In this document: piece after piece, positions 1-54,876 of the stretch
How the letters are laid out: each line of letters begins with the position of its first letter
Numbering within the stretch: the stretch's first letter is position 1
Virus record (IMG/VR): IMGVR_UViG_3300035126_000263
Coordinates: 1 to 54,876 of that record
Length of the DNA: 54,876 nt
Reading direction: 5' to 3' (one strand)
Origin: a virus
Program-made: the position numbers and the translations under genes
The notes under the pieces: generated by a model
What the model was told of the DNA's origin: nothing
The model's database searches: none
What the model saw: only the letters and a program-made list of their open reading frames with translations

Positions 1-127
1 GCCTTTTTTGCTTCATTTCGCGCCCAGTTCCCTATGTTGTCAAAATGACTTGCGTTTGCAATTTCGCTTAAAACTTCCCGCGCATCAATGAGCTGTTGCG
101 CGAATTTTTGATTTATGTGCGCGTTTA
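1..127. repeat. Terminal direct repeat, left copy (assembly overlap)
   Basis: These 127 bases are identical to 54750-54876. The length equals the largest k-mer commonly used by SPAdes-type assemblers, and the repeat lies inside a coding gene, so it is best read as the overlap left when a circular de Bruijn graph is written as a linear contig. The unique genome is then 54,749 bp. A true short terminal repeat is less likely because an open reading frame runs straight through the joined ends. Confidence 0.93.
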
Positions 128-587
128 TTTCTGCGCCCTTGTTTGCATCGCGCAAATGTTTCCTCGCCTCGTCGCGCTCCCTTACAAATCTGCGAGCGTC
201 GGCTTCTATTCCGTCAATACGATCATACCAAGAATCCGTTACTCGCTCTAAATTCTGCAAATAAGTTAGCGAATCAATAAAACCATCGGCGTGATTTTTA
301 TCAATCCATCGGTGTATCGAAGATAGTTCTTTTTGAGCCTCTTCTATTCGTTCTTCAAGTAGTCTAATTTCTCCAAGCGTTCCCTCGCAAATAAGATTTC
401 CATCCTCCCATAATCCAAGTTGTAATTTTAGATTTTTATTTTCCTCACGCGCCTCATCTCGCTCTTTGCAAAGTTTATTAACTTCCAGCATATTCTCTAC
501 TGCAAGCGTATCATATTTCTCTTTAAGTAATAGATAATCAGAATATGAAACATATTCTTCTCCACTCATTATGCGTTCATGCGTCAT
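1..587 (-). CDS. Coiled-coil hypothetical protein, 3' part cut by the contig end
   Basis: Reading leftwards from the ATG at 587 the frame is open to base 1. After joining the ends it continues from 54749 to a TGA at 54731-54733, giving 201 residues (MTHERIMSGEEYVSYSDY...). The first 60 residues and the middle are rich in E, K, R and L, with repeated ERDEAR segments, as in a coiled coil. An upstream ATG at 604, directly after the previous stop, is followed at once by an in-frame stop, so 587 is preferred. It lies between the 64-residue gene at 605-799 and the resolvase-like gene at 54405, with which its stop overlaps (ATGA). Function unknown. Confidence 0.8.
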   Translation of the reverse strand, partial: MTHERIMSGEEYVSYSDYLLLKEKYDTLAVENMLEVNKLCKERDEAREENKNLKLQLGLWEDGNLICEGTLGEIRLLEERIEEAQKELSSIHRWIDKNHADGFIDSLTYLQNLERVTDSWYDRIDGIEADARRFVRERDEARKHLRDANKGAEINAHINQKFAQQLIDAREVLSEIANASHFDNIGNWARNEAKK

Positions 588-604
588 AAGGTTTGGTGTG
601 TCAT

Positions 605-799
605 TCATGGAAGCATTGAATCAATATCTTGTATCTGTGTCAATACTTTTGTTTCAGAAAAGTATTGGTTCATAATCTTGAGTCCTTCGTTGTGATAGTT
701 CTCTGCGATACAATACCTTTCCTTGTCTTGAGCTTCCCAGATTGCGTTTGCTGCCTCCAAATACTTCAACGCTTTTCCGTATGCTTGGTCGATTGTCAT
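605..799 (-). CDS. Small hypothetical protein (64 aa)
   Basis: Starts on the ATG that overlaps the helicase stop codon (TAATG at 797-801), so it is translationally coupled to the helicase gene. The predicted protein (MTIDQAYGKALKYLEAAN...) is mostly helical, with no recognisable motif, signal peptide or membrane segment. Its position directly behind the helicase suggests an accessory replication role, but this is inference. Confidence 0.7.
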   Translation of the reverse strand: MTIDQAYGKALKYLEAANAIWEAQDKERYCIAENYHNEGLKIMNQYFSETKVLTQIQDIDSMLP

Positions 800-2031
800 T
801 AGTATACCTCCTCAAGTTTTGAGATGTCACCACGCATGATGATTTCCGTAGAATAGTTCCTCTGCCCACGGCGGTTCTTCTTGATCGTCAACCTACTCTT
901 TTCCTTGATGTGTTCGATATACACTACTTGGTCAGAGTGCATTCCGATTGCCCGTGATTCGCGGAGTCTTCCTTCGTCATTAAGCTGAGAAGCTGTGAGC
1001 ATAATCGAGTTATTCTTGAGTGCCGCCAGTTTTAAGCGCCTTGCAATCTCTGAAATCTGGCTTTCCCTACCTTCTTCACCATCAGATGAGATAATTTGGA
1101 GGTAATCTACGACAATTACATCTGCCCGTTTTTCCCCCGTATACCGATTTATATGGCATTCTATCTCGTCAATTTCGGCTACTCCATCCACGATTTCAAG
1201 GGGTAACTGGTGTAATTTCAACAATGCGGCACTGATTTTAGCAAGTTCGTCTTTGTTTGCTGTCTTGTAATCTTCCGGTTCTCTGATCGGATACCCTGCC
1301 AAGTTGCAAGCCATGCGAGTTAGGATGTCCTTCGCTTTCATCTCAAGGCTGAAGAACAGAACCGACTTACCTTCTTCAAGATTTGCGAGTGCCGCTTGGA
1401 CGAGATAGATAGATTTACCACCACCAGTCTCTGATGCTACTGTCATCATCTCGCCTTTGTGCATTCCACCCTTCAGCGCACGATCTACTTTGAGTAATCC
1501 AGTAGGAAAGAAATCCTTTACTGCTTTTCCTTCCATCTCGTCGATGATTTCGATGATGAGGTCTTTGACTGGTTTCACTTTCGTCGTCCGATCTTCGGCC
1601 AAGTTCATTATCGTTTCCGATAATTCCTTCAGATTTGCTTTGCCTGTCCGTAGGTTTACTTCTTCCTTCTCCATGAGAGTAAGAACATCGCGGTATGCCT
1701 TCGTGCGGTGCAGGTGTTTCCGGTAGTCATCTGCCATGTCTTGGCAAACCTTACCCGAAGCTACCTTCATCGTGCATAATGTGTCGTGGACAGATTCTTC
1801 ACCACCCGCCGCTTCCAACTGCCCAGTTGCTTCAAGCTCTGCAATCGTAGAAAACGGGCAGCAAGACCCTGTCCGCTGGTGAACCCCTTGTAGCGCATTA
1901 AAAACGATTCTGTTGGCTGGTATGGCGAAATAATCGCTATCCCATGTTTGTTGGGAAAGGATGTTTCTGTCGATTGCGATGAGCGACAACGCTGCCGCTT
2001 CACTCTTTCGTGCTATTGGGACTTTTTTCAT
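799..2031 (-). CDS. DnaB-type replicative DNA helicase
   Basis: A 410-residue hexameric helicase that would unwind the phage replication fork. Residues about 8-110 resemble the DnaB N-terminal helical domain. The RecA-like core follows: Walker A variant ASETGGGKS near residues 199-207, the FFSLEM segment typical of DnaB, Walker B VIVVDYLQI, and the late TASQLNDEGRLRES segment. The P-loop has GGG where bacterial DnaB usually has GMG. The start overlaps the stop of the initiator-like gene (TAATG at 2029-2033), and the pairing initiator plus DnaB matches a lambda O/P-like or P22-like replication module. No phage DNA polymerase was seen, so host polymerase III is probably used. One TTATCG-type palindrome (1608-1623) lies within the gene. 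Confidence 0.95.
   Translation of the reverse strand: MKKVPIARKSEAAALSLIAIDRNILSQQTWDSDYFAIPANRIVFNALQGVHQRTGSCCPFSTIAELEATGQLEAAGGEESVHDTLCTMKVASGKVCQDMADDYRKHLHRTKAYRDVLTLMEKEEVNLRTGKANLKELSETIMNLAEDRTTKVKPVKDLIIEIIDEMEGKAVKDFFPTGLLKVDRALKGGMHKGEMMTVASETGGGKSIYLVQAALANLEEGKSVLFFSLEMKAKDILTRMACNLAGYPIREPEDYKTANKDELAKISAALLKLHQLPLEIVDGVAEIDEIECHINRYTGEKRADVIVVDYLQIISSDGEEGRESQISEIARRLKLAALKNNSIMLTASQLNDEGRLRESRAIGMHSDQVVYIEHIKEKSRLTIKKNRRGQRNYSTEIIMRGDISKLEEVY
1608..1623. promoter_or_regulatory. 16-bp palindrome copy 1 (TTATCG-TTTC-CGATAA)
   Basis: Perfect 6-bp arms with a 4-bp centre, inside the helicase gene. It is one of 18 genome-wide copies of TTATCGKWWMCGATAA. Confidence 0.75.
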
Positions 2032-2864
2032 TAGAATGAATTGTTGTTATGGAATTTGTCTGGGTTGATTATGTTTTTTGAGCGGATGACCCAATTGGCG
2101 AGAAAGCCCCTCGTATATTTTCGATCTGGACGTGATAGCAACCAAGTCTGTGCAGCCTTAACTTCGCGTTCCACGTCTTTGTCTGGATTGAGACGCTGGA
2201 GTTCAGCGATAAATTTTTCGTCAACTGGTTTTGATTCCCGCGATTTTTTATTTCGTGGGGGGGCGGACGGCATTGGGGGGGTCGTTCCTTTGCCATCGGC
2301 AGATTTCAGTTCGGCGGTAGCTGAACCCGAAGCGTGAGCTTCATTTGGGTTAGTCGGGAAAAGATTAGTTTGAGTTGAGGAATGTGAGGCCACTGCCGAA
2401 CTTTCCCTTGATGGTTCTATTTTCGGTTCATTATGATGGTTCATTATAGATGGTATGAACTGGTTCATAGGGCGGGTGGTATGAACTGGGTTAGAGGGGG
2501 ATGGTGTGAACTGATTCATACCATCACTTGTCCTGTGCTTGCTTTTTGGTATAGCCAAATAGATCACATCCTTCGTCAATTCATCATCGCCAACTTTGTT
2601 CAAATTGAGCTTGTAGGTATTCGATGTTCGCCGCCCAACTGGGCTGAATCTCTCCTCCGCTTCAACCAATCCAATCTTTTCAAAAGCATGAAGAAACTTC
2701 CTTGTCGTTTCCTCGGATATATTCGCTTTCTTGGCAATAGTCTTAATTGACGGGAAGCATACTCCCTCATCACTGCAAGTATCAGCTAAAGACAAAAGAA
2801 CCAACCTTGCGTTACCTTGGGTCTTACTACGCTCAAAGACCTCTGACATTATTCGGACGCTCAT
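2031..2864 (-). CDS. Replication initiator-like protein with winged-helix N-terminus (lambda O-like)
   Basis: 277 residues. The first about 95 residues form a helix-turn-helix or winged-helix domain (VCFPSIKTIAKKANISEETTRKF), as in phage replication proteins and RepA-like initiators. A long low-complexity linker rich in S, P, T and N follows, then a C-terminal block (about 215-277) with WLLSRPDRKYTRGFLANWV, a type of ending seen in phage O-like proteins. The linker contains a repeated MNQF-PS peptide encoded by iteron-like DNA at 2451-2520, an arrangement like lambda ori inside gene O. The gene sits directly upstream of the helicase and downstream of a 93-residue gene, with ATGA/TAATG overlaps. 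Likely role: binds the origin and loads the helicase. Confidence 0.8.
   Translation of the reverse strand: MSVRIMSEVFERSKTQGNARLVLLSLADTCSDEGVCFPSIKTIAKKANISEETTRKFLHAFEKIGLVEAEERFSPVGRRTSNTYKLNLNKVGDDELTKDVIYLAIPKSKHRTSDGMNQFTPSPSNPVHTTRPMNQFIPSIMNHHNEPKIEPSRESSAVASHSSTQTNLFPTNPNEAHASGSATAELKSADGKGTTPPMPSAPPRNKKSRESKPVDEKFIAELQRLNPDKDVEREVKAAQTWLLSRPDRKYTRGFLANWVIRSKNIINPDKFHNNNSF
2451..2520. repeat. Iteron-like repeats inside the initiator gene (candidate replication origin)
   Basis: Three 19-bp repeats start at 2451, 2477 and 2502, a spacing of 26 and 25 bp. They share TGGTRTGAACTG. Copy 1 contains the palindrome TGAACTGGTTCA, and copy 3 differs from it by one base. Two GGTTCATTAT elements lie just before them (near 2425 and 2438). 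Regular spacing of about 2.5 helical turns inside the linker of an O-like gene is typical of lambdoid origins. It could instead be only a repeated peptide coding sequence. Confidence 0.6.
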
Positions 2865-3142
2865 TTTGATCCTTCCTGCCAGTTTGCATCTTCATTCAAT
2901 ACCCACTTTATGGCGTTATTCAGTTTTAAGAACCGAAGTCCAACCAATGTCATAAAAGCGTTGTGAGCTTGCGTCTCTGTAATGCCAATTATGTCGGCGA
3001 CAGATTTGATGTCTTTTGCGTCAAAGCCACCATCGTAATTATCAATGACTGCGAATACTTGCTTCTTCTTATCGTCGATGATCGACAATCTGATTATTTC
3101 CTTACGAACGAAGATGCCTCCGTTCTTTTCTAATGGGTTCAT
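2861..3142 (-). CDS. Hypothetical protein, first gene of the leftward operon
   Basis: 93 residues from the ATG at 3142, which has an A-rich approach (TATAAAATG). The frame is also open from an ATG at 3223, which would add a Cys-containing N-terminus, but that stretch coincides with a strong inverted repeat and looks more like leader RNA. The stop overlaps the initiator start (ATGA at 2861-2864). The C-terminal half (DIKSVADIIGITETQAHNAF) resembles a small helix-turn-helix of the winged type, so a DNA-binding role is possible. No family was recognised. Confidence 0.65.
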   Translation of the reverse strand: MNPLEKNGGIFVRKEIIRLSIIDDKKKQVFAVIDNYDGGFDAKDIKSVADIIGITETQAHNAFMTLVGLRFLKLNNAIKWVLNEDANWQEGSK

Positions 3143-3289
3143 TTTATAAAAGGCGACCCCTTGTGGCAGCGGATAAAAGCGGCAACTGACGCATGAAGGT
3201 GGATTACCACCACAAGGGATCATATAGTTTGTTTGTTAATTTAATTTTATCCTATCCGGCCTTCACCCCGGATGTGCAATTTCTCGCAC
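3143..3289 (-). other. Structured leader of the leftward operon
   Basis: About 147 nt lie between the predicted transcription start (near 3289) and the ATG at 3142. It contains a perfect inverted repeat, CCCTTGTGG (3158-3166) with CCACAAGGG (3210-3218), enclosing 43 nt. A second hairpin, GGTGG-ATTA-CCACC (3198-3211), shares bases with the first and so competes with it. Mutually exclusive hairpins in a long leader suggest a regulatory RNA switch, but no known riboswitch class could be assigned. Confidence 0.4.
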
Positions 3290-3295
3290 AACTGA

Positions 3296-3324
3296 AAACT
3301 ACTATAGGTTGTGTTCGATGTCAA
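3296..3324 (-). promoter_or_regulatory. Leftward sigma70-like promoter for the replication operon
   Basis: On the minus strand TTGACA (3324-3319), a 17-bp spacer, then TAGTTT (3301-3296). The predicted start is near 3289. One TTATCG palindrome (3335-3350) lies 10 bp upstream of the -35 box. Confidence 0.6.
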
Positions 3325-3334
3325 GCATCTTTTT

Positions 3335-3350
3335 TTATCGGTTACGATAA
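3335..3350. promoter_or_regulatory. 16-bp palindrome copy 2 (centre GTTA)
   Basis: Lies exactly between the stop codon of the minus gene ending at 3351 and the leftward promoter, 10 bp upstream of its -35 box, a position suited to an operator. Confidence 0.8.
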
Positions 3351-3719
3351 TCAGTCCAGCGTAACTCTACCAATTTCACCATTCGACCAGTCATACATTC
3401 TGTTATTGAGTAGTTCCCAAATTTGGTTAGCGTCTTCAGTGGATTCGCATTGATAGGTTGCGCGTTTCTCTCCAACGCCTGTATCGGTCACAACAATATC
3501 AAGTCGGATTATTATACTACTATCAGTTCCGGTGGCTACGATGATAGCGGTGTGGTCTGGTTTGATTGCCATCACAAGAATACCATCCTCGTTTTCGTAG
3601 GTAGCCATAAACGGGGTGTCCAATGCACCAGATAAAGATATGTTTGCTATCAAGACGGAATGCCTAATTGCTGTAATCAATTTTTGTGCTTTATCGTTCA
3701 TTTCGTTGGTGTTATCCAT
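3351..3719 (-). CDS. Hypothetical protein, divergent partner of the XRE regulator
   Basis: 122 residues from the ATG at 3719 (MDNTNEMNDKAQKLITAI...). The frame extends to 3737, but a TTGACA/TACTTT promoter predicts transcription from about 3721, so the mRNA would begin almost at this ATG. The protein is a mix of beta strands and an N-terminal helix with no recognised motif. It faces the regulator gene across a shared palindromic operator, so it may be a co-regulator, an antirepressor or an early host-takeover protein; this is inference only. Confidence 0.65.
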   Translation of the reverse strand: MDNTNEMNDKAQKLITAIRHSVLIANISLSGALDTPFMATYENEDGILVMAIKPDHTAIIVATGTDSSIIIRLDIVVTDTGVGEKRATYQCESTEDANQIWELLNNRMYDWSNGEIGRVTLD

Positions 3720-3727
3720 AAGCAACC

Positions 3728-3756
3728 AAAGTATCAAAAAAGTATTGACTTGTCAA
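3728..3756 (-). promoter_or_regulatory. Minus-strand half of the divergent promoter pair
   Basis: TTGACA (3756-3751), a 17-bp spacer, TACTTT (3733-3728). A start 7 nt downstream (about 3721) gives an essentially leaderless mRNA for the gene at 3719. Confidence 0.65.
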
Positions 3757-3758
3757 TA
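3743..3758. promoter_or_regulatory. Operator-like palindrome covering both divergent -35 boxes
   Basis: TATTGAC-TT-GTCAATA, a perfect 7-bp inverted repeat with a 2-bp centre. It contains both -35 hexamers back to back, so one dimer bound here would block both promoters. It differs from the genome-wide TTATCG palindrome. Confidence 0.6.
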
Positions 3759-3773
3759 GTCTTGGTTTATTTT
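3745..3773 (+). promoter_or_regulatory. Plus-strand half of the divergent promoter pair
   Basis: TTGACT (3745-3750), a 17-bp spacer, TATTTT (3768-3773). The predicted start near 3780 coincides with the regulator's ATGs at 3776 and 3782, so the transcript is probably leaderless from 3782, as for lambda cI from PRM. Confidence 0.65.
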
Positions 3774-3775
3774 TT

Positions 3776-4114
3776 ATGCAAATGAAACATCCATTAGAAA
3801 CTGCTTATGAATCCTGCATGAGTGCCTACGAGCAATCACGCACGATCCGTTCTCTTGGACGAAAGACTTTCGCCAGCCAGCTTCGTGAAACAAGGAGATT
3901 GCTGAAATTGACTGTCCGTGAACTTGGAGATAAGATCGGCGTTACAGGATCACTGGTCAACCAGATTGAAGTAAACTCCAAGAGTATCCTAAAGAAAGAA
4001 CAAGTCGAAAAAGTAATCGCCCTATGCTACAAAGAAAAACGCCCCTACAGGCAAAAACAGGATTTAAAAAGCGAGGCGGAAAGCTCAGAGCAGTCTCAAG
4101 CTCCCGAAGAGTAA
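3776..4114 (+). CDS. XRE-family (Cro/cI-type) helix-turn-helix regulator
   Basis: 112 residues. Residues about 32-82 form an HTH_XRE domain (LRETRRLLKLTVRELGDKIG, then VTGSLVNQIE as recognition helix). There is no C-terminal peptidase or oligomerisation domain, so this is Cro-like or a minimal repressor. The ATG could be 3776 or, if leaderless, 3782. The last 30 codons overlap the HNH gene in another frame. It is the first gene of a short plus-strand operon running opposite to the replication operon, so it probably controls the divergent promoters. It is also one candidate binder of the 18 TTATCG palindromes, because XRE dimers typically bind palindromes of 14-17 bp; this is untested. Confidence 0.85.
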   Translation: MQMKHPLETAYESCMSAYEQSRTIRSLGRKTFASQLRETRRLLKLTVRELGDKIGVTGSLVNQIEVNSKSILKKEQVEKVIALCYKEKRPYRQKQDLKSEAESSEQSQAPEE

Positions 4115-4341
4115 AGAATGCCGACTACGAAAAAGTTAAAGCAGAATACTTTGAAGAAAAAAACTACCAGTGTGAGATATGTAATGGGCAAGGCACAGAC
4201 CTTCACCATAAGAAAGGAAGGGGCAAGTTCTTATGTGACAAGTCCTCATTCATGGTTCTTTGCCGCCCCTGCCACAATCGCTGCCACCACGAAGTAGGAT
4301 GGGCAAGAGAGAATGGATATATAATTTATGACTACAAATAA
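4024..4341 (+). CDS. HNH endonuclease (overlaps the regulator gene by about 90 bp)
   Basis: 105 residues. The basic N-terminus (RKTPLQAKTGFKKRGGKL) is typical of small phage HNH proteins, which supports the early start at 4024 despite the overlap in the +1 frame. The core has CEIC near residue 50, LHHKKGRG and then CRPCHNRCHH, a zinc-binding HNH or treble-clef nuclease. Such proteins occur near packaging or recombination genes; here the large terminase lies nearby on the other strand. It may nick DNA during packaging or recombination, or act as a mobile nuclease. Confidence 0.8.
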   Translation: MLQRKTPLQAKTGFKKRGGKLRAVSSSRRVKNADYEKVKAEYFEEKNYQCEICNGQGTDLHHKKGRGKFLCDKSSFMVLCRPCHNRCHHEVGWARENGYIIYDYK

Positions 4342-4555
4342 TACGTTTGAATCCCGCATCATCTGCGAGGGAACTGAAGTAACCAATACACCAGAGAAGA
4401 TTCTGTTTCGTCAGAAGTTCAATCAATGTTGGGTGAAGAAAAGCGACATCCGACTGCATGAAACCATTGGACATCTTGACGGAGAGAAGATGATCCGTAT
4501 TGTAGTTCCAGAAGAAGTAGCGAATACTTTGGAACTTGAAGGAATTCTTGATTGA
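4328..4555 (+). CDS. Small hypothetical protein (75 aa)
   Basis: Starts at an ATG inside the end of the HNH gene (overlap 14 nt), in the same operon. The sequence (MTTNNTFESRIICEGTEV...) looks like a compact beta-rich protein with VVPEEVANTLELEGILD at the end. No known family. Confidence 0.6.
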   Translation: MTTNNTFESRIICEGTEVTNTPEKILFRQKFNQCWVKKSDIRLHETIGHLDGEKMIRIVVPEEVANTLELEGILD

Positions 4556-4558
4556 TCT

Positions 4559-4735
4559 TTGAAACAATTTGTCACGTTCTTTTGCCAGACGAACGTATTC
4601 ATCCAATTCGGATTGGGCATTCCCGACGAGATAGTAGATGTAGAAAAGCGCACAATGGCAACATGGATGGCCAAGGGACATCAATTGTGCGGCGTGACAA
4701 TAACTTTACTGGGAAGCATGGAGTCATGCAGCTAA
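4559..4735 (+). CDS. Possible small protein with TTG start (58 aa)
   Basis: A frame opening with TTG at 4559, four bases after the preceding stop, reads a well-composed hydrophobic protein (KQFVTFFCQTNVFIQFGLGI...) ending in TAA at 4733-4735. A competing frame from 4552 to 4803 is rich in R and H and looks less natural. Evidence is limited to composition and tight spacing. Confidence 0.3.
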   Translation: MKQFVTFFCQTNVFIQFGLGIPDEIVDVEKRTMATWMAKGHQLCGVTITLLGSMESCS

Positions 4736-4840
4736 CTGCGAGCTTTGAAGTAGTCTTGTGTAAAGTGGCAAAAAGAGCCAAACGGCAATACATGGGGCCG
4801 TAACTAAAACCATGACCAAGAGTAACGCCTTGGCCCAGTA

Positions 4841-6715
4841 TTACCAATCTCCGTTATCGTCTGATCCGTAGTCATCGTCTTGAGTGGTATCAATTGATAC
4901 CTCATCCCGCGCCCAGAATCGGTTAGTTGGAACTGGTTTATCGTTACCGATAAAAACAAGTCCATTACGCCGCGCCATTTCGAGGGCATAGATTAAGCTA
5001 TCACTCAAGTCGGGCGAGTATCCCGTTCTTCCTTTAAGCTCATCTTTAGTCTCAATAGCAATCTTCTTGGACTTGATCGTGTATCGGCGCAGGCAAAGTT
5101 CCCGCGCCAAATCTGAAGCAGGATCAATCCCAAAGATAACGCGACTCTTAAAGGCGTGATAGGCCGAGTAGTAGTATTCAGACACAAGCCTATCGTAAAC
5201 ATCCTTACACGGGCGTTTATCAACCTCTGCCGCGATTCGGTCAGTAGGTTTACCCATAGATGAGATAAGAGCGATAGCGGCCCCAGAAGCGTCAAAACGT
5301 AGCCACTCACGAATGATAGCTTGCCCAACTCGCCCACCATCACCGGACACGTCCATACCAAACTTAGATGGCTGAACGCCAGCCGCGCGGCACAACTCAA
5401 CAACTTCAGTAGCAAGTTGGATTTCAAACTCGGCAGCGGCATTAGCAGATAGTTGAATTACCTTCTGACTTTCCAACCACATAACACGATTGCGAGTTCC
5501 GCGCACGAACCCAAGTTTAGCGATAGTAAGAACGCATCTGTCGCCGCCAATTGTAAATGCGGTGTCAAAGCCAGCCACCTTAGTAAAGCCCTCGGAATCC
5601 CATAATGGTTCTTCGTTGGTATCAGCATTACGAATCAAATCAGCAGTAAGAATGGTCTGAGCGAATCCAGATTTTGGCCACCAACCGATAGCGTTACGCA
5701 CATAGTCAATTGCATTCTCGTCTCCATAACACAACTTGAGCATTTCCTGTTGCTTCTCCCGATCCATAAGGAATGGAAATGGAGATGGTTCATTTGGAGG
5801 CGCGGCGAAGTTTGGGCTACGCATACCGTTGTAGAACAAGCAAACGCCAGTCTCGGTTTCCCACTTATCCATATCTGGACTGACTGAATCAAAGTTAGAG
5901 CAACCTTTAGGCATAGCCCAACGGGTATGTGGGTTATCTCCAGCGGATGGGTTTCCAATACCTATGAATGTCTTGTCATTGTTTGATGCTAAGTTGGTTC
6001 TTGCAGTAATCGCGCCCAGTTCCATTTCGGGTAACTCATCAAGTGCAAGGCGAACTCGATCATTCTTACGACCACGGGTGGTATCAATAGCTTTCTGACC
6101 TTCATTACCTGATTGAAATGCGAGAGCTTTAATAGCATTTCGGTAGTCTTTATCCTCATCGTTAGACGCGCCACCCCATACAATCATATGACGATAGTCG
6201 ATGAGTTTACCTATTTGAACGCGAGCGCATTTATAAAGTTTGGAGATGATACCCCAGATACGATCTTCGGATGCACCCAAAGTGGTAGTGGCTACCCAAG
6301 ATGAAGTGCAATGCGGGGCAGAACACCAATCAAGATAGACCCAAAGACCAACTGGAAAACTTTTTCCCATCGAAGCGGCTCCGGCCAAACAGATGTCAGT
6401 ATTACTACAAAGTTCATCGAGGGTTCTCAGCAATTGGGTATTGGTATAACCACGATTGACAATAGAAACTTCAGTTGGCCATTGGAGCTTAACTGCATTT
6501 ATAAAATGCTCAGATGGGGAAAGTAGTTTAAAATCTGAAAGATTTATATTTTTCCTAACACAATAAGTTCTACCATATTGCCCTCTGCTTATTGCATAGC
6601 AAAACAACTCAATACCAAGATCGTCCATGTTTTCTGGAAATTGCATTCCGTAACGACGAATACCTTTGTTTGAAGAAAAAACTCTTGACATATCAATAGG
6701 AAAATATATTTTCAT
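4841..6715 (-). CDS. terL: Terminase large subunit
   Basis: 624-residue packaging motor. The ATPase domain has a P-loop-like AGAASMGKS (about 111-119), Walker B LALDELPE (about 233-240) and the coupling segment FIGIGNPS. The nuclease domain has acidic motifs GFDTAF, FGMDVSGDGG and, near the C-terminus, SPDLSDSLIYALEMAR, the usual RNase H-like pattern of terminases. The gene is on the minus strand, divergent from the portal operon by 12 bp, and about 17 kb from the small-terminase-like gene across the join. A TTATCG palindrome (4938-4953) lies near its 3' end, and the rightward promoter for the next operon lies inside its 5' end. Confidence 0.92.
   Translation of the reverse strand: MKIYFPIDMSRVFSSNKGIRRYGMQFPENMDDLGIELFCYAISRGQYGRTYCVRKNINLSDFKLLSPSEHFINAVKLQWPTEVSIVNRGYTNTQLLRTLDELCSNTDICLAGAASMGKSFPVGLWVYLDWCSAPHCTSSWVATTTLGASEDRIWGIISKLYKCARVQIGKLIDYRHMIVWGGASNDEDKDYRNAIKALAFQSGNEGQKAIDTTRGRKNDRVRLALDELPEMELGAITARTNLASNNDKTFIGIGNPSAGDNPHTRWAMPKGCSNFDSVSPDMDKWETETGVCLFYNGMRSPNFAAPPNEPSPFPFLMDREKQQEMLKLCYGDENAIDYVRNAIGWWPKSGFAQTILTADLIRNADTNEEPLWDSEGFTKVAGFDTAFTIGGDRCVLTIAKLGFVRGTRNRVMWLESQKVIQLSANAAAEFEIQLATEVVELCRAAGVQPSKFGMDVSGDGGRVGQAIIREWLRFDASGAAIALISSMGKPTDRIAAEVDKRPCKDVYDRLVSEYYYSAYHAFKSRVIFGIDPASDLARELCLRRYTIKSKKIAIETKDELKGRTGYSPDLSDSLIYALEMARRNGLVFIGNDKPVPTNRFWARDEVSIDTTQDDDYGSDDNGDW
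4938..4953. promoter_or_regulatory. 16-bp palindrome copy 3 (centre TTAC)
   Basis: Perfect arms, located inside the terminase gene, about 100 bp from its stop. Confidence 0.75.
6685..6712 (+). promoter_or_regulatory. Rightward sigma70-like promoter for the portal operon
   Basis: TTGACA (6685-6690), a 16-bp spacer, TATTTT (6707-6712), inside the first codons of the divergent terminase gene. The predicted start near 6719 leaves a leader of about 9 nt before the ATG at 6728. The stretch AACTCTTGACATA recurs at 11221 before the capsid gene. Confidence 0.6.
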
Positions 6716-6727
6716 TTCAAAAGCAAG

Positions 6728-7105
6728 ATGAAACTAAAAAACAAAAACCTCGCACCAATCGGCGGCTGGTTCTGGAAATACGAAATCAAGCGCGATAAAC
6801 TCACATTCCCTGCAATTGTTCATGGTAGCACATGGAATTCCTTGATAAAAAATATCGAGAAAGACTATCGCTCAAATAACATCGAACTTCCTACTAACAT
6901 CGAAGAGATGGTTGAAGATCAAATCTGCCAGCGTCAACCAAGTGATCGTTGCTGGTATAGTGATGGACTTGGAGACAAGATCGCTCAAGCCATCCATACA
7001 GTTGCAGCGGTAACTGACAAAGTTTTGAAAACTAAACTTGAACAGAAAGCTAAAATATGTCCTTCATGCAATAAACGTAGGGCCGTATTGAATAAATTAT
7101 CCTAA
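6728..7105 (+). CDS. Hypothetical protein with C-terminal CxxC (125 aa)
   Basis: First gene of the rightward late operon, immediately before the portal. The N-terminal half (PIGGWFWKYEIKRDKLTFPA) is followed by a conserved-looking middle (EEMVEDQICQRQPSDRCWYS) and a C-terminal CPSCNKRR that could hold half of a zinc site. The position between terminase and portal suggests a packaging or head-related accessory role. Not recognised. Confidence 0.75.
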   Translation: MKLKNKNLAPIGGWFWKYEIKRDKLTFPAIVHGSTWNSLIKNIEKDYRSNNIELPTNIEEMVEDQICQRQPSDRCWYSDGLGDKIAQAIHTVAAVTDKVLKTKLEQKAKICPSCNKRRAVLNKLS

Positions 7106-7117
7106 AAGATAAAACAT

Positions 7118-9613
7118 ATGCTTTCCGTAGGTAACGACCAATTTTCACTTGCTGTTTTAGATCAAGATGGCAAACCACCCGAAACGCGAATCTCCAACGC
7201 GAACCACGCTTGGAACATAGCAAATCATTTGCGACTCGCTAACATCGGGCGTGAGAATAAGCGTTTACGTATATACAAAGCATACAAATCTTTCCCCCCT
7301 ACAGGATACAGCAAGCTTGCCGAAAAACGTTTGCCTTGGCAATCTGACGTTAACTATGGACAACTTAGTTTTATTGTTGATAACCAGAAGTCCAGTTACT
7401 ACGATGTAATTACGGAACGGCAGGCTTGCTGCACGATCAAAAGTAAATTTGGCAATGAAAAAGAACGCCTCGTTAACTCAGAGAACATTGCAATTGCATT
7501 TGACCAAGCAATCCGTGAATGGCCCGGATACCTCTACAACACAGAGCAAGACCTTGAGGAAATGTTGCTGTATGGAAAAGGAATTGGAATGTGGGATAGC
7601 CCACTCGGATGGATGCCAGAACACGTTTACCTCTCCGACCTTCTTTTTCCAGATGACATTAGGATTGACTTTTGCAACCTTGAAGAGTTTGTGCGCCGTG
7701 TCCGTTTGACACCATACGAACTCTACAAGAAGATCGAGAATCGTGCAGCGGCAGAAGCAATGGGATGGAATGTGGACGCAGCAATTGATGCTATCCGTTT
7801 CCATCGTGCATTCAGCAACCATCGTAAGACCCGTGAAGATTTCTTCCGCACGATTAGCGAATCTGGATTCAACTGGTCACTCTCCGTAAACCAAAAGATC
7901 GACCTCTACGAAGTTTACTGGAGGGAGTTCGACGGAAAGATCAGCAAGGCGATTATCCTTCAAGACTATCAACCAATCTCGGATTACATCAACTCCAATA
8001 TCAAAGGAGCAGGCAAGATCAGCGAAGATGACATCAGAACCCAGCACGGGTTTATGATGCTCAAGGTAGGACTCTTCAACTCATGGGATGAAATCATGTA
8101 TATGCTCACCGATTCGGTTGGCAGCGGACTCTTCCAAGACATCAAGAGCCAAGCGGAGTCGGCGTTCGTCGCCTGCCGTCAGTATGACTTCACGATGAAC
8201 TCGCTGGTTGATGCAGTGCGCCTCAACTCCATGTTGATGATCGAAGGGCAAGGGCCAGACGCAACTAAGATGTTGAAGCAGATGGAATGGTTGCCGATCA
8301 GCGTCATGCCAGACGGGGCGAAGTTCATCCAGAACCGCTTCCAGCTTCCAGTAGCAGAAAGCATGAGCTTCATGCAGTTCTTCATGGGAGATATGTATCG
8401 CGGAATGGGTCAGTATCGCATCAACGCTCCTACTGCTGGAGGAAAGCAACGCACTAAAGGTGAAGCTGAATTGGATGCGGCTGAGTCAGCTAAACTATCT
8501 GGAACTCAGATTCGTCGATTCAACGAGTGTCAAACTCTCTACTTCAAACAACTCTACAAACGCTTCGTAAACGCAAAGTCCAGCGATGATGGATACGAAT
8601 ATGTGAAGAAGTTCTATGAAGTATTGGAAGAACTCGGCACTCCGAAAGAAGCCGCTGCTTGGAAGAACATCACAAGCATCCGTTCTAACCTCATCAACGG
8701 GGCTGGCAGTCCGTCATTCAAGCTCATCACGGCAGAGAAGCTATTGAGCATTACAGCAATTACTCCAGCCAATGAAGGGCAAGAGAACGCAGTTAAAGAT
8801 GCAATCGCGGCACTCTCTGGCAGGGACAACGTAGCTCGTTACCGGAATACCAAACCAACAAAGATTACTGATACTGCTCGCGTAATTGGATTTGAGAATG
8901 CTGGCATGACAGATGCGTTCGTTAACCCTCAAAACTTCCCAGTATTGCCAACTGATCCACATATCGAACACGCAGTTGGTCACTTGCAGGACATGATGAT
9001 GCAGTTGCAGATGAACCTGCAATCCGTGCAACAAGGTCAACCAGAGCTTGCAGAACTTTCCAAAGCAGTCCGCTCAGTCAAATTCAAGGGTGGTCACATC
9101 ATGGCGCACGTTGAATATATCAGTAAAGACCAATCCAAGCAGGACTTCTTGAAGCAATTCATGCAGGGAATGAATGAAGCGCAAGCGATGGCCGACGAAC
9201 TTCAACAAGTTTACGTCCAAATGGCTGAAGCTGAAGCTCAGAAATCTGGTCAACCTAACTCCGAGGAAGACATTAAACTTCAATACCTTGCTGCTAAATC
9301 TGGCATCGAAATCGACACCAAGAAGAAGCTTGCTGACATCTCGATTGGCAAGGCTTCTATCAGTCACGCTCAACGCACCGAGCAGCGTAAGGAGCAAGGC
9401 ATCACTCAACTCGCACTTCAGAAGGCTAAAGCTCGCGCTGAAATTCAAAAAGAGAAATCAAAGCAAGCAGCAATGCAAGGCAAAGCTCCAGAGATGGAAG
9501 AGCCAAAGATGGAAGAAGAACCAGAAGAAATGGAGACTGAAACCGAAGAGGTTGATACTCCAGAAGAAACTGAAGAAGTTGAGATGGAAAATAATATCAC
9601 ACCAATGCAATGA
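7118..9613 (+). CDS. Portal protein
   Basis: 831 residues, in the size range of podoviral portals of the P22 or T7 type. The body contains segments typical of portal wings and crown (DQDLEEMLLYGKGIGMWDS-like region near 145-165; MSFMQFFMGDMYRGMGQYR near 415). The C-terminal 150 residues form a long helical, Q- and A-rich stretch ending in a strongly acidic E/T tail. It would form the dodecameric ring through which DNA is packaged, binding the terminase encoded divergently upstream. The downstream gene starts on an overlapping ATGA. Confidence 0.85.
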   Translation: MLSVGNDQFSLAVLDQDGKPPETRISNANHAWNIANHLRLANIGRENKRLRIYKAYKSFPPTGYSKLAEKRLPWQSDVNYGQLSFIVDNQKSSYYDVITERQACCTIKSKFGNEKERLVNSENIAIAFDQAIREWPGYLYNTEQDLEEMLLYGKGIGMWDSPLGWMPEHVYLSDLLFPDDIRIDFCNLEEFVRRVRLTPYELYKKIENRAAAEAMGWNVDAAIDAIRFHRAFSNHRKTREDFFRTISESGFNWSLSVNQKIDLYEVYWREFDGKISKAIILQDYQPISDYINSNIKGAGKISEDDIRTQHGFMMLKVGLFNSWDEIMYMLTDSVGSGLFQDIKSQAESAFVACRQYDFTMNSLVDAVRLNSMLMIEGQGPDATKMLKQMEWLPISVMPDGAKFIQNRFQLPVAESMSFMQFFMGDMYRGMGQYRINAPTAGGKQRTKGEAELDAAESAKLSGTQIRRFNECQTLYFKQLYKRFVNAKSSDDGYEYVKKFYEVLEELGTPKEAAAWKNITSIRSNLINGAGSPSFKLITAEKLLSITAITPANEGQENAVKDAIAALSGRDNVARYRNTKPTKITDTARVIGFENAGMTDAFVNPQNFPVLPTDPHIEHAVGHLQDMMMQLQMNLQSVQQGQPELAELSKAVRSVKFKGGHIMAHVEYISKDQSKQDFLKQFMQGMNEAQAMADELQQVYVQMAEAEAQKSGQPNSEEDIKLQYLAAKSGIEIDTKKKLADISIGKASISHAQRTEQRKEQGITQLALQKAKARAEIQKEKSKQAAMQGKAPEMEEPKMEEEPEEMETETEEVDTPEETEEVEMENNITPMQ

Positions 9614-9855
9614 CAACCGAAAAAGTAAAATCCCTATGCGCGGCAATAACCTCACACGAAGACTGGAACAAACTACAGGCGTATCTGCTGCTTAACGTAA
9701 ACCCACCAGAAGGAGTAACCACGCTTATCCATGCAATCAAAACTATTGATGCTATTGGAACGGAAGAGCAAGGAGCATTCAAAAAAACAAAAGTTGCTGG
9801 AAAGCATAAAGAGCCAGCGGACATCACTGTTGACCCAGACCTCGACGAAATCTAA
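9610..9855 (+). CDS. Small hypothetical protein (81 aa)
   Basis: The ATG overlaps the portal stop (ATGA at 9610-9613), so it is translationally coupled. The protein (MTTEKVKSLCAAITSHEDWN...) is helical at the N-terminus with an acidic tail (DPDLDEI). It lies between portal and scaffold and is probably a head-assembly accessory; no family recognised. Confidence 0.75.
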   Translation: MTTEKVKSLCAAITSHEDWNKLQAYLLLNVNPPEGVTTLIHAIKTIDAIGTEEQGAFKKTKVAGKHKEPADITVDPDLDEI

Positions 9856-9858
9856 TTT

Positions 9859-11142
9859 ATGGCAGACACAAACGACACAGCAGACGTAATCGCGGAACTG
9901 AAATCCAAACCTCAAGTTCCGATTAAAGGTAACACATCTGACTTCCTCAAGAAGTTCAGTAAACAACAATCCGACGAAGGCAAGCCAAGTGCTACCAATG
10001 TTGGTGATCCTAACCTTGGAATAGCAAAATACAATGAAGAAGAACAATCAGAAGAATCAATGGGAGTTAGTGAGTCAGAAATCACATCTGACCGAACAGG
10101 AAAAAAGAAAGGCTTTGTTGAGCGACAAATCGAAGAAAACCGCAAGCTCAAAGAAGAGTTGGAAAAATACAAGAAAGACGAAATTCCCAAGTTTGAAACC
10201 AAAATCCAAGAACTTGAGCGAATGGTTTCCGAGTCAAAATCGACGGCAGAAACCAATCATTACCAAGATCAACTCAACAAAGCCAACCAAGAAAAGCTGG
10301 AAGTTGAGCAACAACTATCAGAACAAATCAAAGAGTTGCGTAGTAAGCTCGATTTCCACGACATCACAAGCAATCCAGATTTCAAAAAGAATTACCTCGA
10401 TCCTATCAAAAGCACATACGATACTGCGAGGCAGTTGCTATCGAATGATCCAACGCTTCTTTCAACTTTCTCCCGTGCTGTTAATGCAAACGCCTCCATC
10501 TTCAATTCGGCCTCCGAAGAAGACCGTAGAGCGGCAGAAGCCGACCGCGATCAAGCGTTCGAAGAAATCACGAACTCGCTCTCGCAGTTCAAGCAATATC
10601 AGTTCGCAGAGCAAGTCAACAGCTTCATCAAAGCAACTCAAAGCCACCATTCAGCTCTTGTCAACTTTGAAGAAACCAAGCAGAATATACTTCAAACCGC
10701 TAAACAAAAAGAGCAAGAAGGCAGGAACAAGTATCTGAACCAGTGGCGTGAAGGCTACAAGAATACTCAGCAAGAGATTGATCGGGCGACTGAAATCCCA
10801 GATACGATTGCTGACTACATGAAGGAGAAGGGAATCAAGTATGACATCTCCCGCGACGAGGCTATTGCTTTGGCGGCTACCCAGCAGACCAATGAGCAGG
10901 CATCAGTTGAAGACATGAACCGACTGATCCACCAAGGCCGCGCCTATCAGAAGATTCAAGCACAACTGAAAGCATACCAAGAGATGGTAAAAGAAAAAGA
11001 TGAGTATATCGCACAACTAAAAGGTTCGTCGCGCATCTCATCATCATCAAGTGCATCGGATTTCCAGAAACCAAGAATGAGCATTACGGAAGGACTGGCT
11101 GCTAAACTTGCGAAATTCTCACCGCAAGGTCGAACAGCATAA
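9859..11142 (+). CDS. Capsid scaffolding protein
   Basis: 427 residues, highly charged and rich in E, K and Q, with long coiled-coil segments from about residue 85 to 165 (NRKLKEELEKYKKDEIPKFE) and again near the C-terminus. The C-terminus (SSSSASDFQKPRMSITEGLA) ends in a short basic helical segment, as scaffolding proteins use to bind the coat. The position directly between portal and major capsid genes is the canonical place for scaffold. It ends 28 nt before a strong terminator. Confidence 0.8.
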   Translation: MADTNDTADVIAELKSKPQVPIKGNTSDFLKKFSKQQSDEGKPSATNVGDPNLGIAKYNEEEQSEESMGVSESEITSDRTGKKKGFVERQIEENRKLKEELEKYKKDEIPKFETKIQELERMVSESKSTAETNHYQDQLNKANQEKLEVEQQLSEQIKELRSKLDFHDITSNPDFKKNYLDPIKSTYDTARQLLSNDPTLLSTFSRAVNANASIFNSASEEDRRAAEADRDQAFEEITNSLSQFKQYQFAEQVNSFIKATQSHHSALVNFEETKQNILQTAKQKEQEGRNKYLNQWREGYKNTQQEIDRATEIPDTIADYMKEKGIKYDISRDEAIALAATQQTNEQASVEDMNRLIHQGRAYQKIQAQLKAYQEMVKEKDEYIAQLKGSSRISSSSSASDFQKPRMSITEGLAAKLAKFSPQGRTA

Positions 11143-11170
11143 GCCTTACATTCTAAAGTCTGGCATAGAT

Positions 11171-11214
11171 GGGGGAGGTAGTTTGTCGCTGTTCTACCTC
11201 CCCCAATTTTTTTT
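11171..11214 (+). terminator. Strong Rho-independent terminator after the scaffold gene
   Basis: GGGGGAGGTAG (11171-11181) pairs perfectly with CTACCTCCCCC (11194-11204) around a 12-nt loop and is followed by AA and eight T. It separates the portal/scaffold transcript from the capsid transcript. Confidence 0.9.
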
Positions 11215-11225
11215 AAAAAAAACTC

Positions 11226-11254
11226 TTGACATAGTAAATAGGTGATTGCAATGT
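11226..11254 (+). promoter_or_regulatory. Candidate capsid promoter
   Basis: TTGACA at 11226-11231 within AACTCTTGACATA, the same context as the 6685 promoter, directly after the terminator. The -10 box at 17-bp spacing (CAATGT) is poor, so an activator or a phage factor may be needed. A TTATCG palindrome lies 45 bp downstream of the -35 box (11277-11292). Confidence 0.4.
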
Positions 11255-11276
11255 CCAGCGCAAGAGATATACGAAA

Positions 11277-11292
11277 TTATCGTTTACGATAA
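11277..11292. promoter_or_regulatory. 16-bp palindrome copy 4 (centre TTTA)
   Basis: Lies between the candidate capsid promoter and the structured leader, where a bound protein could block or pause transcription. Confidence 0.8.
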
Positions 11293-11299
11293 AATTAGT

Positions 11300-11435
11300 G
11301 ATTCAGCCGTACTCTGGCTGGCGAGTATCAGCACTCGCATCAAAAGCTGTTTCCGGACTGGTCTTGAAAAAGACACCGAGGGTTGAACTCCGGCTCGAAA
11401 ACAACAAGCATTCGCTTGGGGCTTTCGGGCCTTTT
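11300..11435 (+). ncRNA. Structured 5' leader of the capsid gene
   Basis: A run of hairpins: CAGCC/GGCTG (11304-11320), GCGAGT/ACTCGC (11321-11338), CCGGA/TCCGG (11353-11393) enclosing GTCTT-GAAA-AAGAC with a GNRA tetraloop (11361-11374), CAAGC/GCTTG (11405-11418) and a GGC/GCC hairpin followed by TTTT (11420-11435). A 55-nt unstructured A/C-rich stretch then leads to the capsid ATG. A 63-codon frame crosses it but is probably not coding. The density of stems suggests a cis-acting RNA (stability, attenuation or a processing signal). No Rfam-like family recognised. Confidence 0.5.
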
Positions 11436-11494
11436 GCGTTTGTAAACCAAACTAAAACCAAAACCAAAAATCAAACTCAAACAAAATAAATATT

Positions 11495-12907
11495 ATGGCA
11501 TCAGATCAGCTATATTTCAATTCGTGTGCTGAGATTGACAGTTTCTTCCGCGAGGGCCGCGAATATTTCAACGACCTCTACGTTAAGAAGCTCGTCACCA
11601 ACTCTGCATATTTCACCCGTTTCGAGGAGCAAGCATGGCCTCTTAACCACACAACCGAACAGAAAGCATTCCGCTTTGGCCGTGGATTCCACGATCCTTG
11701 CGCTCCTTTCCGCACGATCACCGACACCTACTGCGAGACTGATTCTTGCGATAGCAAACCCGAAGTCATCCAACGCCCCGGAACCGAGAGCTACACTTTC
11801 GAGCTTCTCCGTAAAGAGATGACCACTGACTGGATTTGCGTTGAGAGCCTTCTTTATCGCCTCTTCCCCGCTGAAGAGATTCTCCAGTTCGAGGAGTCGA
11901 ATGCCCGTATCACCAAGAACGTCCACGAAGAGTTCCTTCGTTCCAACTACATCGGTGGTTCTGGACACAAATGGATGGGCATCACCACGGATGACGGCAC
12001 TTACTGCGGACTCGTTGACGATGCAGCATGGTTCGTTCCAGAGCATACGCTCAACAACGAAGCTGGCTACGACCTCTGCGCTCTTCGCGTTAAGATGGCT
12101 CCAGCCGACCTCAACAAGATCGCTTATCTCTCGCTTGATATGCTCGACGATGCACTCGTTGACCTCCAAGACGAAGATGACGCTTTCCGTCTTGATCTCC
12201 AAGATGCGACTGGTCAGCCTCTGCTCGACATCGTTATCCCTGATCCTCAAGTTGGCCGTGCGCTTTACTTCCAAGCCAAGCGCAACAATGGTTACTGGGA
12301 TGCTAACACGGATTTCGACGAGCGTCTCACCCGTTTGAAGCTCGGCATCAATCGTATCATCGGTGACTACGCCTTTGGTTACGACATCAATGCCGCTCGT
12401 TTCAACGCTGACACTGCCTTCAACGCAAGCCTCGCTCCATTCAATGAAGCTGATCCTGCGACATGGGCGCGTCTCGTCCGCGTTCCTCGCTACATCAAAG
12501 TGGTGATGGAAAACGGCTGCTCGTATGTTCCTAACAAAGCCTACCGCAATGCCGACTTCGGTATCTCGGTTGCTATGGTCAACAAAGCAATGTGCAAATG
12601 GACAATGCCATCCTCGACTGGATACGGCCAAGCCCAACAGATGACCCAGAACTACGCTGGTGATTGGGAATGGAAGAACCCAGATTGGGAGTGCAACCGC
12701 TGGCGCAAATCGGGCTTCTATCAAGCCCAGTTCCGTCTCGCCGCACAGGTCAAAGACCCAACCATCATGCACTCGTTCCTGCATCGCCTGCCTAAGAGCA
12801 AGAACCTCTATGGTTCCTGCTGCCCAGTTCAGAGCTACATCGTTCCTGAAAACAATCAGGACTGCTATAGCTGCGCTGGTGTGGGTGACATCGTTGTGCC
12901 TTCCTAA
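11495..12907 (+). CDS. Major capsid protein
   Basis: 470 residues. Identified mainly by position: after portal and scaffold, own terminator-bounded leader, and codon use rich in C-ending codons unlike its AT-richer neighbours, as expected for the most abundant protein. The sequence has an even composition with aromatic- and Asp-rich segments and many cysteines (for example CETDSCDSK near 80, CSYVPNK, and CYSCAG at the C-terminus), so disulphides or metal sites may stabilise the shell. The start follows an A/C-rich leader ending AAATATTATG with no Shine-Dalgarno. A stable hairpin follows the stop. Confidence 0.85.
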   Translation: MASDQLYFNSCAEIDSFFREGREYFNDLYVKKLVTNSAYFTRFEEQAWPLNHTTEQKAFRFGRGFHDPCAPFRTITDTYCETDSCDSKPEVIQRPGTESYTFELLRKEMTTDWICVESLLYRLFPAEEILQFEESNARITKNVHEEFLRSNYIGGSGHKWMGITTDDGTYCGLVDDAAWFVPEHTLNNEAGYDLCALRVKMAPADLNKIAYLSLDMLDDALVDLQDEDDAFRLDLQDATGQPLLDIVIPDPQVGRALYFQAKRNNGYWDANTDFDERLTRLKLGINRIIGDYAFGYDINAARFNADTAFNASLAPFNEADPATWARLVRVPRYIKVVMENGCSYVPNKAYRNADFGISVAMVNKAMCKWTMPSSTGYGQAQQMTQNYAGDWEWKNPDWECNRWRKSGFYQAQFRLAAQVKDPTIMHSFLHRLPKSKNLYGSCCPVQSYIVPENNQDCYSCAGVGDIVVPS

Positions 12908-12915
12908 GTTAAATA

Positions 12916-12943
12916 GGGGAGGGGCTTATTCAAGCCTCTCCCC
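12916..12943 (+). terminator. Hairpin after the capsid gene
   Basis: A 12-bp stem with one mismatch (GGGGAGGGGCTT, loop ATTC, AAGCCTCTCCCC). There is no T-tract, so it is probably a partial terminator or an mRNA-stabilising 3' hairpin rather than a full stop. Confidence 0.55.
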
Positions 12944-12967
12944 ACAACCTTAAATAAAATACAAAAT

Positions 12968-13582
12968 ATGTCTAATTCACGACCACTCGCTTATGATCGC
13001 GTCAACCTGTTTGGCCCGATTGCCGTTAACCTTCTCGCTACTGGAGACGCTGACCTCCTCGTCCTTAACGACGAAGACACTAAGTTCTTTCCAACAAGCA
13101 TCGTTCTGGAAACTGCCTACGCTCGCGGAACTACTGCCACCGATCCAGTTGTGATCGTTGACAACGGAACTACTGGCGAAAACATCACTTCCTCGCTGAC
13201 CATCACGGACGCTCTTGATAACCAAGGACGCTATAACCCAATGGCACTTGTGGCTAATCCATTCGTCATTACTGGTTCTGGCAAACTTCGCTTGGTGAAA
13301 TCCACTGTTGGTGCTGGTCAAGCTACTGCAACTCGTTCCCGCACTTCGGGCGTTGCTACAATCGTTACCGCCGCTGCTCATGGCTTTGCCACGGGCGACA
13401 CGATCACGATTGCCAGCATGACTGATACTTCGTTCAACGACGTGCAGGCTGAAGTTACAGTTGTTAACTCAACTACCTTCACCTATGCGAACGCTGGTGT
13501 GAATGTTGCTTCCGGTGCTGATACTGCTGGACGTGTTGGCGCACTTTACGTGAATGCCTACGTTGTTGGCATCTACTACTAA
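12968..13582 (+). CDS. Putative capsid decoration or head protein
   Basis: 204 residues, start ACAAAATATG. The N-terminal part is beta-rich. The C-terminal half contains a small repeated-type domain, AAHGFATGDTITIASMTD followed by VVNSTTFTYANAG, a pattern common in phage structural and adhesin proteins. Its codon use resembles the capsid gene, and both are followed by similar hairpins, suggesting high co-expression. It is probably a head-decorating or minor head protein; a tail role cannot be excluded. Confidence 0.6.
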   Translation: MSNSRPLAYDRVNLFGPIAVNLLATGDADLLVLNDEDTKFFPTSIVLETAYARGTTATDPVVIVDNGTTGENITSSLTITDALDNQGRYNPMALVANPFVITGSGKLRLVKSTVGAGQATATRSRTSGVATIVTAAAHGFATGDTITIASMTDTSFNDVQAEVTVVNSTTFTYANAGVNVASGADTAGRVGALYVNAYVVGIYY

Positions 13583-13593
13583 ACCTCAACCTT

Positions 13594-13621
13594 GGGTGGG
13601 GAAGTAAATACTTCCTCACCC
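13594..13621 (+). terminator. Hairpin after the decoration-like gene
   Basis: A 12-bp stem GGGTGGGGAAGT/ACTTCCTCACCC with a 4-nt loop, followed after 8 nt by TTTTT. It resembles an attenuating terminator that could lower expression of the fibre genes downstream. Confidence 0.5.
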
Positions 13622-13640
13622 TCACCACTTTTTCTAAATT

Positions 13641-13934
13641 ATGGCTTGCTTTACTGATATCGATTACCGCAATAAATCTTATCCACTGCTTCTGACAATT
13701 GCCGCAAAAGCCGCTGAAATAAATAGTTCTTACAATGGCCCTGTTTCTTATGGCTGCTTTGATTCCATGAGTGATGAGGCTAAACTATATCAATTTTACT
13801 TTGCACTTCAAAATATTGCTGAACAAGGATCAGTTACCGAAAATTGTTTTGTTCAAAAAACTCCAGATCAGCAATTGTTTTTATTTAATAGCTCAATTGA
13901 AAATGTTTTGAATTTAATCCCAATTGGTGGTTAA
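13641..13934 (+). CDS. Small hypothetical protein (97 aa)
   Basis: MACFTDIDYRNKSYPLLLTI... with helical character and three cysteines. The CFD-(S)MSDEAKLYQFYFALQ segment resembles in pattern CFKDATEDVQRLEILRA at the start of the next protein, so it may share a tail-attachment or chaperone-like helical motif. Its stop codon is immediately followed by a TTATCG palindrome. The codons are AT-richer than in the capsid gene. Function unknown. Confidence 0.7.
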   Translation: MACFTDIDYRNKSYPLLLTIAAKAAEINSSYNGPVSYGCFDSMSDEAKLYQFYFALQNIAEQGSVTENCFVQKTPDQQLFLFNSSIENVLNLIPIGG

Positions 13935-13950
13935 TTATCGTAACCGATAA
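13935..13950. promoter_or_regulatory. 16-bp palindrome copy 5 (centre TAAC)
   Basis: Begins on the base after the stop codon of the 97-residue gene and ends 6 nt before the fibre ATG at 13957, so it occupies the ribosome-binding region. Confidence 0.85.
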
Positions 13951-13956
13951 AATATT

Positions 13957-16029
13957 ATGCCGACTGATTCACAGTTCTTAGATGGAACAAGCGATATTCA
14001 ACGCCTTGCTATTTTGCGAGCGGCAGAAGCGCAAGGAACATACATTAGTCCACTAACTGACGCTTGTTTCAAAGATGCAACTGAAGATGTTCAGAGGCTT
14101 GAAATTCTTCGTGCTATTGAAGGCATATCTGGCGGTGGAGGTGGATCAGGAACTGTTACAAGCATAACTGGTGGAACTGGACTTACTGGTGGAACAATTA
14201 CCACTTCTGGAACACTTGCTGTTAGCTATGGCACTACTGCTGGAACAGCTTGCCAAGGCAATGATTCTCGACTTTCGGACGATCGCATTCCGACTGGTTC
14301 TGCTGGCGGCGATTTGACTGGGACATACCCAAATCCAACTGTTGATGGATTGCAGGGAACTCCGGTAAGCAATGCAACGCCAGTCAATGGACAAGTATTG
14401 CAATACAATGGAACAAGTTGGGTTCCGGGAACTATTCCTACCGGTGGTTCTGGTGGTGGTGGAGTTATCTACTACCTCAACTTCAATACGGCGGCAGACA
14501 CTCCTTTAACCAATATTCCTCAAACTCCAAATGCGACCAAGGAACTTGGAATTGTCGGAGAAACAACAGCGACAAGTTATACCTCCCCTATTCTTTCTAC
14601 TGCGACTTACGACTTTCTCGCATCGTTTGTTACTGATCTCAATGTTCCATCTGCTACAGCAATCCCCGCTGGCATTTGGGATTTCAATATCTTCGTAGAA
14701 TCAACGACTACAAACTCTGCGAACCAAATTCGTTTCAAAGTTGAAGTTTTGAAATATGATGGAGTAAACGCCCCAACGCTCATTGCAACTTCTAACGATG
14801 TTTACATCTACGATCCATCTGAAATCAACCAACAGGTTGCATCGGTGGTAATGCCACAAACTACGATTCTTGCAACTGATCGAATCGTTGTTTATTTGTA
14901 TGGACGGGCGAATCAAAACAACAATCGTCTTACATTCCATTTCGGCGGGAACTATCCATCACATACTCATAGCACAATGCCATCTGTCACAGGAACTGGC
15001 GTTGCAAAAGTAGTCAATGGCGTATTCCAATCACCAGCATCCACGATTGTAAATGCTGACGTGTCTGCAACCGCAGCTATTGAAGTAAGCAAACTTTCTC
15101 AAGCAACCAATCGAATCCTTGGCAGAACAACTGCCGGAACTGGATCAGTAGAAGAGTTGAGTGTTGCAGGCAATCTTACGCTTGCTTCTGGAACATTAAC
15201 TTCATTTTCTCCTCAAATTGACAGATTCGTAGGTTCTGGAACATGGACAAAACCCGCAGGCGCAAAACAAGTTTTATTTGAATGCGTTGCAGGCGGTGGC
15301 GGTGGTGGTGCTGGAATAAAAGTTGCTGCTGCTACAATTTCTTCTGGCGGTGCTGCTGGAGGTTCTGGTGGATATTCCCGTGCAACAATCAATGCTGTTG
15401 ATTTAACAGATGCTACCTATATAGTAACAGTTGGTTCTGGAGGGCTTGGAGGAATTGCTGGTGGTGCAGGTGGAACTTCTGGAACAAATTCATTTGTTGC
15501 TGGTAGCACGCTTGGAACATTTATTTCTTGCCGTAGCGGCGGGGGTGGAGGGAACGGGGCAACTCCCGGCAATTCAACTGGAGCTATTTCGGGACTTCCG
15601 CAGGGAGTTGCTGGAATTTCTGGAACAGCAGGAGCAGCAGGAGGAACAACAGGCTCTGGCGGGTCTGCTAACTTCGGGCCAAGTGCTGGAGGTTCTGGAG
15701 GTGGAACATCTACAACAGCAGCATTTGCAGGAGGGCCGGGTGGGAATAACAGTATATCGGGGTTGCCTACAGCAGCAGCGGGGACACTGGGTGGTGGCGC
15801 GGGCGGCACAGTTACACCAATTAACATCCCATCCCTCATTATAAATGGTGGCGGTGGCGGCGGCGGTGGATCATCAATAACATCAAATGCAGGCGCAGGC
15901 GGCAATGGCACTGGATTTGGTTGTGGTGGTGGAGGAGGAGGTTCTTGCTCCAGCAACACCGCTGGATTTGTGGCAGGAAATGGTGGCGCAGGCGCACCCG
16001 GAATTGTAATGATTACAACATATTTTTAA
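13957..16029 (+). CDS. Glycine-rich tail fibre or adhesin
   Basis: 690 residues. Two copies of a helical motif (QFLDGTSDIQRLAILRAAEA and CFKDATEDVQRLEILRAIEG) lie at the N-terminus, followed by a fibre shaft with VTSITGGTGLTGGTITTSGT and the GDLTGTYPNPTVDG motif common in fibres. From about residue 420 (SGTWTKPAGAKQVLFECVAG) to the end there is a polyglycine domain of the T4 gp38 or Gly_rich type, with runs of G, A and S that form a polyglycine-helix receptor-binding tip. The low-complexity DNA creates long false frames on the other strand. Likely role: host-receptor recognition. Confidence 0.85.
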   Translation: MPTDSQFLDGTSDIQRLAILRAAEAQGTYISPLTDACFKDATEDVQRLEILRAIEGISGGGGGSGTVTSITGGTGLTGGTITTSGTLAVSYGTTAGTACQGNDSRLSDDRIPTGSAGGDLTGTYPNPTVDGLQGTPVSNATPVNGQVLQYNGTSWVPGTIPTGGSGGGGVIYYLNFNTAADTPLTNIPQTPNATKELGIVGETTATSYTSPILSTATYDFLASFVTDLNVPSATAIPAGIWDFNIFVESTTTNSANQIRFKVEVLKYDGVNAPTLIATSNDVYIYDPSEINQQVASVVMPQTTILATDRIVVYLYGRANQNNNRLTFHFGGNYPSHTHSTMPSVTGTGVAKVVNGVFQSPASTIVNADVSATAAIEVSKLSQATNRILGRTTAGTGSVEELSVAGNLTLASGTLTSFSPQIDRFVGSGTWTKPAGAKQVLFECVAGGGGGGAGIKVAAATISSGGAAGGSGGYSRATINAVDLTDATYIVTVGSGGLGGIAGGAGGTSGTNSFVAGSTLGTFISCRSGGGGGNGATPGNSTGAISGLPQGVAGISGTAGAAGGTTGSGGSANFGPSAGGSGGGTSTTAAFAGGPGGNNSISGLPTAAAGTLGGGAGGTVTPINIPSLIINGGGGGGGGSSITSNAGAGGNGTGFGCGGGGGGSCSSNTAGFVAGNGGAGAPGIVMITTYF

Positions 16030-16031
16030 TT

Positions 16032-16247
16032 ATGGAAATCGACGATTGGGCAATAATCAATACGGCAGGCGGATGGCTTGAAATGGTTGTCCGTTGGGAT
16101 GGAAATACCGAAACATGGCCAATTCCAGAAGGAACATATGCAGTTCGCCGTTCAGAAATAAATTTAGATTCCCTTCCATTAAGTCCAGATATTTTAAATG
16201 ATCCAGTCGAGATTTTCGTTGACATCGAAGAAGCTGGATCGTATTAA
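16032..16247 (+). CDS. Small hypothetical protein (71 aa)
   Basis: MEIDDWAIINTAGGWLEMVV..., starting 3 nt after the fibre stop in the common AATTATG context. Acidic and beta-rich, ending VEIFVDIEEAGSY. Its position directly behind the gp38-like adhesin would suit a fibre-assembly chaperone or an exchangeable tip partner, which is inference. A frame open from 15921 overlaps the fibre gene and is not used. Confidence 0.7.
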   Translation: MEIDDWAIINTAGGWLEMVVRWDGNTETWPIPEGTYAVRRSEINLDSLPLSPDILNDPVEIFVDIEEAGSY

Positions 16248-16319
16248 CACTTTTATTGTTGAGGAATCAACATTAAAAAACAAAAACACAAAAACTAAAC
16301 TAAACAACATAAACTAATT

Positions 16320-18005
16320 ATGCCAAACAACGACATCAACCGCACACGCTTCAGCAATCGTCACCGTCTTCTCGGTGATCCAGCAGGAGCAGGCGCACCA
16401 CAATCCGCTCTCACAGCAGAGTTGGCCCACAACGAAAACGACCAAATCCTCTACATCGGAACTGGCAATGACGGAGCAGGTAATGCTACCGCCATCATCC
16501 CAATCGCTGGTGAGGGTCACTTCTCAACTCGCGCTTATGCTGAGTCCCTGAGTGGTGGAGTTCAATCCGCACTCGACGCAGAAGTTACTGCACGTCAAAC
16601 TGCGGTGAGCGAGCTTTCGAGCCGAGTTGACGCTATTGTGTCCAACACGGATGCAGCGGCCCTTGACTCCCTCTCGGAAATCGTTACCGCTTTCCAAGGC
16701 GCGGATAGCGACCTCAATGGTGCTATCACCGCTCTCGGCACATCGGCCACATCGGCTATCGGTGCAGAGCAAGCCCGTGCTGAAGCCGCTGAAGCTGCCC
16801 TCGCTTCGGATATTTCCGACGAAGAAGCCGCTCGTATTGCAGCTGACAACATTTTGACTGGCGATGTCAGCAACCTCGTAAGCCGCGCCAACACCAACGA
16901 CACTCGTAGCACTGCTATTGAGACTGCCGCTGGTATTGTCGAAGGACGTGTTAGTGAAGCTGAGAGCGACATTATTGCGATTGAAAACGCTGCTACTGCC
17001 TTGACTGGCCGTGTTAGCGATCTTGAGAGCGATCTTGCCAGTGAAGTTAGCCGCGCTGAAGCTGCGGAGGCTGAACTTGAGAGCGACCTTGCTGCTGAAG
17101 TAACTGCTCGTATTGCTGCTGTTAGCGCAGAACAAACCCGCGCTGAAGCTGCCGAATCCGGTCTTGCTGACGACATCGCCAGCGAAGTGTCGGCTCGTGA
17201 AGCTGCTATTTCTGCGGAGCAAACTGCCCGCGCTGCTGCTATCTCTGCCGAAACGACTGCTCGCACCGCTGCTATCGCTGCTGAAACAACTGCACGTGAA
17301 TCCGCTATCTCGGCTGTTAATAGCCGTGTTGACAGCGTTCTCTCGAACATCGACCCTGCTGCCCTTGACAGCTTGACCGAAGTTGTTGCCGCCTTTCAAT
17401 CGGCTGATAGCTCCATCACGGACGCAATCACAAACCTGACTGCTGGTTCTGCTGCCGCTGTTGCTGCTGAAGAAACCCGCGCTCTTGCCGCTGAAGCTGC
17501 TCTGCAAACTGCTATCGACAATGAAGTTTCTGCTCGCCAAACTGCGATCAGCAACCTCGCCTCGGAGATTGCCAGTGATATTGCTGACGAAGTTTCCGCA
17601 CGTGAAGCTGCCGTAGCATCGCTCCAGACTGCGATTGATAACGAGGTTTCTGCTCGCACAAGCGACGTTCAGAGCGTCCGCGACGTTACTGACAACCATG
17701 AAACCCGTCTTTCGTCGGCTGAAGGCACGATTGCTGGTCTTGGCACAATGTCAACCCAGAACTCTAACAACGTAAACATCACTGGTGGTTCTATCAGCGG
17801 TGTTAACCTCCAAGCCTCCAGCATGGAGATCAGCGGTGCAGGTTCTACTGCACTCTACGTTGGTTCTACTGGTTCTGTTGGTATCGGAACTGAGACTCCT
17901 TCTACTGCGCTCGACGTTGTTGGATCGGTCACTGTTTCGCAAAACATCATCGGTTCTGGAACAAGCACACTTACTGGGTTCATCCTCGGTGGTGGCACGT
18001 TCTAA
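16320..18005 (+). CDS. Trimeric coiled-coil tail fibre
   Basis: 561 residues. The N-terminal 75 residues (RTRFSNRHRLLGDPAGAGAP, LYIGTGNDGAG) form a virion-attachment or phage tail-collar-type domain. About 350 residues of heptad-like alanine-rich coiled coil follow, with repeats such as AEQTRAEAAE and EVSAREAAISAEQTARAAAI. The C-terminus has SVGIGTETPSTALDVVGSVT, the motif that commonly precedes fibre tips. It ends without an S74 chaperone, so trimerisation may rely on the coil. The leader upstream (16257-16319) has a 6-bp hairpin and an A/C-rich stretch. The highly repetitive DNA gives long false frames on both strands. Confidence 0.85.
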   Translation: MPNNDINRTRFSNRHRLLGDPAGAGAPQSALTAELAHNENDQILYIGTGNDGAGNATAIIPIAGEGHFSTRAYAESLSGGVQSALDAEVTARQTAVSELSSRVDAIVSNTDAAALDSLSEIVTAFQGADSDLNGAITALGTSATSAIGAEQARAEAAEAALASDISDEEAARIAADNILTGDVSNLVSRANTNDTRSTAIETAAGIVEGRVSEAESDIIAIENAATALTGRVSDLESDLASEVSRAEAAEAELESDLAAEVTARIAAVSAEQTRAEAAESGLADDIASEVSAREAAISAEQTARAAAISAETTARTAAIAAETTARESAISAVNSRVDSVLSNIDPAALDSLTEVVAAFQSADSSITDAITNLTAGSAAAVAAEETRALAAEAALQTAIDNEVSARQTAISNLASEIASDIADEVSAREAAVASLQTAIDNEVSARTSDVQSVRDVTDNHETRLSSAEGTIAGLGTMSTQNSNNVNITGGSISGVNLQASSMEISGAGSTALYVGSTGSVGIGTETPSTALDVVGSVTVSQNIIGSGTSTLTGFILGGGTF

Positions 18006-18025
18006 TCTGAACTAAACTAAAAAAC

Positions 18026-18063
18026 ACCCTGCCGTTACAATGCGTAGCGGCAGGGTTATTTTG
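18026..18063 (+). terminator. Rho-independent terminator after the coiled-coil fibre
   Basis: ACCCTGCCG (18026-18034) pairs with CGGCAGGGT (18048-18056) around a 13-nt loop and is followed by TATTTT. Confidence 0.75.
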
Positions 18064-18085
18064 GCAATCTTTTTTAAAAAATATT

Positions 18086-18799
18086 ATGGCACTTACAGAC
18101 AACCTACTCGCTTTTTATAAACTCTCCGACCTCACCGACTCCTCCGGAAATAACCGCACCCTCACCAACAATGGCAACGTTTCTTTTGCTTCTGGTAAGA
18201 TTGGAAATGCTGCTGTGTTTGATGGTTCAAGCAATTACTTCTCTGTTGATAATTTTCCTGCATTTGGAACTGGCGATTTTACTGTGCAAGCATGGTATTA
18301 TACAGATTCAACAAATATGTATCCTGCTGCATTAGAATTTGGAAATCATCAAAATGCAGATTCAATTGGTTTTTTTCTCGCAAATTCTGGAGAATATCGT
18401 TTAAAGCCATTTATTTATAGTGCGGCGTTTTTTGATCCAACCACAACTCCTGATATTTCTATTGGACAATGGAATCATGTCGTTTGGAAAAGAACAAACT
18501 CAATGTTTAAAATTTTTGTTAATGGCGTTGCTTCTGAAGAAATTGAATTTTCTAATGAAATAGTAACACCATTTCAAACCAGCATTGGATATGCTAAAGG
18601 AGCAGATGGTGGAGGAGATTATTATGTGAACGGCTCCATTGACGCAGTTGGTATCTGGAACAGAGCACTCTCTGATGCAGAAGTCGCTGAACTCTACAAT
18701 AACGGAACGGGTCTTGAACTTGATGGTGTTGTTCAACCAACGCTTGTCAAAATGCAAGCTCCTGTTAAATTCTTCGGGAAAATTAAATTTGGAGTCTAA
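18086..18799 (+). CDS. LamG/concanavalin-like carbohydrate-binding protein
   Basis: 237 residues. Contains a full LamG-type jelly roll: AFYKLSDLTDSSGNNRTL, AAVFDGSSNYFSV, FTVQAWYYTD, WNHVVWKRTNSMFKIFVNG and the closing IDAVGIWNRALSDAEVAELY motif. The C-terminal 25 residues are a short extension. Standing alone in a fibre cluster, it is probably a receptor-binding module or virion surface lectin. The codons are AT-rich, and the terminator upstream suggests separate expression or later acquisition. Confidence 0.85.
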   Translation: MALTDNLLAFYKLSDLTDSSGNNRTLTNNGNVSFASGKIGNAAVFDGSSNYFSVDNFPAFGTGDFTVQAWYYTDSTNMYPAALEFGNHQNADSIGFFLANSGEYRLKPFIYSAAFFDPTTTPDISIGQWNHVVWKRTNSMFKIFVNGVASEEIEFSNEIVTPFQTSIGYAKGADGGGDYYVNGSIDAVGIWNRALSDAEVAELYNNGTGLELDGVVQPTLVKMQAPVKFFGKIKFGV

Positions 18800-18804
18800 A
18801 TCAA

Positions 18805-19050
18805 ATGCCGTCCGAAACCGAAATCCCATCACGCATCCTCCCATTGCAGAGTTTAATCCCCGGTGCTAAACCAAGCACTGCTCAATGGATCGAACGCGAA
18901 ATTGCGATCAACGTGACGGACGGCAAAATTTACATTAGGATAGACGAAGACCCAGTTCTCGTCGCCGAGCGTATGCCAACACCACCAAGCGACACAGGAA
19001 CATTTGCACTTAAAGTTGTGAATGGAGTTTATACTTGGGTTGAAGAATGA
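18805..19050 (+). CDS. Small tail or fibre-associated protein (81 aa)
   Basis: Contains QWIEREIAINVTDGKIYIR, the motif of the N-terminal domain of phage tropism or hyaluronidase-type tail proteins that anchors fibres to the virion, followed by a linker and TFALKVVNGVYTWVEE. Here the anchoring motif is almost the whole protein, so it may be an adaptor for another fibre or a remnant. The stop overlaps the next ATG (ATGA). Confidence 0.6.
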   Translation: MPSETEIPSRILPLQSLIPGAKPSTAQWIEREIAINVTDGKIYIRIDEDPVLVAERMPTPPSDTGTFALKVVNGVYTWVEE

Positions 19051-19415
19051 AATTTCTGATTTCCATATTTGTTATTTTACTGACAAGCTGCACATCTACT
19101 CCCCCAGTAGATCAACCGCAATTTGTCGGTAAATACAAAAATGCTTGTTTGCCAGAAGCAATTGCGATGACGCAAGCATTGAAACAAAGCGGGATTCAAT
19201 CAAAAGTTCTTATAGTAAATACTCCTAAGTTTAGCCATGCGTTGTCATGCTACCTTTATCCAACAAATCAAAATAAACTTTGGGTTTGGGATTCATACTG
19301 GAAAAGCATGAACCTTCGCGCATGGTGGAATGATTCTGATTCAGTTGCAAAAGAGTGGCTGAAATGGTGTAGTGCAGAAACCAAACTTACGAGTTCTTAC
19401 TTTATAGACAACTAA
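19047..19415 (+). CDS. Lipoprotein with papain/transglutaminase-like Cys-His-Asp pattern
   Basis: 122 residues. A lipoprotein signal peptide ends with LLTSC, predicted lipidated Cys15. The mature part has NACLPEAIAMTQAL with Cys34, FSHALSCYL with His64 and LWVWDSYW with Asp82, in the order and spacing of a small transglutaminase-like or papain-like cysteine peptidase (Cys at a helix start, then His and Asp on beta strands). It opens the lysis cassette. Possible roles are superinfection exclusion, envelope peptidase activity or an outer-membrane lysis component. Enzyme activity is inferred from pattern only. Confidence 0.6.
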   Translation: MKFLISIFVILLTSCTSTPPVDQPQFVGKYKNACLPEAIAMTQALKQSGIQSKVLIVNTPKFSHALSCYLYPTNQNKLWVWDSYWKSMNLRAWWNDSDSVAKEWLKWCSAETKLTSSYFIDN

Positions 19416-19419
19416 TCTT

Positions 19420-19641
19420 ATGATGGAGCAAGATGACATTCAAAGAACACTTGGAATACTTTCTGGTAAACTTGATCTTGTGTTAGAAAATCAAAAAGAC
19501 TTTGGCAGTAAATTTGCTGATTTTGAAAAACGCTTGCGTTCGTTAGAATCTCATCGGGGCTACGCATTTGGAATCATTGCCGCAGCAGCATTTATCTGGA
19601 CAGTGTTTTTTGAATTTCTCAAAAACAAAATTGGAAATTGA
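19420..19641 (+). CDS. XhlA-like membrane protein (lysis accessory)
   Basis: 73 residues: an acidic coiled-coil N-terminus (DIQRTLGILSGKLDLVLENQ, then FEKRLRSLE) and one C-terminal membrane helix (GIIAAAAFIWTVFFEFL) with a basic end. This is the layout of haemolysin XhlA or SPO1-type small holin-associated proteins. It lies between two lipoproteins and upstream of a holin-like gene. Confidence 0.7.
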   Translation: MMEQDDIQRTLGILSGKLDLVLENQKDFGSKFADFEKRLRSLESHRGYAFGIIAAAAFIWTVFFEFLKNKIGN

Positions 19642-19643
19642 AA

Positions 19644-19802
19644 ATGAAACCTAACCAACTCGCGCTTGTGCTGATCTTGATCTCACTTGCATTTCTCGCA
19701 ATGGCATTTTTGAGTGGATGCACAACACTTGGAGTTTCATTAGAGACAGACTATGGGCGGTTGACATATGAACTGCCCGAACCAAAAGGAACAAAAAAAT
19801 GA
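19644..19802 (+). CDS. Small lipoprotein, spanin-like (52 aa)
   Basis: ATG at 19644, stop TGA 19800-19802 overlapping the next ATG. A hydrophobic leader (ALVLILISLAFLAMAFLSGC) ends in an LSGC lipobox. The mature peptide is only about 27 residues (CTTLGVSLETDYGRLTYELP...). Size, lipobox and position in the lysis cassette fit an Rz1-like outer-membrane spanin subunit, although it lacks the usual proline richness; alternatively it is a lysis-unrelated lipoprotein. Confidence 0.65.
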   Translation: MKPNQLALVLILISLAFLAMAFLSGCTTLGVSLETDYGRLTYELPEPKGTKK

Positions 19803-19972
19803 AAAAAACAATTAACGCATTGCTCGCAAAGTTGAGCGAAAATTCTACATGGCGTGGTATGATTTTGGTCGCTACGGCGGCTGGAGTTAAACTTGAACCA
19901 GAACTCCAAGAGGCTATTCTTGTCGCGGGACTCGGCCTTGTTGGGTTAATCAATATTATCCGTAAAGGCTAA
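19799..19972 (+). CDS. Holin-like membrane protein (57 aa)
   Basis: Starts on an ATG overlapping the previous stop (ATGA) and ends TAATG with the next gene. The sequence MKKTINALLAKLSENSTWRG is followed by one or two short hydrophobic segments (MILVATAAGVKL and AILVAGLGLVGLINII) and a basic tail, the pattern of small phage holins. It would form the membrane lesion that releases the downstream endolysin-like protein. Confidence 0.7.
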   Translation: MKKTINALLAKLSENSTWRGMILVATAAGVKLEPELQEAILVAGLGLVGLINIIRKG

Positions 19973-20511
19973 TGGTTCCTAACTCCAGACCGCAGCAAGC
20001 GAAAGAAAAAACTCTCGGCATGGTTATCCGTGCTGGTATTGAAGATCGCGTTGCTTTGGTAGGAATAAGAGGATACTACTCTGAAACATTCGCTCCATCT
20101 GGAAATAATCGGGGAATTTATGATGATGCGATTATTTTATTATCTCCTTCTGTTCATGCTACTTTTAACGCCAATACTGATCCATCGGTTTTTAAGAAAG
20201 GTATCGCGGTTCTTAAAACGGGTGTTCACAGGTATCGTAAAGGCAATCATGGTATCAGTAAACCCGGAGGTGGCTACCCAGCGTTGCGACCTGCTAACGC
20301 AAAAGAACAACTCCCTGTTACGCGAGATGGCGAAGGTGATTCGATGGGAGTAGCAATCAACATCCATAAGGGCAGTTACAAATCAACTTCCTCGGAAGGA
20401 TGCCAAACAATTTACCCGCCGCAATGGGATGGATTCATCAATTTAGTTTACTCAGAGATGAGTAGATATAACCAAAAGACAATTCCATATTTACTTGTGG
20501 AAAACGCTTGA
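19972..20511 (+). CDS. Putative endolysin with L,D-transpeptidase-like catalytic motif
   Basis: 179 residues, coupled to the holin-like gene by TAATG. A C-terminal segment reads NIHKGSYKSTSSEGCQTI (His132, Ser141, Gly143, Cys144), matching the H-x(n)-S-x-G-C signature of YkuD-like L,D-transpeptidases, with Glu in place of the usual second His (S-H-G-C). A second conserved-looking stretch is GVHRYRKGNHG near residue 84. There is no signal peptide, so it depends on the holin. Likely a peptidoglycan-cleaving enzyme using the nucleophilic Cys; the exact bond is unknown. Confidence 0.65.
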   Translation: MVPNSRPQQAKEKTLGMVIRAGIEDRVALVGIRGYYSETFAPSGNNRGIYDDAIILLSPSVHATFNANTDPSVFKKGIAVLKTGVHRYRKGNHGISKPGGGYPALRPANAKEQLPVTRDGEGDSMGVAINIHKGSYKSTSSEGCQTIYPPQWDGFINLVYSEMSRYNQKTIPYLLVENA

Positions 20512-20522
20512 CTAAAACTAAA

Positions 20523-20538
20523 CTATCGTTAACGATAA
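20523..20538. promoter_or_regulatory. 16-bp palindrome copy 6 (CTATCG-TTAA-CGATAA)
   Basis: One outer base differs from the consensus. It ends 5 nt before the ATG at 20544 of the collagen-like fibre gene, again in the ribosome-binding position. Confidence 0.75.
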
Positions 20539-20543
20539 AAACT

Positions 20544-21659
20544 ATGAGTTGCGGAAATTCCAGAAGTTCTAAATGCAATCCATGCGGCCCAAGTGAGGCG
20601 GCAATAAATGCGATTGCAGATAAAGCGGCATACTACGCTCGTATCGCAGTTGAAGCCGCTAACTCTGCTTGCTTCCAATTACAAGAAGATGGAAATCGGC
20701 GTTGGGCATATATTGGAGATGGCATTCAAACTATTTTTGATTTGCCGGGAGCGGGAACAACAATTTCAGCATCCTATATCGTAGGCATTGATGGTGTTCT
20801 TCAAGACCCAGATAACTATACAGTCCAGCAAATTCATCCATCAAATCCATACACTCTTACTATGTCAGTTCCTGTTCCTAATGGATCAGAAATTGTCATA
20901 GTATCAATTAAGGGGATTACCGGAGCTACTGGGCCACAAGGCCCGATTGGGCCAAGCGGAGGGCCAACAGGAGCCACTGGGCCAATTTCTCCTGCTGGGG
21001 GCATTCGCTGGGCTTATACAAGCGATGGATCAAATACATTATATGCTTTGCCCGGAGCATTTTCAACTTTAAACACAGCATACCTTGTAACATACAATGG
21101 CGTTACTCAAGACCCCAATAACTATACAATTGCTGCTGGTTCTCCATATTCTATTACACTAAGCACCGCTCCTGCTACTGGCGTTGGAATTGTTATTGTT
21201 TCTCTAAATGGTATTCAAGGTGCAACTGGGCCGCAAGGAACTCCGGGTGGAGCAACGGGTGCAACCGGGCCAGTTGGCCCTGCATTTCCAGCAGGAGGAT
21301 TGCGATGGGCTTATACTGGCAATGGATCGCAAACAGTTTTCAACATTGCTGGAGCATCTACAACATTAGGTACAGCATACTTGGTAACAATTGATGGCAT
21401 TACCCAAGATAGTGCAAATTACACAATTACTGCTGGAAGTCCATATACATTGACAATTTCAACTGTTCCTAATGGATCGGTTATTGTAATTACATCGTTG
21501 ACTGCTGGACTTGCAAATTGGATTACTGGATTTGGTTCTCCAAATGGAGTTATAACAGCACCAACTGGCAGTGTTTATACAAATTTGAATGGAGGATCGC
21601 TTTCTACATTGTATGTAAAAGAATCTGGTTCTGGAAATACTGGATGGATTGCAAAATAA
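20544..21659 (+). CDS. Tail fibre with three beta domains joined by collagen-like linkers
   Basis: 371 residues from the ATG at 20544 (MSCGNSRSSKCNPCGPSEAA); a TTG-initiated frame from 20508 is rejected because the palindrome precedes this ATG. Three copies of a roughly 90-residue domain begin RWAYIGDGIQTIFDLPG, RWAYTSDGSNTLYALPG and RWAYTGNGSQTVFNIAG. They are separated by G-x-y collagen-like segments (GATGPQGPIGPSGG and similar). The Cys-rich N-terminus is shared in style with the gene at 25049. A modular fibre built by domain duplication, probably trimeric. Confidence 0.85.
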   Translation: MSCGNSRSSKCNPCGPSEAAINAIADKAAYYARIAVEAANSACFQLQEDGNRRWAYIGDGIQTIFDLPGAGTTISASYIVGIDGVLQDPDNYTVQQIHPSNPYTLTMSVPVPNGSEIVIVSIKGITGATGPQGPIGPSGGPTGATGPISPAGGIRWAYTSDGSNTLYALPGAFSTLNTAYLVTYNGVTQDPNNYTIAAGSPYSITLSTAPATGVGIVIVSLNGIQGATGPQGTPGGATGATGPVGPAFPAGGLRWAYTGNGSQTVFNIAGASTTLGTAYLVTIDGITQDSANYTITAGSPYTLTISTVPNGSVIVITSLTAGLANWITGFGSPNGVITAPTGSVYTNLNGGSLSTLYVKESGSGNTGWIAK

Positions 21660-21683
21660 TTTAACAACTAACAAAAAAAAATT

Positions 21684-22925
21684 ATGCCACTAACTAAAGC
21701 CACACAAAATGTAATTGCACCTAACATTTGTACAACGGATACAACGCAGACAATTACTGGAACTAAAACATTTACTGGAACCGTTACCAGTGATATAATT
21801 AATTCAAAATTAATTAAAGTAGAAAATAATAGTGGAGATGCCGCTATTACACTTGGTGGAAGTGCAAATGCTTATATTGATCTTAAAGTTCCAAGTTCAG
21901 ATGCTTTAGATTTGCGTATTGGAACAGGTGGAAATGGCGGTTATCTTTCTACAAGCGGAAATTCAAATATATTTCTTATACCCGGAGGAACTGGAGCTGT
22001 AGGAATAGGAACTGTTTCTCCAACACAAAAACTTGATGTAAATGGAAATATAAATTCAAGTGGATTTTTGACAACATCTGGAGCAAGGGCAACAATTGGA
22101 GTTACAGATGTTGGTCACAGAGGCTCTGGAACAAATTGTTTGCTTGGTTCATTTTCTCCACTTGGAAATATAACAACTGGAGGCGCAAATACAGCAATTG
22201 GAACAGCAACATTATTTTCAGTTACCAGTGGAAGTAATAATACAGCGGTTGGCGCAAACGCATTGTTTGCATCAAATGGAGTTCAAAATACTGCTTGCGG
22301 GGTAGAAGCATTATATGCAAATACAACAGGAAACCTTAACACTGCCGTTGGAGCATTGGCTGCAAATATACAAACCAATTTTGATAATAGTGGTGCTTTT
22401 GGATACAATGCACAACCAACTGGATCAAATACAATTCGCATCGGAAATGCCTCTGTAACAAGTGTAACTTGCCAAACTAATGCTTGGTCGGATGAGCGTG
22501 ATAAAACAGAAATTCGTGACACTGTTCTTGGGCTTGATTTTATCAAATCACTTCGACCAGTTGATTACAAATGGGATTTCCGTGAAGACTATCGTAAATT
22601 GCCTCCAGAATCTCCTTCTATTGATGCAACTGAAGATGAGATTGCGAAGTATAAACAAGACTTGGAAAAATGGAGAGAAGAATCGCAATTGAAAAATCTT
22701 GTGCGTGATGGTAGCAAAAAACGCACACGCTTTCATCATGGTCTTATTGCTCAAGAAGTAAAGGCTCTTATTGAATCTACTGGCGTTGATTTCGGTGGAT
22801 TCCAAGATAGCACAATCAAAGGTGGAGACGATGTAATGACAATTGGATACCAAGAACTGATTGCTCCTTTGATTAAAGCGGTTCAAGAGCTTTCAGCTAA
22901 AGTTGCAATGTTAGAATCTAAATAA
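21684..22925 (+). CDS. Tail fibre with YadA-like head repeats and S74 chaperone
   Basis: 413 residues. The N-terminus MPLTKATQNVIAPNI is shared with the next protein (MPITKADQNVFEPVL), probably the virion-attachment peptide. The shaft has ITGTKTFTGTVTSD and VGIGTVSPTQKLDVNGNI, then YadA-head-like units (NTAIGTATLF, NTAVGANALF, NTACGVEALY, NTAVGALAAN). The C-terminal about 140 residues are a Peptidase_S74 intramolecular chaperone: SDERDKTEI supplies the Ser-Lys dyad, followed by HHGLIAQEVKAL and GYQELIAPLIKAVQEL. It would fold the trimer and then cleave itself off. Confidence 0.9.
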   Translation: MPLTKATQNVIAPNICTTDTTQTITGTKTFTGTVTSDIINSKLIKVENNSGDAAITLGGSANAYIDLKVPSSDALDLRIGTGGNGGYLSTSGNSNIFLIPGGTGAVGIGTVSPTQKLDVNGNINSSGFLTTSGARATIGVTDVGHRGSGTNCLLGSFSPLGNITTGGANTAIGTATLFSVTSGSNNTAVGANALFASNGVQNTACGVEALYANTTGNLNTAVGALAANIQTNFDNSGAFGYNAQPTGSNTIRIGNASVTSVTCQTNAWSDERDKTEIRDTVLGLDFIKSLRPVDYKWDFREDYRKLPPESPSIDATEDEIAKYKQDLEKWREESQLKNLVRDGSKKRTRFHHGLIAQEVKALIESTGVDFGGFQDSTIKGGDDVMTIGYQELIAPLIKAVQELSAKVAMLESK

Positions 22926-22927
22926 TT

Positions 22928-24880
22928 ATGCCTATCACAAAAGCAGATCAAAATGTATTTGAACCAGTATTAGCTACCGGCAGCACAACCTCGCGTTTAT
23001 TGCAAGATAGGTTTGCTGATGTAGTCAATGTGAAGGATTTTGGTGCAATTGGGAATTTTAACCCAACTACGCAATCTGGATCAGATGATACCGCTGCATT
23101 TAACGCCGCGATTGCTATAGCAAATGCAAGTGAAAATGGAAAAGCAATTTATATTCCTCAAGGAAATTATAAAATTACATCAGATTTAACAACAATAACA
23201 AAAACAACTTCATTTCTTGGCGAATCGTTACAGTCAACAAATTTATTCTTTAAGAACTGTAATGGTTTTTCATACAATTTAAGTCCATATACATATATAA
23301 AAGATAGAAGTTCATCAATACATAATCTTTCATTATATACAGACAAAAATACAAAAATAGCAATATCATATATTAATGATAAAAAACCTTGGCCCAATCC
23401 TTCCCATTTAGAAATTTTTAATGTTAATACATTGGGGGAGGATCAATATGATAGAACAGTTGTGCCATTTCCAAACAATCAATATTGGTTAAATGGAATT
23501 TATATGTATAAGGCTGAAGGTTGCATTATACAGAATTATTATTATTTTGGGTCTTGGCAGGGACATGGAACAACAAATGGTATTGGAATTGTAATAGATA
23601 CCTGCCTTGGAGTTCATATGCGTGCAGTAGCAATTTCTTCTTGTTATAAGGGAATAACTGTAACTGGACAAACTGAAGGAATTTTTATACATCAATCCGG
23701 ACTTGCGCAATTGGATGTAGGTATAGAATTTTTTGATCTTGTTAATCCAGCTAATAACCATGTTATTTCAGATAGCCATATAGCATCCTTTGACTGTGCA
23801 ATTGATATAGCAAGTGACCTTGTTTATGATCCAGTCGGTTGTTATATTTCTAATTGCTTTATATTGGAATTGGAGGGAGCCAGAACTTCATATACTCACA
23901 TAAAATTTAATTGTCATAGATCATCTATAACAAATACAACGCTTCAATCTAATGCAGGATTAACTGCAAGTGTCACAGGTATTCTTTTGTCAAATAGAAG
24001 CAATGTTGTATCGAATGTTGTATTTCGTAACACAACCAATGTAATTGAAATAATCCAAAAAAATATAATTGAATCGTGCTTAATATCAAATTGTCAAATT
24101 ACAAATAGAGTTGGAAGATCGTTTACACTATTATCAGGGCCAAGGACATTATCCAATGTAAGCAATATTGTTATAAGTGATGGAACTAATAGCACAAATC
24201 AATTAAAATCATATACTGGTAATTTTGAAATATACGATCAACAAGGAAGATTAAAATTAAAAACAACTACTGATCAGATTTTGTTTGGAGATAATGATTC
24301 TAATGTCAGATATATTGACATGAAATCTTCAATAGGCGCAACATCCGGTTTTGACTCAAGAATACTTTCGTCTGGAGGATCAAATACAGACGGAACGGCC
24401 AATTTAATTTTTCAAGCAGGAGAGCATGTATTTAATCAAATGATTAGGCCGCTTAATGATAATTTATATTCTTTAGGAGAAGGTTCTAAAAGATGGTCGG
24501 TTGTGTATGCTGCAACTGGAACAATCAATACATCAGATCAAAATGAAAAGCAACAAATTAGAAATATAAGTGATACAGAAAAATCAGTTGCAACTAAATT
24601 AAAATCATTGATCCGCGCATATAAGTGGAATGATGCTGTAGAGAAAAAAGGAGAAAACGCACGAATCCATTTTGGCGTAATTGCACAAGAAGTAAAAAAA
24701 GCATTTGAGTCAGAAGGATTGGATGCCAACAAATATGGAATCTTCTGTTACGATGAGTGGGATTCAAAAGAAGAAATAAAAGATGAAAACGGAGAAATGC
24801 TTGTTCCTGGAATTAATTCTGGTAGTAGATACGGAGTCCGTTACGACGAGCTTTTTGCATTTATCTTAGCAAATATATAA
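22928..24880 (+). CDS. Tailspike: pectate-lyase-like beta-helix with S74 chaperone
   Basis: 650 residues. After the attachment peptide, FADVVNVKDFGAIGNFN and SDDTAAFNAAIAIA are the hallmark of the Pectate_lyase_3 or tailspike beta-helix, which runs to about residue 450. The C-terminus is a second S74-type domain (NTSDQNEKQQI with the Ser-Lys dyad, FGVIAQEVKKAF, GVRYDELFAFILANI). The gene is much more AT-rich than the capsid genes, suggesting recent acquisition. Likely a capsule- or O-antigen-degrading depolymerase that decides host range. Confidence 0.88.
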   Translation: MPITKADQNVFEPVLATGSTTSRLLQDRFADVVNVKDFGAIGNFNPTTQSGSDDTAAFNAAIAIANASENGKAIYIPQGNYKITSDLTTITKTTSFLGESLQSTNLFFKNCNGFSYNLSPYTYIKDRSSSIHNLSLYTDKNTKIAISYINDKKPWPNPSHLEIFNVNTLGEDQYDRTVVPFPNNQYWLNGIYMYKAEGCIIQNYYYFGSWQGHGTTNGIGIVIDTCLGVHMRAVAISSCYKGITVTGQTEGIFIHQSGLAQLDVGIEFFDLVNPANNHVISDSHIASFDCAIDIASDLVYDPVGCYISNCFILELEGARTSYTHIKFNCHRSSITNTTLQSNAGLTASVTGILLSNRSNVVSNVVFRNTTNVIEIIQKNIIESCLISNCQITNRVGRSFTLLSGPRTLSNVSNIVISDGTNSTNQLKSYTGNFEIYDQQGRLKLKTTTDQILFGDNDSNVRYIDMKSSIGATSGFDSRILSSGGSNTDGTANLIFQAGEHVFNQMIRPLNDNLYSLGEGSKRWSVVYAATGTINTSDQNEKQQIRNISDTEKSVATKLKSLIRAYKWNDAVEKKGENARIHFGVIAQEVKKAFESEGLDANKYGIFCYDEWDSKEEIKDENGEMLVPGINSGSRYGVRYDELFAFILANI

Positions 24881-24883
24881 AAC

Positions 24884-25045
24884 ATGAAAATTGAATTTAA
24901 CGAACAACAACTACAAGTATTGAGTGCAGCATTGGTGGAGTTGCCATATCGTATGTCTGCACCATTGATACAGCATATCAACCAACAAATTAAAGAACAG
25001 CAGGCGTTGGAATTTGACGAGCGTAGAGAAAAAACGGAAATTTAA
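24884..25045 (+). CDS. Small hypothetical protein (53 aa)
   Basis: ATG 24884, stop 25043-25045, tightly packed between two fibre genes (3-nt gaps). MKIEFNEQQLQVLSAALVEL... then HINQQIKEQQALEFDERREK: a charged two-helix protein of the type often found as a structural accessory. No motif recognised. Confidence 0.7.
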   Translation: MKIEFNEQQLQVLSAALVELPYRMSAPLIQHINQQIKEQQALEFDERREKTEI

Positions 25046-25048
25046 TAT

Positions 25049-25855
25049 ATGAGCTACTGCACACCATGCCCACCTTGCGATACTGAATATCCGTTGTTGT
25101 GTGAACCACTTGAGACAACTGCCAATGGAAAACGATTGGTAGTAGAAGACTCTGCTGCTTGCCAAAAGACAATTCAGAGTCCAGTTGCCCAGCAAGTCTT
25201 GAAGACTGATGGTGCTGGTAATTTGACTTGGACAAACGGAGCGAGCGGAACTGTATTGAGAAAAGATTCAACGGGTCTTGTAGAGTTTGCTACGCTTAAT
25301 AGCGTTCTTCAATCCAGTCCAGTTGATCTTGGTAGCCAGCCATTGACTACTACTGGAGCATTGACTGTAGGTTCACTTTCTCCAACGCTTGCTATTACAG
25401 CATCGTCGCTGACTGTTTCTGGTGCAACATCAACTGGATCATTGAGCGTGAGCGGGGCGACATCAACTGCCGCGATTACTTCAAGCAGCACGATTCTCGC
25501 TAATGGTAACGCATCCAAGATTGGATACAATACTGGTGCTGGCGGGTCTATCACGCAAGGCGCAGGAGCAAAGACAAACTCTGTTACGCTGAATCGTCCT
25601 ACTGGAATTATCGTAACCGATAACGCGGCCCTCGCATCCGCTACTGCCGTTACCTTTAACTTGAGCAACTCGGTGATCGAGGCTACGGACATCGTTGTGG
25701 TAAGTCACATCTCTGGAGGAACGCTTGGTGCATACAACTTTGCAGTAGCTCCAGCGGCAGGCAATGCTAACATCGTGATCCGCAATATTACGGGAGGAAG
25801 TTTGTCTGAAGCACTGACATTGCGCTTTATCGTAATCAAGAGTGTCAACGCATAA
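25049..25855 (+). CDS. Tail fibre or adhesin with Cys-rich N-terminus
   Basis: 268 residues. Begins MSYCTPCPPCDTEYPLLCEP (four cysteines), then a linker with VLKTDGAGNLTWTNGASGTV typical of fibres, a repetitive S/T/G/A shaft (SGATSTGSLSVSGATSTAAI) and a beta-rich C-terminal domain (NLSNSVIEATDIVVVSHISG). No chaperone domain. It carries one TTATCG palindrome. The stop overlaps the start of the nozzle-like gene (TAATG). Confidence 0.8.
   Translation: MSYCTPCPPCDTEYPLLCEPLETTANGKRLVVEDSAACQKTIQSPVAQQVLKTDGAGNLTWTNGASGTVLRKDSTGLVEFATLNSVLQSSPVDLGSQPLTTTGALTVGSLSPTLAITASSLTVSGATSTGSLSVSGATSTAAITSSSTILANGNASKIGYNTGAGGSITQGAGAKTNSVTLNRPTGIIVTDNAALASATAVTFNLSNSVIEATDIVVVSHISGGTLGAYNFAVAPAAGNANIVIRNITGGSLSEALTLRFIVIKSVNA
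25608..25623. promoter_or_regulatory. 16-bp palindrome copy 7 (centre TAAC)
   Basis: Inside the fibre gene at 25049, where it encodes I-V-T-D-N. Confidence 0.75.
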
Positions 25856-27861
25856 TGCCAGCAGAAGGATCAGTCTTTGATGGATTCACAAGTATCATCG
25901 CGCAAGACGCAGATACTCATCCATCGTATTTACCGGAGTCTGTAGTATCAGAGTCGGTAAATAGGACATTCCGAGGTGGCATCAATCGAACAAGGCCAAG
26001 CATTCGGAACATCCCAATTATCGCTGGAGATGGGGAAGCCGAGACTATCGTTAACGATATTCTTGGTGGTAGCTTTCAAGGCGCGTATCCATATCGCTCA
26101 ACTAACTTCAGAACGAGCGATGGTATCCTGCTATCGGTATCTGGGATTATTTATTTTCTGAAGATGGTAAACAACCGAGCGTTTGCCTACAAGATCATCG
26201 AAGGCAACGATCCGGGTATGATGCACACATGGTTTGTGCAAGCCGAAGATCGGGCGTATATCCAAAATGGCTACCAAAATGCTATAGCATGGGATGGAGT
26301 ATTAGGAACGTTGACAGCAAGTGAGATTCAAAACGGAGACTACTGCGAGATTGTATCAGTCGGGACTACAAACTTCATGCTGATCGGTGCGCCATCCAAT
26401 ACGATTGGAGTTAAGTTTACGGCAGTCATCACAGACACTCAAAGAGGAACGGGAACAGGAACAGTCAAGCTACCTGCCTACCGACTGAACCCATACTTGG
26501 CAAAGATGCCGATTGGAACGATTATGGAGTATGCCTTCGGGCGAGTCTTTGTTTCTGATAGGTTCAATCAAATCTACGCATCTGACATTATCTATGGTGG
26601 TGGGTTTACTGACACCAAGAATACGGAGAACTTCACAGAGATTGGATATTGGGCAGAAGGTGGCGCGTTCTCGACTCCAGCCATGATGGGGAATATCACT
26701 GGTATGAAGGTCATGCCACAGATCGGAACTAACCTTCGCGGGCAAGGTGAACTTGTAGTCCTTACTGGTAACGGAGCATTCTCAATGGATGTTTCTTTAC
26801 CAAGAAGCCAATGGAATACATCGAACATCCAGCGCATCTCACTCCTTGGGCGCGGATGCACATCGCCATACCTTGGACTCGCCAACTCTGAGCTTTGGTT
26901 TAGATCACACGATGGTTGGGCATTCTATTCTAATAGCCAATCTGAATTTGCCAGATACTTCTCGCTTCGTAAACTATCGAGGGAAGTAAACAAGTGGGTC
27001 GAGAATGATACTCCATGGCTGAAGCAATTCGCTTCTACGATGTTTTTTGATAACTACATCATCAGCACAGTTTCGCCACAGACCTACCGAGCAGAAGGTG
27101 TAGAAGGACTAAACAGGTATCATAGGGGTATGGTAGTTCTCGACCTCGACCAATCGTCTTCACCTGCACCAGATGCTCAACTGCAATTCCGCTGGAATGG
27201 AATCTGGACAGGCATCAGACCAACTCAACTTCTGACTGCATTGATAAGCGGTGAGAAACGAGGATTCGGATTCTCGTTCGACGCAGACAACAAGAACCGA
27301 CTTTACGAGTTCACAATAGCTCAAGGCGACGACTACGGGCCTAATGGAAGCAGGCAGATTGAATCCTTCTTCACAACTGGTAGGTATGACTTCAACCGAA
27401 GCGGGGCTACCAACAAGTTCCTCCGCAAAAAGATTACTGGTGGAGAAATGTGGATGAGTGAGATTAAAGGACAGGTAGAAAGTGATGTTGAGTTCCGCGC
27501 CGACTCTAATCCTTGCTGGTCAGAACTGAAAGTGCCTACGACATTCGGGTGTGATCCATGTTCACCTAAAGTAACTGAATGCTTCCCACAACGAGGCGGT
27601 AATCGCTACAAACGCTACAAGTTTAACACGCCAGACCCAAGCGAGTGCAATGATTTGGCAGGCATTCCATCAGTAGAAGGAAGCGAGTTTCAGATCAAAG
27701 TAAACCTAACTGGGGCAGCTACAGTTGACCGAGTAAGGCTGATGGCAAACATTAAGAACAACGATGACTCTCCAGTTGGCGACTGCCCAGAAGAAAACCA
27801 AGAATGTGAACCATTTTTGTGTTGCCAAGAGAAATATTGGGAATACAATATCGTAAATTAA
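25855..27861 (+). CDS. Putative tail nozzle/tail tubular protein (T7 gp12-like position)
   Basis: 668 residues, an even mix of beta strands with W-rich repeats (RSHDGWAFYSNSQSEFARYF, FRWNGIWTG) suggesting a beta-propeller-like body, as in podoviral nozzle proteins. The C-terminus is cysteine-rich (CDPCSPKVTEC, ECEPFLCC), with likely disulphides. It lies upstream of the adaptor-like gene at 28586, and the two together would form the short tail. The identification rests on size, fold style and neighbourhood rather than a clear motif. Confidence 0.6.
   Translation: MPAEGSVFDGFTSIIAQDADTHPSYLPESVVSESVNRTFRGGINRTRPSIRNIPIIAGDGEAETIVNDILGGSFQGAYPYRSTNFRTSDGILLSVSGIIYFLKMVNNRAFAYKIIEGNDPGMMHTWFVQAEDRAYIQNGYQNAIAWDGVLGTLTASEIQNGDYCEIVSVGTTNFMLIGAPSNTIGVKFTAVITDTQRGTGTGTVKLPAYRLNPYLAKMPIGTIMEYAFGRVFVSDRFNQIYASDIIYGGGFTDTKNTENFTEIGYWAEGGAFSTPAMMGNITGMKVMPQIGTNLRGQGELVVLTGNGAFSMDVSLPRSQWNTSNIQRISLLGRGCTSPYLGLANSELWFRSHDGWAFYSNSQSEFARYFSLRKLSREVNKWVENDTPWLKQFASTMFFDNYIISTVSPQTYRAEGVEGLNRYHRGMVVLDLDQSSSPAPDAQLQFRWNGIWTGIRPTQLLTALISGEKRGFGFSFDADNKNRLYEFTIAQGDDYGPNGSRQIESFFTTGRYDFNRSGATNKFLRKKITGGEMWMSEIKGQVESDVEFRADSNPCWSELKVPTTFGCDPCSPKVTECFPQRGGNRYKRYKFNTPDPSECNDLAGIPSVEGSEFQIKVNLTGAATVDRVRLMANIKNNDDSPVGDCPEENQECEPFLCCQEKYWEYNIVN
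26045..26060. promoter_or_regulatory. 16-bp palindrome copy 8 (CTATCG-TTAA-CGATAT)
   Basis: One outer base on each side deviates from the consensus, while the ATCGTTAACGAT core is perfect. It lies inside the nozzle-like gene, 437 bp from copy 7, the closest pair of copies in the genome. Confidence 0.65.
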
Positions 27862-27866
27862 ACGCT

Positions 27867-28376
27867 ATGGACAATCAATCTTCGTCTCCAGCACTTACAT
27901 TTCCAAATGTTCCAGATGACTTCTGTCCAACTGGTAACTGGCAAAGTGTATTTCAGCAATTCATTGATGAGGTTCTTACTAACGGAACAATCAATGTGCC
28001 GGGACTTGGCGATGTAACTCCAGCGCAAGTTGCTCAAATCAACGAAGACCTTGCTGACCAGCAAACGCAGATTAGCGCACTTGATACGCGAGTTGATGCT
28101 TTAGAATTAAATCCAACAATTAGGGTTAGATATAACACTGTTACTGGAATTATTACTGGAGACACGGCATCTATTGGAGTTACCTTTAGTTCTCCACTAC
28201 CATCTGCTGTTTATGGAATCTCATTGACTCCTATTTACGCTTCTGGGACTCCATTGACAACGCCGCTTTACACTATTGTTTCACAAAACACAGCAGGATT
28301 TACATTTCGCGTTGATAACAACATTGCAGAAATTACGAGCTTGAACTGGATGGCGGTTCATTCTTCGACACCATAA
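27867..28376 (+). CDS. Short tail-fibre-like structural protein (169 aa)
   Basis: The start at 27867 is preferred over the open frame from 27819, which overlaps the preceding gene. MDNQSSSPALTFPNVPDDFC..., then a short coiled coil (INEDLADQQTQISALDTRVD) and a C-terminal beta domain (GDTASIGVTFSSPLPSAVYG). This layout resembles small trimeric fibres or head fibres. Confidence 0.7.
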   Translation: MDNQSSSPALTFPNVPDDFCPTGNWQSVFQQFIDEVLTNGTINVPGLGDVTPAQVAQINEDLADQQTQISALDTRVDALELNPTIRVRYNTVTGIITGDTASIGVTFSSPLPSAVYGISLTPIYASGTPLTTPLYTIVSQNTAGFTFRVDNNIAEITSLNWMAVHSSTP

Positions 28377-28399
28377 GCCATCACAAAGAAAATAAACAT

Positions 28400-28564
28400 A
28401 TGACACCACTAAAAGGAACTGATCCTAAACTCGTTAGCGGAGGCTCACCAACTCGCGGCATGATCCGTGAAGGTATGGGCAATATGAACCCACCTAACAC
28501 TGGTAAGAACCCATACTCCAGCGCACCTCTGCCTAAATCTGGCAAGCCCGTTGGCGGAAAATAA
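28400..28564 (+). CDS. Small Pro/Gly-rich protein (54 aa)
   Basis: MTPLKGTDPKLVSGGSPTRG... ending LPKSGKPVGGK. The composition (P, G, K, N) suggests an unstructured peptide, perhaps a minor virion component. Its stop TAA (28562-28564) is followed directly by a TTATCG palindrome. Confidence 0.65.
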   Translation: MTPLKGTDPKLVSGGSPTRGMIREGMGNMNPPNTGKNPYSSAPLPKSGKPVGGK

Positions 28565-28580
28565 TTATCGGAAACGATAA
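28565..28580. promoter_or_regulatory. 16-bp palindrome copy 9 (centre GAAA)
   Basis: Fills the gap exactly: it begins on the base after the stop codon and ends 5 nt before the adaptor ATG at 28586. Confidence 0.85.
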
Positions 28581-28585
28581 TCCCT

Positions 28586-29548
28586 ATGGCTGATACCCTC
28601 GAAGAGATGGTGGAAGTCGTCAAAGGGTTTGTTGGCGATAGTGGCGTTTGTTCTTACGACAGAGCCGTTAAAGCTGTGAACCAAGCAAGACGACTGCTCT
28701 GGAACAAACGGGCGTGGAGTTCGCAAGAAGAATACGTCCAGATTTGCTGTGTGAACGATTGCTTCACGCTTCCAGCCCGTTATGAGCAAATCAAACTTGC
28801 TTGGATCGGTGACAACTCTGCGAGCCTCGCTGATGAATGGTTCAATGCGACCAACGCTTTCGCTCTGCACGCAGATCACTCATGCCATAGGGGGATTGTA
28901 GAAGTAGGAGGACTCCATGTTCTTTTCCGCGACTACACAACGCATCCATACCAAATCGGAGTAATGGCCGAGGAAGCTGAAGACATCGGCGTAGAGTTGA
29001 TGTTTGAAGCGCAAGACCAGTATGACACCTACCATAAGGTTAAGGTGACTACTGCTAATCCTCCAACGCTGGCAAAATCTGATCTCCTTGTGAAAGGAAT
29101 TCGGGCAGTCAGTAAGCCAATTACCAAAGGAAGGATTCGGGTGTATGCCTACGACACTGCATTGGAAGCAAAGACGCTGATAGCAATCTATCAACCGAAC
29201 GATGCTAACCCAACCTTCCGTCGATTCAAAGCACCGAAGACCTGCGAGTGTATCACGCTCTACGCATCGAAGAAATACTTTGATCTAACCGATCCGAAGG
29301 AACTCTGTGAGTTCATTCCAGATGCGATGATCTATGCGGTTCTTGCATTGAACTCGCGTGAGAATCGTAAGGCGCAAGAGTTCTTGAGTAACCTCGCGCT
29401 TGCCGTGCAAGAGCAGGAGAAAGAGATGGAGAACTTGGAGATACCAACAGCAGGGCCAATTCGCTTCGCTAACTATAGTCGGGCAGAGAACCTAATTGGG
29501 TCTGACCTACTCTCTCCATCACCAAACGACTACTTCCTCTACCGATGA
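28586..29548 (+). CDS. Head-tail adaptor/tail tubular A-like protein
   Basis: 320 residues. The N-terminal helical part (DRAVKAVNQARRLLWNKRAW) followed by a beta-rich domain and a C-terminal helical region (IPDAMIYAVLALNSRENRKA) is the usual pattern of podoviral adaptor proteins (T7 gp11 or P22 gp4 role), which join portal and nozzle. Its stop overlaps the next start (ATGA at 29545). Confidence 0.65.
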   Translation: MADTLEEMVEVVKGFVGDSGVCSYDRAVKAVNQARRLLWNKRAWSSQEEYVQICCVNDCFTLPARYEQIKLAWIGDNSASLADEWFNATNAFALHADHSCHRGIVEVGGLHVLFRDYTTHPYQIGVMAEEAEDIGVELMFEAQDQYDTYHKVKVTTANPPTLAKSDLLVKGIRAVSKPITKGRIRVYAYDTALEAKTLIAIYQPNDANPTFRRFKAPKTCECITLYASKKYFDLTDPKELCEFIPDAMIYAVLALNSRENRKAQEFLSNLALAVQEQEKEMENLEIPTAGPIRFANYSRAENLIGSDLLSPSPNDYFLYR

Positions 29549-30033
29549 CGCTGACAATCCCAGACAAGATTGATGCAAGAAACGTAGTTGGATATGGCGA
29601 TCCAGACTACGAACTAAACTTGATGGACTTGGAGATTCTAAAACTTCCTCCACGGGAATGTCCGTTGGTTCACAAGTTCACACCGGGAATGTATATTCGG
29701 GAAATCTATATGCCGAAGGATACGATTCTCACAACCTTGCTTCATCTGACTACGCATCCTTTTTTTATTATGAAGGGTGATGTGACTGTCTGGTATCATG
29801 GTATCCCCGCCCATCGTTACAAAACGGGCTATAGCGGCATCACAGAAGCAGGAACAAGGCGTATGCTCTACACTCATAGAGACACAATCTGGACTACCTG
29901 CCATGTCACAGACTTAACTGATCCAGACGAAATTATTGACACAATCACTTCAAGAGACTTTAATCCTCACATCGCCAAGGAAGACCCAAGGGTGCAGAAG
30001 TGGCGGCACAATCGAACCGACTTAATCAAATGA
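29545..30033 (+). CDS. Cupin-like virion-associated protein (162 aa)
   Basis: A beta-sandwich pattern with HKFTPGMYIREIYMPKDTIL, THPFFIMKGDVTVWYHGIPA and GTRRMLYTHRDTIWTTCHVT, which reads like a cupin barrel with several histidines. Small cupin-like proteins occur next to adaptor genes in phages with large internal proteins. It may be a structural rather than enzymatic cupin. Coupled by ATGA overlaps on both sides. Confidence 0.6.
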   Translation: MTLTIPDKIDARNVVGYGDPDYELNLMDLEILKLPPRECPLVHKFTPGMYIREIYMPKDTILTTLLHLTTHPFFIMKGDVTVWYHGIPAHRYKTGYSGITEAGTRRMLYTHRDTIWTTCHVTDLTDPDEIIDTITSRDFNPHIAKEDPRVQKWRHNRTDLIK

Positions 30034-31112
30034 GATTCCTTCAGCATCCAGAAGATTTACTTTTAAACAAACATCCAATGATGTTTCATACCAGCGGATT
30101 CGCTATTGCGGCTGGTGTGGTAGCTGTAGGTGCGGCGGCAGGGTCGGCGGCTATCTCAATGTCGGCAGCAGATCGAGCCAAGAAAGCTCAGGGTGCAGCA
30201 TCTAAACAATTTCAAAGACAGCAGAGAAAAGCTACCAAAGGATTTGTTAAGGGACAAGAACAAGTCCAAGGGATGATTGAAGAAGTCAAAGCTCCAGAGT
30301 ATAACCTTGGAGCAATGATCGGTGATGCTGGTCAGATTTCAGATTACTATCGCAAGCAACTTGAGACATTCCAACCCGGAGCAGCACAGCAACGCCAGCA
30401 AGCTCAGACTCAAATCGGGCAAGCGATGGATGTTATCTCGCAATATCTTAAAGGAGATATTCCTCAAGATGTCAAAGACCAAATCACACGCAATGTTGCA
30501 GAGAGTGCAGGCGCAGGATTCAATCCAGCAACGGCAGGCCGCGCTGGTGGATTCCAAGCAGCACAAGGGCAGATGGCGCGTAACCTTGGACTAACTTCAC
30601 TTGATATTCAAAGGCAGGGACTGGCAGCAATGCCATCAGTTCAAAACACAGCAATGAACTGGCAGCAATTGGCAAGGGCATTCACAGCAGAACCACTCGA
30701 TGTAGGAAGACTACAACTTGGCTACCAAACTGCCCAAGCAGAAGTCGGATTGCAGAAAGCTAAGATGACAGGTGATGTGTTCAAGAATATTTACGCAGCA
30801 CAATCTGGTTTGGCGGATCAAATCTACGGAGCAAACAAAGAAAACATCGCCGCAAGCTACGCTGCCCAACAAGCAGTCGGCCAAGGTGTATCTGACATCG
30901 GTAAGGCTACCTCTGGTGCGTTGATGGGTATGAGTAATGTTAGTGCCGCACAACAAGGGCTTGCTTATGGAGCTGGAGGCCCATCAACTAAAACTTCTAC
31001 AGCTGGTGCATTTGGGGATTTTCTTAGTTCAGCATTATCTGCTTATGGACAATCTCAATCATCTCAAATAGCCAATCCATTTGAAGGAACAAAAAAATTG
31101 GCATATCAATAA
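30030..31112 (+). CDS. Internal virion (ejection) protein with membrane segment
   Basis: 360 residues. The start at 30030 overlaps the previous stop (ATGA); the frame open from 30000 lies inside the cupin-like gene. Near residues 23-43 there is a hydrophobic A/G/V helix (GFAIAAGVVAVGAAAGSAAI), followed by Q- and A-rich coiled coil. This matches internal core proteins that are ejected with DNA and may line an envelope channel. First of three consecutive large internal-type proteins. Confidence 0.65.
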   Translation: MRFLQHPEDLLLNKHPMMFHTSGFAIAAGVVAVGAAAGSAAISMSAADRAKKAQGAASKQFQRQQRKATKGFVKGQEQVQGMIEEVKAPEYNLGAMIGDAGQISDYYRKQLETFQPGAAQQRQQAQTQIGQAMDVISQYLKGDIPQDVKDQITRNVAESAGAGFNPATAGRAGGFQAAQGQMARNLGLTSLDIQRQGLAAMPSVQNTAMNWQQLARAFTAEPLDVGRLQLGYQTAQAEVGLQKAKMTGDVFKNIYAAQSGLADQIYGANKENIAASYAAQQAVGQGVSDIGKATSGALMGMSNVSAAQQGLAYGAGGPSTKTSTAGAFGDFLSSALSAYGQSQSSQIANPFEGTKKLAYQ

Positions 31113-31118
31113 AATACT

Positions 31119-32507
31119 ATGTCTATCGCAGAACTCATAATGACAGGAACGGAGCGAGCATCCAAATCAACGGATTGGGTGGCAGATTCTTTGGCTAAAA
31201 TTGGAGACAATGTAACCAAGGTTCTTCGTGAACGCGAGCAGCAGAAGCAAGCGCAGGAGATGCTACCATTCTTGCAGCAGAGTATGCAGGAGTCGATGAC
31301 ACTTGCTGGATCAGGGAAGACTGGTGAGGCGTATGCGAAGTTGATGCCGTTTATTACAGACCCATCAGTAATAAATAATCCAAATTTGAGGCAAGCTATA
31401 CCTGCATTTCAAAAGGGAATAGAACTTGCAACAAATGATTTCTATAAAAAAGAACAACTTCGCATTCGTGAAGATATGTATAATGCGAGATATGGTGGCG
31501 GCGGCGAAGGTGGTGGTGGCGGATTCGACGTTGGAAGTTATGTAGATATGTTGAATCAAGGGCGCGATACAACCCAAGACGCAGAACAAGTTGTAGATCA
31601 AACTCAAGTTAATCCAATGGTTGCAGGCCAACTTCCGGGTTTGCGAATTCCAGCACCACAAAATCAAGTTGGAGCGGCAATGGCGAGGGAGGAACTTGAT
31701 AAACAAAATGCAGAGCAACTTCCTGTAATGTCGCAAGGCCCAACAAGAGAAGCGGCACAAGCAATGGGAGGGGTATTGCCAGAAATGCAAAAAGAACCTC
31801 CACCTAAAAACATTCTTGAGAAATTTACCAAGATTGAAGATAGGTTTGCCAAATTGCCACTTGATAAACAACGGGCTGAAATGGATAACACATCTATTAT
31901 CTTCCCAAACAAAGAAGATATAGCAGCATACGAGCCACCTAAAGGCCGTGGGAAAATTGAACTTTCTACCGCTGCTGGTATAGGCGTTCCGGGTGCAGTT
32001 GCCGTTGAACTTCCACAAGCAGTTTCAAAATATGTTTTGAGTGGTGTAAATGTAAATCCCAAAACGGGAAATGTTAGTTATTCAATCAATCAGAAAGAAA
32101 TTGATAAAGACCCTAATGCAAAATCTGCTATTAGTTGGTTGAGAGATTGGCAGGAAGCATCTGTAAAAGTAAGTAGTAATCCTCAATTGAGAGACTTGTT
32201 ATCGCAAGCAAACAACGATGCGTTGGCTATTGATATTGCTCCAGTAAAAGTAGATACAACAAAAGTTTCTACAATAAGTGGTGCTATGGCGGCAAAACAA
32301 GATAACTATGACCTTTCTGTTAAAGGAAAACCGGAGAGTAAAATTACAGTTTCTAAAGATGTAGCGGATCAAATCACCATGCTTCAGACTCAAACTGCTG
32401 CTGCCAATACTCACAATGCTAAGTTTATTCGCTTGAAATCTGTTGCACCTCTGCCACAATCAAAAGCATCTGATTTTTTATCGCAATTTCCAGCTAAAAA
32501 GAAATGA
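31119..32507 (+). CDS. Internal virion protein (462 aa)
   Basis: Helical N-terminus (LIMTGTERASKSTDWVADSL, EREQQKQAQEMLPFLQQSMQ), a Gly-rich hinge (GGGGEGGGGGF near 126), a Q/P-rich middle and a C-terminal T/A/Q-rich region. No enzymatic motif was seen. Its stop overlaps the next start (ATGA at 32504). Placement between the ejection-like protein and the giant protein suggests a core or ejectosome part. Confidence 0.6.
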   Translation: MSIAELIMTGTERASKSTDWVADSLAKIGDNVTKVLREREQQKQAQEMLPFLQQSMQESMTLAGSGKTGEAYAKLMPFITDPSVINNPNLRQAIPAFQKGIELATNDFYKKEQLRIREDMYNARYGGGGEGGGGGFDVGSYVDMLNQGRDTTQDAEQVVDQTQVNPMVAGQLPGLRIPAPQNQVGAAMAREELDKQNAEQLPVMSQGPTREAAQAMGGVLPEMQKEPPPKNILEKFTKIEDRFAKLPLDKQRAEMDNTSIIFPNKEDIAAYEPPKGRGKIELSTAAGIGVPGAVAVELPQAVSKYVLSGVNVNPKTGNVSYSINQKEIDKDPNAKSAISWLRDWQEASVKVSSNPQLRDLLSQANNDALAIDIAPVKVDTTKVSTISGAMAAKQDNYDLSVKGKPESKITVSKDVADQITMLQTQTAAANTHNAKFIRLKSVAPLPQSKASDFLSQFPAKKK

Positions 32508-35500
32508 TTACCCAAGAAGATTTAAAGACTATTCGTGAGCGCGGGTATTCTGATGATGAGATTTGGAGTAAACTTGCTGAAACAAATTCCGATTTTTCCA
32601 TAGTAAAAGAACGTGGATATTCTTTAGAAGAAGTTGCTTCTATTACTTCTGGTAAACCAATGCCAGAACCAGAACCAGCAGGCACTTCTATTGGTGATAC
32701 ACTTCAAACAGCAGCAGAAGAATTAGAAGCAGGAGTTGGCAGGGCTGGCAGTGCATTTGCGAAATCAGCGGTTGGATCGGTAAGGATGTTTACTGATCTA
32801 TTTGGCGCAAATAATAAGGTGTCTAAAGAGATTGCTGGAGTAGAAGATTACATTGACCAGTTTACTACGGCTCAAGCCAAGCAAGACAAAGAAGAAATAT
32901 CTCGCTTGTTCCAAGAAGCAGAAGGAAAAGGTTTGGGCAATAAAGTTATGGCTGGTCTTAAAGCTGTAGCTGTATCTCCAGAGACACTTGGGCCAGAAAT
33001 GGCGGGGTATATGCTTCCGTCTTTAGCTGCTGGCTTATTAACCGGAGGCGCATCTATACCAGTTCAGATCGGAGCGCAGGCTACTATTGGTGCGGCCCAA
33101 GCAGCAGGCTCGATCAAAGGCGACATCTACCAATCAGTCAGAGACTACTCCCGCGAGCAAGGTCTTAGCGAAGTTGAAGCTGATCGTGCTGCTACCGAGG
33201 CTCAATCTTATGGAGGTAAGAACTTAGACTTGATTCTTACTAACGCTGGCATCGGGGCATTGGCCGCATCAACTGGAGCGGAAAGGATAGCAACACGCAT
33301 TCTTACTGGCAGAGGGAAAGATGTAACAAAGAAAACCATCGGAGAGTTCTTGAAACAAGGAGCTATGGCTGGTGGGGTAGAGGCTTTGACTGAGGGAACT
33401 CAAGAAGCAGCAGAACAAATCTCACAGAACATCGCCCTACAAAGAGAGGGTAAAGACGTTCCTACCTTCCAGAATGTCCCGCAAGTAGCTACGATGGGCG
33501 CGGTGGCAGGTGGTGTGATTGGTGGCGGGTTGAAGGGAGTTGAATTTCTTTCAGCGGAAGAGAAGGCTGAACAAGACATCAATCGTTCAGCAGATAGAGA
33601 AGCAAGATCACTTTCCGCTACTGACTCCACAACCAAAAAGGTTATCAACGATCTTAACCAATCTGAGAACGCGATTGATTCTTTAAGGCAAGAGTTAGAC
33701 ACGCTGGAGCCAACTGATCCAAAAGCGCAGCAATTGCGGATGCGAATCTCCGAGGAGCAAAAGAAAGCTACAGGACTAAAGCAGTCCCTTGGAGAAGAAT
33801 TATCGGAACCGATAACCGCGATAGAGGAACAGCAGGCAGCGTTGGCTGGAGCGATTACTGCACCCGCCGAGCCAACTGTTAAGGAAACCTTACAAGTTCA
33901 GCCTACACAAGCTGCACCCGCACCAGTAGAACAAGTAGTCACGCCACCCGTTGAAGTTGCGCCACTTCCTGCAAGAACAGTTGAAGAATCTATTCAGAAC
34001 AAAGATACCTTTGAGTTTGAAGGAATGCGCGGAGCAGTAACGCTTGAAGATGGCACTGCCGTATTCCGTCCATTTGGAACAAATGATAAGTATGAAGTTC
34101 CAATCAATCCCAATCAAGCTATCAGTGAGATTGAAGGAATCCAATGGGTTCGTAAAGGACAGACTCGCCAAGCTCCAGTTGAGCCAACAATTCCAGAAGT
34201 TGCAGCAATAGTTGAATCGCAACCACAGATTACAGAAGAAGAATTTAACGCTACGGAAGATGACTTCCAACTTCCTCCATCTTTGATTGAGATTGAAAAG
34301 TCACCAACGCTTAATGCAATAGCTGATATTTTTAATACAGGTGAATCAAAGATCGTCCAAGAAGGTAAGCGAGCGAAGAAGGTTTCAGCTACTCCAGAGT
34401 TCTATAGGCAGATCAGTCCAGAGCAAATTGATGTAGCCAATAAGCAAATTGATAATGCGTTAAGGATCATTGATAACCTGCCTGTATCTGAAGAACAAAA
34501 GCAAACATTGGCAGAACCATATCTGTTAATCGACCAAGACATTTCATCTTATGAAAACAATCCAGAATACAAACAATACAAAGCCTCAATTCGCAGGGAA
34601 GTTCGCCCTGCTGACCAAGCTATCACACTCCCAGAAACTGCTGGCAAAACTAAACCCACAGCAAAAAAACCAAAACTCGGACAAAAAGGCGGCGTTCTAA
34701 TCCCCACCAAAGAAGACTTTATCCAAGCAGGACAGAACATCTACGAAGCTGGCATGGAGTTTGGTGCTTGGGCCAAACAGATGATCCAGCAATTCGGTGA
34801 TGCGGTCAGAGAGTTCCTTGGGGAAGTGTGGCAAGCAGTGAGTGGTGCGCCAGTGAAGTTGAATGAACTCATGGGGTATCTTCCTAAGAAGGGTGAAGCT
34901 GGCGCAGTAAATGTTGGTAAAGGTAAAAAGCGTGAGCAAGTAATGGGTGCAAAGGTTGGCCCAGAAAAGAAAACTCCAGAAGGTATCATTGCCAAGACTC
35001 AAGAACTTTTACGCAAGCAGTTTGACCCATCGAAAGTATCAGATAAGAATACTACTGAAGCATTCCGAGCCATTGGAAAGCTGACCAGTAAACAAGGAAA
35101 TGCTTTCGCGGAAGAGTTGAATGACCTTGGCAGAGTAGAAGGATCAGAGGTTAGTATGGGCGCAGCGTTATTTGTGAATGACCTTTTTGAGTATTCTATA
35201 AGACTAGCAGCGGAAGGTAACAAGAAGATGCTTGGTATAATGATGTCCAACATCAATAAACTACCGACTGGAGCAATGGGCGCAACAGGGGCGGGTCAAA
35301 CCCTTCGCGCAAGGTTGGAGTTAGCCCAACGATTTTTGATAATGGGACAAGCCGAGCAGGATGCCTACACCAACTATGTAGCAGAGTTTATCTACGGGCC
35401 TAACCCAACTAAAGAACAAATCCAATCCATCAAAGATGCCTATGCAGCAGTAGAGAAGACTCCACAAGTAACCGAGCAAGAATTGACTGATGAGATCAAA

Positions 35501-38422
35501 GCAGTTGGCGATCGTTCTGGAACTGACTTGGTTGGTAAGATCAACGAGGAGTTTACTAAAGCTACTGAGAAGAAAACTCAACAACGCAAGACTGAGGAAG
35601 CGGAACTTGATGAGGAATACAAGAAGGTTCAAAAGCAAGCTGACGCTGAGATTGAAAAGCTCGCCAAGATTCAGTCTGATACACCTTCATTCGATCCAGC
35701 GACAGCAAGGCAGACCGCAAATGATGTTCGTGCTATCGTGGCTGCTGACTTGAAACAACGTCCAGACATGGAACGCAAAGCTCCTTGGAAATCCATGTTG
35801 GTTGCCAAGCTACAAGAAGCAGGAGTTGAACCAGCAGCAGCAGAGACATTGGCAGATATTGTTTGGAGACAGCATGAGATCAACAACCTTTCGAGGGAAT
35901 TATCCTCCATCAACAAAGCCATAGAGAAAGGGCCAATTTCGGAGATCGTCAAAGCAATCAAAGATACTCCGCTGGAAGATCAACAGAATCCTAACTGGAG
36001 ATATGAAGTCATGCGCGACTACCTCCGCAGAGCAGGATTGACTGTTGCCCAGTCTGAGAGGATTGCGAAGCTGATGGACATCTCGCTCCAGAAACGCTTC
36101 ACGATGGCGCAGGAGCAAGCATTCACAGATGCTATTAGCAAGTCTGCACCTTGGAAAGCTGGAGATACCAGAAGCCGCAGAGCATTCCAGAAGGTATTGC
36201 AAGCCCTCCGCGCTGGAGCATTAGACCCAGCAAGGAATGTGTTGAGTGACATGGCGGCATTAAATGGATGGACTGGGTTTACTCCAGACCAATACAAAAC
36301 TCTTCTCAAGAATGACGCTATCCTTTCTGATCCAGAAGCAGGCGAGCTTAAAAAGGCAGAAGCCTACAAAGCAATCCAAGATGTAATCTCCAAGGCTAAA
36401 CTACCTATCCGCGCTAGGGATGTCATCGGGCAATACTACGATGCACAAGCATTGAGTGGCATTCCTACATTGACTGTGAACTCATTCTCGCCAATCGCAT
36501 TTGCTATGCGGAATGCTATTATTGAGATTGGATCAGGAACACTCAAGGGTAATCCGAAGGCTATTACTAATGCAGCTACTGCCCTTGTAGATTCAATCAA
36601 ATCGTGGGCAAACACAGTTGCCTTCTCTTTCAAGAACAACGTCACAGTTTACTCCAACGTGGATTACATTGTAAACGATGACAATCTTCTTAGGCTTTAT
36701 CGTCGTGGAGTAGATCAGTTCAAAAGTGGTAAGACACCAAGAGAACGAGCAGACGGAGTAAAGAACATGATGATTGGTATGATGGACTATGTTCGTCGTA
36801 TCTTGAATGCTCTCGACTATGGCGCGATTGCCTCACTTCAGAACCAGAACATCAGCAAGTATTCGATGGCAGTAATGAAGCGGCAAGGGATGTCTATCAA
36901 AGAAGGTAACGAAATGTTTGCGGTGATGATGAAGGCTAAGAATGATTTCTACCTTCAACAGATCGCTATCGGAACCGATAAAAACAAAGCAAGCATTCTC
37001 GCTGATGAGTTCTACATTTCCTCATGGAATGATGCTCTGACTAAAGCAGGCGTAGAGAAGAGTGATATTAAGCAAGCAATGGATGCTGCAATCAACGATG
37101 CGTTGTCTTCTGTTGGTAGGAATAGGCAGTCACTTGACTCTTTGAAAGACGAGTCAACCAAACTGAAAGACGCTGGCGTATCTTCGATGCCTGCCTTGTG
37201 GTTGTTAGAGTCGATGGCGAATGCAGCCAATCAATCCGACAATCAGATTTTGAAATTGTTCAGCCGAGTTATCTATGGATTCGCAATCGTTCCTGCTCGC
37301 GTGATTCGTGAGACAGCTTGGTTTTCACCATATGGATTTGTGCGCTTTGGATATGATGCCATCGCAAAAAAGATGGGCAGAACATCTCCTTATGCTCAGT
37401 CACTTGGAACTGATATTCAGTATAGCCAAAGGCTAAACGAGGCTATCGCTGGCACTGTAGCATTGATTGCGCTTGCATCCCTCCGCGCTGGTTCAACTGA
37501 CGAACCAGAGGAAGATGAGTTCAAGATAGTATTTACTGGTAATGGCCCAAAGAGGAGCGATGACCCTCAGTTCTACGACTCTTGGTATAAGGCAGGCAAT
37601 AAGCCAAACACGATGAGCGTTTATTTCGGGAAGTCCAAGTTTGACTTGAATATGATGAGGGGATTTGAGGCGTTCACTTGGCCTGCCATGATGCTTGGTG
37701 CGCTCGATGATTTGGAGATTCGCAAGAAGCAAAAGCGAGATGCGAATACAGGAACTCAATTGGAAGACGCTTCCATCGTTGCGGGGTTTGTATTTGATGC
37801 AGCACTTCGCCGTGGGCCGTATGCCTTCACCACAAAGTCACTCTTCGGAACCTACGGAGACATCGGTGTAGAGGGCGTTGCGAAGGGGTTGACCTTCCCT
37901 GCAAAGACTCTGATTCCAGTATTGGGAACAAGCCTTGCAAGTAACCTCTCAAACTTCATCAACGACCCAATTGATAGACGCACATTGGATGGCGCGGTAT
38001 GGTCAAACATCCCATTCATCGGGCCTGCCGTAGCACCGAAATCCTTGAACGCATTTGGTGAACCATCGTTGTCAACTGACTTCGCAAGCAAAATGTTTAA
38101 GCTCGGAGTTCCGATTATCTATGACATCCCGACTGACAGAGAATCAATCATGCTTCATGAGTTGGTCTTGAGTAAGGGTGGTGGGCCAAGCATACCGACT
38201 CGGAATCAGCTTGCACAAAGGCTCGACAGAGACCCGACTAATAAAGAATACGAGATGTTCGTGAAAGAATATGGTTCACTTATCGCAGAAGATATGAAGG
38301 CAAATTACACTGATCTTTTTGAAGCGTCAGCGGAAGGTTACAGCAAGTATGTAGAGAAGATTGGAAATGTTGCCAGAGATATTGCTGAAACAAGAGTGAG
38401 AGAAAAATTTGAAAAGCCTTGA
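32504..38422 (+). CDS. Giant internal virion protein (1972 aa)
   Basis: The largest gene in the genome. The N-terminus has a duplicated short motif (RERGYSDDEIWSKL and KERGYSLEEVASI), two hydrophobic segments near 165-210 (MLPSLAAGLLTGGASI), coiled coil, a P/E/V-rich linker (about 450-500), a basic stretch (TKPTAKKPKLGQKGG) and a long helical C-terminal half with another hydrophobic segment (EAIAGTVALIALASL). This modular layout resembles polyvalent proteins and T7 gp16/N4-type injected core proteins. No catalytic motif (lysozyme, ADP-ribosyltransferase, RNA polymerase) was recognised. It is probably ejected into the host with the DNA. Two TTATCG palindromes lie within the gene. Confidence 0.75.
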   Translation: MITQEDLKTIRERGYSDDEIWSKLAETNSDFSIVKERGYSLEEVASITSGKPMPEPEPAGTSIGDTLQTAAEELEAGVGRAGSAFAKSAVGSVRMFTDLFGANNKVSKEIAGVEDYIDQFTTAQAKQDKEEISRLFQEAEGKGLGNKVMAGLKAVAVSPETLGPEMAGYMLPSLAAGLLTGGASIPVQIGAQATIGAAQAAGSIKGDIYQSVRDYSREQGLSEVEADRAATEAQSYGGKNLDLILTNAGIGALAASTGAERIATRILTGRGKDVTKKTIGEFLKQGAMAGGVEALTEGTQEAAEQISQNIALQREGKDVPTFQNVPQVATMGAVAGGVIGGGLKGVEFLSAEEKAEQDINRSADREARSLSATDSTTKKVINDLNQSENAIDSLRQELDTLEPTDPKAQQLRMRISEEQKKATGLKQSLGEELSEPITAIEEQQAALAGAITAPAEPTVKETLQVQPTQAAPAPVEQVVTPPVEVAPLPARTVEESIQNKDTFEFEGMRGAVTLEDGTAVFRPFGTNDKYEVPINPNQAISEIEGIQWVRKGQTRQAPVEPTIPEVAAIVESQPQITEEEFNATEDDFQLPPSLIEIEKSPTLNAIADIFNTGESKIVQEGKRAKKVSATPEFYRQISPEQIDVANKQIDNALRIIDNLPVSEEQKQTLAEPYLLIDQDISSYENNPEYKQYKASIRREVRPADQAITLPETAGKTKPTAKKPKLGQKGGVLIPTKEDFIQAGQNIYEAGMEFGAWAKQMIQQFGDAVREFLGEVWQAVSGAPVKLNELMGYLPKKGEAGAVNVGKGKKREQVMGAKVGPEKKTPEGIIAKTQELLRKQFDPSKVSDKNTTEAFRAIGKLTSKQGNAFAEELNDLGRVEGSEVSMGAALFVNDLFEYSIRLAAEGNKKMLGIMMSNINKLPTGAMGATGAGQTLRARLELAQRFLIMGQAEQDAYTNYVAEFIYGPNPTKEQIQSIKDAYAAVEKTPQVTEQELTDEIKAVGDRSGTDLVGKINEEFTKATEKKTQQRKTEEAELDEEYKKVQKQADAEIEKLAKIQSDTPSFDPATARQTANDVRAIVAADLKQRPDMERKAPWKSMLVAKLQEAGVEPAAAETLADIVWRQHEINNLSRELSSINKAIEKGPISEIVKAIKDTPLEDQQNPNWRYEVMRDYLRRAGLTVAQSERIAKLMDISLQKRFTMAQEQAFTDAISKSAPWKAGDTRSRRAFQKVLQALRAGALDPARNVLSDMAALNGWTGFTPDQYKTLLKNDAILSDPEAGELKKAEAYKAIQDVISKAKLPIRARDVIGQYYDAQALSGIPTLTVNSFSPIAFAMRNAIIEIGSGTLKGNPKAITNAATALVDSIKSWANTVAFSFKNNVTVYSNVDYIVNDDNLLRLYRRGVDQFKSGKTPRERADGVKNMMIGMMDYVRRILNALDYGAIASLQNQNISKYSMAVMKRQGMSIKEGNEMFAVMMKAKNDFYLQQIAIGTDKNKASILADEFYISSWNDALTKAGVEKSDIKQAMDAAINDALSSVGRNRQSLDSLKDESTKLKDAGVSSMPALWLLESMANAANQSDNQILKLFSRVIYGFAIVPARVIRETAWFSPYGFVRFGYDAIAKKMGRTSPYAQSLGTDIQYSQRLNEAIAGTVALIALASLRAGSTDEPEEDEFKIVFTGNGPKRSDDPQFYDSWYKAGNKPNTMSVYFGKSKFDLNMMRGFEAFTWPAMMLGALDDLEIRKKQKRDANTGTQLEDASIVAGFVFDAALRRGPYAFTTKSLFGTYGDIGVEGVAKGLTFPAKTLIPVLGTSLASNLSNFINDPIDRRTLDGAVWSNIPFIGPAVAPKSLNAFGEPSLSTDFASKMFKLGVPIIYDIPTDRESIMLHELVLSKGGGPSIPTRNQLAQRLDRDPTNKEYEMFVKEYGSLIAEDMKANYTDLFEASAEGYSKYVEKIGNVARDIAETRVREKFEKP
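33800..33815. promoter_or_regulatory. 16-bp palindrome copy 10 (centre GAAC)
   Basis: Perfect arms, inside the giant virion gene, read in a different frame (E-L-S-E-P-I) from most coding copies. It is therefore not selected as a peptide. Confidence 0.75.
36966..36981. promoter_or_regulatory. 16-bp palindrome copy 11 (CTATCG-GAAC-CGATAA)
   Basis: Inside the giant virion gene; one outer base deviates. Confidence 0.7.
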
Positions 38423-38492
38423 CACCCGCAGAAGCTGATGTAGATTGGTTCTGCAAACTGCATTGGGTTTGTTTCATGTTATTCATTAGGGG

Positions 38493-38524
38493 ACGCACCT
38501 CGGAGAAATTCGGGGTGCGTTTTC
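38493..38524 (+). terminator. Terminator ending the late structural operon
   Basis: ACGCACC (38493-38499) pairs with GGTGCGT (38514-38520) and is followed by TTTTCTG. It lies 70 nt after the giant gene and just before a promoter. Confidence 0.75.
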
Positions 38525-38526
38525 TG

Positions 38527-38542
38527 TTATCGTAACCGATAA
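38527..38542. promoter_or_regulatory. 16-bp palindrome copy 12 (centre TAAC)
   Basis: Between the late terminator and the next promoter, 30 bp upstream of its -35 box. Confidence 0.8.
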
Positions 38543-38572
38543 AAATATTTTCTAAAAAGTATTAAAAAAATG

Positions 38573-38600
38573 TTGACACGATAATCGTAGTCTGTAGATT
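38573..38600 (+). promoter_or_regulatory. Promoter for the recombination-gene operon
   Basis: TTGACA (38573-38578), a 16-bp spacer, TAGATT (38595-38600). The predicted start near 38607 falls on a GTG that is in frame with the first gene. Confidence 0.65.
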
Positions 38601-38639
38601 TGCCTTGTGAACGGCACAACCTCCGTCCATAAAAACCTA

Positions 38640-38852
38640 ATGAAAGATACACCAACAGTAAAAAAAGAAGTAACAGAAAAACCAGCAGTGCAGAACTCCG
38701 AACTCCAGCGTGAAATCTATCTCCGCTTGGTATCGGCGGCAGCAGCAGATGGACGATTCCTTCTCGGCAATCTTCCCAATGCGCAGGCAGTAGTCAAGCA
38801 GGGCGACCACCTCAAGGGTGTGGCTGAAATCCTTGCCAAGTGCTACGAGTAA
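38640..38852 (+). CDS. Small hypothetical protein (70 aa)
   Basis: MKDTPTVKKEVTEKPAVQNS..., with a helical C-terminus (REIYLRLVSAAAADGRFLLG). A leaderless GTG start at 38607 would add 11 residues and cannot be excluded, because the promoter predicts transcription from that base. First gene of the recombination operon; TAATG overlap with the next gene. Confidence 0.7.
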   Translation: MKDTPTVKKEVTEKPAVQNSELQREIYLRLVSAAAADGRFLLGNLPNAQAVVKQGDHLKGVAEILAKCYE

Positions 38853-38989
38853 TGGAAGACGATTACGATCTTTCTTCGGAAATCGAAGAGGCGCGTCACG
38901 AAGCATACATTCATAAATGTGCGATGCGCGACATGGATCAAGGCATCCGACCTACCTACTGGGACGAACCCAATGACGATAACGAATAG
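38852..38989 (+). CDS. Small acidic protein (45 aa)
   Basis: MEDDYDLSSEIEEARHEAYI..., very rich in D and E, with overlaps on both sides (TAATG before, 17 nt with the nuclease gene after). Too short for family assignment, but the tight coupling supports expression. Confidence 0.6.
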   Translation: MEDDYDLSSEIEEARHEAYIHKCAMRDMDQGIRPTYWDEPNDDNE

Positions 38990-39842
38990 ACACGATTTGC
39001 CCGCGCCCATGTATCGGGCGTTGGCACACGATGGTTATATGGCAGGTCAAAGGAAAGCTGACATCTCAGTGACTACCTTGATCGGGCCACCGAAGATCAA
39101 CCAACTTAAGAAACGCTACTCTGACCAGATCGTAGAAGACGCATCCGACAGGGTGTGGGCATTACTTGGTCAGTCAGTGCATAAAGTTCTTGAGTTGGCA
39201 GGCGGCGAGGATGAGATGACTGAGAAGCGTCTATACAAAGAAATCAATGGATGGACGCTGACCGGACAGACTGACCTCTACGAGACTGGCAATCAGACTA
39301 TCTCTGACTTCAAGGTAACATCGGTATTCTCCTTCCTCCTCGGCGGCAAGTCTGAGTGGGAAGCACAGATCAACCTCAATGCTATGCTCTGGAGAGAGTA
39401 TGGATACGAAGTCAAGAAAGGTCAGATCGTCGCCATCCTCCGTGACTGGCAGGCAAGCAAGGCAGAGTTTGACAAAGAGTATCCTCAGTGTGCAGTTCAC
39501 ATTGTTGACATACCTCTTTGGGATAACGAAGAGTGCATAGCCTACGCTACGGAGCGGATCAAACTCCACCAAGCAGCGGCAGCAATGCCAGACGATACCA
39601 TCCCTGCCTGTGATCCAAAGGAACGATGGGCTAAACCAGATACCTTTGCGATCCGAAAGGACGGGAACAAACGAGCAGCAAAAGTGTGCGAGACATTAGA
39701 GGAAGCTGAAAGACTGCTGCCTACCTATGGCGCGAAACACTCAATCGAAAAACGAAGCGGAGGGGATATGCGATGCGAGCGTTACTGCTCAGTAGCTCCC
39801 TTCTGCCACTACTACAAAACAACCTATAAAACCAATGAGTAA
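38973..39842 (+). CDS. RecB-like PD-(D/E)XK nuclease with Cys cluster
   Basis: 289 residues from the ATG at 38973; the open frame from 38919 overlaps the previous gene. Motifs: GQSVHKVLE (His70), TGQTDLYE (Asp101), ISDFKVTS (Asp112-x-Lys114), the catalytic core of PDDEXK_1 or Cas4/RecB-type exonucleases. The C-terminus has CERYCSVAPFC, and upstream cysteines (IPACDPK) could complete a Cas4-like Fe-S cluster. Together with the SSB-like protein downstream it probably performs end resection for recombination. Confidence 0.85.
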   Translation: MTITNRHDLPAPMYRALAHDGYMAGQRKADISVTTLIGPPKINQLKKRYSDQIVEDASDRVWALLGQSVHKVLELAGGEDEMTEKRLYKEINGWTLTGQTDLYETGNQTISDFKVTSVFSFLLGGKSEWEAQINLNAMLWREYGYEVKKGQIVAILRDWQASKAEFDKEYPQCAVHIVDIPLWDNEECIAYATERIKLHQAAAAMPDDTIPACDPKERWAKPDTFAIRKDGNKRAAKVCETLEEAERLLPTYGAKHSIEKRSGGDMRCERYCSVAPFCHYYKTTYKTNE

Positions 39843-40068
39843 GAATCTACCACCTATCGAAAGACTGGCGATGCTGCCAGAAGAGAATAGGCAAGAAGCA
39901 TTAGACTGGATGGCAAACCAACCATCAGCAAGCATAGATGACACTGTTGATCCAATAAGCCGATGGGAAATCCGCATCTCCCTTGGCGGGTTAGGAGATT
40001 TCTATCGCATCTATGACAAAGCAACAAAAGAAATCAAAGAACTGGAAGTAAACGAAGATAACTGGTAA
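39835..40068 (+). CDS. Small hypothetical protein (77 aa)
   Basis: Starts 8 nt inside the nuclease gene. MSKNLPPIERLAMLPEENRQ..., with a predicted helix then a beta hairpin (WEIRISLGGLGDFYRIYDKA). Probably an accessory to the nuclease or the SSB-like protein; no family recognised. Confidence 0.65.
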   Translation: MSKNLPPIERLAMLPEENRQEALDWMANQPSASIDDTVDPISRWEIRISLGGLGDFYRIYDKATKEIKELEVNEDNW

Positions 40069-40075
40069 ATAAATT

Positions 40076-40897
40076 ATGAGTAACCAATTAGACGGCCTTG
40101 AGCCGAAAGACATCATTAAGAAAGTAACGGGGAAGATAACCAAACTCTTTCCAGAAAAGAAATTTGAAGGCAACTACGGCCCGACTTCAGTCCAAAATGG
40201 TGAGATTGAAATTGATGGGCAGACATACAAAATTGCATTCTGGAAGAATAGCCAACCAGAATCCGCTAAGAATAGGACAGTCACATTATCCTCAACTCGC
40301 AGTAAGCAGGGTTTGAGTGGAGTGACATTTGAAAAAGAATCCTATGAAAAAGAAGGCAAAAAAATTGAAAACCTTCTTATTAAGGTTACAGCATCGGCTA
40401 AAATTGAATACGATGGCGAGAGCGAAGAGCCTGCCCGTGTTGCATCTCCTGCGACACCCAAGGTTATCGTAACCGATAATCCAGAGAAGGCATTGGATGA
40501 GATCGTGGAGCTTCACCAGTATATTGATAGCCTCGTCCGCATGGCATACCTTGGCAAGATCACAGACGAAGAAACCCTTCGCTCGTATGTCTCATCGGTC
40601 TTCATTGAAGCTAACCGGAAGGGCATCCACTACTCATCGAAGGTCGAAGCGCCGAAGAAGGAAGAGCCAGTGAAGGATGAGGTTGATCCCAACGACTGGG
40701 GTTCTGTCATCGTCCCATCTGGATCACACAAGGGCAAGAAGCTGGCAGAGATCGGCAAGCCTGCCCTTACCAAACTTTACGAATACTACTTAGAGAAAGG
40801 ATTTAACACTCCCTTTGCTAAATGCGTAGAGAAAGCAGCGGAAGACTTGAACCTCGACGCACCAGCAGGCGAGGAAGAAGACAACATTCCATGGTAA
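40076..40897 (+). CDS. Single-stranded DNA-binding/recombination protein (SSB-like)
   Basis: 273 residues. The N-terminal half (GEIEIDGQTYKIAFWKNSQP, then IENLLIKVTASAKIEYDG) reads like an OB-fold. A linker of A, P, E and K follows, then a small domain VIVPSGSHKGKKLAEIGKPA of the DUF3820 or exonuclease-X C-terminal kind, and the last residues EEEDNIPW form an acidic tail ending like the DDDIPF tip of SSB, which recruits partner proteins. Starts in the AATTATG context. One TTATCG palindrome lies inside. Confidence 0.7.
   Translation: MSNQLDGLEPKDIIKKVTGKITKLFPEKKFEGNYGPTSVQNGEIEIDGQTYKIAFWKNSQPESAKNRTVTLSSTRSKQGLSGVTFEKESYEKEGKKIENLLIKVTASAKIEYDGESEEPARVASPATPKVIVTDNPEKALDEIVELHQYIDSLVRMAYLGKITDEETLRSYVSSVFIEANRKGIHYSSKVEAPKKEEPVKDEVDPNDWGSVIVPSGSHKGKKLAEIGKPALTKLYEYYLEKGFNTPFAKCVEKAAEDLNLDAPAGEEEDNIPW
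40464..40479. promoter_or_regulatory. 16-bp palindrome copy 13 (centre TAAC)
   Basis: In the SSB-like gene, at the boundary of the OB-like part and the linker (V-I-V-T-D-N). Confidence 0.75.
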
Positions 40898-40939
40898 TCC
40901 TGTTCTCCCCAGAACACCTAACCTAAACCTAAACACAAC

Positions 40940-41920
40940 ATGAAAAAGAAAGAAATAGAATTGTTCAGCCCAACTCAAGAGGGAGTCATTGTCCCTCTGT
41001 CAACCTACCTCCGTCAAATGGGGGAGTTCGTTAAGACCGAATGGCCGGGGATCAACATCACCGAAGCTCACATCAAGAAGGCATGGAGCAAACTCCAGAA
41101 GAACGAATACCTTGGCGACGATGCGCCAGATGAGATGCTGGAGATGTATGAGAAGATGTCCGCTGACTTGGACATGGCCGAAGAGATGGAAGAAGAACGC
41201 CTTGCCATGCCAGCAGTAGAAGAGGCAGAAGAAGTTGAGGTTGAACTTACCGAAGATGAACCAATCAACGAATCCCTCGCCCTTGTGGAGAGTGTGAAGG
41301 ATGGATTGGAACTCAGTTCATTTACTCAGAAGTTCGACATCGGATCAGGAATGACTCAGTGCGTTCCTAAAGGTAAGGTGGAGATGAAAGACTGGGTAGC
41401 AGCATTTGCCTTCGGTCTGACTCTCGAAAGCGGAGCACAATGGATCATCGGTGATTCAGTGGTAGCCTTGGAGAACGCAGGGCATGAGGATGTAGTCAAT
41501 CAACTCTGCTCTAACTTCAAGAAGTCCTATCCAACTGTCTCCGGTTACGCCCGTGCTTGCCGCGCATTCCCTGCTGATAAGCGCGATCCTGCCCTTCCAT
41601 TCACAGTCTATCGTGAGATTGGCAACGCTAACTTCGGTGACAACAGCACCAAGAAACAGCAAGAACTTCTTGAAGCAGCAAAGACTGAGAAGCTATCCTC
41701 GACTGAGGTTCGCAACCGAGTGCGGCATGAGCAGGGTAAAGACGATAAACCATCCGGTCATCGCTTCCTTCTCCTCAATGTCGGTAACTTCTCCAACTCG
41801 GAAGTCCTCCGCTCGATGCCCGAAGAAGTGCAAGAACATCAACTCTTGATCGACCTTGGCGATAAGTCATGGTTCGATCCAGCCGAAGGTGAATGGTTGA
41901 AATTCGGAAAGGAAGCATGA
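40940..41920 (+). CDS. Putative DNA-binding protein of KorB/ParB-like HTH type
   Basis: 326 residues. The first 90 residues are helical, followed by a very acidic stretch (EEAEEVEVELTEDEP). The C-terminal half has WIIGDSVVALENAG, TVSGYARACRAFPADKRD, FTVYREIGNANFG and KTEKLSSTEVRNRVRHEQ, a pattern seen in HTH proteins of plasmids and phages related in style to ParB/KorB DNA-binding domains. There is no ParB CTPase motif. The leader upstream is A/C-rich (CCTAAACCTAAACACAAC). It is one candidate for binding the scattered palindromes, by analogy with KorB on RK2; this is speculative. Confidence 0.5.
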   Translation: MKKKEIELFSPTQEGVIVPLSTYLRQMGEFVKTEWPGINITEAHIKKAWSKLQKNEYLGDDAPDEMLEMYEKMSADLDMAEEMEEERLAMPAVEEAEEVEVELTEDEPINESLALVESVKDGLELSSFTQKFDIGSGMTQCVPKGKVEMKDWVAAFAFGLTLESGAQWIIGDSVVALENAGHEDVVNQLCSNFKKSYPTVSGYARACRAFPADKRDPALPFTVYREIGNANFGDNSTKKQQELLEAAKTEKLSSTEVRNRVRHEQGKDDKPSGHRFLLLNVGNFSNSEVLRSMPEEVQEHQLLIDLGDKSWFDPAEGEWLKFGKEA

Positions 41921-41921
41921 T

Positions 41922-42068
41922 ATGAGCAAGAAAGATTACGAAGATGATCCAGAAGCCTATTGGCAGGATAAAGCAGACCGGAAAGAACAAGACGGCAAAG
42001 AAAAACTAAACCGCTGGGAGAAGGAGAATCCTCATTGGCCCTACGGATTCAAACCGAAGGATTGTTAA
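41922..42068 (+). CDS. Small charged protein (48 aa)
   Basis: MSKKDYEDDPEAYWQDKADR..., ending WPYGFKPKDC. Rich in K, D and E with four tryptophans or tyrosines near the end. The stop overlaps the next start (TAATG at 42066-42070). Confidence 0.65.
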   Translation: MSKKDYEDDPEAYWQDKADRKEQDGKEKLNRWEKENPHWPYGFKPKDC

Positions 42069-42322
42069 TGATTGAAAAAATCTTAGTGAAACTATGCGCG
42101 TTCTCATCTGAACAACTCATAGGTATTGCAAACAAAGCGTTGAATGATAGACAGGAAATCTTGGAGAGATCAGAGAAAGAAAAAGCAAGACTCCAAACTA
42201 TTAACTCACGCTTGCTGGCAAGGCTGGCTATGACAGAGAGAGCGCGAAACGAAGCTCAAGCAGAAGTGCAAAGATTAACTAACTTAGAAATAGCAAGACA
42301 ACAAAACAAAGAAAACAAATAA
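42068..42322 (+). CDS. Coiled-coil protein (84 aa)
   Basis: The start at 42068 overlaps the previous stop; the frame from 42035 is rejected. MIEKILVKLCAFSSEQLIGI..., then about 50 residues of K/E/R/L/A coiled coil (EKARLQTINSRLLARLAMTE). Likely a dimer; function unknown. Confidence 0.65.
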   Translation: MIEKILVKLCAFSSEQLIGIANKALNDRQEILERSEKEKARLQTINSRLLARLAMTERARNEAQAEVQRLTNLEIARQQNKENK

Positions 42323-42325
42323 TTT

Positions 42326-42607
42326 ATGTCAGAACCAACACAACAAAACGAAACCTCGAAAGCAGTTCTTGAAGCGTTCACCTTCATTAAGAGCGGCGAC
42401 GAGACACTAAACGAACGAGTCCACGCAATGGCCAGTCTGTTGCATACAGCAGCGATGATGGTCATCAAATCAGAATCCCGCAAGGGTGAAGGGTTTGAAG
42501 CTATCCGCTACTTGGAAATGGCGTTCCTATACTACACCCAAGCGCAGTTTAGGAAACGCTTCGACACAGAAGAACCAAAAGAAGAGGCTCCACGAATTAT
42601 CAGTTAA
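42326..42607 (+). CDS. Small helical protein, faintly Acb2-like (93 aa)
   Basis: MSEPTQQNETSKAVLEAFTF..., with two main helices: LNERVHAMASLLHTAAMMVI and GFEAIRYLEMAFLYYTQAQF. The layout of about 90 residues with a basic 'SR' before a final amphipathic helix containing LE-A recalls Acb2-type cyclic-nucleotide sponges (anti-CBASS), but the resemblance is in pattern only. It ends just before a bidirectional terminator, at the end of the plus-strand block. Confidence 0.6.
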   Translation: MSEPTQQNETSKAVLEAFTFIKSGDETLNERVHAMASLLHTAAMMVIKSESRKGEGFEAIRYLEMAFLYYTQAQFRKRFDTEEPKEEAPRIIS

Positions 42608-42675
42608 AGCATATGGCGAACTACTAATAAACTACCAATTCATGCGAAATTAGTAGTTAACCGATAACAACAAAA

Positions 42676-42716
42676 AAGCCCACCTTGGATTTTTCCTCGG
42701 TGGGCTTCTTGCTTTT
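42676..42716. terminator. Bidirectional terminator between convergent operons
   Basis: AAGCCCACC (42676-42684) pairs with GGTGGGCTT (42699-42707). An A-run (42672-42677) precedes the stem and T-rich sequence including TTTTT (42712-42716) follows it, so it can stop both the plus block and the minus helicase operon. Confidence 0.85.
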
Positions 42717-42721
42717 TAGAA

Positions 42722-44350
42722 TCAGATCAGATTCTCTTCTTCTTTTGGAGCGAGTGAGATTGTTGCGTCGATCTCGCCATCATTAAGGGTGTCCATCTGC
42801 TTCAGCTTGCTATCAAGTTTCTCACACATGGATTCTTCGATAGGAACGCCCGCCGAATACACGAGATACTGCACCGATTTCGATTTTCCACCCGCTCTGT
42901 GAACTCGACCTAATACCTGCTTGAGGTCGAAAACGGAAGGCGTAGGCATTATTAGCGCAACTCGTGGATGGTTGCCGTTGAGATCATGGAGGTTTAATCC
43001 TTCCCTTGATGCTTGGATGATACCAATGATGACTCGGCTCTTATCATTCTGGAATGAATCGATCTTACCTCTACGCTCTATCTCATCTTGACCGCCATAG
43101 ATAGCGCAATCGGTTTTCAACTCTTCCATGAGCCATTTTCTCGATTCAGAAAAATTCACTGCGATAAAAACCGAGTGATTCTCTTCTATCAAATCGCGGG
43201 CCATTGCTGCTACGGCAGGGCATTTCAACAATTCAATTCTCTGGCGAGCGCGGGTTTGCTCTGCCAGAACATTTGCGCTGAAATTCTCTGCTTGTCTCAA
43301 CTCTTCAATGCGGTTACATAGGTCGTCATATTCACCCGCAATCTTTCGAGCGTTGTCCATGTCGAAGGCTTTTGCCCTTATCAATGTCTCTGGGAATGCC
43401 TCGCCAAGATCGGAATGCCTTAGACGATTGCCTTTCTCTGGATAGATGCGGCTATGCAACTTTCTCAGAACCGAATTGCCTCCGGTGAACTGCATCCCGA
43501 ACCTTGTCTTGCGGCATCCGTGCTGTGACAAGAAACGGAAGTAGTCTTTACCGCCTTGGTGAAGACCTAAGAACTGCCCGATTGCCCATAGTTTAGTTGG
43601 ATCATCCGCAATGGTAGCAGAAAGAGCAATGGCAGGAATGTTCTGGATAACCGAATCACGGACAAGAAAAGCATTCTGACTTAGACCCGGAGATTTTCCG
43701 CGATGAACCTCATCCCATATAAGGATAACATCATCAGGAAGATAATAACGAAAATCTTTCTTCTTATCATCTGTCCATCTGCCGATCTTAGACTTACCAG
43801 TCTTCAACCATTCCCAATTAGTTACCTCAAATGTTTCCACTCCCATCATCTTAGCTGCTCGCCTCCAATCGGTAAGGATAGCGAGAGGTGCAACTACAGC
43901 AATGCGTTTACCTAACTCCCGTGCAATACCCAATGCACAGAAGGTTTTCCCTACGCCTGTGGAGTGACCGAGAAGAACGCGATTGTATTTGTTCATAGAG
44001 GCGACACCCATCTGCACGGAGGTTTGCTGGTATTCAAACAAGCCTTTGGGGTGGAGTAATGGAATCAAATCTAACTCTGGCACTGCCTCAACAGGATTAT
44101 CGGAAACGATTATCTGTTTGAACTTAAGCTGATCGTCTGACCAGTGGGTTAGTTGCCATTCTTCGCGGAACTTGCCAAGCTGGATGCCAGCATCCGCCAT
44201 TTGCTTTTTGAATAGCTCTTTGTCTTCTCCGTAAACCCTCCAAAAGGCTTGGGTAATCGGAGCTTTCTTGAGGAGTCGAACGCCTCGCTTTGTATTGAGT
44301 TGAATGGGGTGAGACCACTCAACTGTTGCCATCAAATCATGGATGTTCAT
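42722..44350 (-). CDS. SF2 DNA helicase (SNF2/DEAD-like)
   Basis: 542 residues. Motif I GHSTGVGKT near residue 130, motif Ia VVAPLAIL, motif II DEVH (ILIWDEVHRG), motif III ALSAT, motif IV IAVNFSESRKWL, motif V REGLNLHDLN and motif VI QVLGRVHRAG. This is a complete SF2 set of the SNF2-like type, with QTSVQMGV near the N-terminus as a Q-like motif. Likely a DNA translocase for recombination or replication restart. Last gene of a three-gene minus operon, coupled by ATGA at 44347-44350. One TTATCG-type palindrome lies inside. Confidence 0.9.
   Translation of the reverse strand: MNIHDLMATVEWSHPIQLNTKRGVRLLKKAPITQAFWRVYGEDKELFKKQMADAGIQLGKFREEWQLTHWSDDQLKFKQIIVSDNPVEAVPELDLIPLLHPKGLFEYQQTSVQMGVASMNKYNRVLLGHSTGVGKTFCALGIARELGKRIAVVAPLAILTDWRRAAKMMGVETFEVTNWEWLKTGKSKIGRWTDDKKKDFRYYLPDDVILIWDEVHRGKSPGLSQNAFLVRDSVIQNIPAIALSATIADDPTKLWAIGQFLGLHQGGKDYFRFLSQHGCRKTRFGMQFTGGNSVLRKLHSRIYPEKGNRLRHSDLGEAFPETLIRAKAFDMDNARKIAGEYDDLCNRIEELRQAENFSANVLAEQTRARQRIELLKCPAVAAMARDLIEENHSVFIAVNFSESRKWLMEELKTDCAIYGGQDEIERRGKIDSFQNDKSRVIIGIIQASREGLNLHDLNGNHPRVALIMPTPSVFDLKQVLGRVHRAGGKSKSVQYLVYSAGVPIEESMCEKLDSKLKQMDTLNDGEIDATISLAPKEEENLI
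44097..44112. promoter_or_regulatory. 16-bp palindrome copy 14 (TTATCG-GAAA-CGATTA)
   Basis: Inside the SF2 helicase gene; one arm base deviates. It encodes I-V-S-D-N on the minus strand, as several coding copies do. Confidence 0.65.
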
Positions 44351-44538
44351 CGGCCATTCCTCCTCGCGTTATCCAAGGCACGGCGGCACTGCATCATCAA
44401 GAGCGTGTCACCATCACCATAAGCATCAAGAACGGCTTCCAAGGCTTCCATCATCTCCCGCTTTACTGACTCCCCACTAAGTGGAGAGTCTTTGAATCTG
44501 AAGAGGGGTTTCTGTTTGTGTAAGTTAAAGGTTCTCAT
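44347..44538 (-). CDS. Small hypothetical protein (63 aa)
   Basis: MRTFNLHKQKPLFRFKDSPL..., with a helical C-terminal half (MMEALEAVLDAYGDGDTLLM). Coupled to both neighbours by ATGA overlaps. Possibly a helicase accessory. Confidence 0.65.
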   Translation of the reverse strand: MRTFNLHKQKPLFRFKDSPLSGESVKREMMEALEAVLDAYGDGDTLLMMQCRRALDNARRNGR

Positions 44539-44702
44539 TTCTTGAATGGGATGGATTTGATATTGCTGTCTGGATAAACGGTGGACTTGATTTTTGGAAG
44601 GTCACTTACAGATGCAGCAGCAGCAACATTCCATAGGTGAATATATGCTTCCGGTGGAAGGCAGGTTGATTGTGTAACTGTTTTGTTTGGTGTTAGTTTC
44701 AT
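44535..44702 (-). CDS. Small hypothetical protein (55 aa)
   Basis: The start at 44702 is chosen because the preceding leader (AACAAAACCA) has the A/C-rich character of other phage starts; the frame is open to 44843 but would run through a divergent promoter. MKLTPNKTVTQSTCLPPEAY... with no known motif. First gene of the helicase operon. Confidence 0.6.
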   Translation of the reverse strand: MKLTPNKTVTQSTCLPPEAYIHLWNVAAAASVSDLPKIKSTVYPDSNIKSIPFKK

Positions 44703-44736
44703 TGGTTTTGTTTGGTTTGTTGTGGAGGGAAATTTA

Positions 44737-44765
44737 TTGACAAGCGGAAAGGCATAGAATAGAAG
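44737..44765 (+). promoter_or_regulatory. Promoter for the small-terminase-like gene
   Basis: TTGACA (44737-44742), a 17-bp spacer, TAGAAG (44760-44765). The predicted start at about 44772 is the A of the ATG, so the mRNA would be leaderless. Confidence 0.55.
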
Positions 44766-44771
44766 GGGCGC

Positions 44772-45335
44772 ATGAAACAAGAATACAATGCGGAAACGCT
44801 CGGAACCCGTCGAAGGAAATGGGATGTTGCGAAGATAGAACAACTATACATGGCAGGCGCGGAGCTTGGTGACATTCTCAAGACTCCTGAGTTTTCCAAG
44901 TTGTCGAAGAACTATCTCAAAAATTTGATGGTGCAAGGGAAATGGATCGCAAAGCGAATCAAACTGCGTGAAGAGGTAGCGAACACGCTTGCGCCAAAGA
45001 TGGAAGATGTAATGCGGAGGGAAACGGAAAACCATTACAACTTCATGCTGACTCAAATTGCGGAGGAGAGAAAGCAAATTGAAATCAGGAACAAATCGGG
45101 GAACATTAAAGACCAGTCCGCTCGCCTCGATGTATTGGCGCAATACGAGAAAATGGCTACCAGAGCGTTGGGATTGGATGAGAATAACCTTCACGACAGG
45201 AAAGGGTTAAACATTAACGCAATGATTTCGCTCCATGTGGAGGGGCCAAAAAAAGCAGTCGATATTGATATTGTTCCCGTGGAATGTTCCAACGCTGTGG
45301 AGGGGGAGTTTGAACCCGTGGAGCGGCAACAATAG
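44772..45335 (+). CDS. Putative terminase small subunit
   Basis: 187 residues. The N-terminus RRRKWDVAKIEQLYMAGAEL followed by GDILKTPEFSKLSKNYLKNL resembles the helix-turn-helix of small terminases, then a long coiled segment (KMEDVMRRETENHYNFMLTQ) as in the oligomerisation region, and an acidic C-terminal tail. It would recognise phage DNA and recruit the large terminase. It is unusual in being alone on the plus strand, far from the large subunit, with its own promoter. The nearby TGTGGAGGG cluster may be its target, which is speculative. Confidence 0.55.
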   Translation: MKQEYNAETLGTRRRKWDVAKIEQLYMAGAELGDILKTPEFSKLSKNYLKNLMVQGKWIAKRIKLREEVANTLAPKMEDVMRRETENHYNFMLTQIAEERKQIEIRNKSGNIKDQSARLDVLAQYEKMATRALGLDENNLHDRKGLNINAMISLHVEGPKKAVDIDIVPVECSNAVEGEFEPVERQQ

Positions 45336-45373
45336 GTTAGTGAAAAGTATGTCATAAAAATCTATTTACAAAA

Positions 45374-45401
45374 GGCAGAATAGGGATTGACCTATCCTGC
45401 C
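45374..45401. terminator. Terminator between the convergent small-terminase gene and minus operon
   Basis: GGCAG-A-ATAGG (45374-45384) pairs with CCTAT-C-CTGCC (45391-45401), one internal mismatch. On the minus strand the stem is followed by TTTTG, so it mainly ends the leftward operon that stops at 45414; it may also slow the plus transcript. Confidence 0.65.
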
Positions 45402-45413
45402 CTTTGTGGAGGG

Positions 45414-45641
45414 TTATTTCCAGACTGGGCCGAGGCTTTCCAGATAACGATACATGGGCGTGCCGATAGGAATGCGGCGGTGAACACCATCCCGGCGAAT
45501 CCATTCGCAATCGTAGATTTTTCCTTCACCCGTGAACCACGCCGAGCAATGGCCCGTGAAGTAAGGGGATGTGACTTTGTGGAGGGCGAATGACTTTGTG
45601 GGAAATACGCCGCCTTCAAAAGTGACTTTTTGGATTTTCAT
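45414..45641 (-). CDS. Small hypothetical protein (75 aa)
   Basis: MKIQKVTFEGGVFPTKSFAL..., then HCSAWFTGEGKIYDCEWIRR and a C-terminal IGTPMYRYLESLGPVWK. A compact beta-rich protein. Chosen over overlapping frames (45392-45619 minus, 45387-45593 plus) because its start overlaps the previous stop (ATGA at 45638-45641) and its composition is protein-like. Last gene of the leftward operon. Confidence 0.65.
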   Translation of the reverse strand: MKIQKVTFEGGVFPTKSFALHKVTSPYFTGHCSAWFTGEGKIYDCEWIRRDGVHRRIPIGTPMYRYLESLGPVWK

Positions 45642-45901
45642 GCTTCCCCCTTTGCTTTGCGGAGTGTGGAGAGGGCATCAGGAAGCCAAGCGGAAAGGAT
45701 AGGATTTCCTTCATCATTGGCAAGCTGAACCCGTGCAACGGCGGCCTCAAGCAAATCAAGCAAATCGGGAGCGGCTGAAATGAGGCGAGCATTGGCAAGA
45801 TTGCCGCTGTGGAGGGCGCAAATCTCGCTTTTGCCGTGTTTAATCAATCCCCATGTGGAATCATGTTTCCAAGGCCCGGGTGTGTGGAGTGTATTATTCA
45901 T
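45638..45901 (-). CDS. Conserved phage protein of the HTPGPW type (87 aa)
   Basis: The start at 45901 gives MNNTLHTPGPWKHDSTW..., with NARLISAAPDLLDLLEAAVA in the C-terminal half. The pair HTPGPW plus ARLIAAAPDLLEAL marks a small protein very common in phage early regions, of unknown function. An upstream frame to 45976 would include a TTATCG-type site and is rejected. The leader (ACAACACAAACTA) is A/C-rich. Confidence 0.8.
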   Translation of the reverse strand: MNNTLHTPGPWKHDSTWGLIKHGKSEICALHSGNLANARLISAAPDLLDLLEAAVARVQLANDEGNPILSAWLPDALSTLRKAKGEA

Positions 45902-45959
45902 TAGTTTGTGTTGTGTTGTGGTTTGTTGTGTTGTGGAGGGAAAAGTGGAAGGGGGTATT

Positions 45960-45975
45960 TTATCGGAAACGATCA
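45960..45975. promoter_or_regulatory. 16-bp palindrome copy 15 (TTATCG-GAAA-CGATCA)
   Basis: In the 200-nt gap upstream of the HTPGPW gene, 59 bp from its ATG; one arm base deviates. TGTGGAGGG repeats lie at 45932 and 46092 in the same gap. Confidence 0.6.
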
Positions 45976-46102
45976 TTGCCGCAGGAATGCGCGATAGTGG
46001 AAAGGAAGGTAAAGAGTGCGGAAAGGTAATAAAAACGCGATAGCGGGACGATTAGAGCAAAGCGGGAGAGGTTCGGACTCTTCCCGCATAGTGTGGAGGG
46101 GA

Positions 46103-46339
46103 TTAAAACAAAATGAAGGAATAATTCACTTCACTTTCAACGGGATTGATTTTCTCCCATGTTTTCTTGCCACAAATAAGAGTTTTCGCCTTTTCGTTGA
46201 AAACTACAGTGTGGAGGGAAATAAATCCCCCATTTGAAGCGGGGACTGTTTCGCATTTTTTAACGAATCCCCGCCGATTGCCAACGCGAACGGGCGTGTT
46301 TGGAGAAAGTAAATCGTTTGATCCAATTTTTCTGTTCAT
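46103..46339 (-). CDS. Small hypothetical protein (78 aa)
   Basis: MNRKIGSNDLLSPNTPVRVG..., then RRGFVKKCETVPASNGGFIS and a C-terminal ICGKKTWEKINPVESEV. Beta-rich, perhaps an SH3-like barrel. The start overlaps the stop of the 36-residue membrane gene (ATGA at 46336-46339). Confidence 0.65.
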   Translation of the reverse strand: MNRKIGSNDLLSPNTPVRVGNRRGFVKKCETVPASNGGFISLHTVVFNEKAKTLICGKKTWEKINPVESEVNYSFILF

Positions 46340-46446
46340 AATAAGATAAAAATTAAAGCCGCAATGAGCGTGGAGAGGGTGAGCAAAAGACCGAAAAAGC
46401 GATTCTTTGCGCGATTATATTGAAGAGATGAGTTAAGTTTATTCAT
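46336..46446 (-). CDS. Very small membrane protein (36 aa)
   Basis: MNKLNSSLQYNRAKNRFFGL followed by LLTLSTLIAALIFILL, one membrane helix up to the C-terminus with a positively charged N-terminal side. ATGA overlaps on both sides (46443-46446 and 46336-46339) support expression. Possibly an inner-membrane effector such as superinfection exclusion. Confidence 0.6.
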   Translation of the reverse strand: MNKLNSSLQYNRAKNRFFGLLLTLSTLIAALIFILL

Positions 46447-46571
46447 TGGAAAGATTCTGCTAAGGTTTCAGGGTCAAAGCCACGGCGGGCGCATTCATTG
46501 GCGAATGCTTCCCACGCTGCGGAGGTATTTTCTGAAATATATTTGAAATAAAGTGAACGGATTTTTTTCAT
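46443..46571 (-). CDS. Very small protein (42 aa)
   Basis: MKKIRSLYFKYISENTSAAW..., then EAFANECARRGFDPETLAES. Helical, with a W near the middle. The stop overlaps the next start (ATGA). No recognised family. Confidence 0.55.
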   Translation of the reverse strand: MKKIRSLYFKYISENTSAAWEAFANECARRGFDPETLAESFQ

Positions 46572-46616
46572 AAGAAGAGAAGAGCGGGAGGGATAGAACT
46601 TCCCGCATTGGTTTAA

Positions 46617-46961
46617 TCAGAATGAGGAAACGATAATCCCGCCTTCGAATTCGATTAGCTGGCCATGGTCTTGGATATATTCGCGGATTTTGTCGTCTGT
46701 CTCTTCATCTTCGCAATCTTCCGCGCCTACCTCTTCGAGCCAATCGCCGGAGAAATAATCCGCCGCCCAAGCTTGGAGCGAATCATATTCCGAGAAGTCG
46801 CAGCGAATAGCGCAAGTGTCTAACTCCATTTCCTCTCCTGTGCTTTCTTCATATTCTTCAAGATATTCAGCAAGGGCAAGCGAACCGTTGTAACTCCATC
46901 GGGCGTTTGTATCGTTTTTGAGTGCATCGGCAATTTGATAGGTGTTTAATGTCATTTTCAT
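46617..46961 (-). CDS. Conserved acidic early protein (114 aa)
   Basis: MKMTLNTYQIADALKNDTNA..., with ARWSYNGSLALAEYLEEYEE, AIRCDFSEYDSLQAWAADYF and a C-terminal QLIEFEGGIIVSSF. This pattern (SY-GA-ALVEYLEELEE, IRCDWSEY, IEFDGGVIV) marks a small acidic protein shared by many phages and often found among early genes. The strong negative charge (DCEDEETDDK) would suit a DNA mimic, but no antirestriction function is shown. Confidence 0.7.
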   Translation of the reverse strand: MKMTLNTYQIADALKNDTNARWSYNGSLALAEYLEEYEESTGEEMELDTCAIRCDFSEYDSLQAWAADYFSGDWLEEVGAEDCEDEETDDKIREYIQDHGQLIEFEGGIIVSSF

Positions 46962-47007
46962 GTTGTTTGGTTTTTCTTAGGTTTTTAGGTTTTTGTTATG
47001 GGGGAAA

Positions 47008-47286
47008 TTAAAGATTAATCCAGTTCGGGCATTTCCAAGCAATCTCAACAGAGTCTAAAGATGCGCCATGATATTGGATAACATCTTGAATGGGCATTTC
47101 CATATTCAAAGGTTGCCCGGCCCATATTGCAATGGCGTTTCCATCTTCTTGAATGCTGATATAATTTTTGGGCATTTTCGCCATAAGAGCAAATACACGC
47201 TCTTGCTCTGCTTTTGGTGCATCATGTTTTAATTCCATCCACTCGGCTTGAATTGCGTTTAGTTCAGTAGTGTCAAATGTTGTCAT
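47008..47286 (-). CDS. Small hypothetical protein (92 aa)
   Basis: The start at 47286 (MTTFDTTELNAIQAEWMELK) follows TATATATAAC and is preferred over an open frame to 47349 that overlaps the next gene. The C-terminal part has YISIQEDGNAIAIWAGQPLN. Function unknown. Confidence 0.6.
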   Translation of the reverse strand: MTTFDTTELNAIQAEWMELKHDAPKAEQERVFALMAKMPKNYISIQEDGNAIAIWAGQPLNMEMPIQDVIQYHGASLDSVEIAWKCPNWINL

Positions 47287-47324
47287 GTTATATATAGAGG
47301 TTGAGTTTTTCGTTATGGGGAGAA

Positions 47325-47525
47325 TTAGGAAAGGCGAATTACTACGCAATCGCCAAACATGGCAGGGAATAAATCTAGCTTCTTGTATGCGCCAGCTTCA
47401 GTATAAGTGAAGATGTCCCATTTGTTGTCTGTCCAGTCGCGCGAGTCGCCATAAGCAGACCCACGATAAAAAAGGCCTTCTGGATTCTGGATTGCATATT
47501 CGCAAGTTATATATGTGTTGTTCAT
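47325..47525 (-). CDS. Small hypothetical protein (66 aa)
   Basis: MNNTYITCEYAIQNPEGLFY..., then RGSAYGDSRDWTDNKWDIFT and AMFGDCVVIRLS. Beta-rich with aromatic residues. The start overlaps the 36-residue gene stop (ATGA). Confidence 0.6.
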   Translation of the reverse strand: MNNTYITCEYAIQNPEGLFYRGSAYGDSRDWTDNKWDIFTYTEAGAYKKLDLFPAMFGDCVVIRLS

Positions 47526-47632
47526 TTTTGGGTTTGTTCGAGTTGTTGGATTTTTAGTTTTAGCACCGCGATCTGCTTTGCATCCCTGAGAGACGCAAGT
47601 TTGACCCTTAGCGCATAAGTTTGTTTAGTCAT
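47522..47632 (-). CDS. Very small coiled-coil protein (36 aa)
   Basis: MTKQTYALRVKLASLRDAKQ..., then IAVLKLKIQQLEQTQK, one amphipathic helix. It overlaps both neighbours by 4-8 nt. Confidence 0.5.
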   Translation of the reverse strand: MTKQTYALRVKLASLRDAKQIAVLKLKIQQLEQTQK

Positions 47633-47846
47633 ATAATTCAATGTCGGCGGCAACGCAGGTTTCACAATAGCCGCCTTCATTCAATAAGCGCACAGGATAC
47701 TTAGTGCGGCATTCGGTGCATTTGATTTCAAAGCCGCTGATGCGACGGTCAACGCACATGGCAGCGATTCCGATTGGCAGGATAGCGTCATCGCATTTCA
47801 GGAAACGCTCGCCAGTGGTTTTAGATTTCAATGGTGTTATTGTCAT
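47625..47846 (-). CDS. Zinc-ribbon protein (73 aa)
   Basis: MTITPLKSKTTGERFLKCDD..., then IKCTECRTKYPVRLLNEGGY and CETCV, giving a CxxC...CxxC zinc ribbon. First gene of the leftward early operon with a long structured leader. Such proteins often bind nucleic acid or RNA polymerase. Confidence 0.7.
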   Translation of the reverse strand: MTITPLKSKTTGERFLKCDDAILPIGIAAMCVDRRISGFEIKCTECRTKYPVRLLNEGGYCETCVAADIELYD

Positions 47847-47866
47847 ATAGGGTTTTTTCTAATTAT

Positions 47867-47938
47867 GGCGGCATGATAGCCGCAGGATTTTTCTGCATTG
47901 TTTCGACACTGGCAAAACCAGTGCGAAAAGTTTTTTTT
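47867..47938. promoter_or_regulatory. Hairpin leader/plus-strand terminator
   Basis: As minus-strand leader RNA it holds three stems: TTTCG-x-CACTGG with CCAGTG-CGAAA (47901-47928), GCAG/CTGC (47882-47896) and GCGGC/GCCGC (47868-47883). Read on the plus strand, the first stem is followed by AG and eight T (47931-47938), a good Rho-independent terminator, although no plus-strand gene lies just upstream. It could stop antisense transcription coming from the small-terminase promoter. Confidence 0.6.
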
Positions 47939-48008
47939 AGTCAAAGAGCGTTTGTGAAATTACTCGCAGACCTTGAATTGATCAGCATCTGCGAACATCA
48001 CGAGAGAG

Positions 48009-48036
48009 AGAATACAACACAGAGAGAATATGTCAA
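48009..48036 (-). promoter_or_regulatory. Leftward promoter of the small-gene operon
   Basis: TTGACA (48036-48031), a 16-bp spacer, TATTCT (48014-48009). The predicted start near 48002 gives a 155-nt leader before the zinc-ribbon ATG. Confidence 0.7.
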
Positions 48037-48064
48037 CAGATTTTTATTTATTATTTTTAGATAG

Positions 48065-48837
48065 GGGACAAGCAAGTCTCGTTCCACTCTTCTATCGTTA
48101 TATAGCGATATTTGCCATACTAAGTATGGCAAGAACATCATTAGCATCTTTCATGCCATCGCTCTATCGCTAAACAGCGATACTTGCCATATTGCGTATG
48201 GCATAGCAATCTCCGCAACTTGTTTCCGGTTTTCCATGCCATCACCGAAAATGCGATTGCCTCCAAAAATCCCCAATGCCGATACACCATCCGTTTCATT
48301 CCACGCAATCCTGTGCCAACCTCGCGCAAAGATTATTGCAAGCCGCTTGCATTATGTCATCCTGCTAATGAGACTGGTAGCTTCTGATAATATCAGTATG
48401 AAATAGCGGCGGCCTTTCCAGTCTCAACAATGCCGGACATCACCCGCCAATCATTCCGGCTCATCGCTCATCACTCGACTATGAGCAACGCTGCACGCTG
48501 CACAGCCGAGACTATACTAAGCAGGAACGCGACACTGGCAGGCCGTAGCACGGCGGCGTAAGAAATCTATTTTTCTATAGGACGGCGACCCCATCACCCC
48601 CCTGCCCCACGCACCCCAGCGCGCCAGCTCCCAATGCGGAAACCCCTCTCCCTAGAAAAACCGCTATTTTATGCAATGCGTATCTTTATCCTCTCCCCAT
48701 AAAAACTCCATTTTTTACCTATACGCATCTTTATCTCCCCTATGCTTCGCACCCATGCAGCTACGCTGACCCATGCTAAAGTCTTATGCTTTGCTCTAAT
48801 GTCGTATGCTGATGTCTTATGCGCTGCTCATGTGCAG
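48065..48837. other. Non-coding structured region
   Basis: No convincing gene: the short frames (48184-48387 plus, 48141-48329 minus) overlap hairpins and look random. The region holds the double-hairpin repeat (48092-48203), an inverted repeat GAGACTGG/CCAGTCTC (48370-48377 and 48418-48425) around CTGATAATATCAG, a C-rich tract (48590-48650), a repeated CTTTATC segment (ATGCGTATCTTTATCC near 48677 and ATACGCATCTTTATCT near 48722) and three related TATGC/GCTC words (48782-48832). Candidate roles: second replication origin, packaging or recombination site, or non-coding RNA. Confidence 0.5.
48092..48203. repeat. Tandem double-hairpin repeat (two 40-bp units, 72 bp apart)
   Basis: Units at 48092-48131 and 48164-48203 differ at about seven positions yet keep both hairpins: TATCG...CGATA, then TGCCATA...TATGGCA. 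A T-G pair in unit 1 is C-G in unit 2, and a C-G pair in the second hairpin of unit 1 is T-G in unit 2, which suggests selection on structure. Each unit is followed by a CATGCCATC word. Confidence 0.65.
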
Positions 48838-48853
48838 TTATCGGTTCCGATAA
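48838..48853. promoter_or_regulatory. 16-bp palindrome copy 16 (centre GTTC)
   Basis: A fully symmetric 16-mer (TTATCGGTTCCGATAA), 18 nt past the stop of the last gene of the long leftward operon. Confidence 0.8.
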
Positions 48854-48871
48854 TCGTGTGCTAACCATCCT

Positions 48872-49417
48872 TTAGTTTTCGCAGGAGTAGATAGTCTCTT
48901 GGAGTTTGAGTTTTGGGAGGGTGGGTAGGGTGTAGGAGTTATCTTGGAAGGCTACTTTGTTGGTGGGTTGGATGGTTAGCCTTCCGTTGGCGAGTTCTAT
49001 GAAGATGAATTCCTTATCTTGTTCTGGGCTATCTGACCAGCCATCGTTTAGGTGGGCGGTTGAGAATAGGTAGGTTCCCTTTAGTATGTTTGGGCCTATC
49101 TTGGTTGTTACTGGCATTCCTCTTAGGATTGGGTTTTGGAGTATGGTGAAGTTGTATGAGTAGCAGTCCCAGAGTTGGCTTTCTTCTATCCGCCAGTTTT
49201 CGAGTGCTTTTTCTTTGAATCTGACTGCGTTTGGTGGGATGTTTCTGTAGAGTGCGCCGCCTTCTCTTAGGATGACATTTATTCCCCATGCTCTACTTGG
49301 GATACTTGTTAGTCCTATCCACATAGCTTCTACTGGCCCGATTGGTTTTTCGTGCGTGTATTCGCTATCTATCCAGATGTAGCGGTGAGTTGGGAGTGCG
49401 CCGATTTTTGTATTCAT
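48872..49417 (-). CDS. Hypothetical protein (181 aa)
   Basis: MNTKIGALPTHRYIWIDSEY..., then EAMWIGLTSIPSRAWGINVI and NDGWSDSPEQDKEFIFIELA. Mostly beta strands with many W and Y. Last gene of the long leftward operon that crosses the join. Function unknown. The start is only 1 nt from a TTATCG palindrome. Confidence 0.75.
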   Translation of the reverse strand: MNTKIGALPTHRYIWIDSEYTHEKPIGPVEAMWIGLTSIPSRAWGINVILREGGALYRNIPPNAVRFKEKALENWRIEESQLWDCYSYNFTILQNPILRGMPVTTKIGPNILKGTYLFSTAHLNDGWSDSPEQDKEFIFIELANGRLTIQPTNKVAFQDNSYTLPTLPKLKLQETIYSCEN

Positions 49418-49418
49418 G

Positions 49419-49434
49419 TTATCGGTTACGATAA
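49419..49434. promoter_or_regulatory. 16-bp palindrome copy 17 (centre GTTA)
   Basis: Encodes the last codons and the TAA stop of the 49-residue gene and ends one base before the ATG at 49417, so it forms the gene junction itself. Confidence 0.8.
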
Positions 49435-49568
49435 TTGTTAGCTGCCGCCCATCCTTGTCGGAAGGTTACGCAGATTAGTTCTTGGGAGAATAACCAAACG
49501 TTGAAGTCCTCGTATTGGTCTGTTAACCACGGATAGTAATTTAAGAATGCCTTGTGACAGTCTTTCAT
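49419..49568 (-). CDS. Small hypothetical protein (49 aa)
   Basis: The start at 49568 overlaps the stop of the 27-residue gene (ATGA); the frame is open to 49616 but runs back through that gene. MKDCHKAFLNYYPWLTDQYE..., aromatic-rich, ending AAANNYRNR, the last residues being encoded by the palindrome. Confidence 0.6.
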   Translation of the reverse strand: MKDCHKAFLNYYPWLTDQYEDFNVWLFSQELICVTFRQGWAAANNYRNR

Positions 49569-49648
49569 TTTCTCGTTGTTGTTTCTACTATGAAGCAGGC
49601 TACTACTATGCTCCATGCTAAGATCATTGCCATTACTTGGTCATTCAT
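49565..49648 (-). CDS. Possible tiny membrane peptide (27 aa)
   Basis: MNDQVMAMILAWSIVVACFI followed by VETTTRK, a single membrane helix with a basic end. Linked to both neighbours by ATGA overlaps (49645-49648 and 49565-49568), the only strong evidence that it is real. Confidence 0.45.
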   Translation of the reverse strand: MNDQVMAMILAWSIVVACFIVETTTRK

Positions 49649-49848
49649 AGTAGTTCTATTTTATCTGCCCATAGCCACATTGAATCATCTTCCCAGTAGC
49701 GTTCATTTGGTTCTACGCGACTCGTTCCCTTTGCATCTGGGTAGTTTTCTTTGATGTATTTTAGCATGGCTTTATGAGTTTTAAATGCAGCTTCTGGTAG
49801 GTCATTGCTGCATCCTTGTAGTCCGCTTGAGAGTATGTAGATTTTCAT
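49645..49848 (-). CDS. Small hypothetical protein (67 aa)
   Basis: MKIYILSSGLQGCSNDLPEA..., then FKTHKAMLKYIKENYPDAKG and YWEDDSMWLWADKIELL. Alpha/beta. The start overlaps the deaminase stop (ATGA at 49845-49848). Function unknown. Confidence 0.65.
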   Translation of the reverse strand: MKIYILSSGLQGCSNDLPEAAFKTHKAMLKYIKENYPDAKGTSRVEPNERYWEDDSMWLWADKIELL

Positions 49849-50357
49849 ATGCCGAGCAGTTTTTCTCCGTCATAAAAGGTTCCTCGGTATGTTACACGAT
49901 TTCCTTCTTTGACTACGAATACGGATGGTTTAGTTGAGTGATCCCAGTAGGAAGTTTTTGGTTCTCTTTCAAATTGAACTATTGTGACTCCCATTTTTTC
50001 TGCTATCTCTAAGGCTATTGGATCGGATTTGTAGATTTCTTTGTAGATAACTTTTTTTATCTTATAGGCGGCTATGGTCTTTAGGCAGTCTCTACATGGG
50101 AGTAGGGTGGATACCAGTGTCTTTCCTTCGCCCGGACTGGTGTATCTGAGAGCATTCTGCTCTGCGTGGATTACGAACTTTGATCTCTCTTCTCTTGATG
50201 ACCAGTCTTCTTCTACACCTTGAGGGAATCCATTATACCCTACTGAGGCTATGGAGTTGTCTTCTCTGAGGATTACCGCGCCGACTTTATGCCACGGGTC
50301 TTTTGACTTCTTAGCCACTACCTCGGCTATGCTCATTGCATACTCATCCCAACTCAT
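49845..50357 (-). CDS. Deoxycytidylate (dCMP) deaminase
   Basis: 170 residues. Zinc deaminase motifs HAEQNA (His64, Glu66) and LPCRDC (Cys88, Cys91), with GAVILREDNSI and YNGFPQG as in ComE/dCMP deaminases. Converts dCMP to dUMP, feeding dTTP synthesis or altering the pool for modified bases. There is a C-terminal extension of about 35 residues (SVFVVKEGNRVTYRGTFYDG) beyond the core. It is one of few genes here with a purine-rich, SD-like upstream stretch (AAAGGAGAGAAAGGT). No thymidylate synthase or hydroxymethylase was seen in the window. Confidence 0.93.
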   Translation of the reverse strand: MSWDEYAMSIAEVVAKKSKDPWHKVGAVILREDNSIASVGYNGFPQGVEEDWSSREERSKFVIHAEQNALRYTSPGEGKTLVSTLLPCRDCLKTIAAYKIKKVIYKEIYKSDPIALEIAEKMGVTIVQFEREPKTSYWDHSTKPSVFVVKEGNRVTYRGTFYDGEKLLGI

Positions 50358-50467
50358 ACCTTTCTCTCCTTTATGTGTGCGACAAATTGCGTTTTATCGA
50401 GCGTTTCCCTACTGAGCATTTTTAAAATCCCTACGTATGTGTGCGACATTTTTTCGTCCCAGTTCAT
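50354..50467 (-). CDS. Small hypothetical protein (37 aa)
   Basis: MNWDEKMSHTYVGILKMLSR..., then ETLDKTQFVAHIKERKV. ATGA overlaps at both ends (50464-50467, 50354-50357). An internal ATG at 50449 is also possible. Confidence 0.5.
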   Translation of the reverse strand: MNWDEKMSHTYVGILKMLSRETLDKTQFVAHIKERKV

Positions 50468-50670
50468 CTTAATTTTCTCAATACTTCTTTTGCGTAGTCT
50501 GATAGATGTCTCGCGGACAATCCAGAGTGTGCTATGTATACAAGTGCAGCTATTGCTTCTTCTCGTTCACGCTCCAATTGACGTGCGTGTCTCCATATAA
50601 TCGGATGAGATAATCTTGCCGCGCTTCCAAGCTGATCTTCAATATGGTCTGTTTCTGGTGTATCGCTCAT
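50464..50670 (-). CDS. Small conserved-type phage protein (68 aa)
   Basis: The start at 50670 overlaps the glycosyltransferase stop (ATGA). MSDTPETDHIEDQLGSAARL..., then WRHARQLEREREEAIAALVY. The TP-TD start plus ARQLERER helix is a frequent small phage protein type of unknown function. Confidence 0.65.
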   Translation of the reverse strand: MSDTPETDHIEDQLGSAARLSHPIIWRHARQLEREREEAIAALVYIAHSGLSARHLSDYAKEVLRKLR

Positions 50671-51785
50671 GGATAGTATCTGTTCATTGCTTCGATGTCG
50701 TTTCCTTTGGCATACCACCCGTCTCCAGTGTAAACATCCATGACATCTGAGAAATATTTCTCATACATGGGTGCTACCCGCTCCAAGATGAAGTTCTTGC
50801 CGAATCTGTGGCAGTCGTATGGGCAGATTCGGTCTATGTTATTGATCGCATCTACGTAGTCACCCATAGTCCGGCAGCGGAATCCTGTTATCCCGTGCAG
50901 ATTATTCTCGGTAAAACTACCCCAGTCAGAGGTAATTGTTGGAGTGCCAGAGAGTAGGTTTTCTATTTGGACTCCACCGAATGGTTCTACATACTGACTT
51001 GGTAGAAAGGATGCTTTAGCCCTCGACATGAGCCTCTTTCTGGTAGGAACATCGGCGTATCCTACATAGTGAACATGGTCTGGGAGTTTATAACCTTCCT
51101 CTTTTTGGCCTGCGATGACTAGTTTAACCCCTGCTCGGTAGGTAGCTTCAATGGCAATATCTACACCTTTTCCAGAGTATACCCTACCAAGATAAAGAAA
51201 GTAATCTTCTTTCTGGCCACAGAAGTCGAAGTCTTCTTTATCGAAGTAGTTTGGGATTACCACAGCATAGTTATCTTGCTGGCAATTTCCTACTGCCTGC
51301 ATTCCACAGAACGCATGGTAGATTGCGTAGGATTCAAATACTTTCCACCGCGCCCAATGTCCACCTGCATATCCAATACCCGGCTCAACTGTGATTAGGT
51401 CTGGATGCGCGTCACAGATTGGACGAACGCCACTGCCCCAAAATGGGAGAATAAAGTCGTTCTTTTGCTTACGCTGCCCGATTGCCTTAATCGCGTTTCG
51501 GTAGAAGGTTTGGTAGGCATGGTCATTCGTATCAAATTTAAAGAATGTTTTCCTCCAGTCATGTGATCCATAGCTTTTGTTGAAGTCATCGTTGGTTAGG
51601 ACAGGGACGTGTTCTGTGCAGATTAAGTCTGAATCTTCGTGTCCGTAGTGGATTACTTCATGGCCGCGCTGGGTCATCATTTTTGAAAATTTCAAAATTT
51701 TTTGTGTGTAAGCACACGCATTAAATTCTTTACTTGTAACAGTATGCGGAATCCCAAGAGCATGAAATCTAAATTTGTTATTCAT
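50667..51785 (-). CDS. GT4-type glycosyltransferase
   Basis: 372 residues with a GT-B fold. The C-terminal domain has YLGRVYSGKGVDIAIEATYR, VHYVGYADVPTRKRLMSRAK and YVEPFGGVQIENLLSGTPTI, the nucleotide-sugar binding and E-x7-E region of GT4 enzymes. The N-terminal domain (residues 1-165) is less typical, with GIPHTVTSKEFNACAYTQKI. It may glycosylate phage DNA, virion or host surface. Placed with a dCMP deaminase in the early operon, so DNA-base decoration is conceivable but unproven. Confidence 0.88.
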   Translation of the reverse strand: MNNKFRFHALGIPHTVTSKEFNACAYTQKILKFSKMMTQRGHEVIHYGHEDSDLICTEHVPVLTNDDFNKSYGSHDWRKTFFKFDTNDHAYQTFYRNAIKAIGQRKQKNDFILPFWGSGVRPICDAHPDLITVEPGIGYAGGHWARWKVFESYAIYHAFCGMQAVGNCQQDNYAVVIPNYFDKEDFDFCGQKEDYFLYLGRVYSGKGVDIAIEATYRAGVKLVIAGQKEEGYKLPDHVHYVGYADVPTRKRLMSRAKASFLPSQYVEPFGGVQIENLLSGTPTITSDWGSFTENNLHGITGFRCRTMGDYVDAINNIDRICPYDCHRFGKNFILERVAPMYEKYFSDVMDVYTGDGWYAKGNDIEAMNRYYP

Positions 51786-52566
51786 TATTTTTTATGTAGT
51801 AAAATTCATTTGGCTTTGTTTTGATGCGGTATAGTATAGTAGTATGTGAAACGCCATAATAATCAGCTGCTTCTGCTATACTATTAAATATTCCATTTGT
51901 AGTTGATACTGGCTTACAACGAAAAGAACTTGCCTTTTTCATTTTATCACGAGTTTCTTTAGATTTTTTTTTACCTAACATAGAGCGACTAATCTTGTCA
52001 CGTTGTTCATTAGGCATTTTTATCCCTTTTCTGACTTCACTCATTTTAGCACGATGAGAGTCAGAAAATTTCATACCTATTCTAACGGCACTCATTTTTG
52101 CGCGTGTTTCAGCGGTATGTTTTCGCCCAGTTAGTATCTTAATTAACTTTTTACGATTTTCATCAGACATTTTTCTACCAGTAACAGCTATTCTCATTTT
52201 CTCTCGTGTTATGTCTGATACAATGATACCTTTTCTAATTTCAGACGACATTTTCCTACAAAAATCAAAACGTCTTGAGTTAATACGAACCTCTCCTAAT
52301 CTCGACATGGCAACACAAGCTCTCTGCATACGACGATAATTGATATTCTTAATACCATAGCGGTATAAATAAATTTTTGCTAATAACTTATGTGCTAAAA
52401 AATGTTGTCTTCCTGTTAATATTACAGTCCTATTATTACGTCCGAAAATACTAATAGGAAATACATGATGGGATTCAGTGTATTCATTGCTTGAATGAAC
52501 AGCATTTTTTATCAGAGCAATATACCACTGACAATATTTTCGCCAACGATGGTAGTTTGTTTTCAT
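51778..52566 (-). CDS. HNH homing-type endonuclease with NUMOD3 repeats
   Basis: 262 residues. The HNH core is ESHHVFPISIFG...QHFLAHKLL. Four to five NUMOD3-like units follow (GRKMSDENRKKL, GRKHTAETRAKM, GMKFSDSHRAKM, GIKMPNEQRDKI), then a NUMOD1/IENR1 HTH (GIFNSIAEAADYYGVSHTTI). No intron is visible, so it is a free-standing homing nuclease. It is AT-rich against its neighbours and has its own strong promoter with a hairpin at the start site, all signs of a recently inserted mobile gene. It overlaps the glycosyltransferase start by 8 nt. Confidence 0.9.
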   Translation of the reverse strand: MKTNYHRWRKYCQWYIALIKNAVHSSNEYTESHHVFPISIFGRNNRTVILTGRQHFLAHKLLAKIYLYRYGIKNINYRRMQRACVAMSRLGEVRINSRRFDFCRKMSSEIRKGIIVSDITREKMRIAVTGRKMSDENRKKLIKILTGRKHTAETRAKMSAVRIGMKFSDSHRAKMSEVRKGIKMPNEQRDKISRSMLGKKKSKETRDKMKKASSFRCKPVSTTNGIFNSIAEAADYYGVSHTTILYRIKTKPNEFYYIKNNE

Positions 52567-52573
52567 AATTTCA

Positions 52574-52626
52574 AAACCATAAAATATGGTTTACTAAATT
52601 TTACTACCTTCTTGGTTTAATGTCAA
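52574..52626 (-). promoter_or_regulatory. Promoter and operator-like hairpin of the homing endonuclease gene
   Basis: TTGACA (52626-52621), a 17-bp spacer, TAAAAT (52603-52598), the best promoter match in the window. At the predicted start lies a perfect inverted repeat AAACCATA-AAA-TATGGTTT (52574-52592), possibly an operator or a translation-blocking hairpin. A TTATCG palindrome lies 23 bp upstream of the -35 box. Confidence 0.7.
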
Positions 52627-52649
52627 GCCCAAGGCAATGGAATCTAAAT

Positions 52650-52665
52650 TTATCGTTAACGATAC
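52650..52665. promoter_or_regulatory. 16-bp palindrome copy 18 (TTATCG-TTAA-CGATAC)
   Basis: Begins on the base after the stop codon of the minus gene ending at 52666 and lies 23 bp upstream of the homing endonuclease promoter. Confidence 0.75.
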
Positions 52666-52872
52666 TCATGGTTTTTTGAACTGAATTTCATCTAACATAT
52701 CTGATGGGTCTTCATCTCCATTTGCCATATATTCAATCCATCTTGCGGGGTTAATTGTAGCGGTGTGAGTCCAGCCATCACTTGTTAAGTTTTCTTCGTG
52801 CGCTTCATCTACTGTTAAGCACAATATCTTACCTTCTTTAGCATAGATAAAAAGGAATTGTGGGATACTCAT
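52666..52872 (-). CDS. Small hypothetical protein (68 aa)
   Basis: The start at 52872 overlaps the stop of the NrdR-like gene (ATGA at 52869-52872); the frame is open to 52899 but less likely used. MSIPQFLFIYAKEGKILCLT..., then GWTHTATINPARWIEYMANG. Alpha/beta, function unknown. Confidence 0.65.
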   Translation of the reverse strand: MSIPQFLFIYAKEGKILCLTVDEAHEENLTSDGWTHTATINPARWIEYMANGDEDPSDMLDEIQFKKP

Positions 52873-53126
52873 AGGTCTAATAATATCTTTCTCGCCCATG
52901 CAGGCGTGTTGTCATCTACTGATATTGTCCAGTTACCATTTGCAGATTGGCTCATAGACAGAGGTTGAATAAACTTTCTTTCGTAAACTCCTTTTTTAAG
53001 TTGAACGATTACTTCGTTGGTAGTGAATCTTTCTCCACACTCACAAGCTCTTCTCCTCCTTACTCCTGCCTCTTTCTTCCTACTGTCTATTACTGATGTT
53101 GCTTTATTGCACTTAGGACAATTCAT
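52869..53126 (-). CDS. NrdR-like zinc-ribbon protein (85 aa)
   Basis: MNCPKCNKATSVIDSRKKEA followed by RRRRACECGERFTTNEVIV matches the zinc ribbon of the NrdR regulator (CPxC...V-DSR...RRRR-C..C..RF.T.E). The ATP-cone that follows in true NrdR is absent, so only the DNA-binding finger is kept. It may regulate host ribonucleotide reductase promoters or phage genes. Confidence 0.8.
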   Translation of the reverse strand: MNCPKCNKATSVIDSRKKEAGVRRRRACECGERFTTNEVIVQLKKGVYERKFIQPLSMSQSANGNWTISVDDNTPAWARKILLDL

Positions 53127-53287
53127 TTCTTTTCTTGTCCAGTAAGCGTGTATCGCTTCATGCCACGCTTCTTGAAGAAGTCTTCACAGGCTTTAGCAAT
53201 CTGCTTGGAGTTGAGTGGATACTTCCACCCTACTCTGGCATCATCTTGGTCAACATTTCCCTCTGTATCTTTGCCATTTACTTTCAT
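53123..53287 (-). CDS. Small basic protein (54 aa)
   Basis: The start at 53287 overlaps the previous stop (ATGA). MKVNGKDTEGNVDQDDARVG..., then KQIAKACEDFFKKRGMKRYT. Helical and basic at the end, perhaps nucleic-acid binding. Confidence 0.6.
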   Translation of the reverse strand: MKVNGKDTEGNVDQDDARVGWKYPLNSKQIAKACEDFFKKRGMKRYTLTGQEKK

Positions 53288-53526
53288 TTCATTGACTTGC
53301 TTCCTCGGCACTTCCAGCGTTTCCGACTCAAGTTGTTTGGACTATTCGGGTCACTCTTCCAGTCGCCCTTGATCTTAGCTGACCTCGCACAATATGAATC
53401 ACCACGCTTGCTGCCCGGATCAACATTTGCTCCTTTTTGGCCGTAAGAAACCTTGCGGGTTCTTCCAGTCTTTGCATTTTTTACTATTTTAACTGACGCT
53501 TTGCCAGTTGCGGGTTTTGATTTCAT
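53284..53526 (-). CDS. Small basic protein, DUF6321-like (80 aa)
   Basis: MKSKPATGKASVKIVKNAKT..., then YCARSAKIKGDWKSDPNSPN followed by NLSRKRWKCRGSKS. The GD-YCARSA...DPNSPN-LSRK-W-C signature is a small phage domain of unknown function (resembling DUF6321). Rich in K, R and S; two cysteines at the end may bind metal. Confidence 0.75.
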   Translation of the reverse strand: MKSKPATGKASVKIVKNAKTGRTRKVSYGQKGANVDPGSKRGDSYCARSAKIKGDWKSDPNSPNNLSRKRWKCRGSKSMK

Positions 53527-53678
53527 TTCTTCTTTGCAGTTTTAGCTGATTGCTTGAACGCTTTGGCAGTTGGTGCGCCTTTGCTTCCAACCTTCCTCAT
53601 CTTCTCGCCACTACCAGCGGCGATGCGTTTGCGTTTAGCGTGAATTGCGGCATAAAGCCCTTTTGGTTGTTTAGTCAT
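53523..53678 (-). CDS. Lysine-rich small protein (51 aa)
   Basis: MTKQPKGLYAAIHAKRKRIA..., then AGSGEKMRKVGSKGAPTAKA and FKQSAKTAKKK. The GLYA-IHAKRKRI-GSGEKMR-GSKGAPT pattern is a recurrent small basic phage protein often found in pairs with DUF6321- and DUF6496-like proteins, as here. Likely a DNA-binding or packaged protein. Confidence 0.75.
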   Translation of the reverse strand: MTKQPKGLYAAIHAKRKRIAAGSGEKMRKVGSKGAPTAKAFKQSAKTAKKK

Positions 53679-53702
53679 ATTTGTATTGCTTTGTTAAAAA
53701 CG

Positions 53703-54263
53703 ATGGCTATGATTGATTACATGAAAAATAAAAACTGCTCACACTGCGAAAAAGAATTTACTCCTCGTCGTAATTCCCAAAAATTTTGTTCTCATAGATG
53801 CGTTGCATTTGATGTCGCAAAACGTTTTGGAAAACAAAGAGGAGAGAAAAAAAGAAATGGAATAACAAAAATTTGCAAGATTTGCTCCACATCTTTTTAT
53901 GTTCCTAAATATAGAATTCCTACAGCCCTTTATTGCTCTCGCAGATGCACATCTATTGCCAATCCTGAAAATACAAAAAAAGCAAGAGATGTCAGTCCAC
54001 TTATGGCAAGGGCTGGCAAGTGCGCTCCAAGAATATACAATTACATCACCATTAATGGCGAAAGAATTAGAGAACACAGGCATATCATGCAATGTTATCT
54101 TGGAAGAAAACTTGAAACATGGGAACACGTGCATCATATAAATGGAAACGGACTTGATAATAGAATAGAAAATCTACAAGTTTTGAGTAATTCTGAACAT
54201 CAAAAATTAGAATTGAGTTTAGTTACTTCTTCTTTGGAACTCCAGAAGAGCGAAGAGCAATAG
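53703..54263 (+). CDS. HNH homing-type endonuclease inserted against the operon
   Basis: 186 residues from the ATG at 53703; the frame upstream to 53550 crosses a minus gene and is rejected. Two zinc-knuckle modules (CSHCEKEFTPRRNSQKFCSH and CKICSTSFYVPK...CSRRC) are followed by the HNH core EHRHIMQCYLGRKLETWEHV with HHINGNGLDNRIENLQVLSN. It is the only plus-strand gene inside this minus operon, AT-rich, and its last 41 nt overlap the Lys-rich gene at 54223, which suggests insertion of a mobile nuclease. Confidence 0.88.
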   Translation: MAMIDYMKNKNCSHCEKEFTPRRNSQKFCSHRCVAFDVAKRFGKQRGEKKRNGITKICKICSTSFYVPKYRIPTALYCSRRCTSIANPENTKKARDVSPLMARAGKCAPRIYNYITINGERIREHRHIMQCYLGRKLETWEHVHHINGNGLDNRIENLQVLSNSEHQKLELSLVTSSLELQKSEEQ

Positions 54264-54408
54264 CCAATGCCTGTTTACGGCTCTTAGCCATAGGTGCTTT
54301 CTTCGGGCCTTTTGGGTCAATACCAGCCTTCAGTTTGCCAGCTTTGTATTCACGCATTGTTTTTGCCACTTTTGCGGCCTTACCTGCTTTTGTTGTTGGT
54401 TTTTTCAT
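54223..54408 (-). CDS. Lysine-rich small protein, DUF6496-like (61 aa)
   Basis: MKKPTTKAGKAAKVAKTMRE..., then YKAGKLKAGIDPKGPKKAPM and KSRKQALAIALRSSGV. The V-K-M-EYKAGKL...KSRKQAIAIAL signature marks a small basic phage protein family resembling DUF6496. The start overlaps the resolvase stop (ATGA at 54405-54408). Confidence 0.8.
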   Translation of the reverse strand: MKKPTTKAGKAAKVAKTMREYKAGKLKAGIDPKGPKKAPMAKSRKQALAIALRSSGVPKKK

Positions 54409-54734
54409 AATGATTCCATCCCATCTCTGAGAAGTTTAAAAAATGTATCTGATGACATCGTGACTTTCCAAGGTTTATTATTCTTCTTTGAAGCCACGGC
54501 CCACGCGATGCCTTTAGCATCCCGCTCGGCCTGCTCGCAAGCCTTATCTAAATTTAAGTTCTGAACGTGCTTCACCTCAAAGTGGAGTTTACCTTTCAGT
54601 TCTTCGCAGACTACATCCGGTGAGTCTTGACCACCCGCGAATTGCTGTCCACGTTTAGCATTGAATCCTTGGGCGCGGAGTTCATCTCGCCACTGACGCT
54701 CGGCTCTTGCTCCTTTTGCTCTTGAGTTAATCAT
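54405..54734 (-). CDS. Holliday-junction-resolvase-like PDDEXK nuclease
   Basis: 109 residues. AKGARAERQWRDELRAQGFN at the N-terminus, GGQDSPDVVCEE with the catalytic Asp, and FEVKHVQNLNL with the E-x-K, the core of Hjc-like or VRR-type nucleases. Compact size fits a resolvase that trims replication or packaging intermediates. The start overlaps the stop of the coiled-coil gene that crosses the contig join (ATGA at 54731-54734). Confidence 0.85.
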   Translation of the reverse strand: MINSRAKGARAERQWRDELRAQGFNAKRGQQFAGGQDSPDVVCEELKGKLHFEVKHVQNLNLDKACEQAERDAKGIAWAVASKKNNKPWKVTMSSDTFFKLLRDGMESL

Positions 54735-54876
54735 TTCGCGCCCTCCAATGCCTTTTTTGCTTCATTTCGCGCCCAGTTCCCTATGTTGTCAAAATGACTT
54801 GCGTTTGCAATTTCGCTTAAAACTTCCCGCGCATCAATGAGCTGTTGCGCGAATTTTTGATTTATGTGCGCGTTTA
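54731..54876 (-). CDS. 3' part of the coiled-coil protein that crosses the join
   Basis: Continues the gene of 1-587: reading leftwards from the contig end the frame is open (…IGNWARNEAKKALEGAK) to TGA at 54731-54733. With the repeat collapsed the full gene is 606 nt. Its stop overlaps the resolvase ATG. Confidence 0.8.
   Translation of the reverse strand, partial: NAHINQKFAQQLIDAREVLSEIANASHFDNIGNWARNEAKKALEGAK
54750..54876. repeat. Terminal direct repeat, right copy (assembly overlap)
   Basis: Identical to 1-127; see the left copy. Confidence 0.93.

Follow-up and report, generated by a model that had tools for sequence, protein, structure and literature searches.

The usual view is that phages rely on the housekeeping sigma factor of their host or on a polymerase of their own. 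RpoN (sigma-54) is the stress and nitrogen sigma factor of bacteria, and sigma-54 promoters need RpoN together with an AAA+ activator. Described systems close to the locus reported here are the sigma-54 promoters with upstream activator sites, such as those of E. coli glnA and pspA. The likeness lies in TGGCAYG-N4-TTGCW elements with palindromic sites nearby, some of these 80-120 bp upstream of the proximal element. In contrast to glnA and pspA, the locus is phage-borne and stands in tandem with a sigma-70 promoter at a fixed distance. Its palindromes also occur directly beside the -24 element, and no activator for them is known; to our knowledge, they match no described activator site.

A second likeness is to the boxA leaders of rRNA operons, suhB and the lambda nut sites. 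As in these, a boxA-like YGCTCTTTGA follows a 5' hairpin and precedes the first gene, and the phage leader has a further hairpin. It differs from them in having G where the gamma-proteobacterial consensus has A, and in the distance of ~17 nt from boxA to the second hairpin.

Genome and gene context

The analysed DNA comes from a lake virus, record IMGVR_UViG_3300035126_000263 (54,876 nt), here called the window over its full length. Its terminal 127 bases are identical at start and finish, which makes the assembly circular. It encodes a DnaB-like helicase, a lambda-O-like initiator, a terminase, a RusA-like resolvase and a helicase. Among the annotated phages searched, neither close DNA relatives of the window nor a match to the terminase were found. 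Close DNA relatives are abundant among uncultured viral contigs. Features of the gene context are:

47847-48871: gap between two leftward genes (48872-49417 and 47625-47846)
47625-47846, minus strand: first annotatable gene of the leftward operon, 73 aa, no family match
4.8-6.7 kb: terL

No conserved gene was found in the gap, in agreement with a sequence-only reading that had taken the kilobase as non-coding and had named a translated gene as counter-evidence. Its general claim of a special cis-acting region was upheld as well. From its motifs and their arrangement, the kilobase is probably, though with considerable reservation, the transcription control region of the leftward gene block that runs from 47846 down to 42722, with tandem sigma-54 and sigma-70 promoters. 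The 181-aa protein neighbouring the gap has matches to cyanophage and other phage proteins, all below 60% identity. A small lysine-rich protein (MTKQTYALRVKLASL...; 47522-47632, minus strand) is encoded early in the leftward operon of many relatives.

Sigma-54-type elements and palindromes upstream of a sigma-70 promoter

The left part of the gap contains a tandem repeat, each unit of which consists of a sigma-54-type element and two palindromes, followed leftward by a sigma-70 promoter.

48066-48137 and 48138-48209: 72-bp tandem repeat, 47/72 positions identical between copies
48158 to 48142, minus strand: distal sigma-54-type -24/-12 element, TGGCATGAAAGATGCTA, rank 4 of 109,720 positions
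48086 to 48070, minus strand: proximal sigma-54-type -24/-12 element, TGGAACGAGACTTGCTT, rank 6 of 109,720, predicted start near 48060
48093-48110: palindrome 1 of unit 1, TATCGTTATATAGCGATA
48113-48131: palindrome 2 of unit 1, TGCCATACTAAGTATGGCA
48165-48182: palindrome 1 of unit 2, TATCGCTAAACAGCGATA
48185-48203: palindrome 2 of unit 2, TGCCATATTGCGTATGGCA
48036 to 48009, minus strand: sigma-70 promoter (TTGACA, 16 nt, TATTCT), kept in relatives
48040-48058: AT-rich, UP-element-like tract upstream of the -35 box

The sigma-54-type elements were first spotted by eye and afterwards tested by a matrix. In related phages the tandem copies have the consensus TGGCAYGNNNNTTGCTW, which matches the sigma-54 (RpoN) consensus. 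GG at -24 and GC at -12 lie 12 bp apart in the TGGCAYG-N4-TTGCW context; the positions that stay constant coincide with those of the sigma-54 consensus, and the 4-nt gap varies. Each window element has one mismatch to the phage consensus, and several relatives are perfect. Genome-wide, matches to this consensus with up to two mismatches were not above chance in number. Scoring was carried out with a matrix from the 62 E. coli sigma-54 ChIP sites quoted in PMC4591121. On this matrix, which may not suit the phage's host, the two window elements rank 4 and 6 among 109,720 positions and score 13.1-13.5. The ChIP sites themselves have a 25th percentile of 13.2, a median of 14.6 and a 95th percentile of 16.85. 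The elements of the relatives, most often tandem and on the minus strand, mostly reach 15-18.9, at or above typical E. coli sites, with the top score (18.9) above the 95th percentile. On a simpler consensus score, 29 sites of at least 18 were observed in 27 genomes versus 0.86 expected from shuffles, two of them in each of 12 genomes; the related genomes share ancestry, and these counts are therefore not independent trials. Ten of the 27 genomes lack a site this strong: in six the region has been replaced, L103 is truncated, and the others are L082, L086 and L092.

In 13 genomes of two clades (the window, W, with 50 bp, and L085, L088, L097, L100, L124, L150, L187, L047, L094, L096, L101 and L135) the proximal element stands 48-50 bp upstream of the -35 box of the sigma-70 promoter. 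The distance of the distal element varies. In L099 the proximal element is 59 bp from the -35 box, and L083 has kept the distal element alone. L086, L082 and L092 have no element within 260 bp of the -35 box and keep the sigma-70 promoter and the leader. Promoter and leader were not found in L084, L089, L091, L093, L102 and L105, which carry a gene of ~240-340 aa (IDQMFKRNSLGYLESSKA motif) near the conserved 117-bp block described below.

The palindromes correspond to two hairpin units that had been placed at 48092 and 48164 with a length of 40 bp. The units are real, each with two near-perfect palindromes as proposed, but they measure 39 nt and start one base further right (48093-48131 and 48165-48203). 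TATCG-N8-CGATA occurs exactly twice, as does TGCCATA-N5-TATGGCA, for which 0.14 occurrences are expected even allowing two mismatches. In the 620 nt left of the conserved block, 3 strict hairpins were counted versus 0.18 in shuffles (0/60 as high), and no other part of the genome is as dense in hairpins as the two windows over this stretch. The total for 27 genomes is 36 hairpins, with 6.7 expected. Chance does not explain the hairpin units. Judged by their sequence, the palindromes are most likely DNA sites that an activator may bind. Relative to the proximal element, unit 2 is placed 79-117 bp upstream, a usual distance for activator sites, and unit 1 is just 7 bp from the proximal -24 element. 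Other relatives have different repeated words at the corresponding place, CATATC/GATATG or TTCATT/AATGAA, indicating that the words turn over. A search for PF00158 (sigma-54 activator) in the window and 18 related records found none encoded, so that a host activator would be needed.

In the main rival reading, an activator from the host or the phage binds the TGGCAYGNNNNTTGCTW elements and drives the sigma-70 promoter. Each element would then be a pair of half-sites spaced by one helical turn, in the manner of PhoB/OmpR-type direct repeats, and the palindromes would bind further regulators. The fixed spacing to the -35 box would fit this reading, since activator sites typically show such spacing and stand in several copies upstream, and TGGCA and TTGCT are similar words 11 bp apart. 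However, the two halves differ consistently in the way sigma-54 requires (G3 and T16 in 29/29 sites, T13 in 28/29), and the scores in relatives equal or exceed those of most real E. coli sigma-54 sites; this evidence is partly circular because the sites were selected by sigma-54 score. On balance we regard the rival as rather unlikely.

A conserved leader RNA

Downstream of the sigma-70 promoter, the predicted transcript begins with a conserved leader.

48001 to 47954, minus strand: leader-RNA hairpin at the predicted 5' end, with compensatory changes
47950 to 47941, minus strand: boxA-like word CGCTCTTTGA
47923 to 47907, minus strand: second leader hairpin, CACTGG-TTTTG-CCAGTG

The strongest and most consistent signal in alignment folding was found here, on the minus strand at 47899-48018 (z -9.6) and 47940-48065 (z -7.7). 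A plus-strand window at 48065-48129 gave z -13.5 and was set aside because of its low energy (-2.5 kcal/mol) and almost absent shuffle variance. Windows over the palindromes reached z -5 to -9, a range that perfect dyads would be expected to give. Under the stated structure, 86% of the cells in the first leader hairpin are paired, and 6 of the 12 pairs have changed on both sides, versus 3.1 in shuffles (3/500 as high). The covariation score was 0.317 versus 0.189, and sliding the partner destroyed the signal. A covariance model of the leader found it once per genome, both in the window and at related loci, some of them from genomes outside model building.

YGCTCTTTGA has a single exact match in the window, which is the boxA-like word of the leader, and the word is kept in most leaders. 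It agrees with the boxA consensus GYTCTTTAANA (PMC5725501) at 9 of 11 positions, is conserved and stands before the first gene. A conserved neighbouring hairpin, as in boxA/nut-type sites, is provided by the covarying 5' hairpin and less clearly by the second hairpin. Leaders of this type bind NusB-NusE or a phage N protein; no N-like protein was recognised.

From these elements, whose conservation, fixed spacing and first-hairpin covariation are read directly from the DNA, we infer a control region that would work as follows. RNA polymerase carrying host sigma-54 would bind both -24/-12 elements of the tandem (48158-48142 and 48086-48070). To open these promoters, an enhancer-binding activator would act from the palindromes (ATCGC...GCGAT and TGCCATA...TATGGCA), which are interleaved with and lie upstream of the -24/-12 elements. 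A second start would be provided by the sigma-70 promoter at 48036-48009, a fixed distance downstream. The RNA would then begin with the conserved hairpin, the boxA-like word and the second hairpin, a layout resembling leaders that recruit Nus factors against premature termination, and may recruit them likewise.

It is conceivable, though we stop short of calling it probable, that widespread uncultured freshwater phages keep a gene block under tandem host sigma-54 and fixed-distance sigma-70 promoters with fast-changing palindromic activator sites, and that its expression follows the nitrogen or stress state of the host. If true, these phages would couple a gene programme to host physiology, and activator sites differing between relatives would be a record of the host signal that each uses. 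The open literature searched gave no paper in which a phage operon is naturally under sigma-54 control, which does not by itself show that there is none.

The 117-bp block and packaging

The best-conserved non-coding stretch lies to the right of the hairpin units:

48556-48672: 117-bp block, C-rich on the plus strand, one copy per genome, no RNA-structure signal

Its length is nearly constant, and it is found as a single copy in a fixed place in all three groups of relatives. The control-region reading leaves the block unexplained. In some relatives its C-run has turned into a G-run. A T7-like promoter reading of TTTTTMTRGGGAG was rejected: two exact copies exist, both at the block, and total matches were not above chance. 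Two matches of the block in cellular genomes were judged chance.

A block present once per genome, at the same place and so well conserved, would suit a packaging site (cos or pac), and the sequence-only reading had suggested a packaging or recombination site in this region. The mapped ends of ten long related contigs (metagenomic) gave this no support, as none lies at 48 kb, and terL is at 4.8-6.7 kb. We consider packaging at this place improbable. About half of the ends of the ten contigs fall at ~9.7-12.9 kb near a 470-aa gene and represent either assembly breakage or a real end.

The proposed replication origin

The same reading had also proposed a replication origin, in which palindromes and repeats would be iterons and the AT-rich tract an unwinding element. 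All three are present, and the cumulative GC skew, which it had named as a check, has an extreme at 47-48 kb. However, the sign is wrong for an origin, with the skew falling at 48 kb as at a terminus. A DnaA box within one mismatch was not found at 47.8-48.9 kb, and the turnover of the repeat words is not accompanied by any sign of an initiator to match. Near-palindromic iterons are located instead inside the O-like initiator gene at about 2.43-2.53 kb (2421-2530), as would be expected of initiator-binding repeats. The iterons are allele-specific: this gene carries other ones in relatives, such as three copies of TGGAAGATTCTTCC, and their position inside the gene is as in lambda. The initiator gene with internal iterons lies beside a helicase gene, like lambda ori in the O gene, and this arrangement sits at 2.4 kb, unlike the region reported here. 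An origin at 48 kb is therefore very improbable.

Conservation of the hairpin units

Base changes between the two units had been said to keep pairing. Only two stem positions differ between them in the window, and both changes are one-sided (T.G to C-G and C-G to T.G). A comparison of 12 units taken from 8 genomes gave 6% unpaired cells and not one two-sided pair change, no better than in shuffles. What is conserved in the palindrome arms is the sequence, and this agrees better with DNA sites than with an RNA fold. Perfect hairpins with short loops and conservation in related phages would be compatible with a structured non-coding RNA, as had been suggested, but the absence of compensatory pairs in the 12 units, the z near 0 in alignment folding of the 117-bp block and the lack of an Rfam family above cut-off (only a chance match far below the cut-off) leave this barely credible for units or block, and the suggestion holds only for the leader just outside the kilobase first proposed (48001 to 47907, minus strand).

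When viral contigs were scanned permissively for double hairpins, most matches were due to chance, but L171, L187 and L249 were added. Like the double-hairpin mobile elements of fungal mitochondria, the units consist of two adjacent hairpins and vary in copy number; unlike those, they are confined to one putative control region, with no dispersal over the genome. The L171 unit stays at the corresponding gene position, and mobility was not supported.

Other repeats and dyads in the gap

48241-48257: degenerate third ATCGC...GCGAT dyad, ATCACCGAAAATGCGAT, matched better in some relatives
48337-48351: dyad TGCAAGCCGCTTGCA, arms kept in relatives, one outer pair swaps
48370-48425: interrupted inverted repeat, GAGACTGG/CCAGTCTC
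48645-48734: two 45-nt tandem copies (73%), covering the right end of the 117-bp block
48773-48829: two 24-nt copies with GTCKTATG words
48839-48852: palindrome TATCG-N4-CGATA

Several of these had been anticipated. The interrupted inverted repeat was found, and the pairing of GAGACTGG is poorly kept in relatives. The repeated CTTTATC words are contained in the two 45-nt copies (48645 and 48690), and the TATGC words in the 24-nt copies at 48773 and 48806. GTCKTATG occurs at 48781, 48801 and 48814, a cluster directly downstream of the 181-aa gene that is also seen in one clade. These words are spaced 13 and 19-20 nt apart, with the same spacing in many relatives.

The predicted palindrome copy is present at 48839-48852. 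The first hairpin of the units shares the TATCG/CGATA arms of this genome-wide motif, and the proposed likeness goes no further. In the whole window, TATCG-N4-CGATA has 16 exact copies, and 19 with at most one mismatch versus 0.9 expected. The copies (e.g. 1609, 13936, 28566, 48839 and 49420) are often found at gene borders, and some lie within genes.
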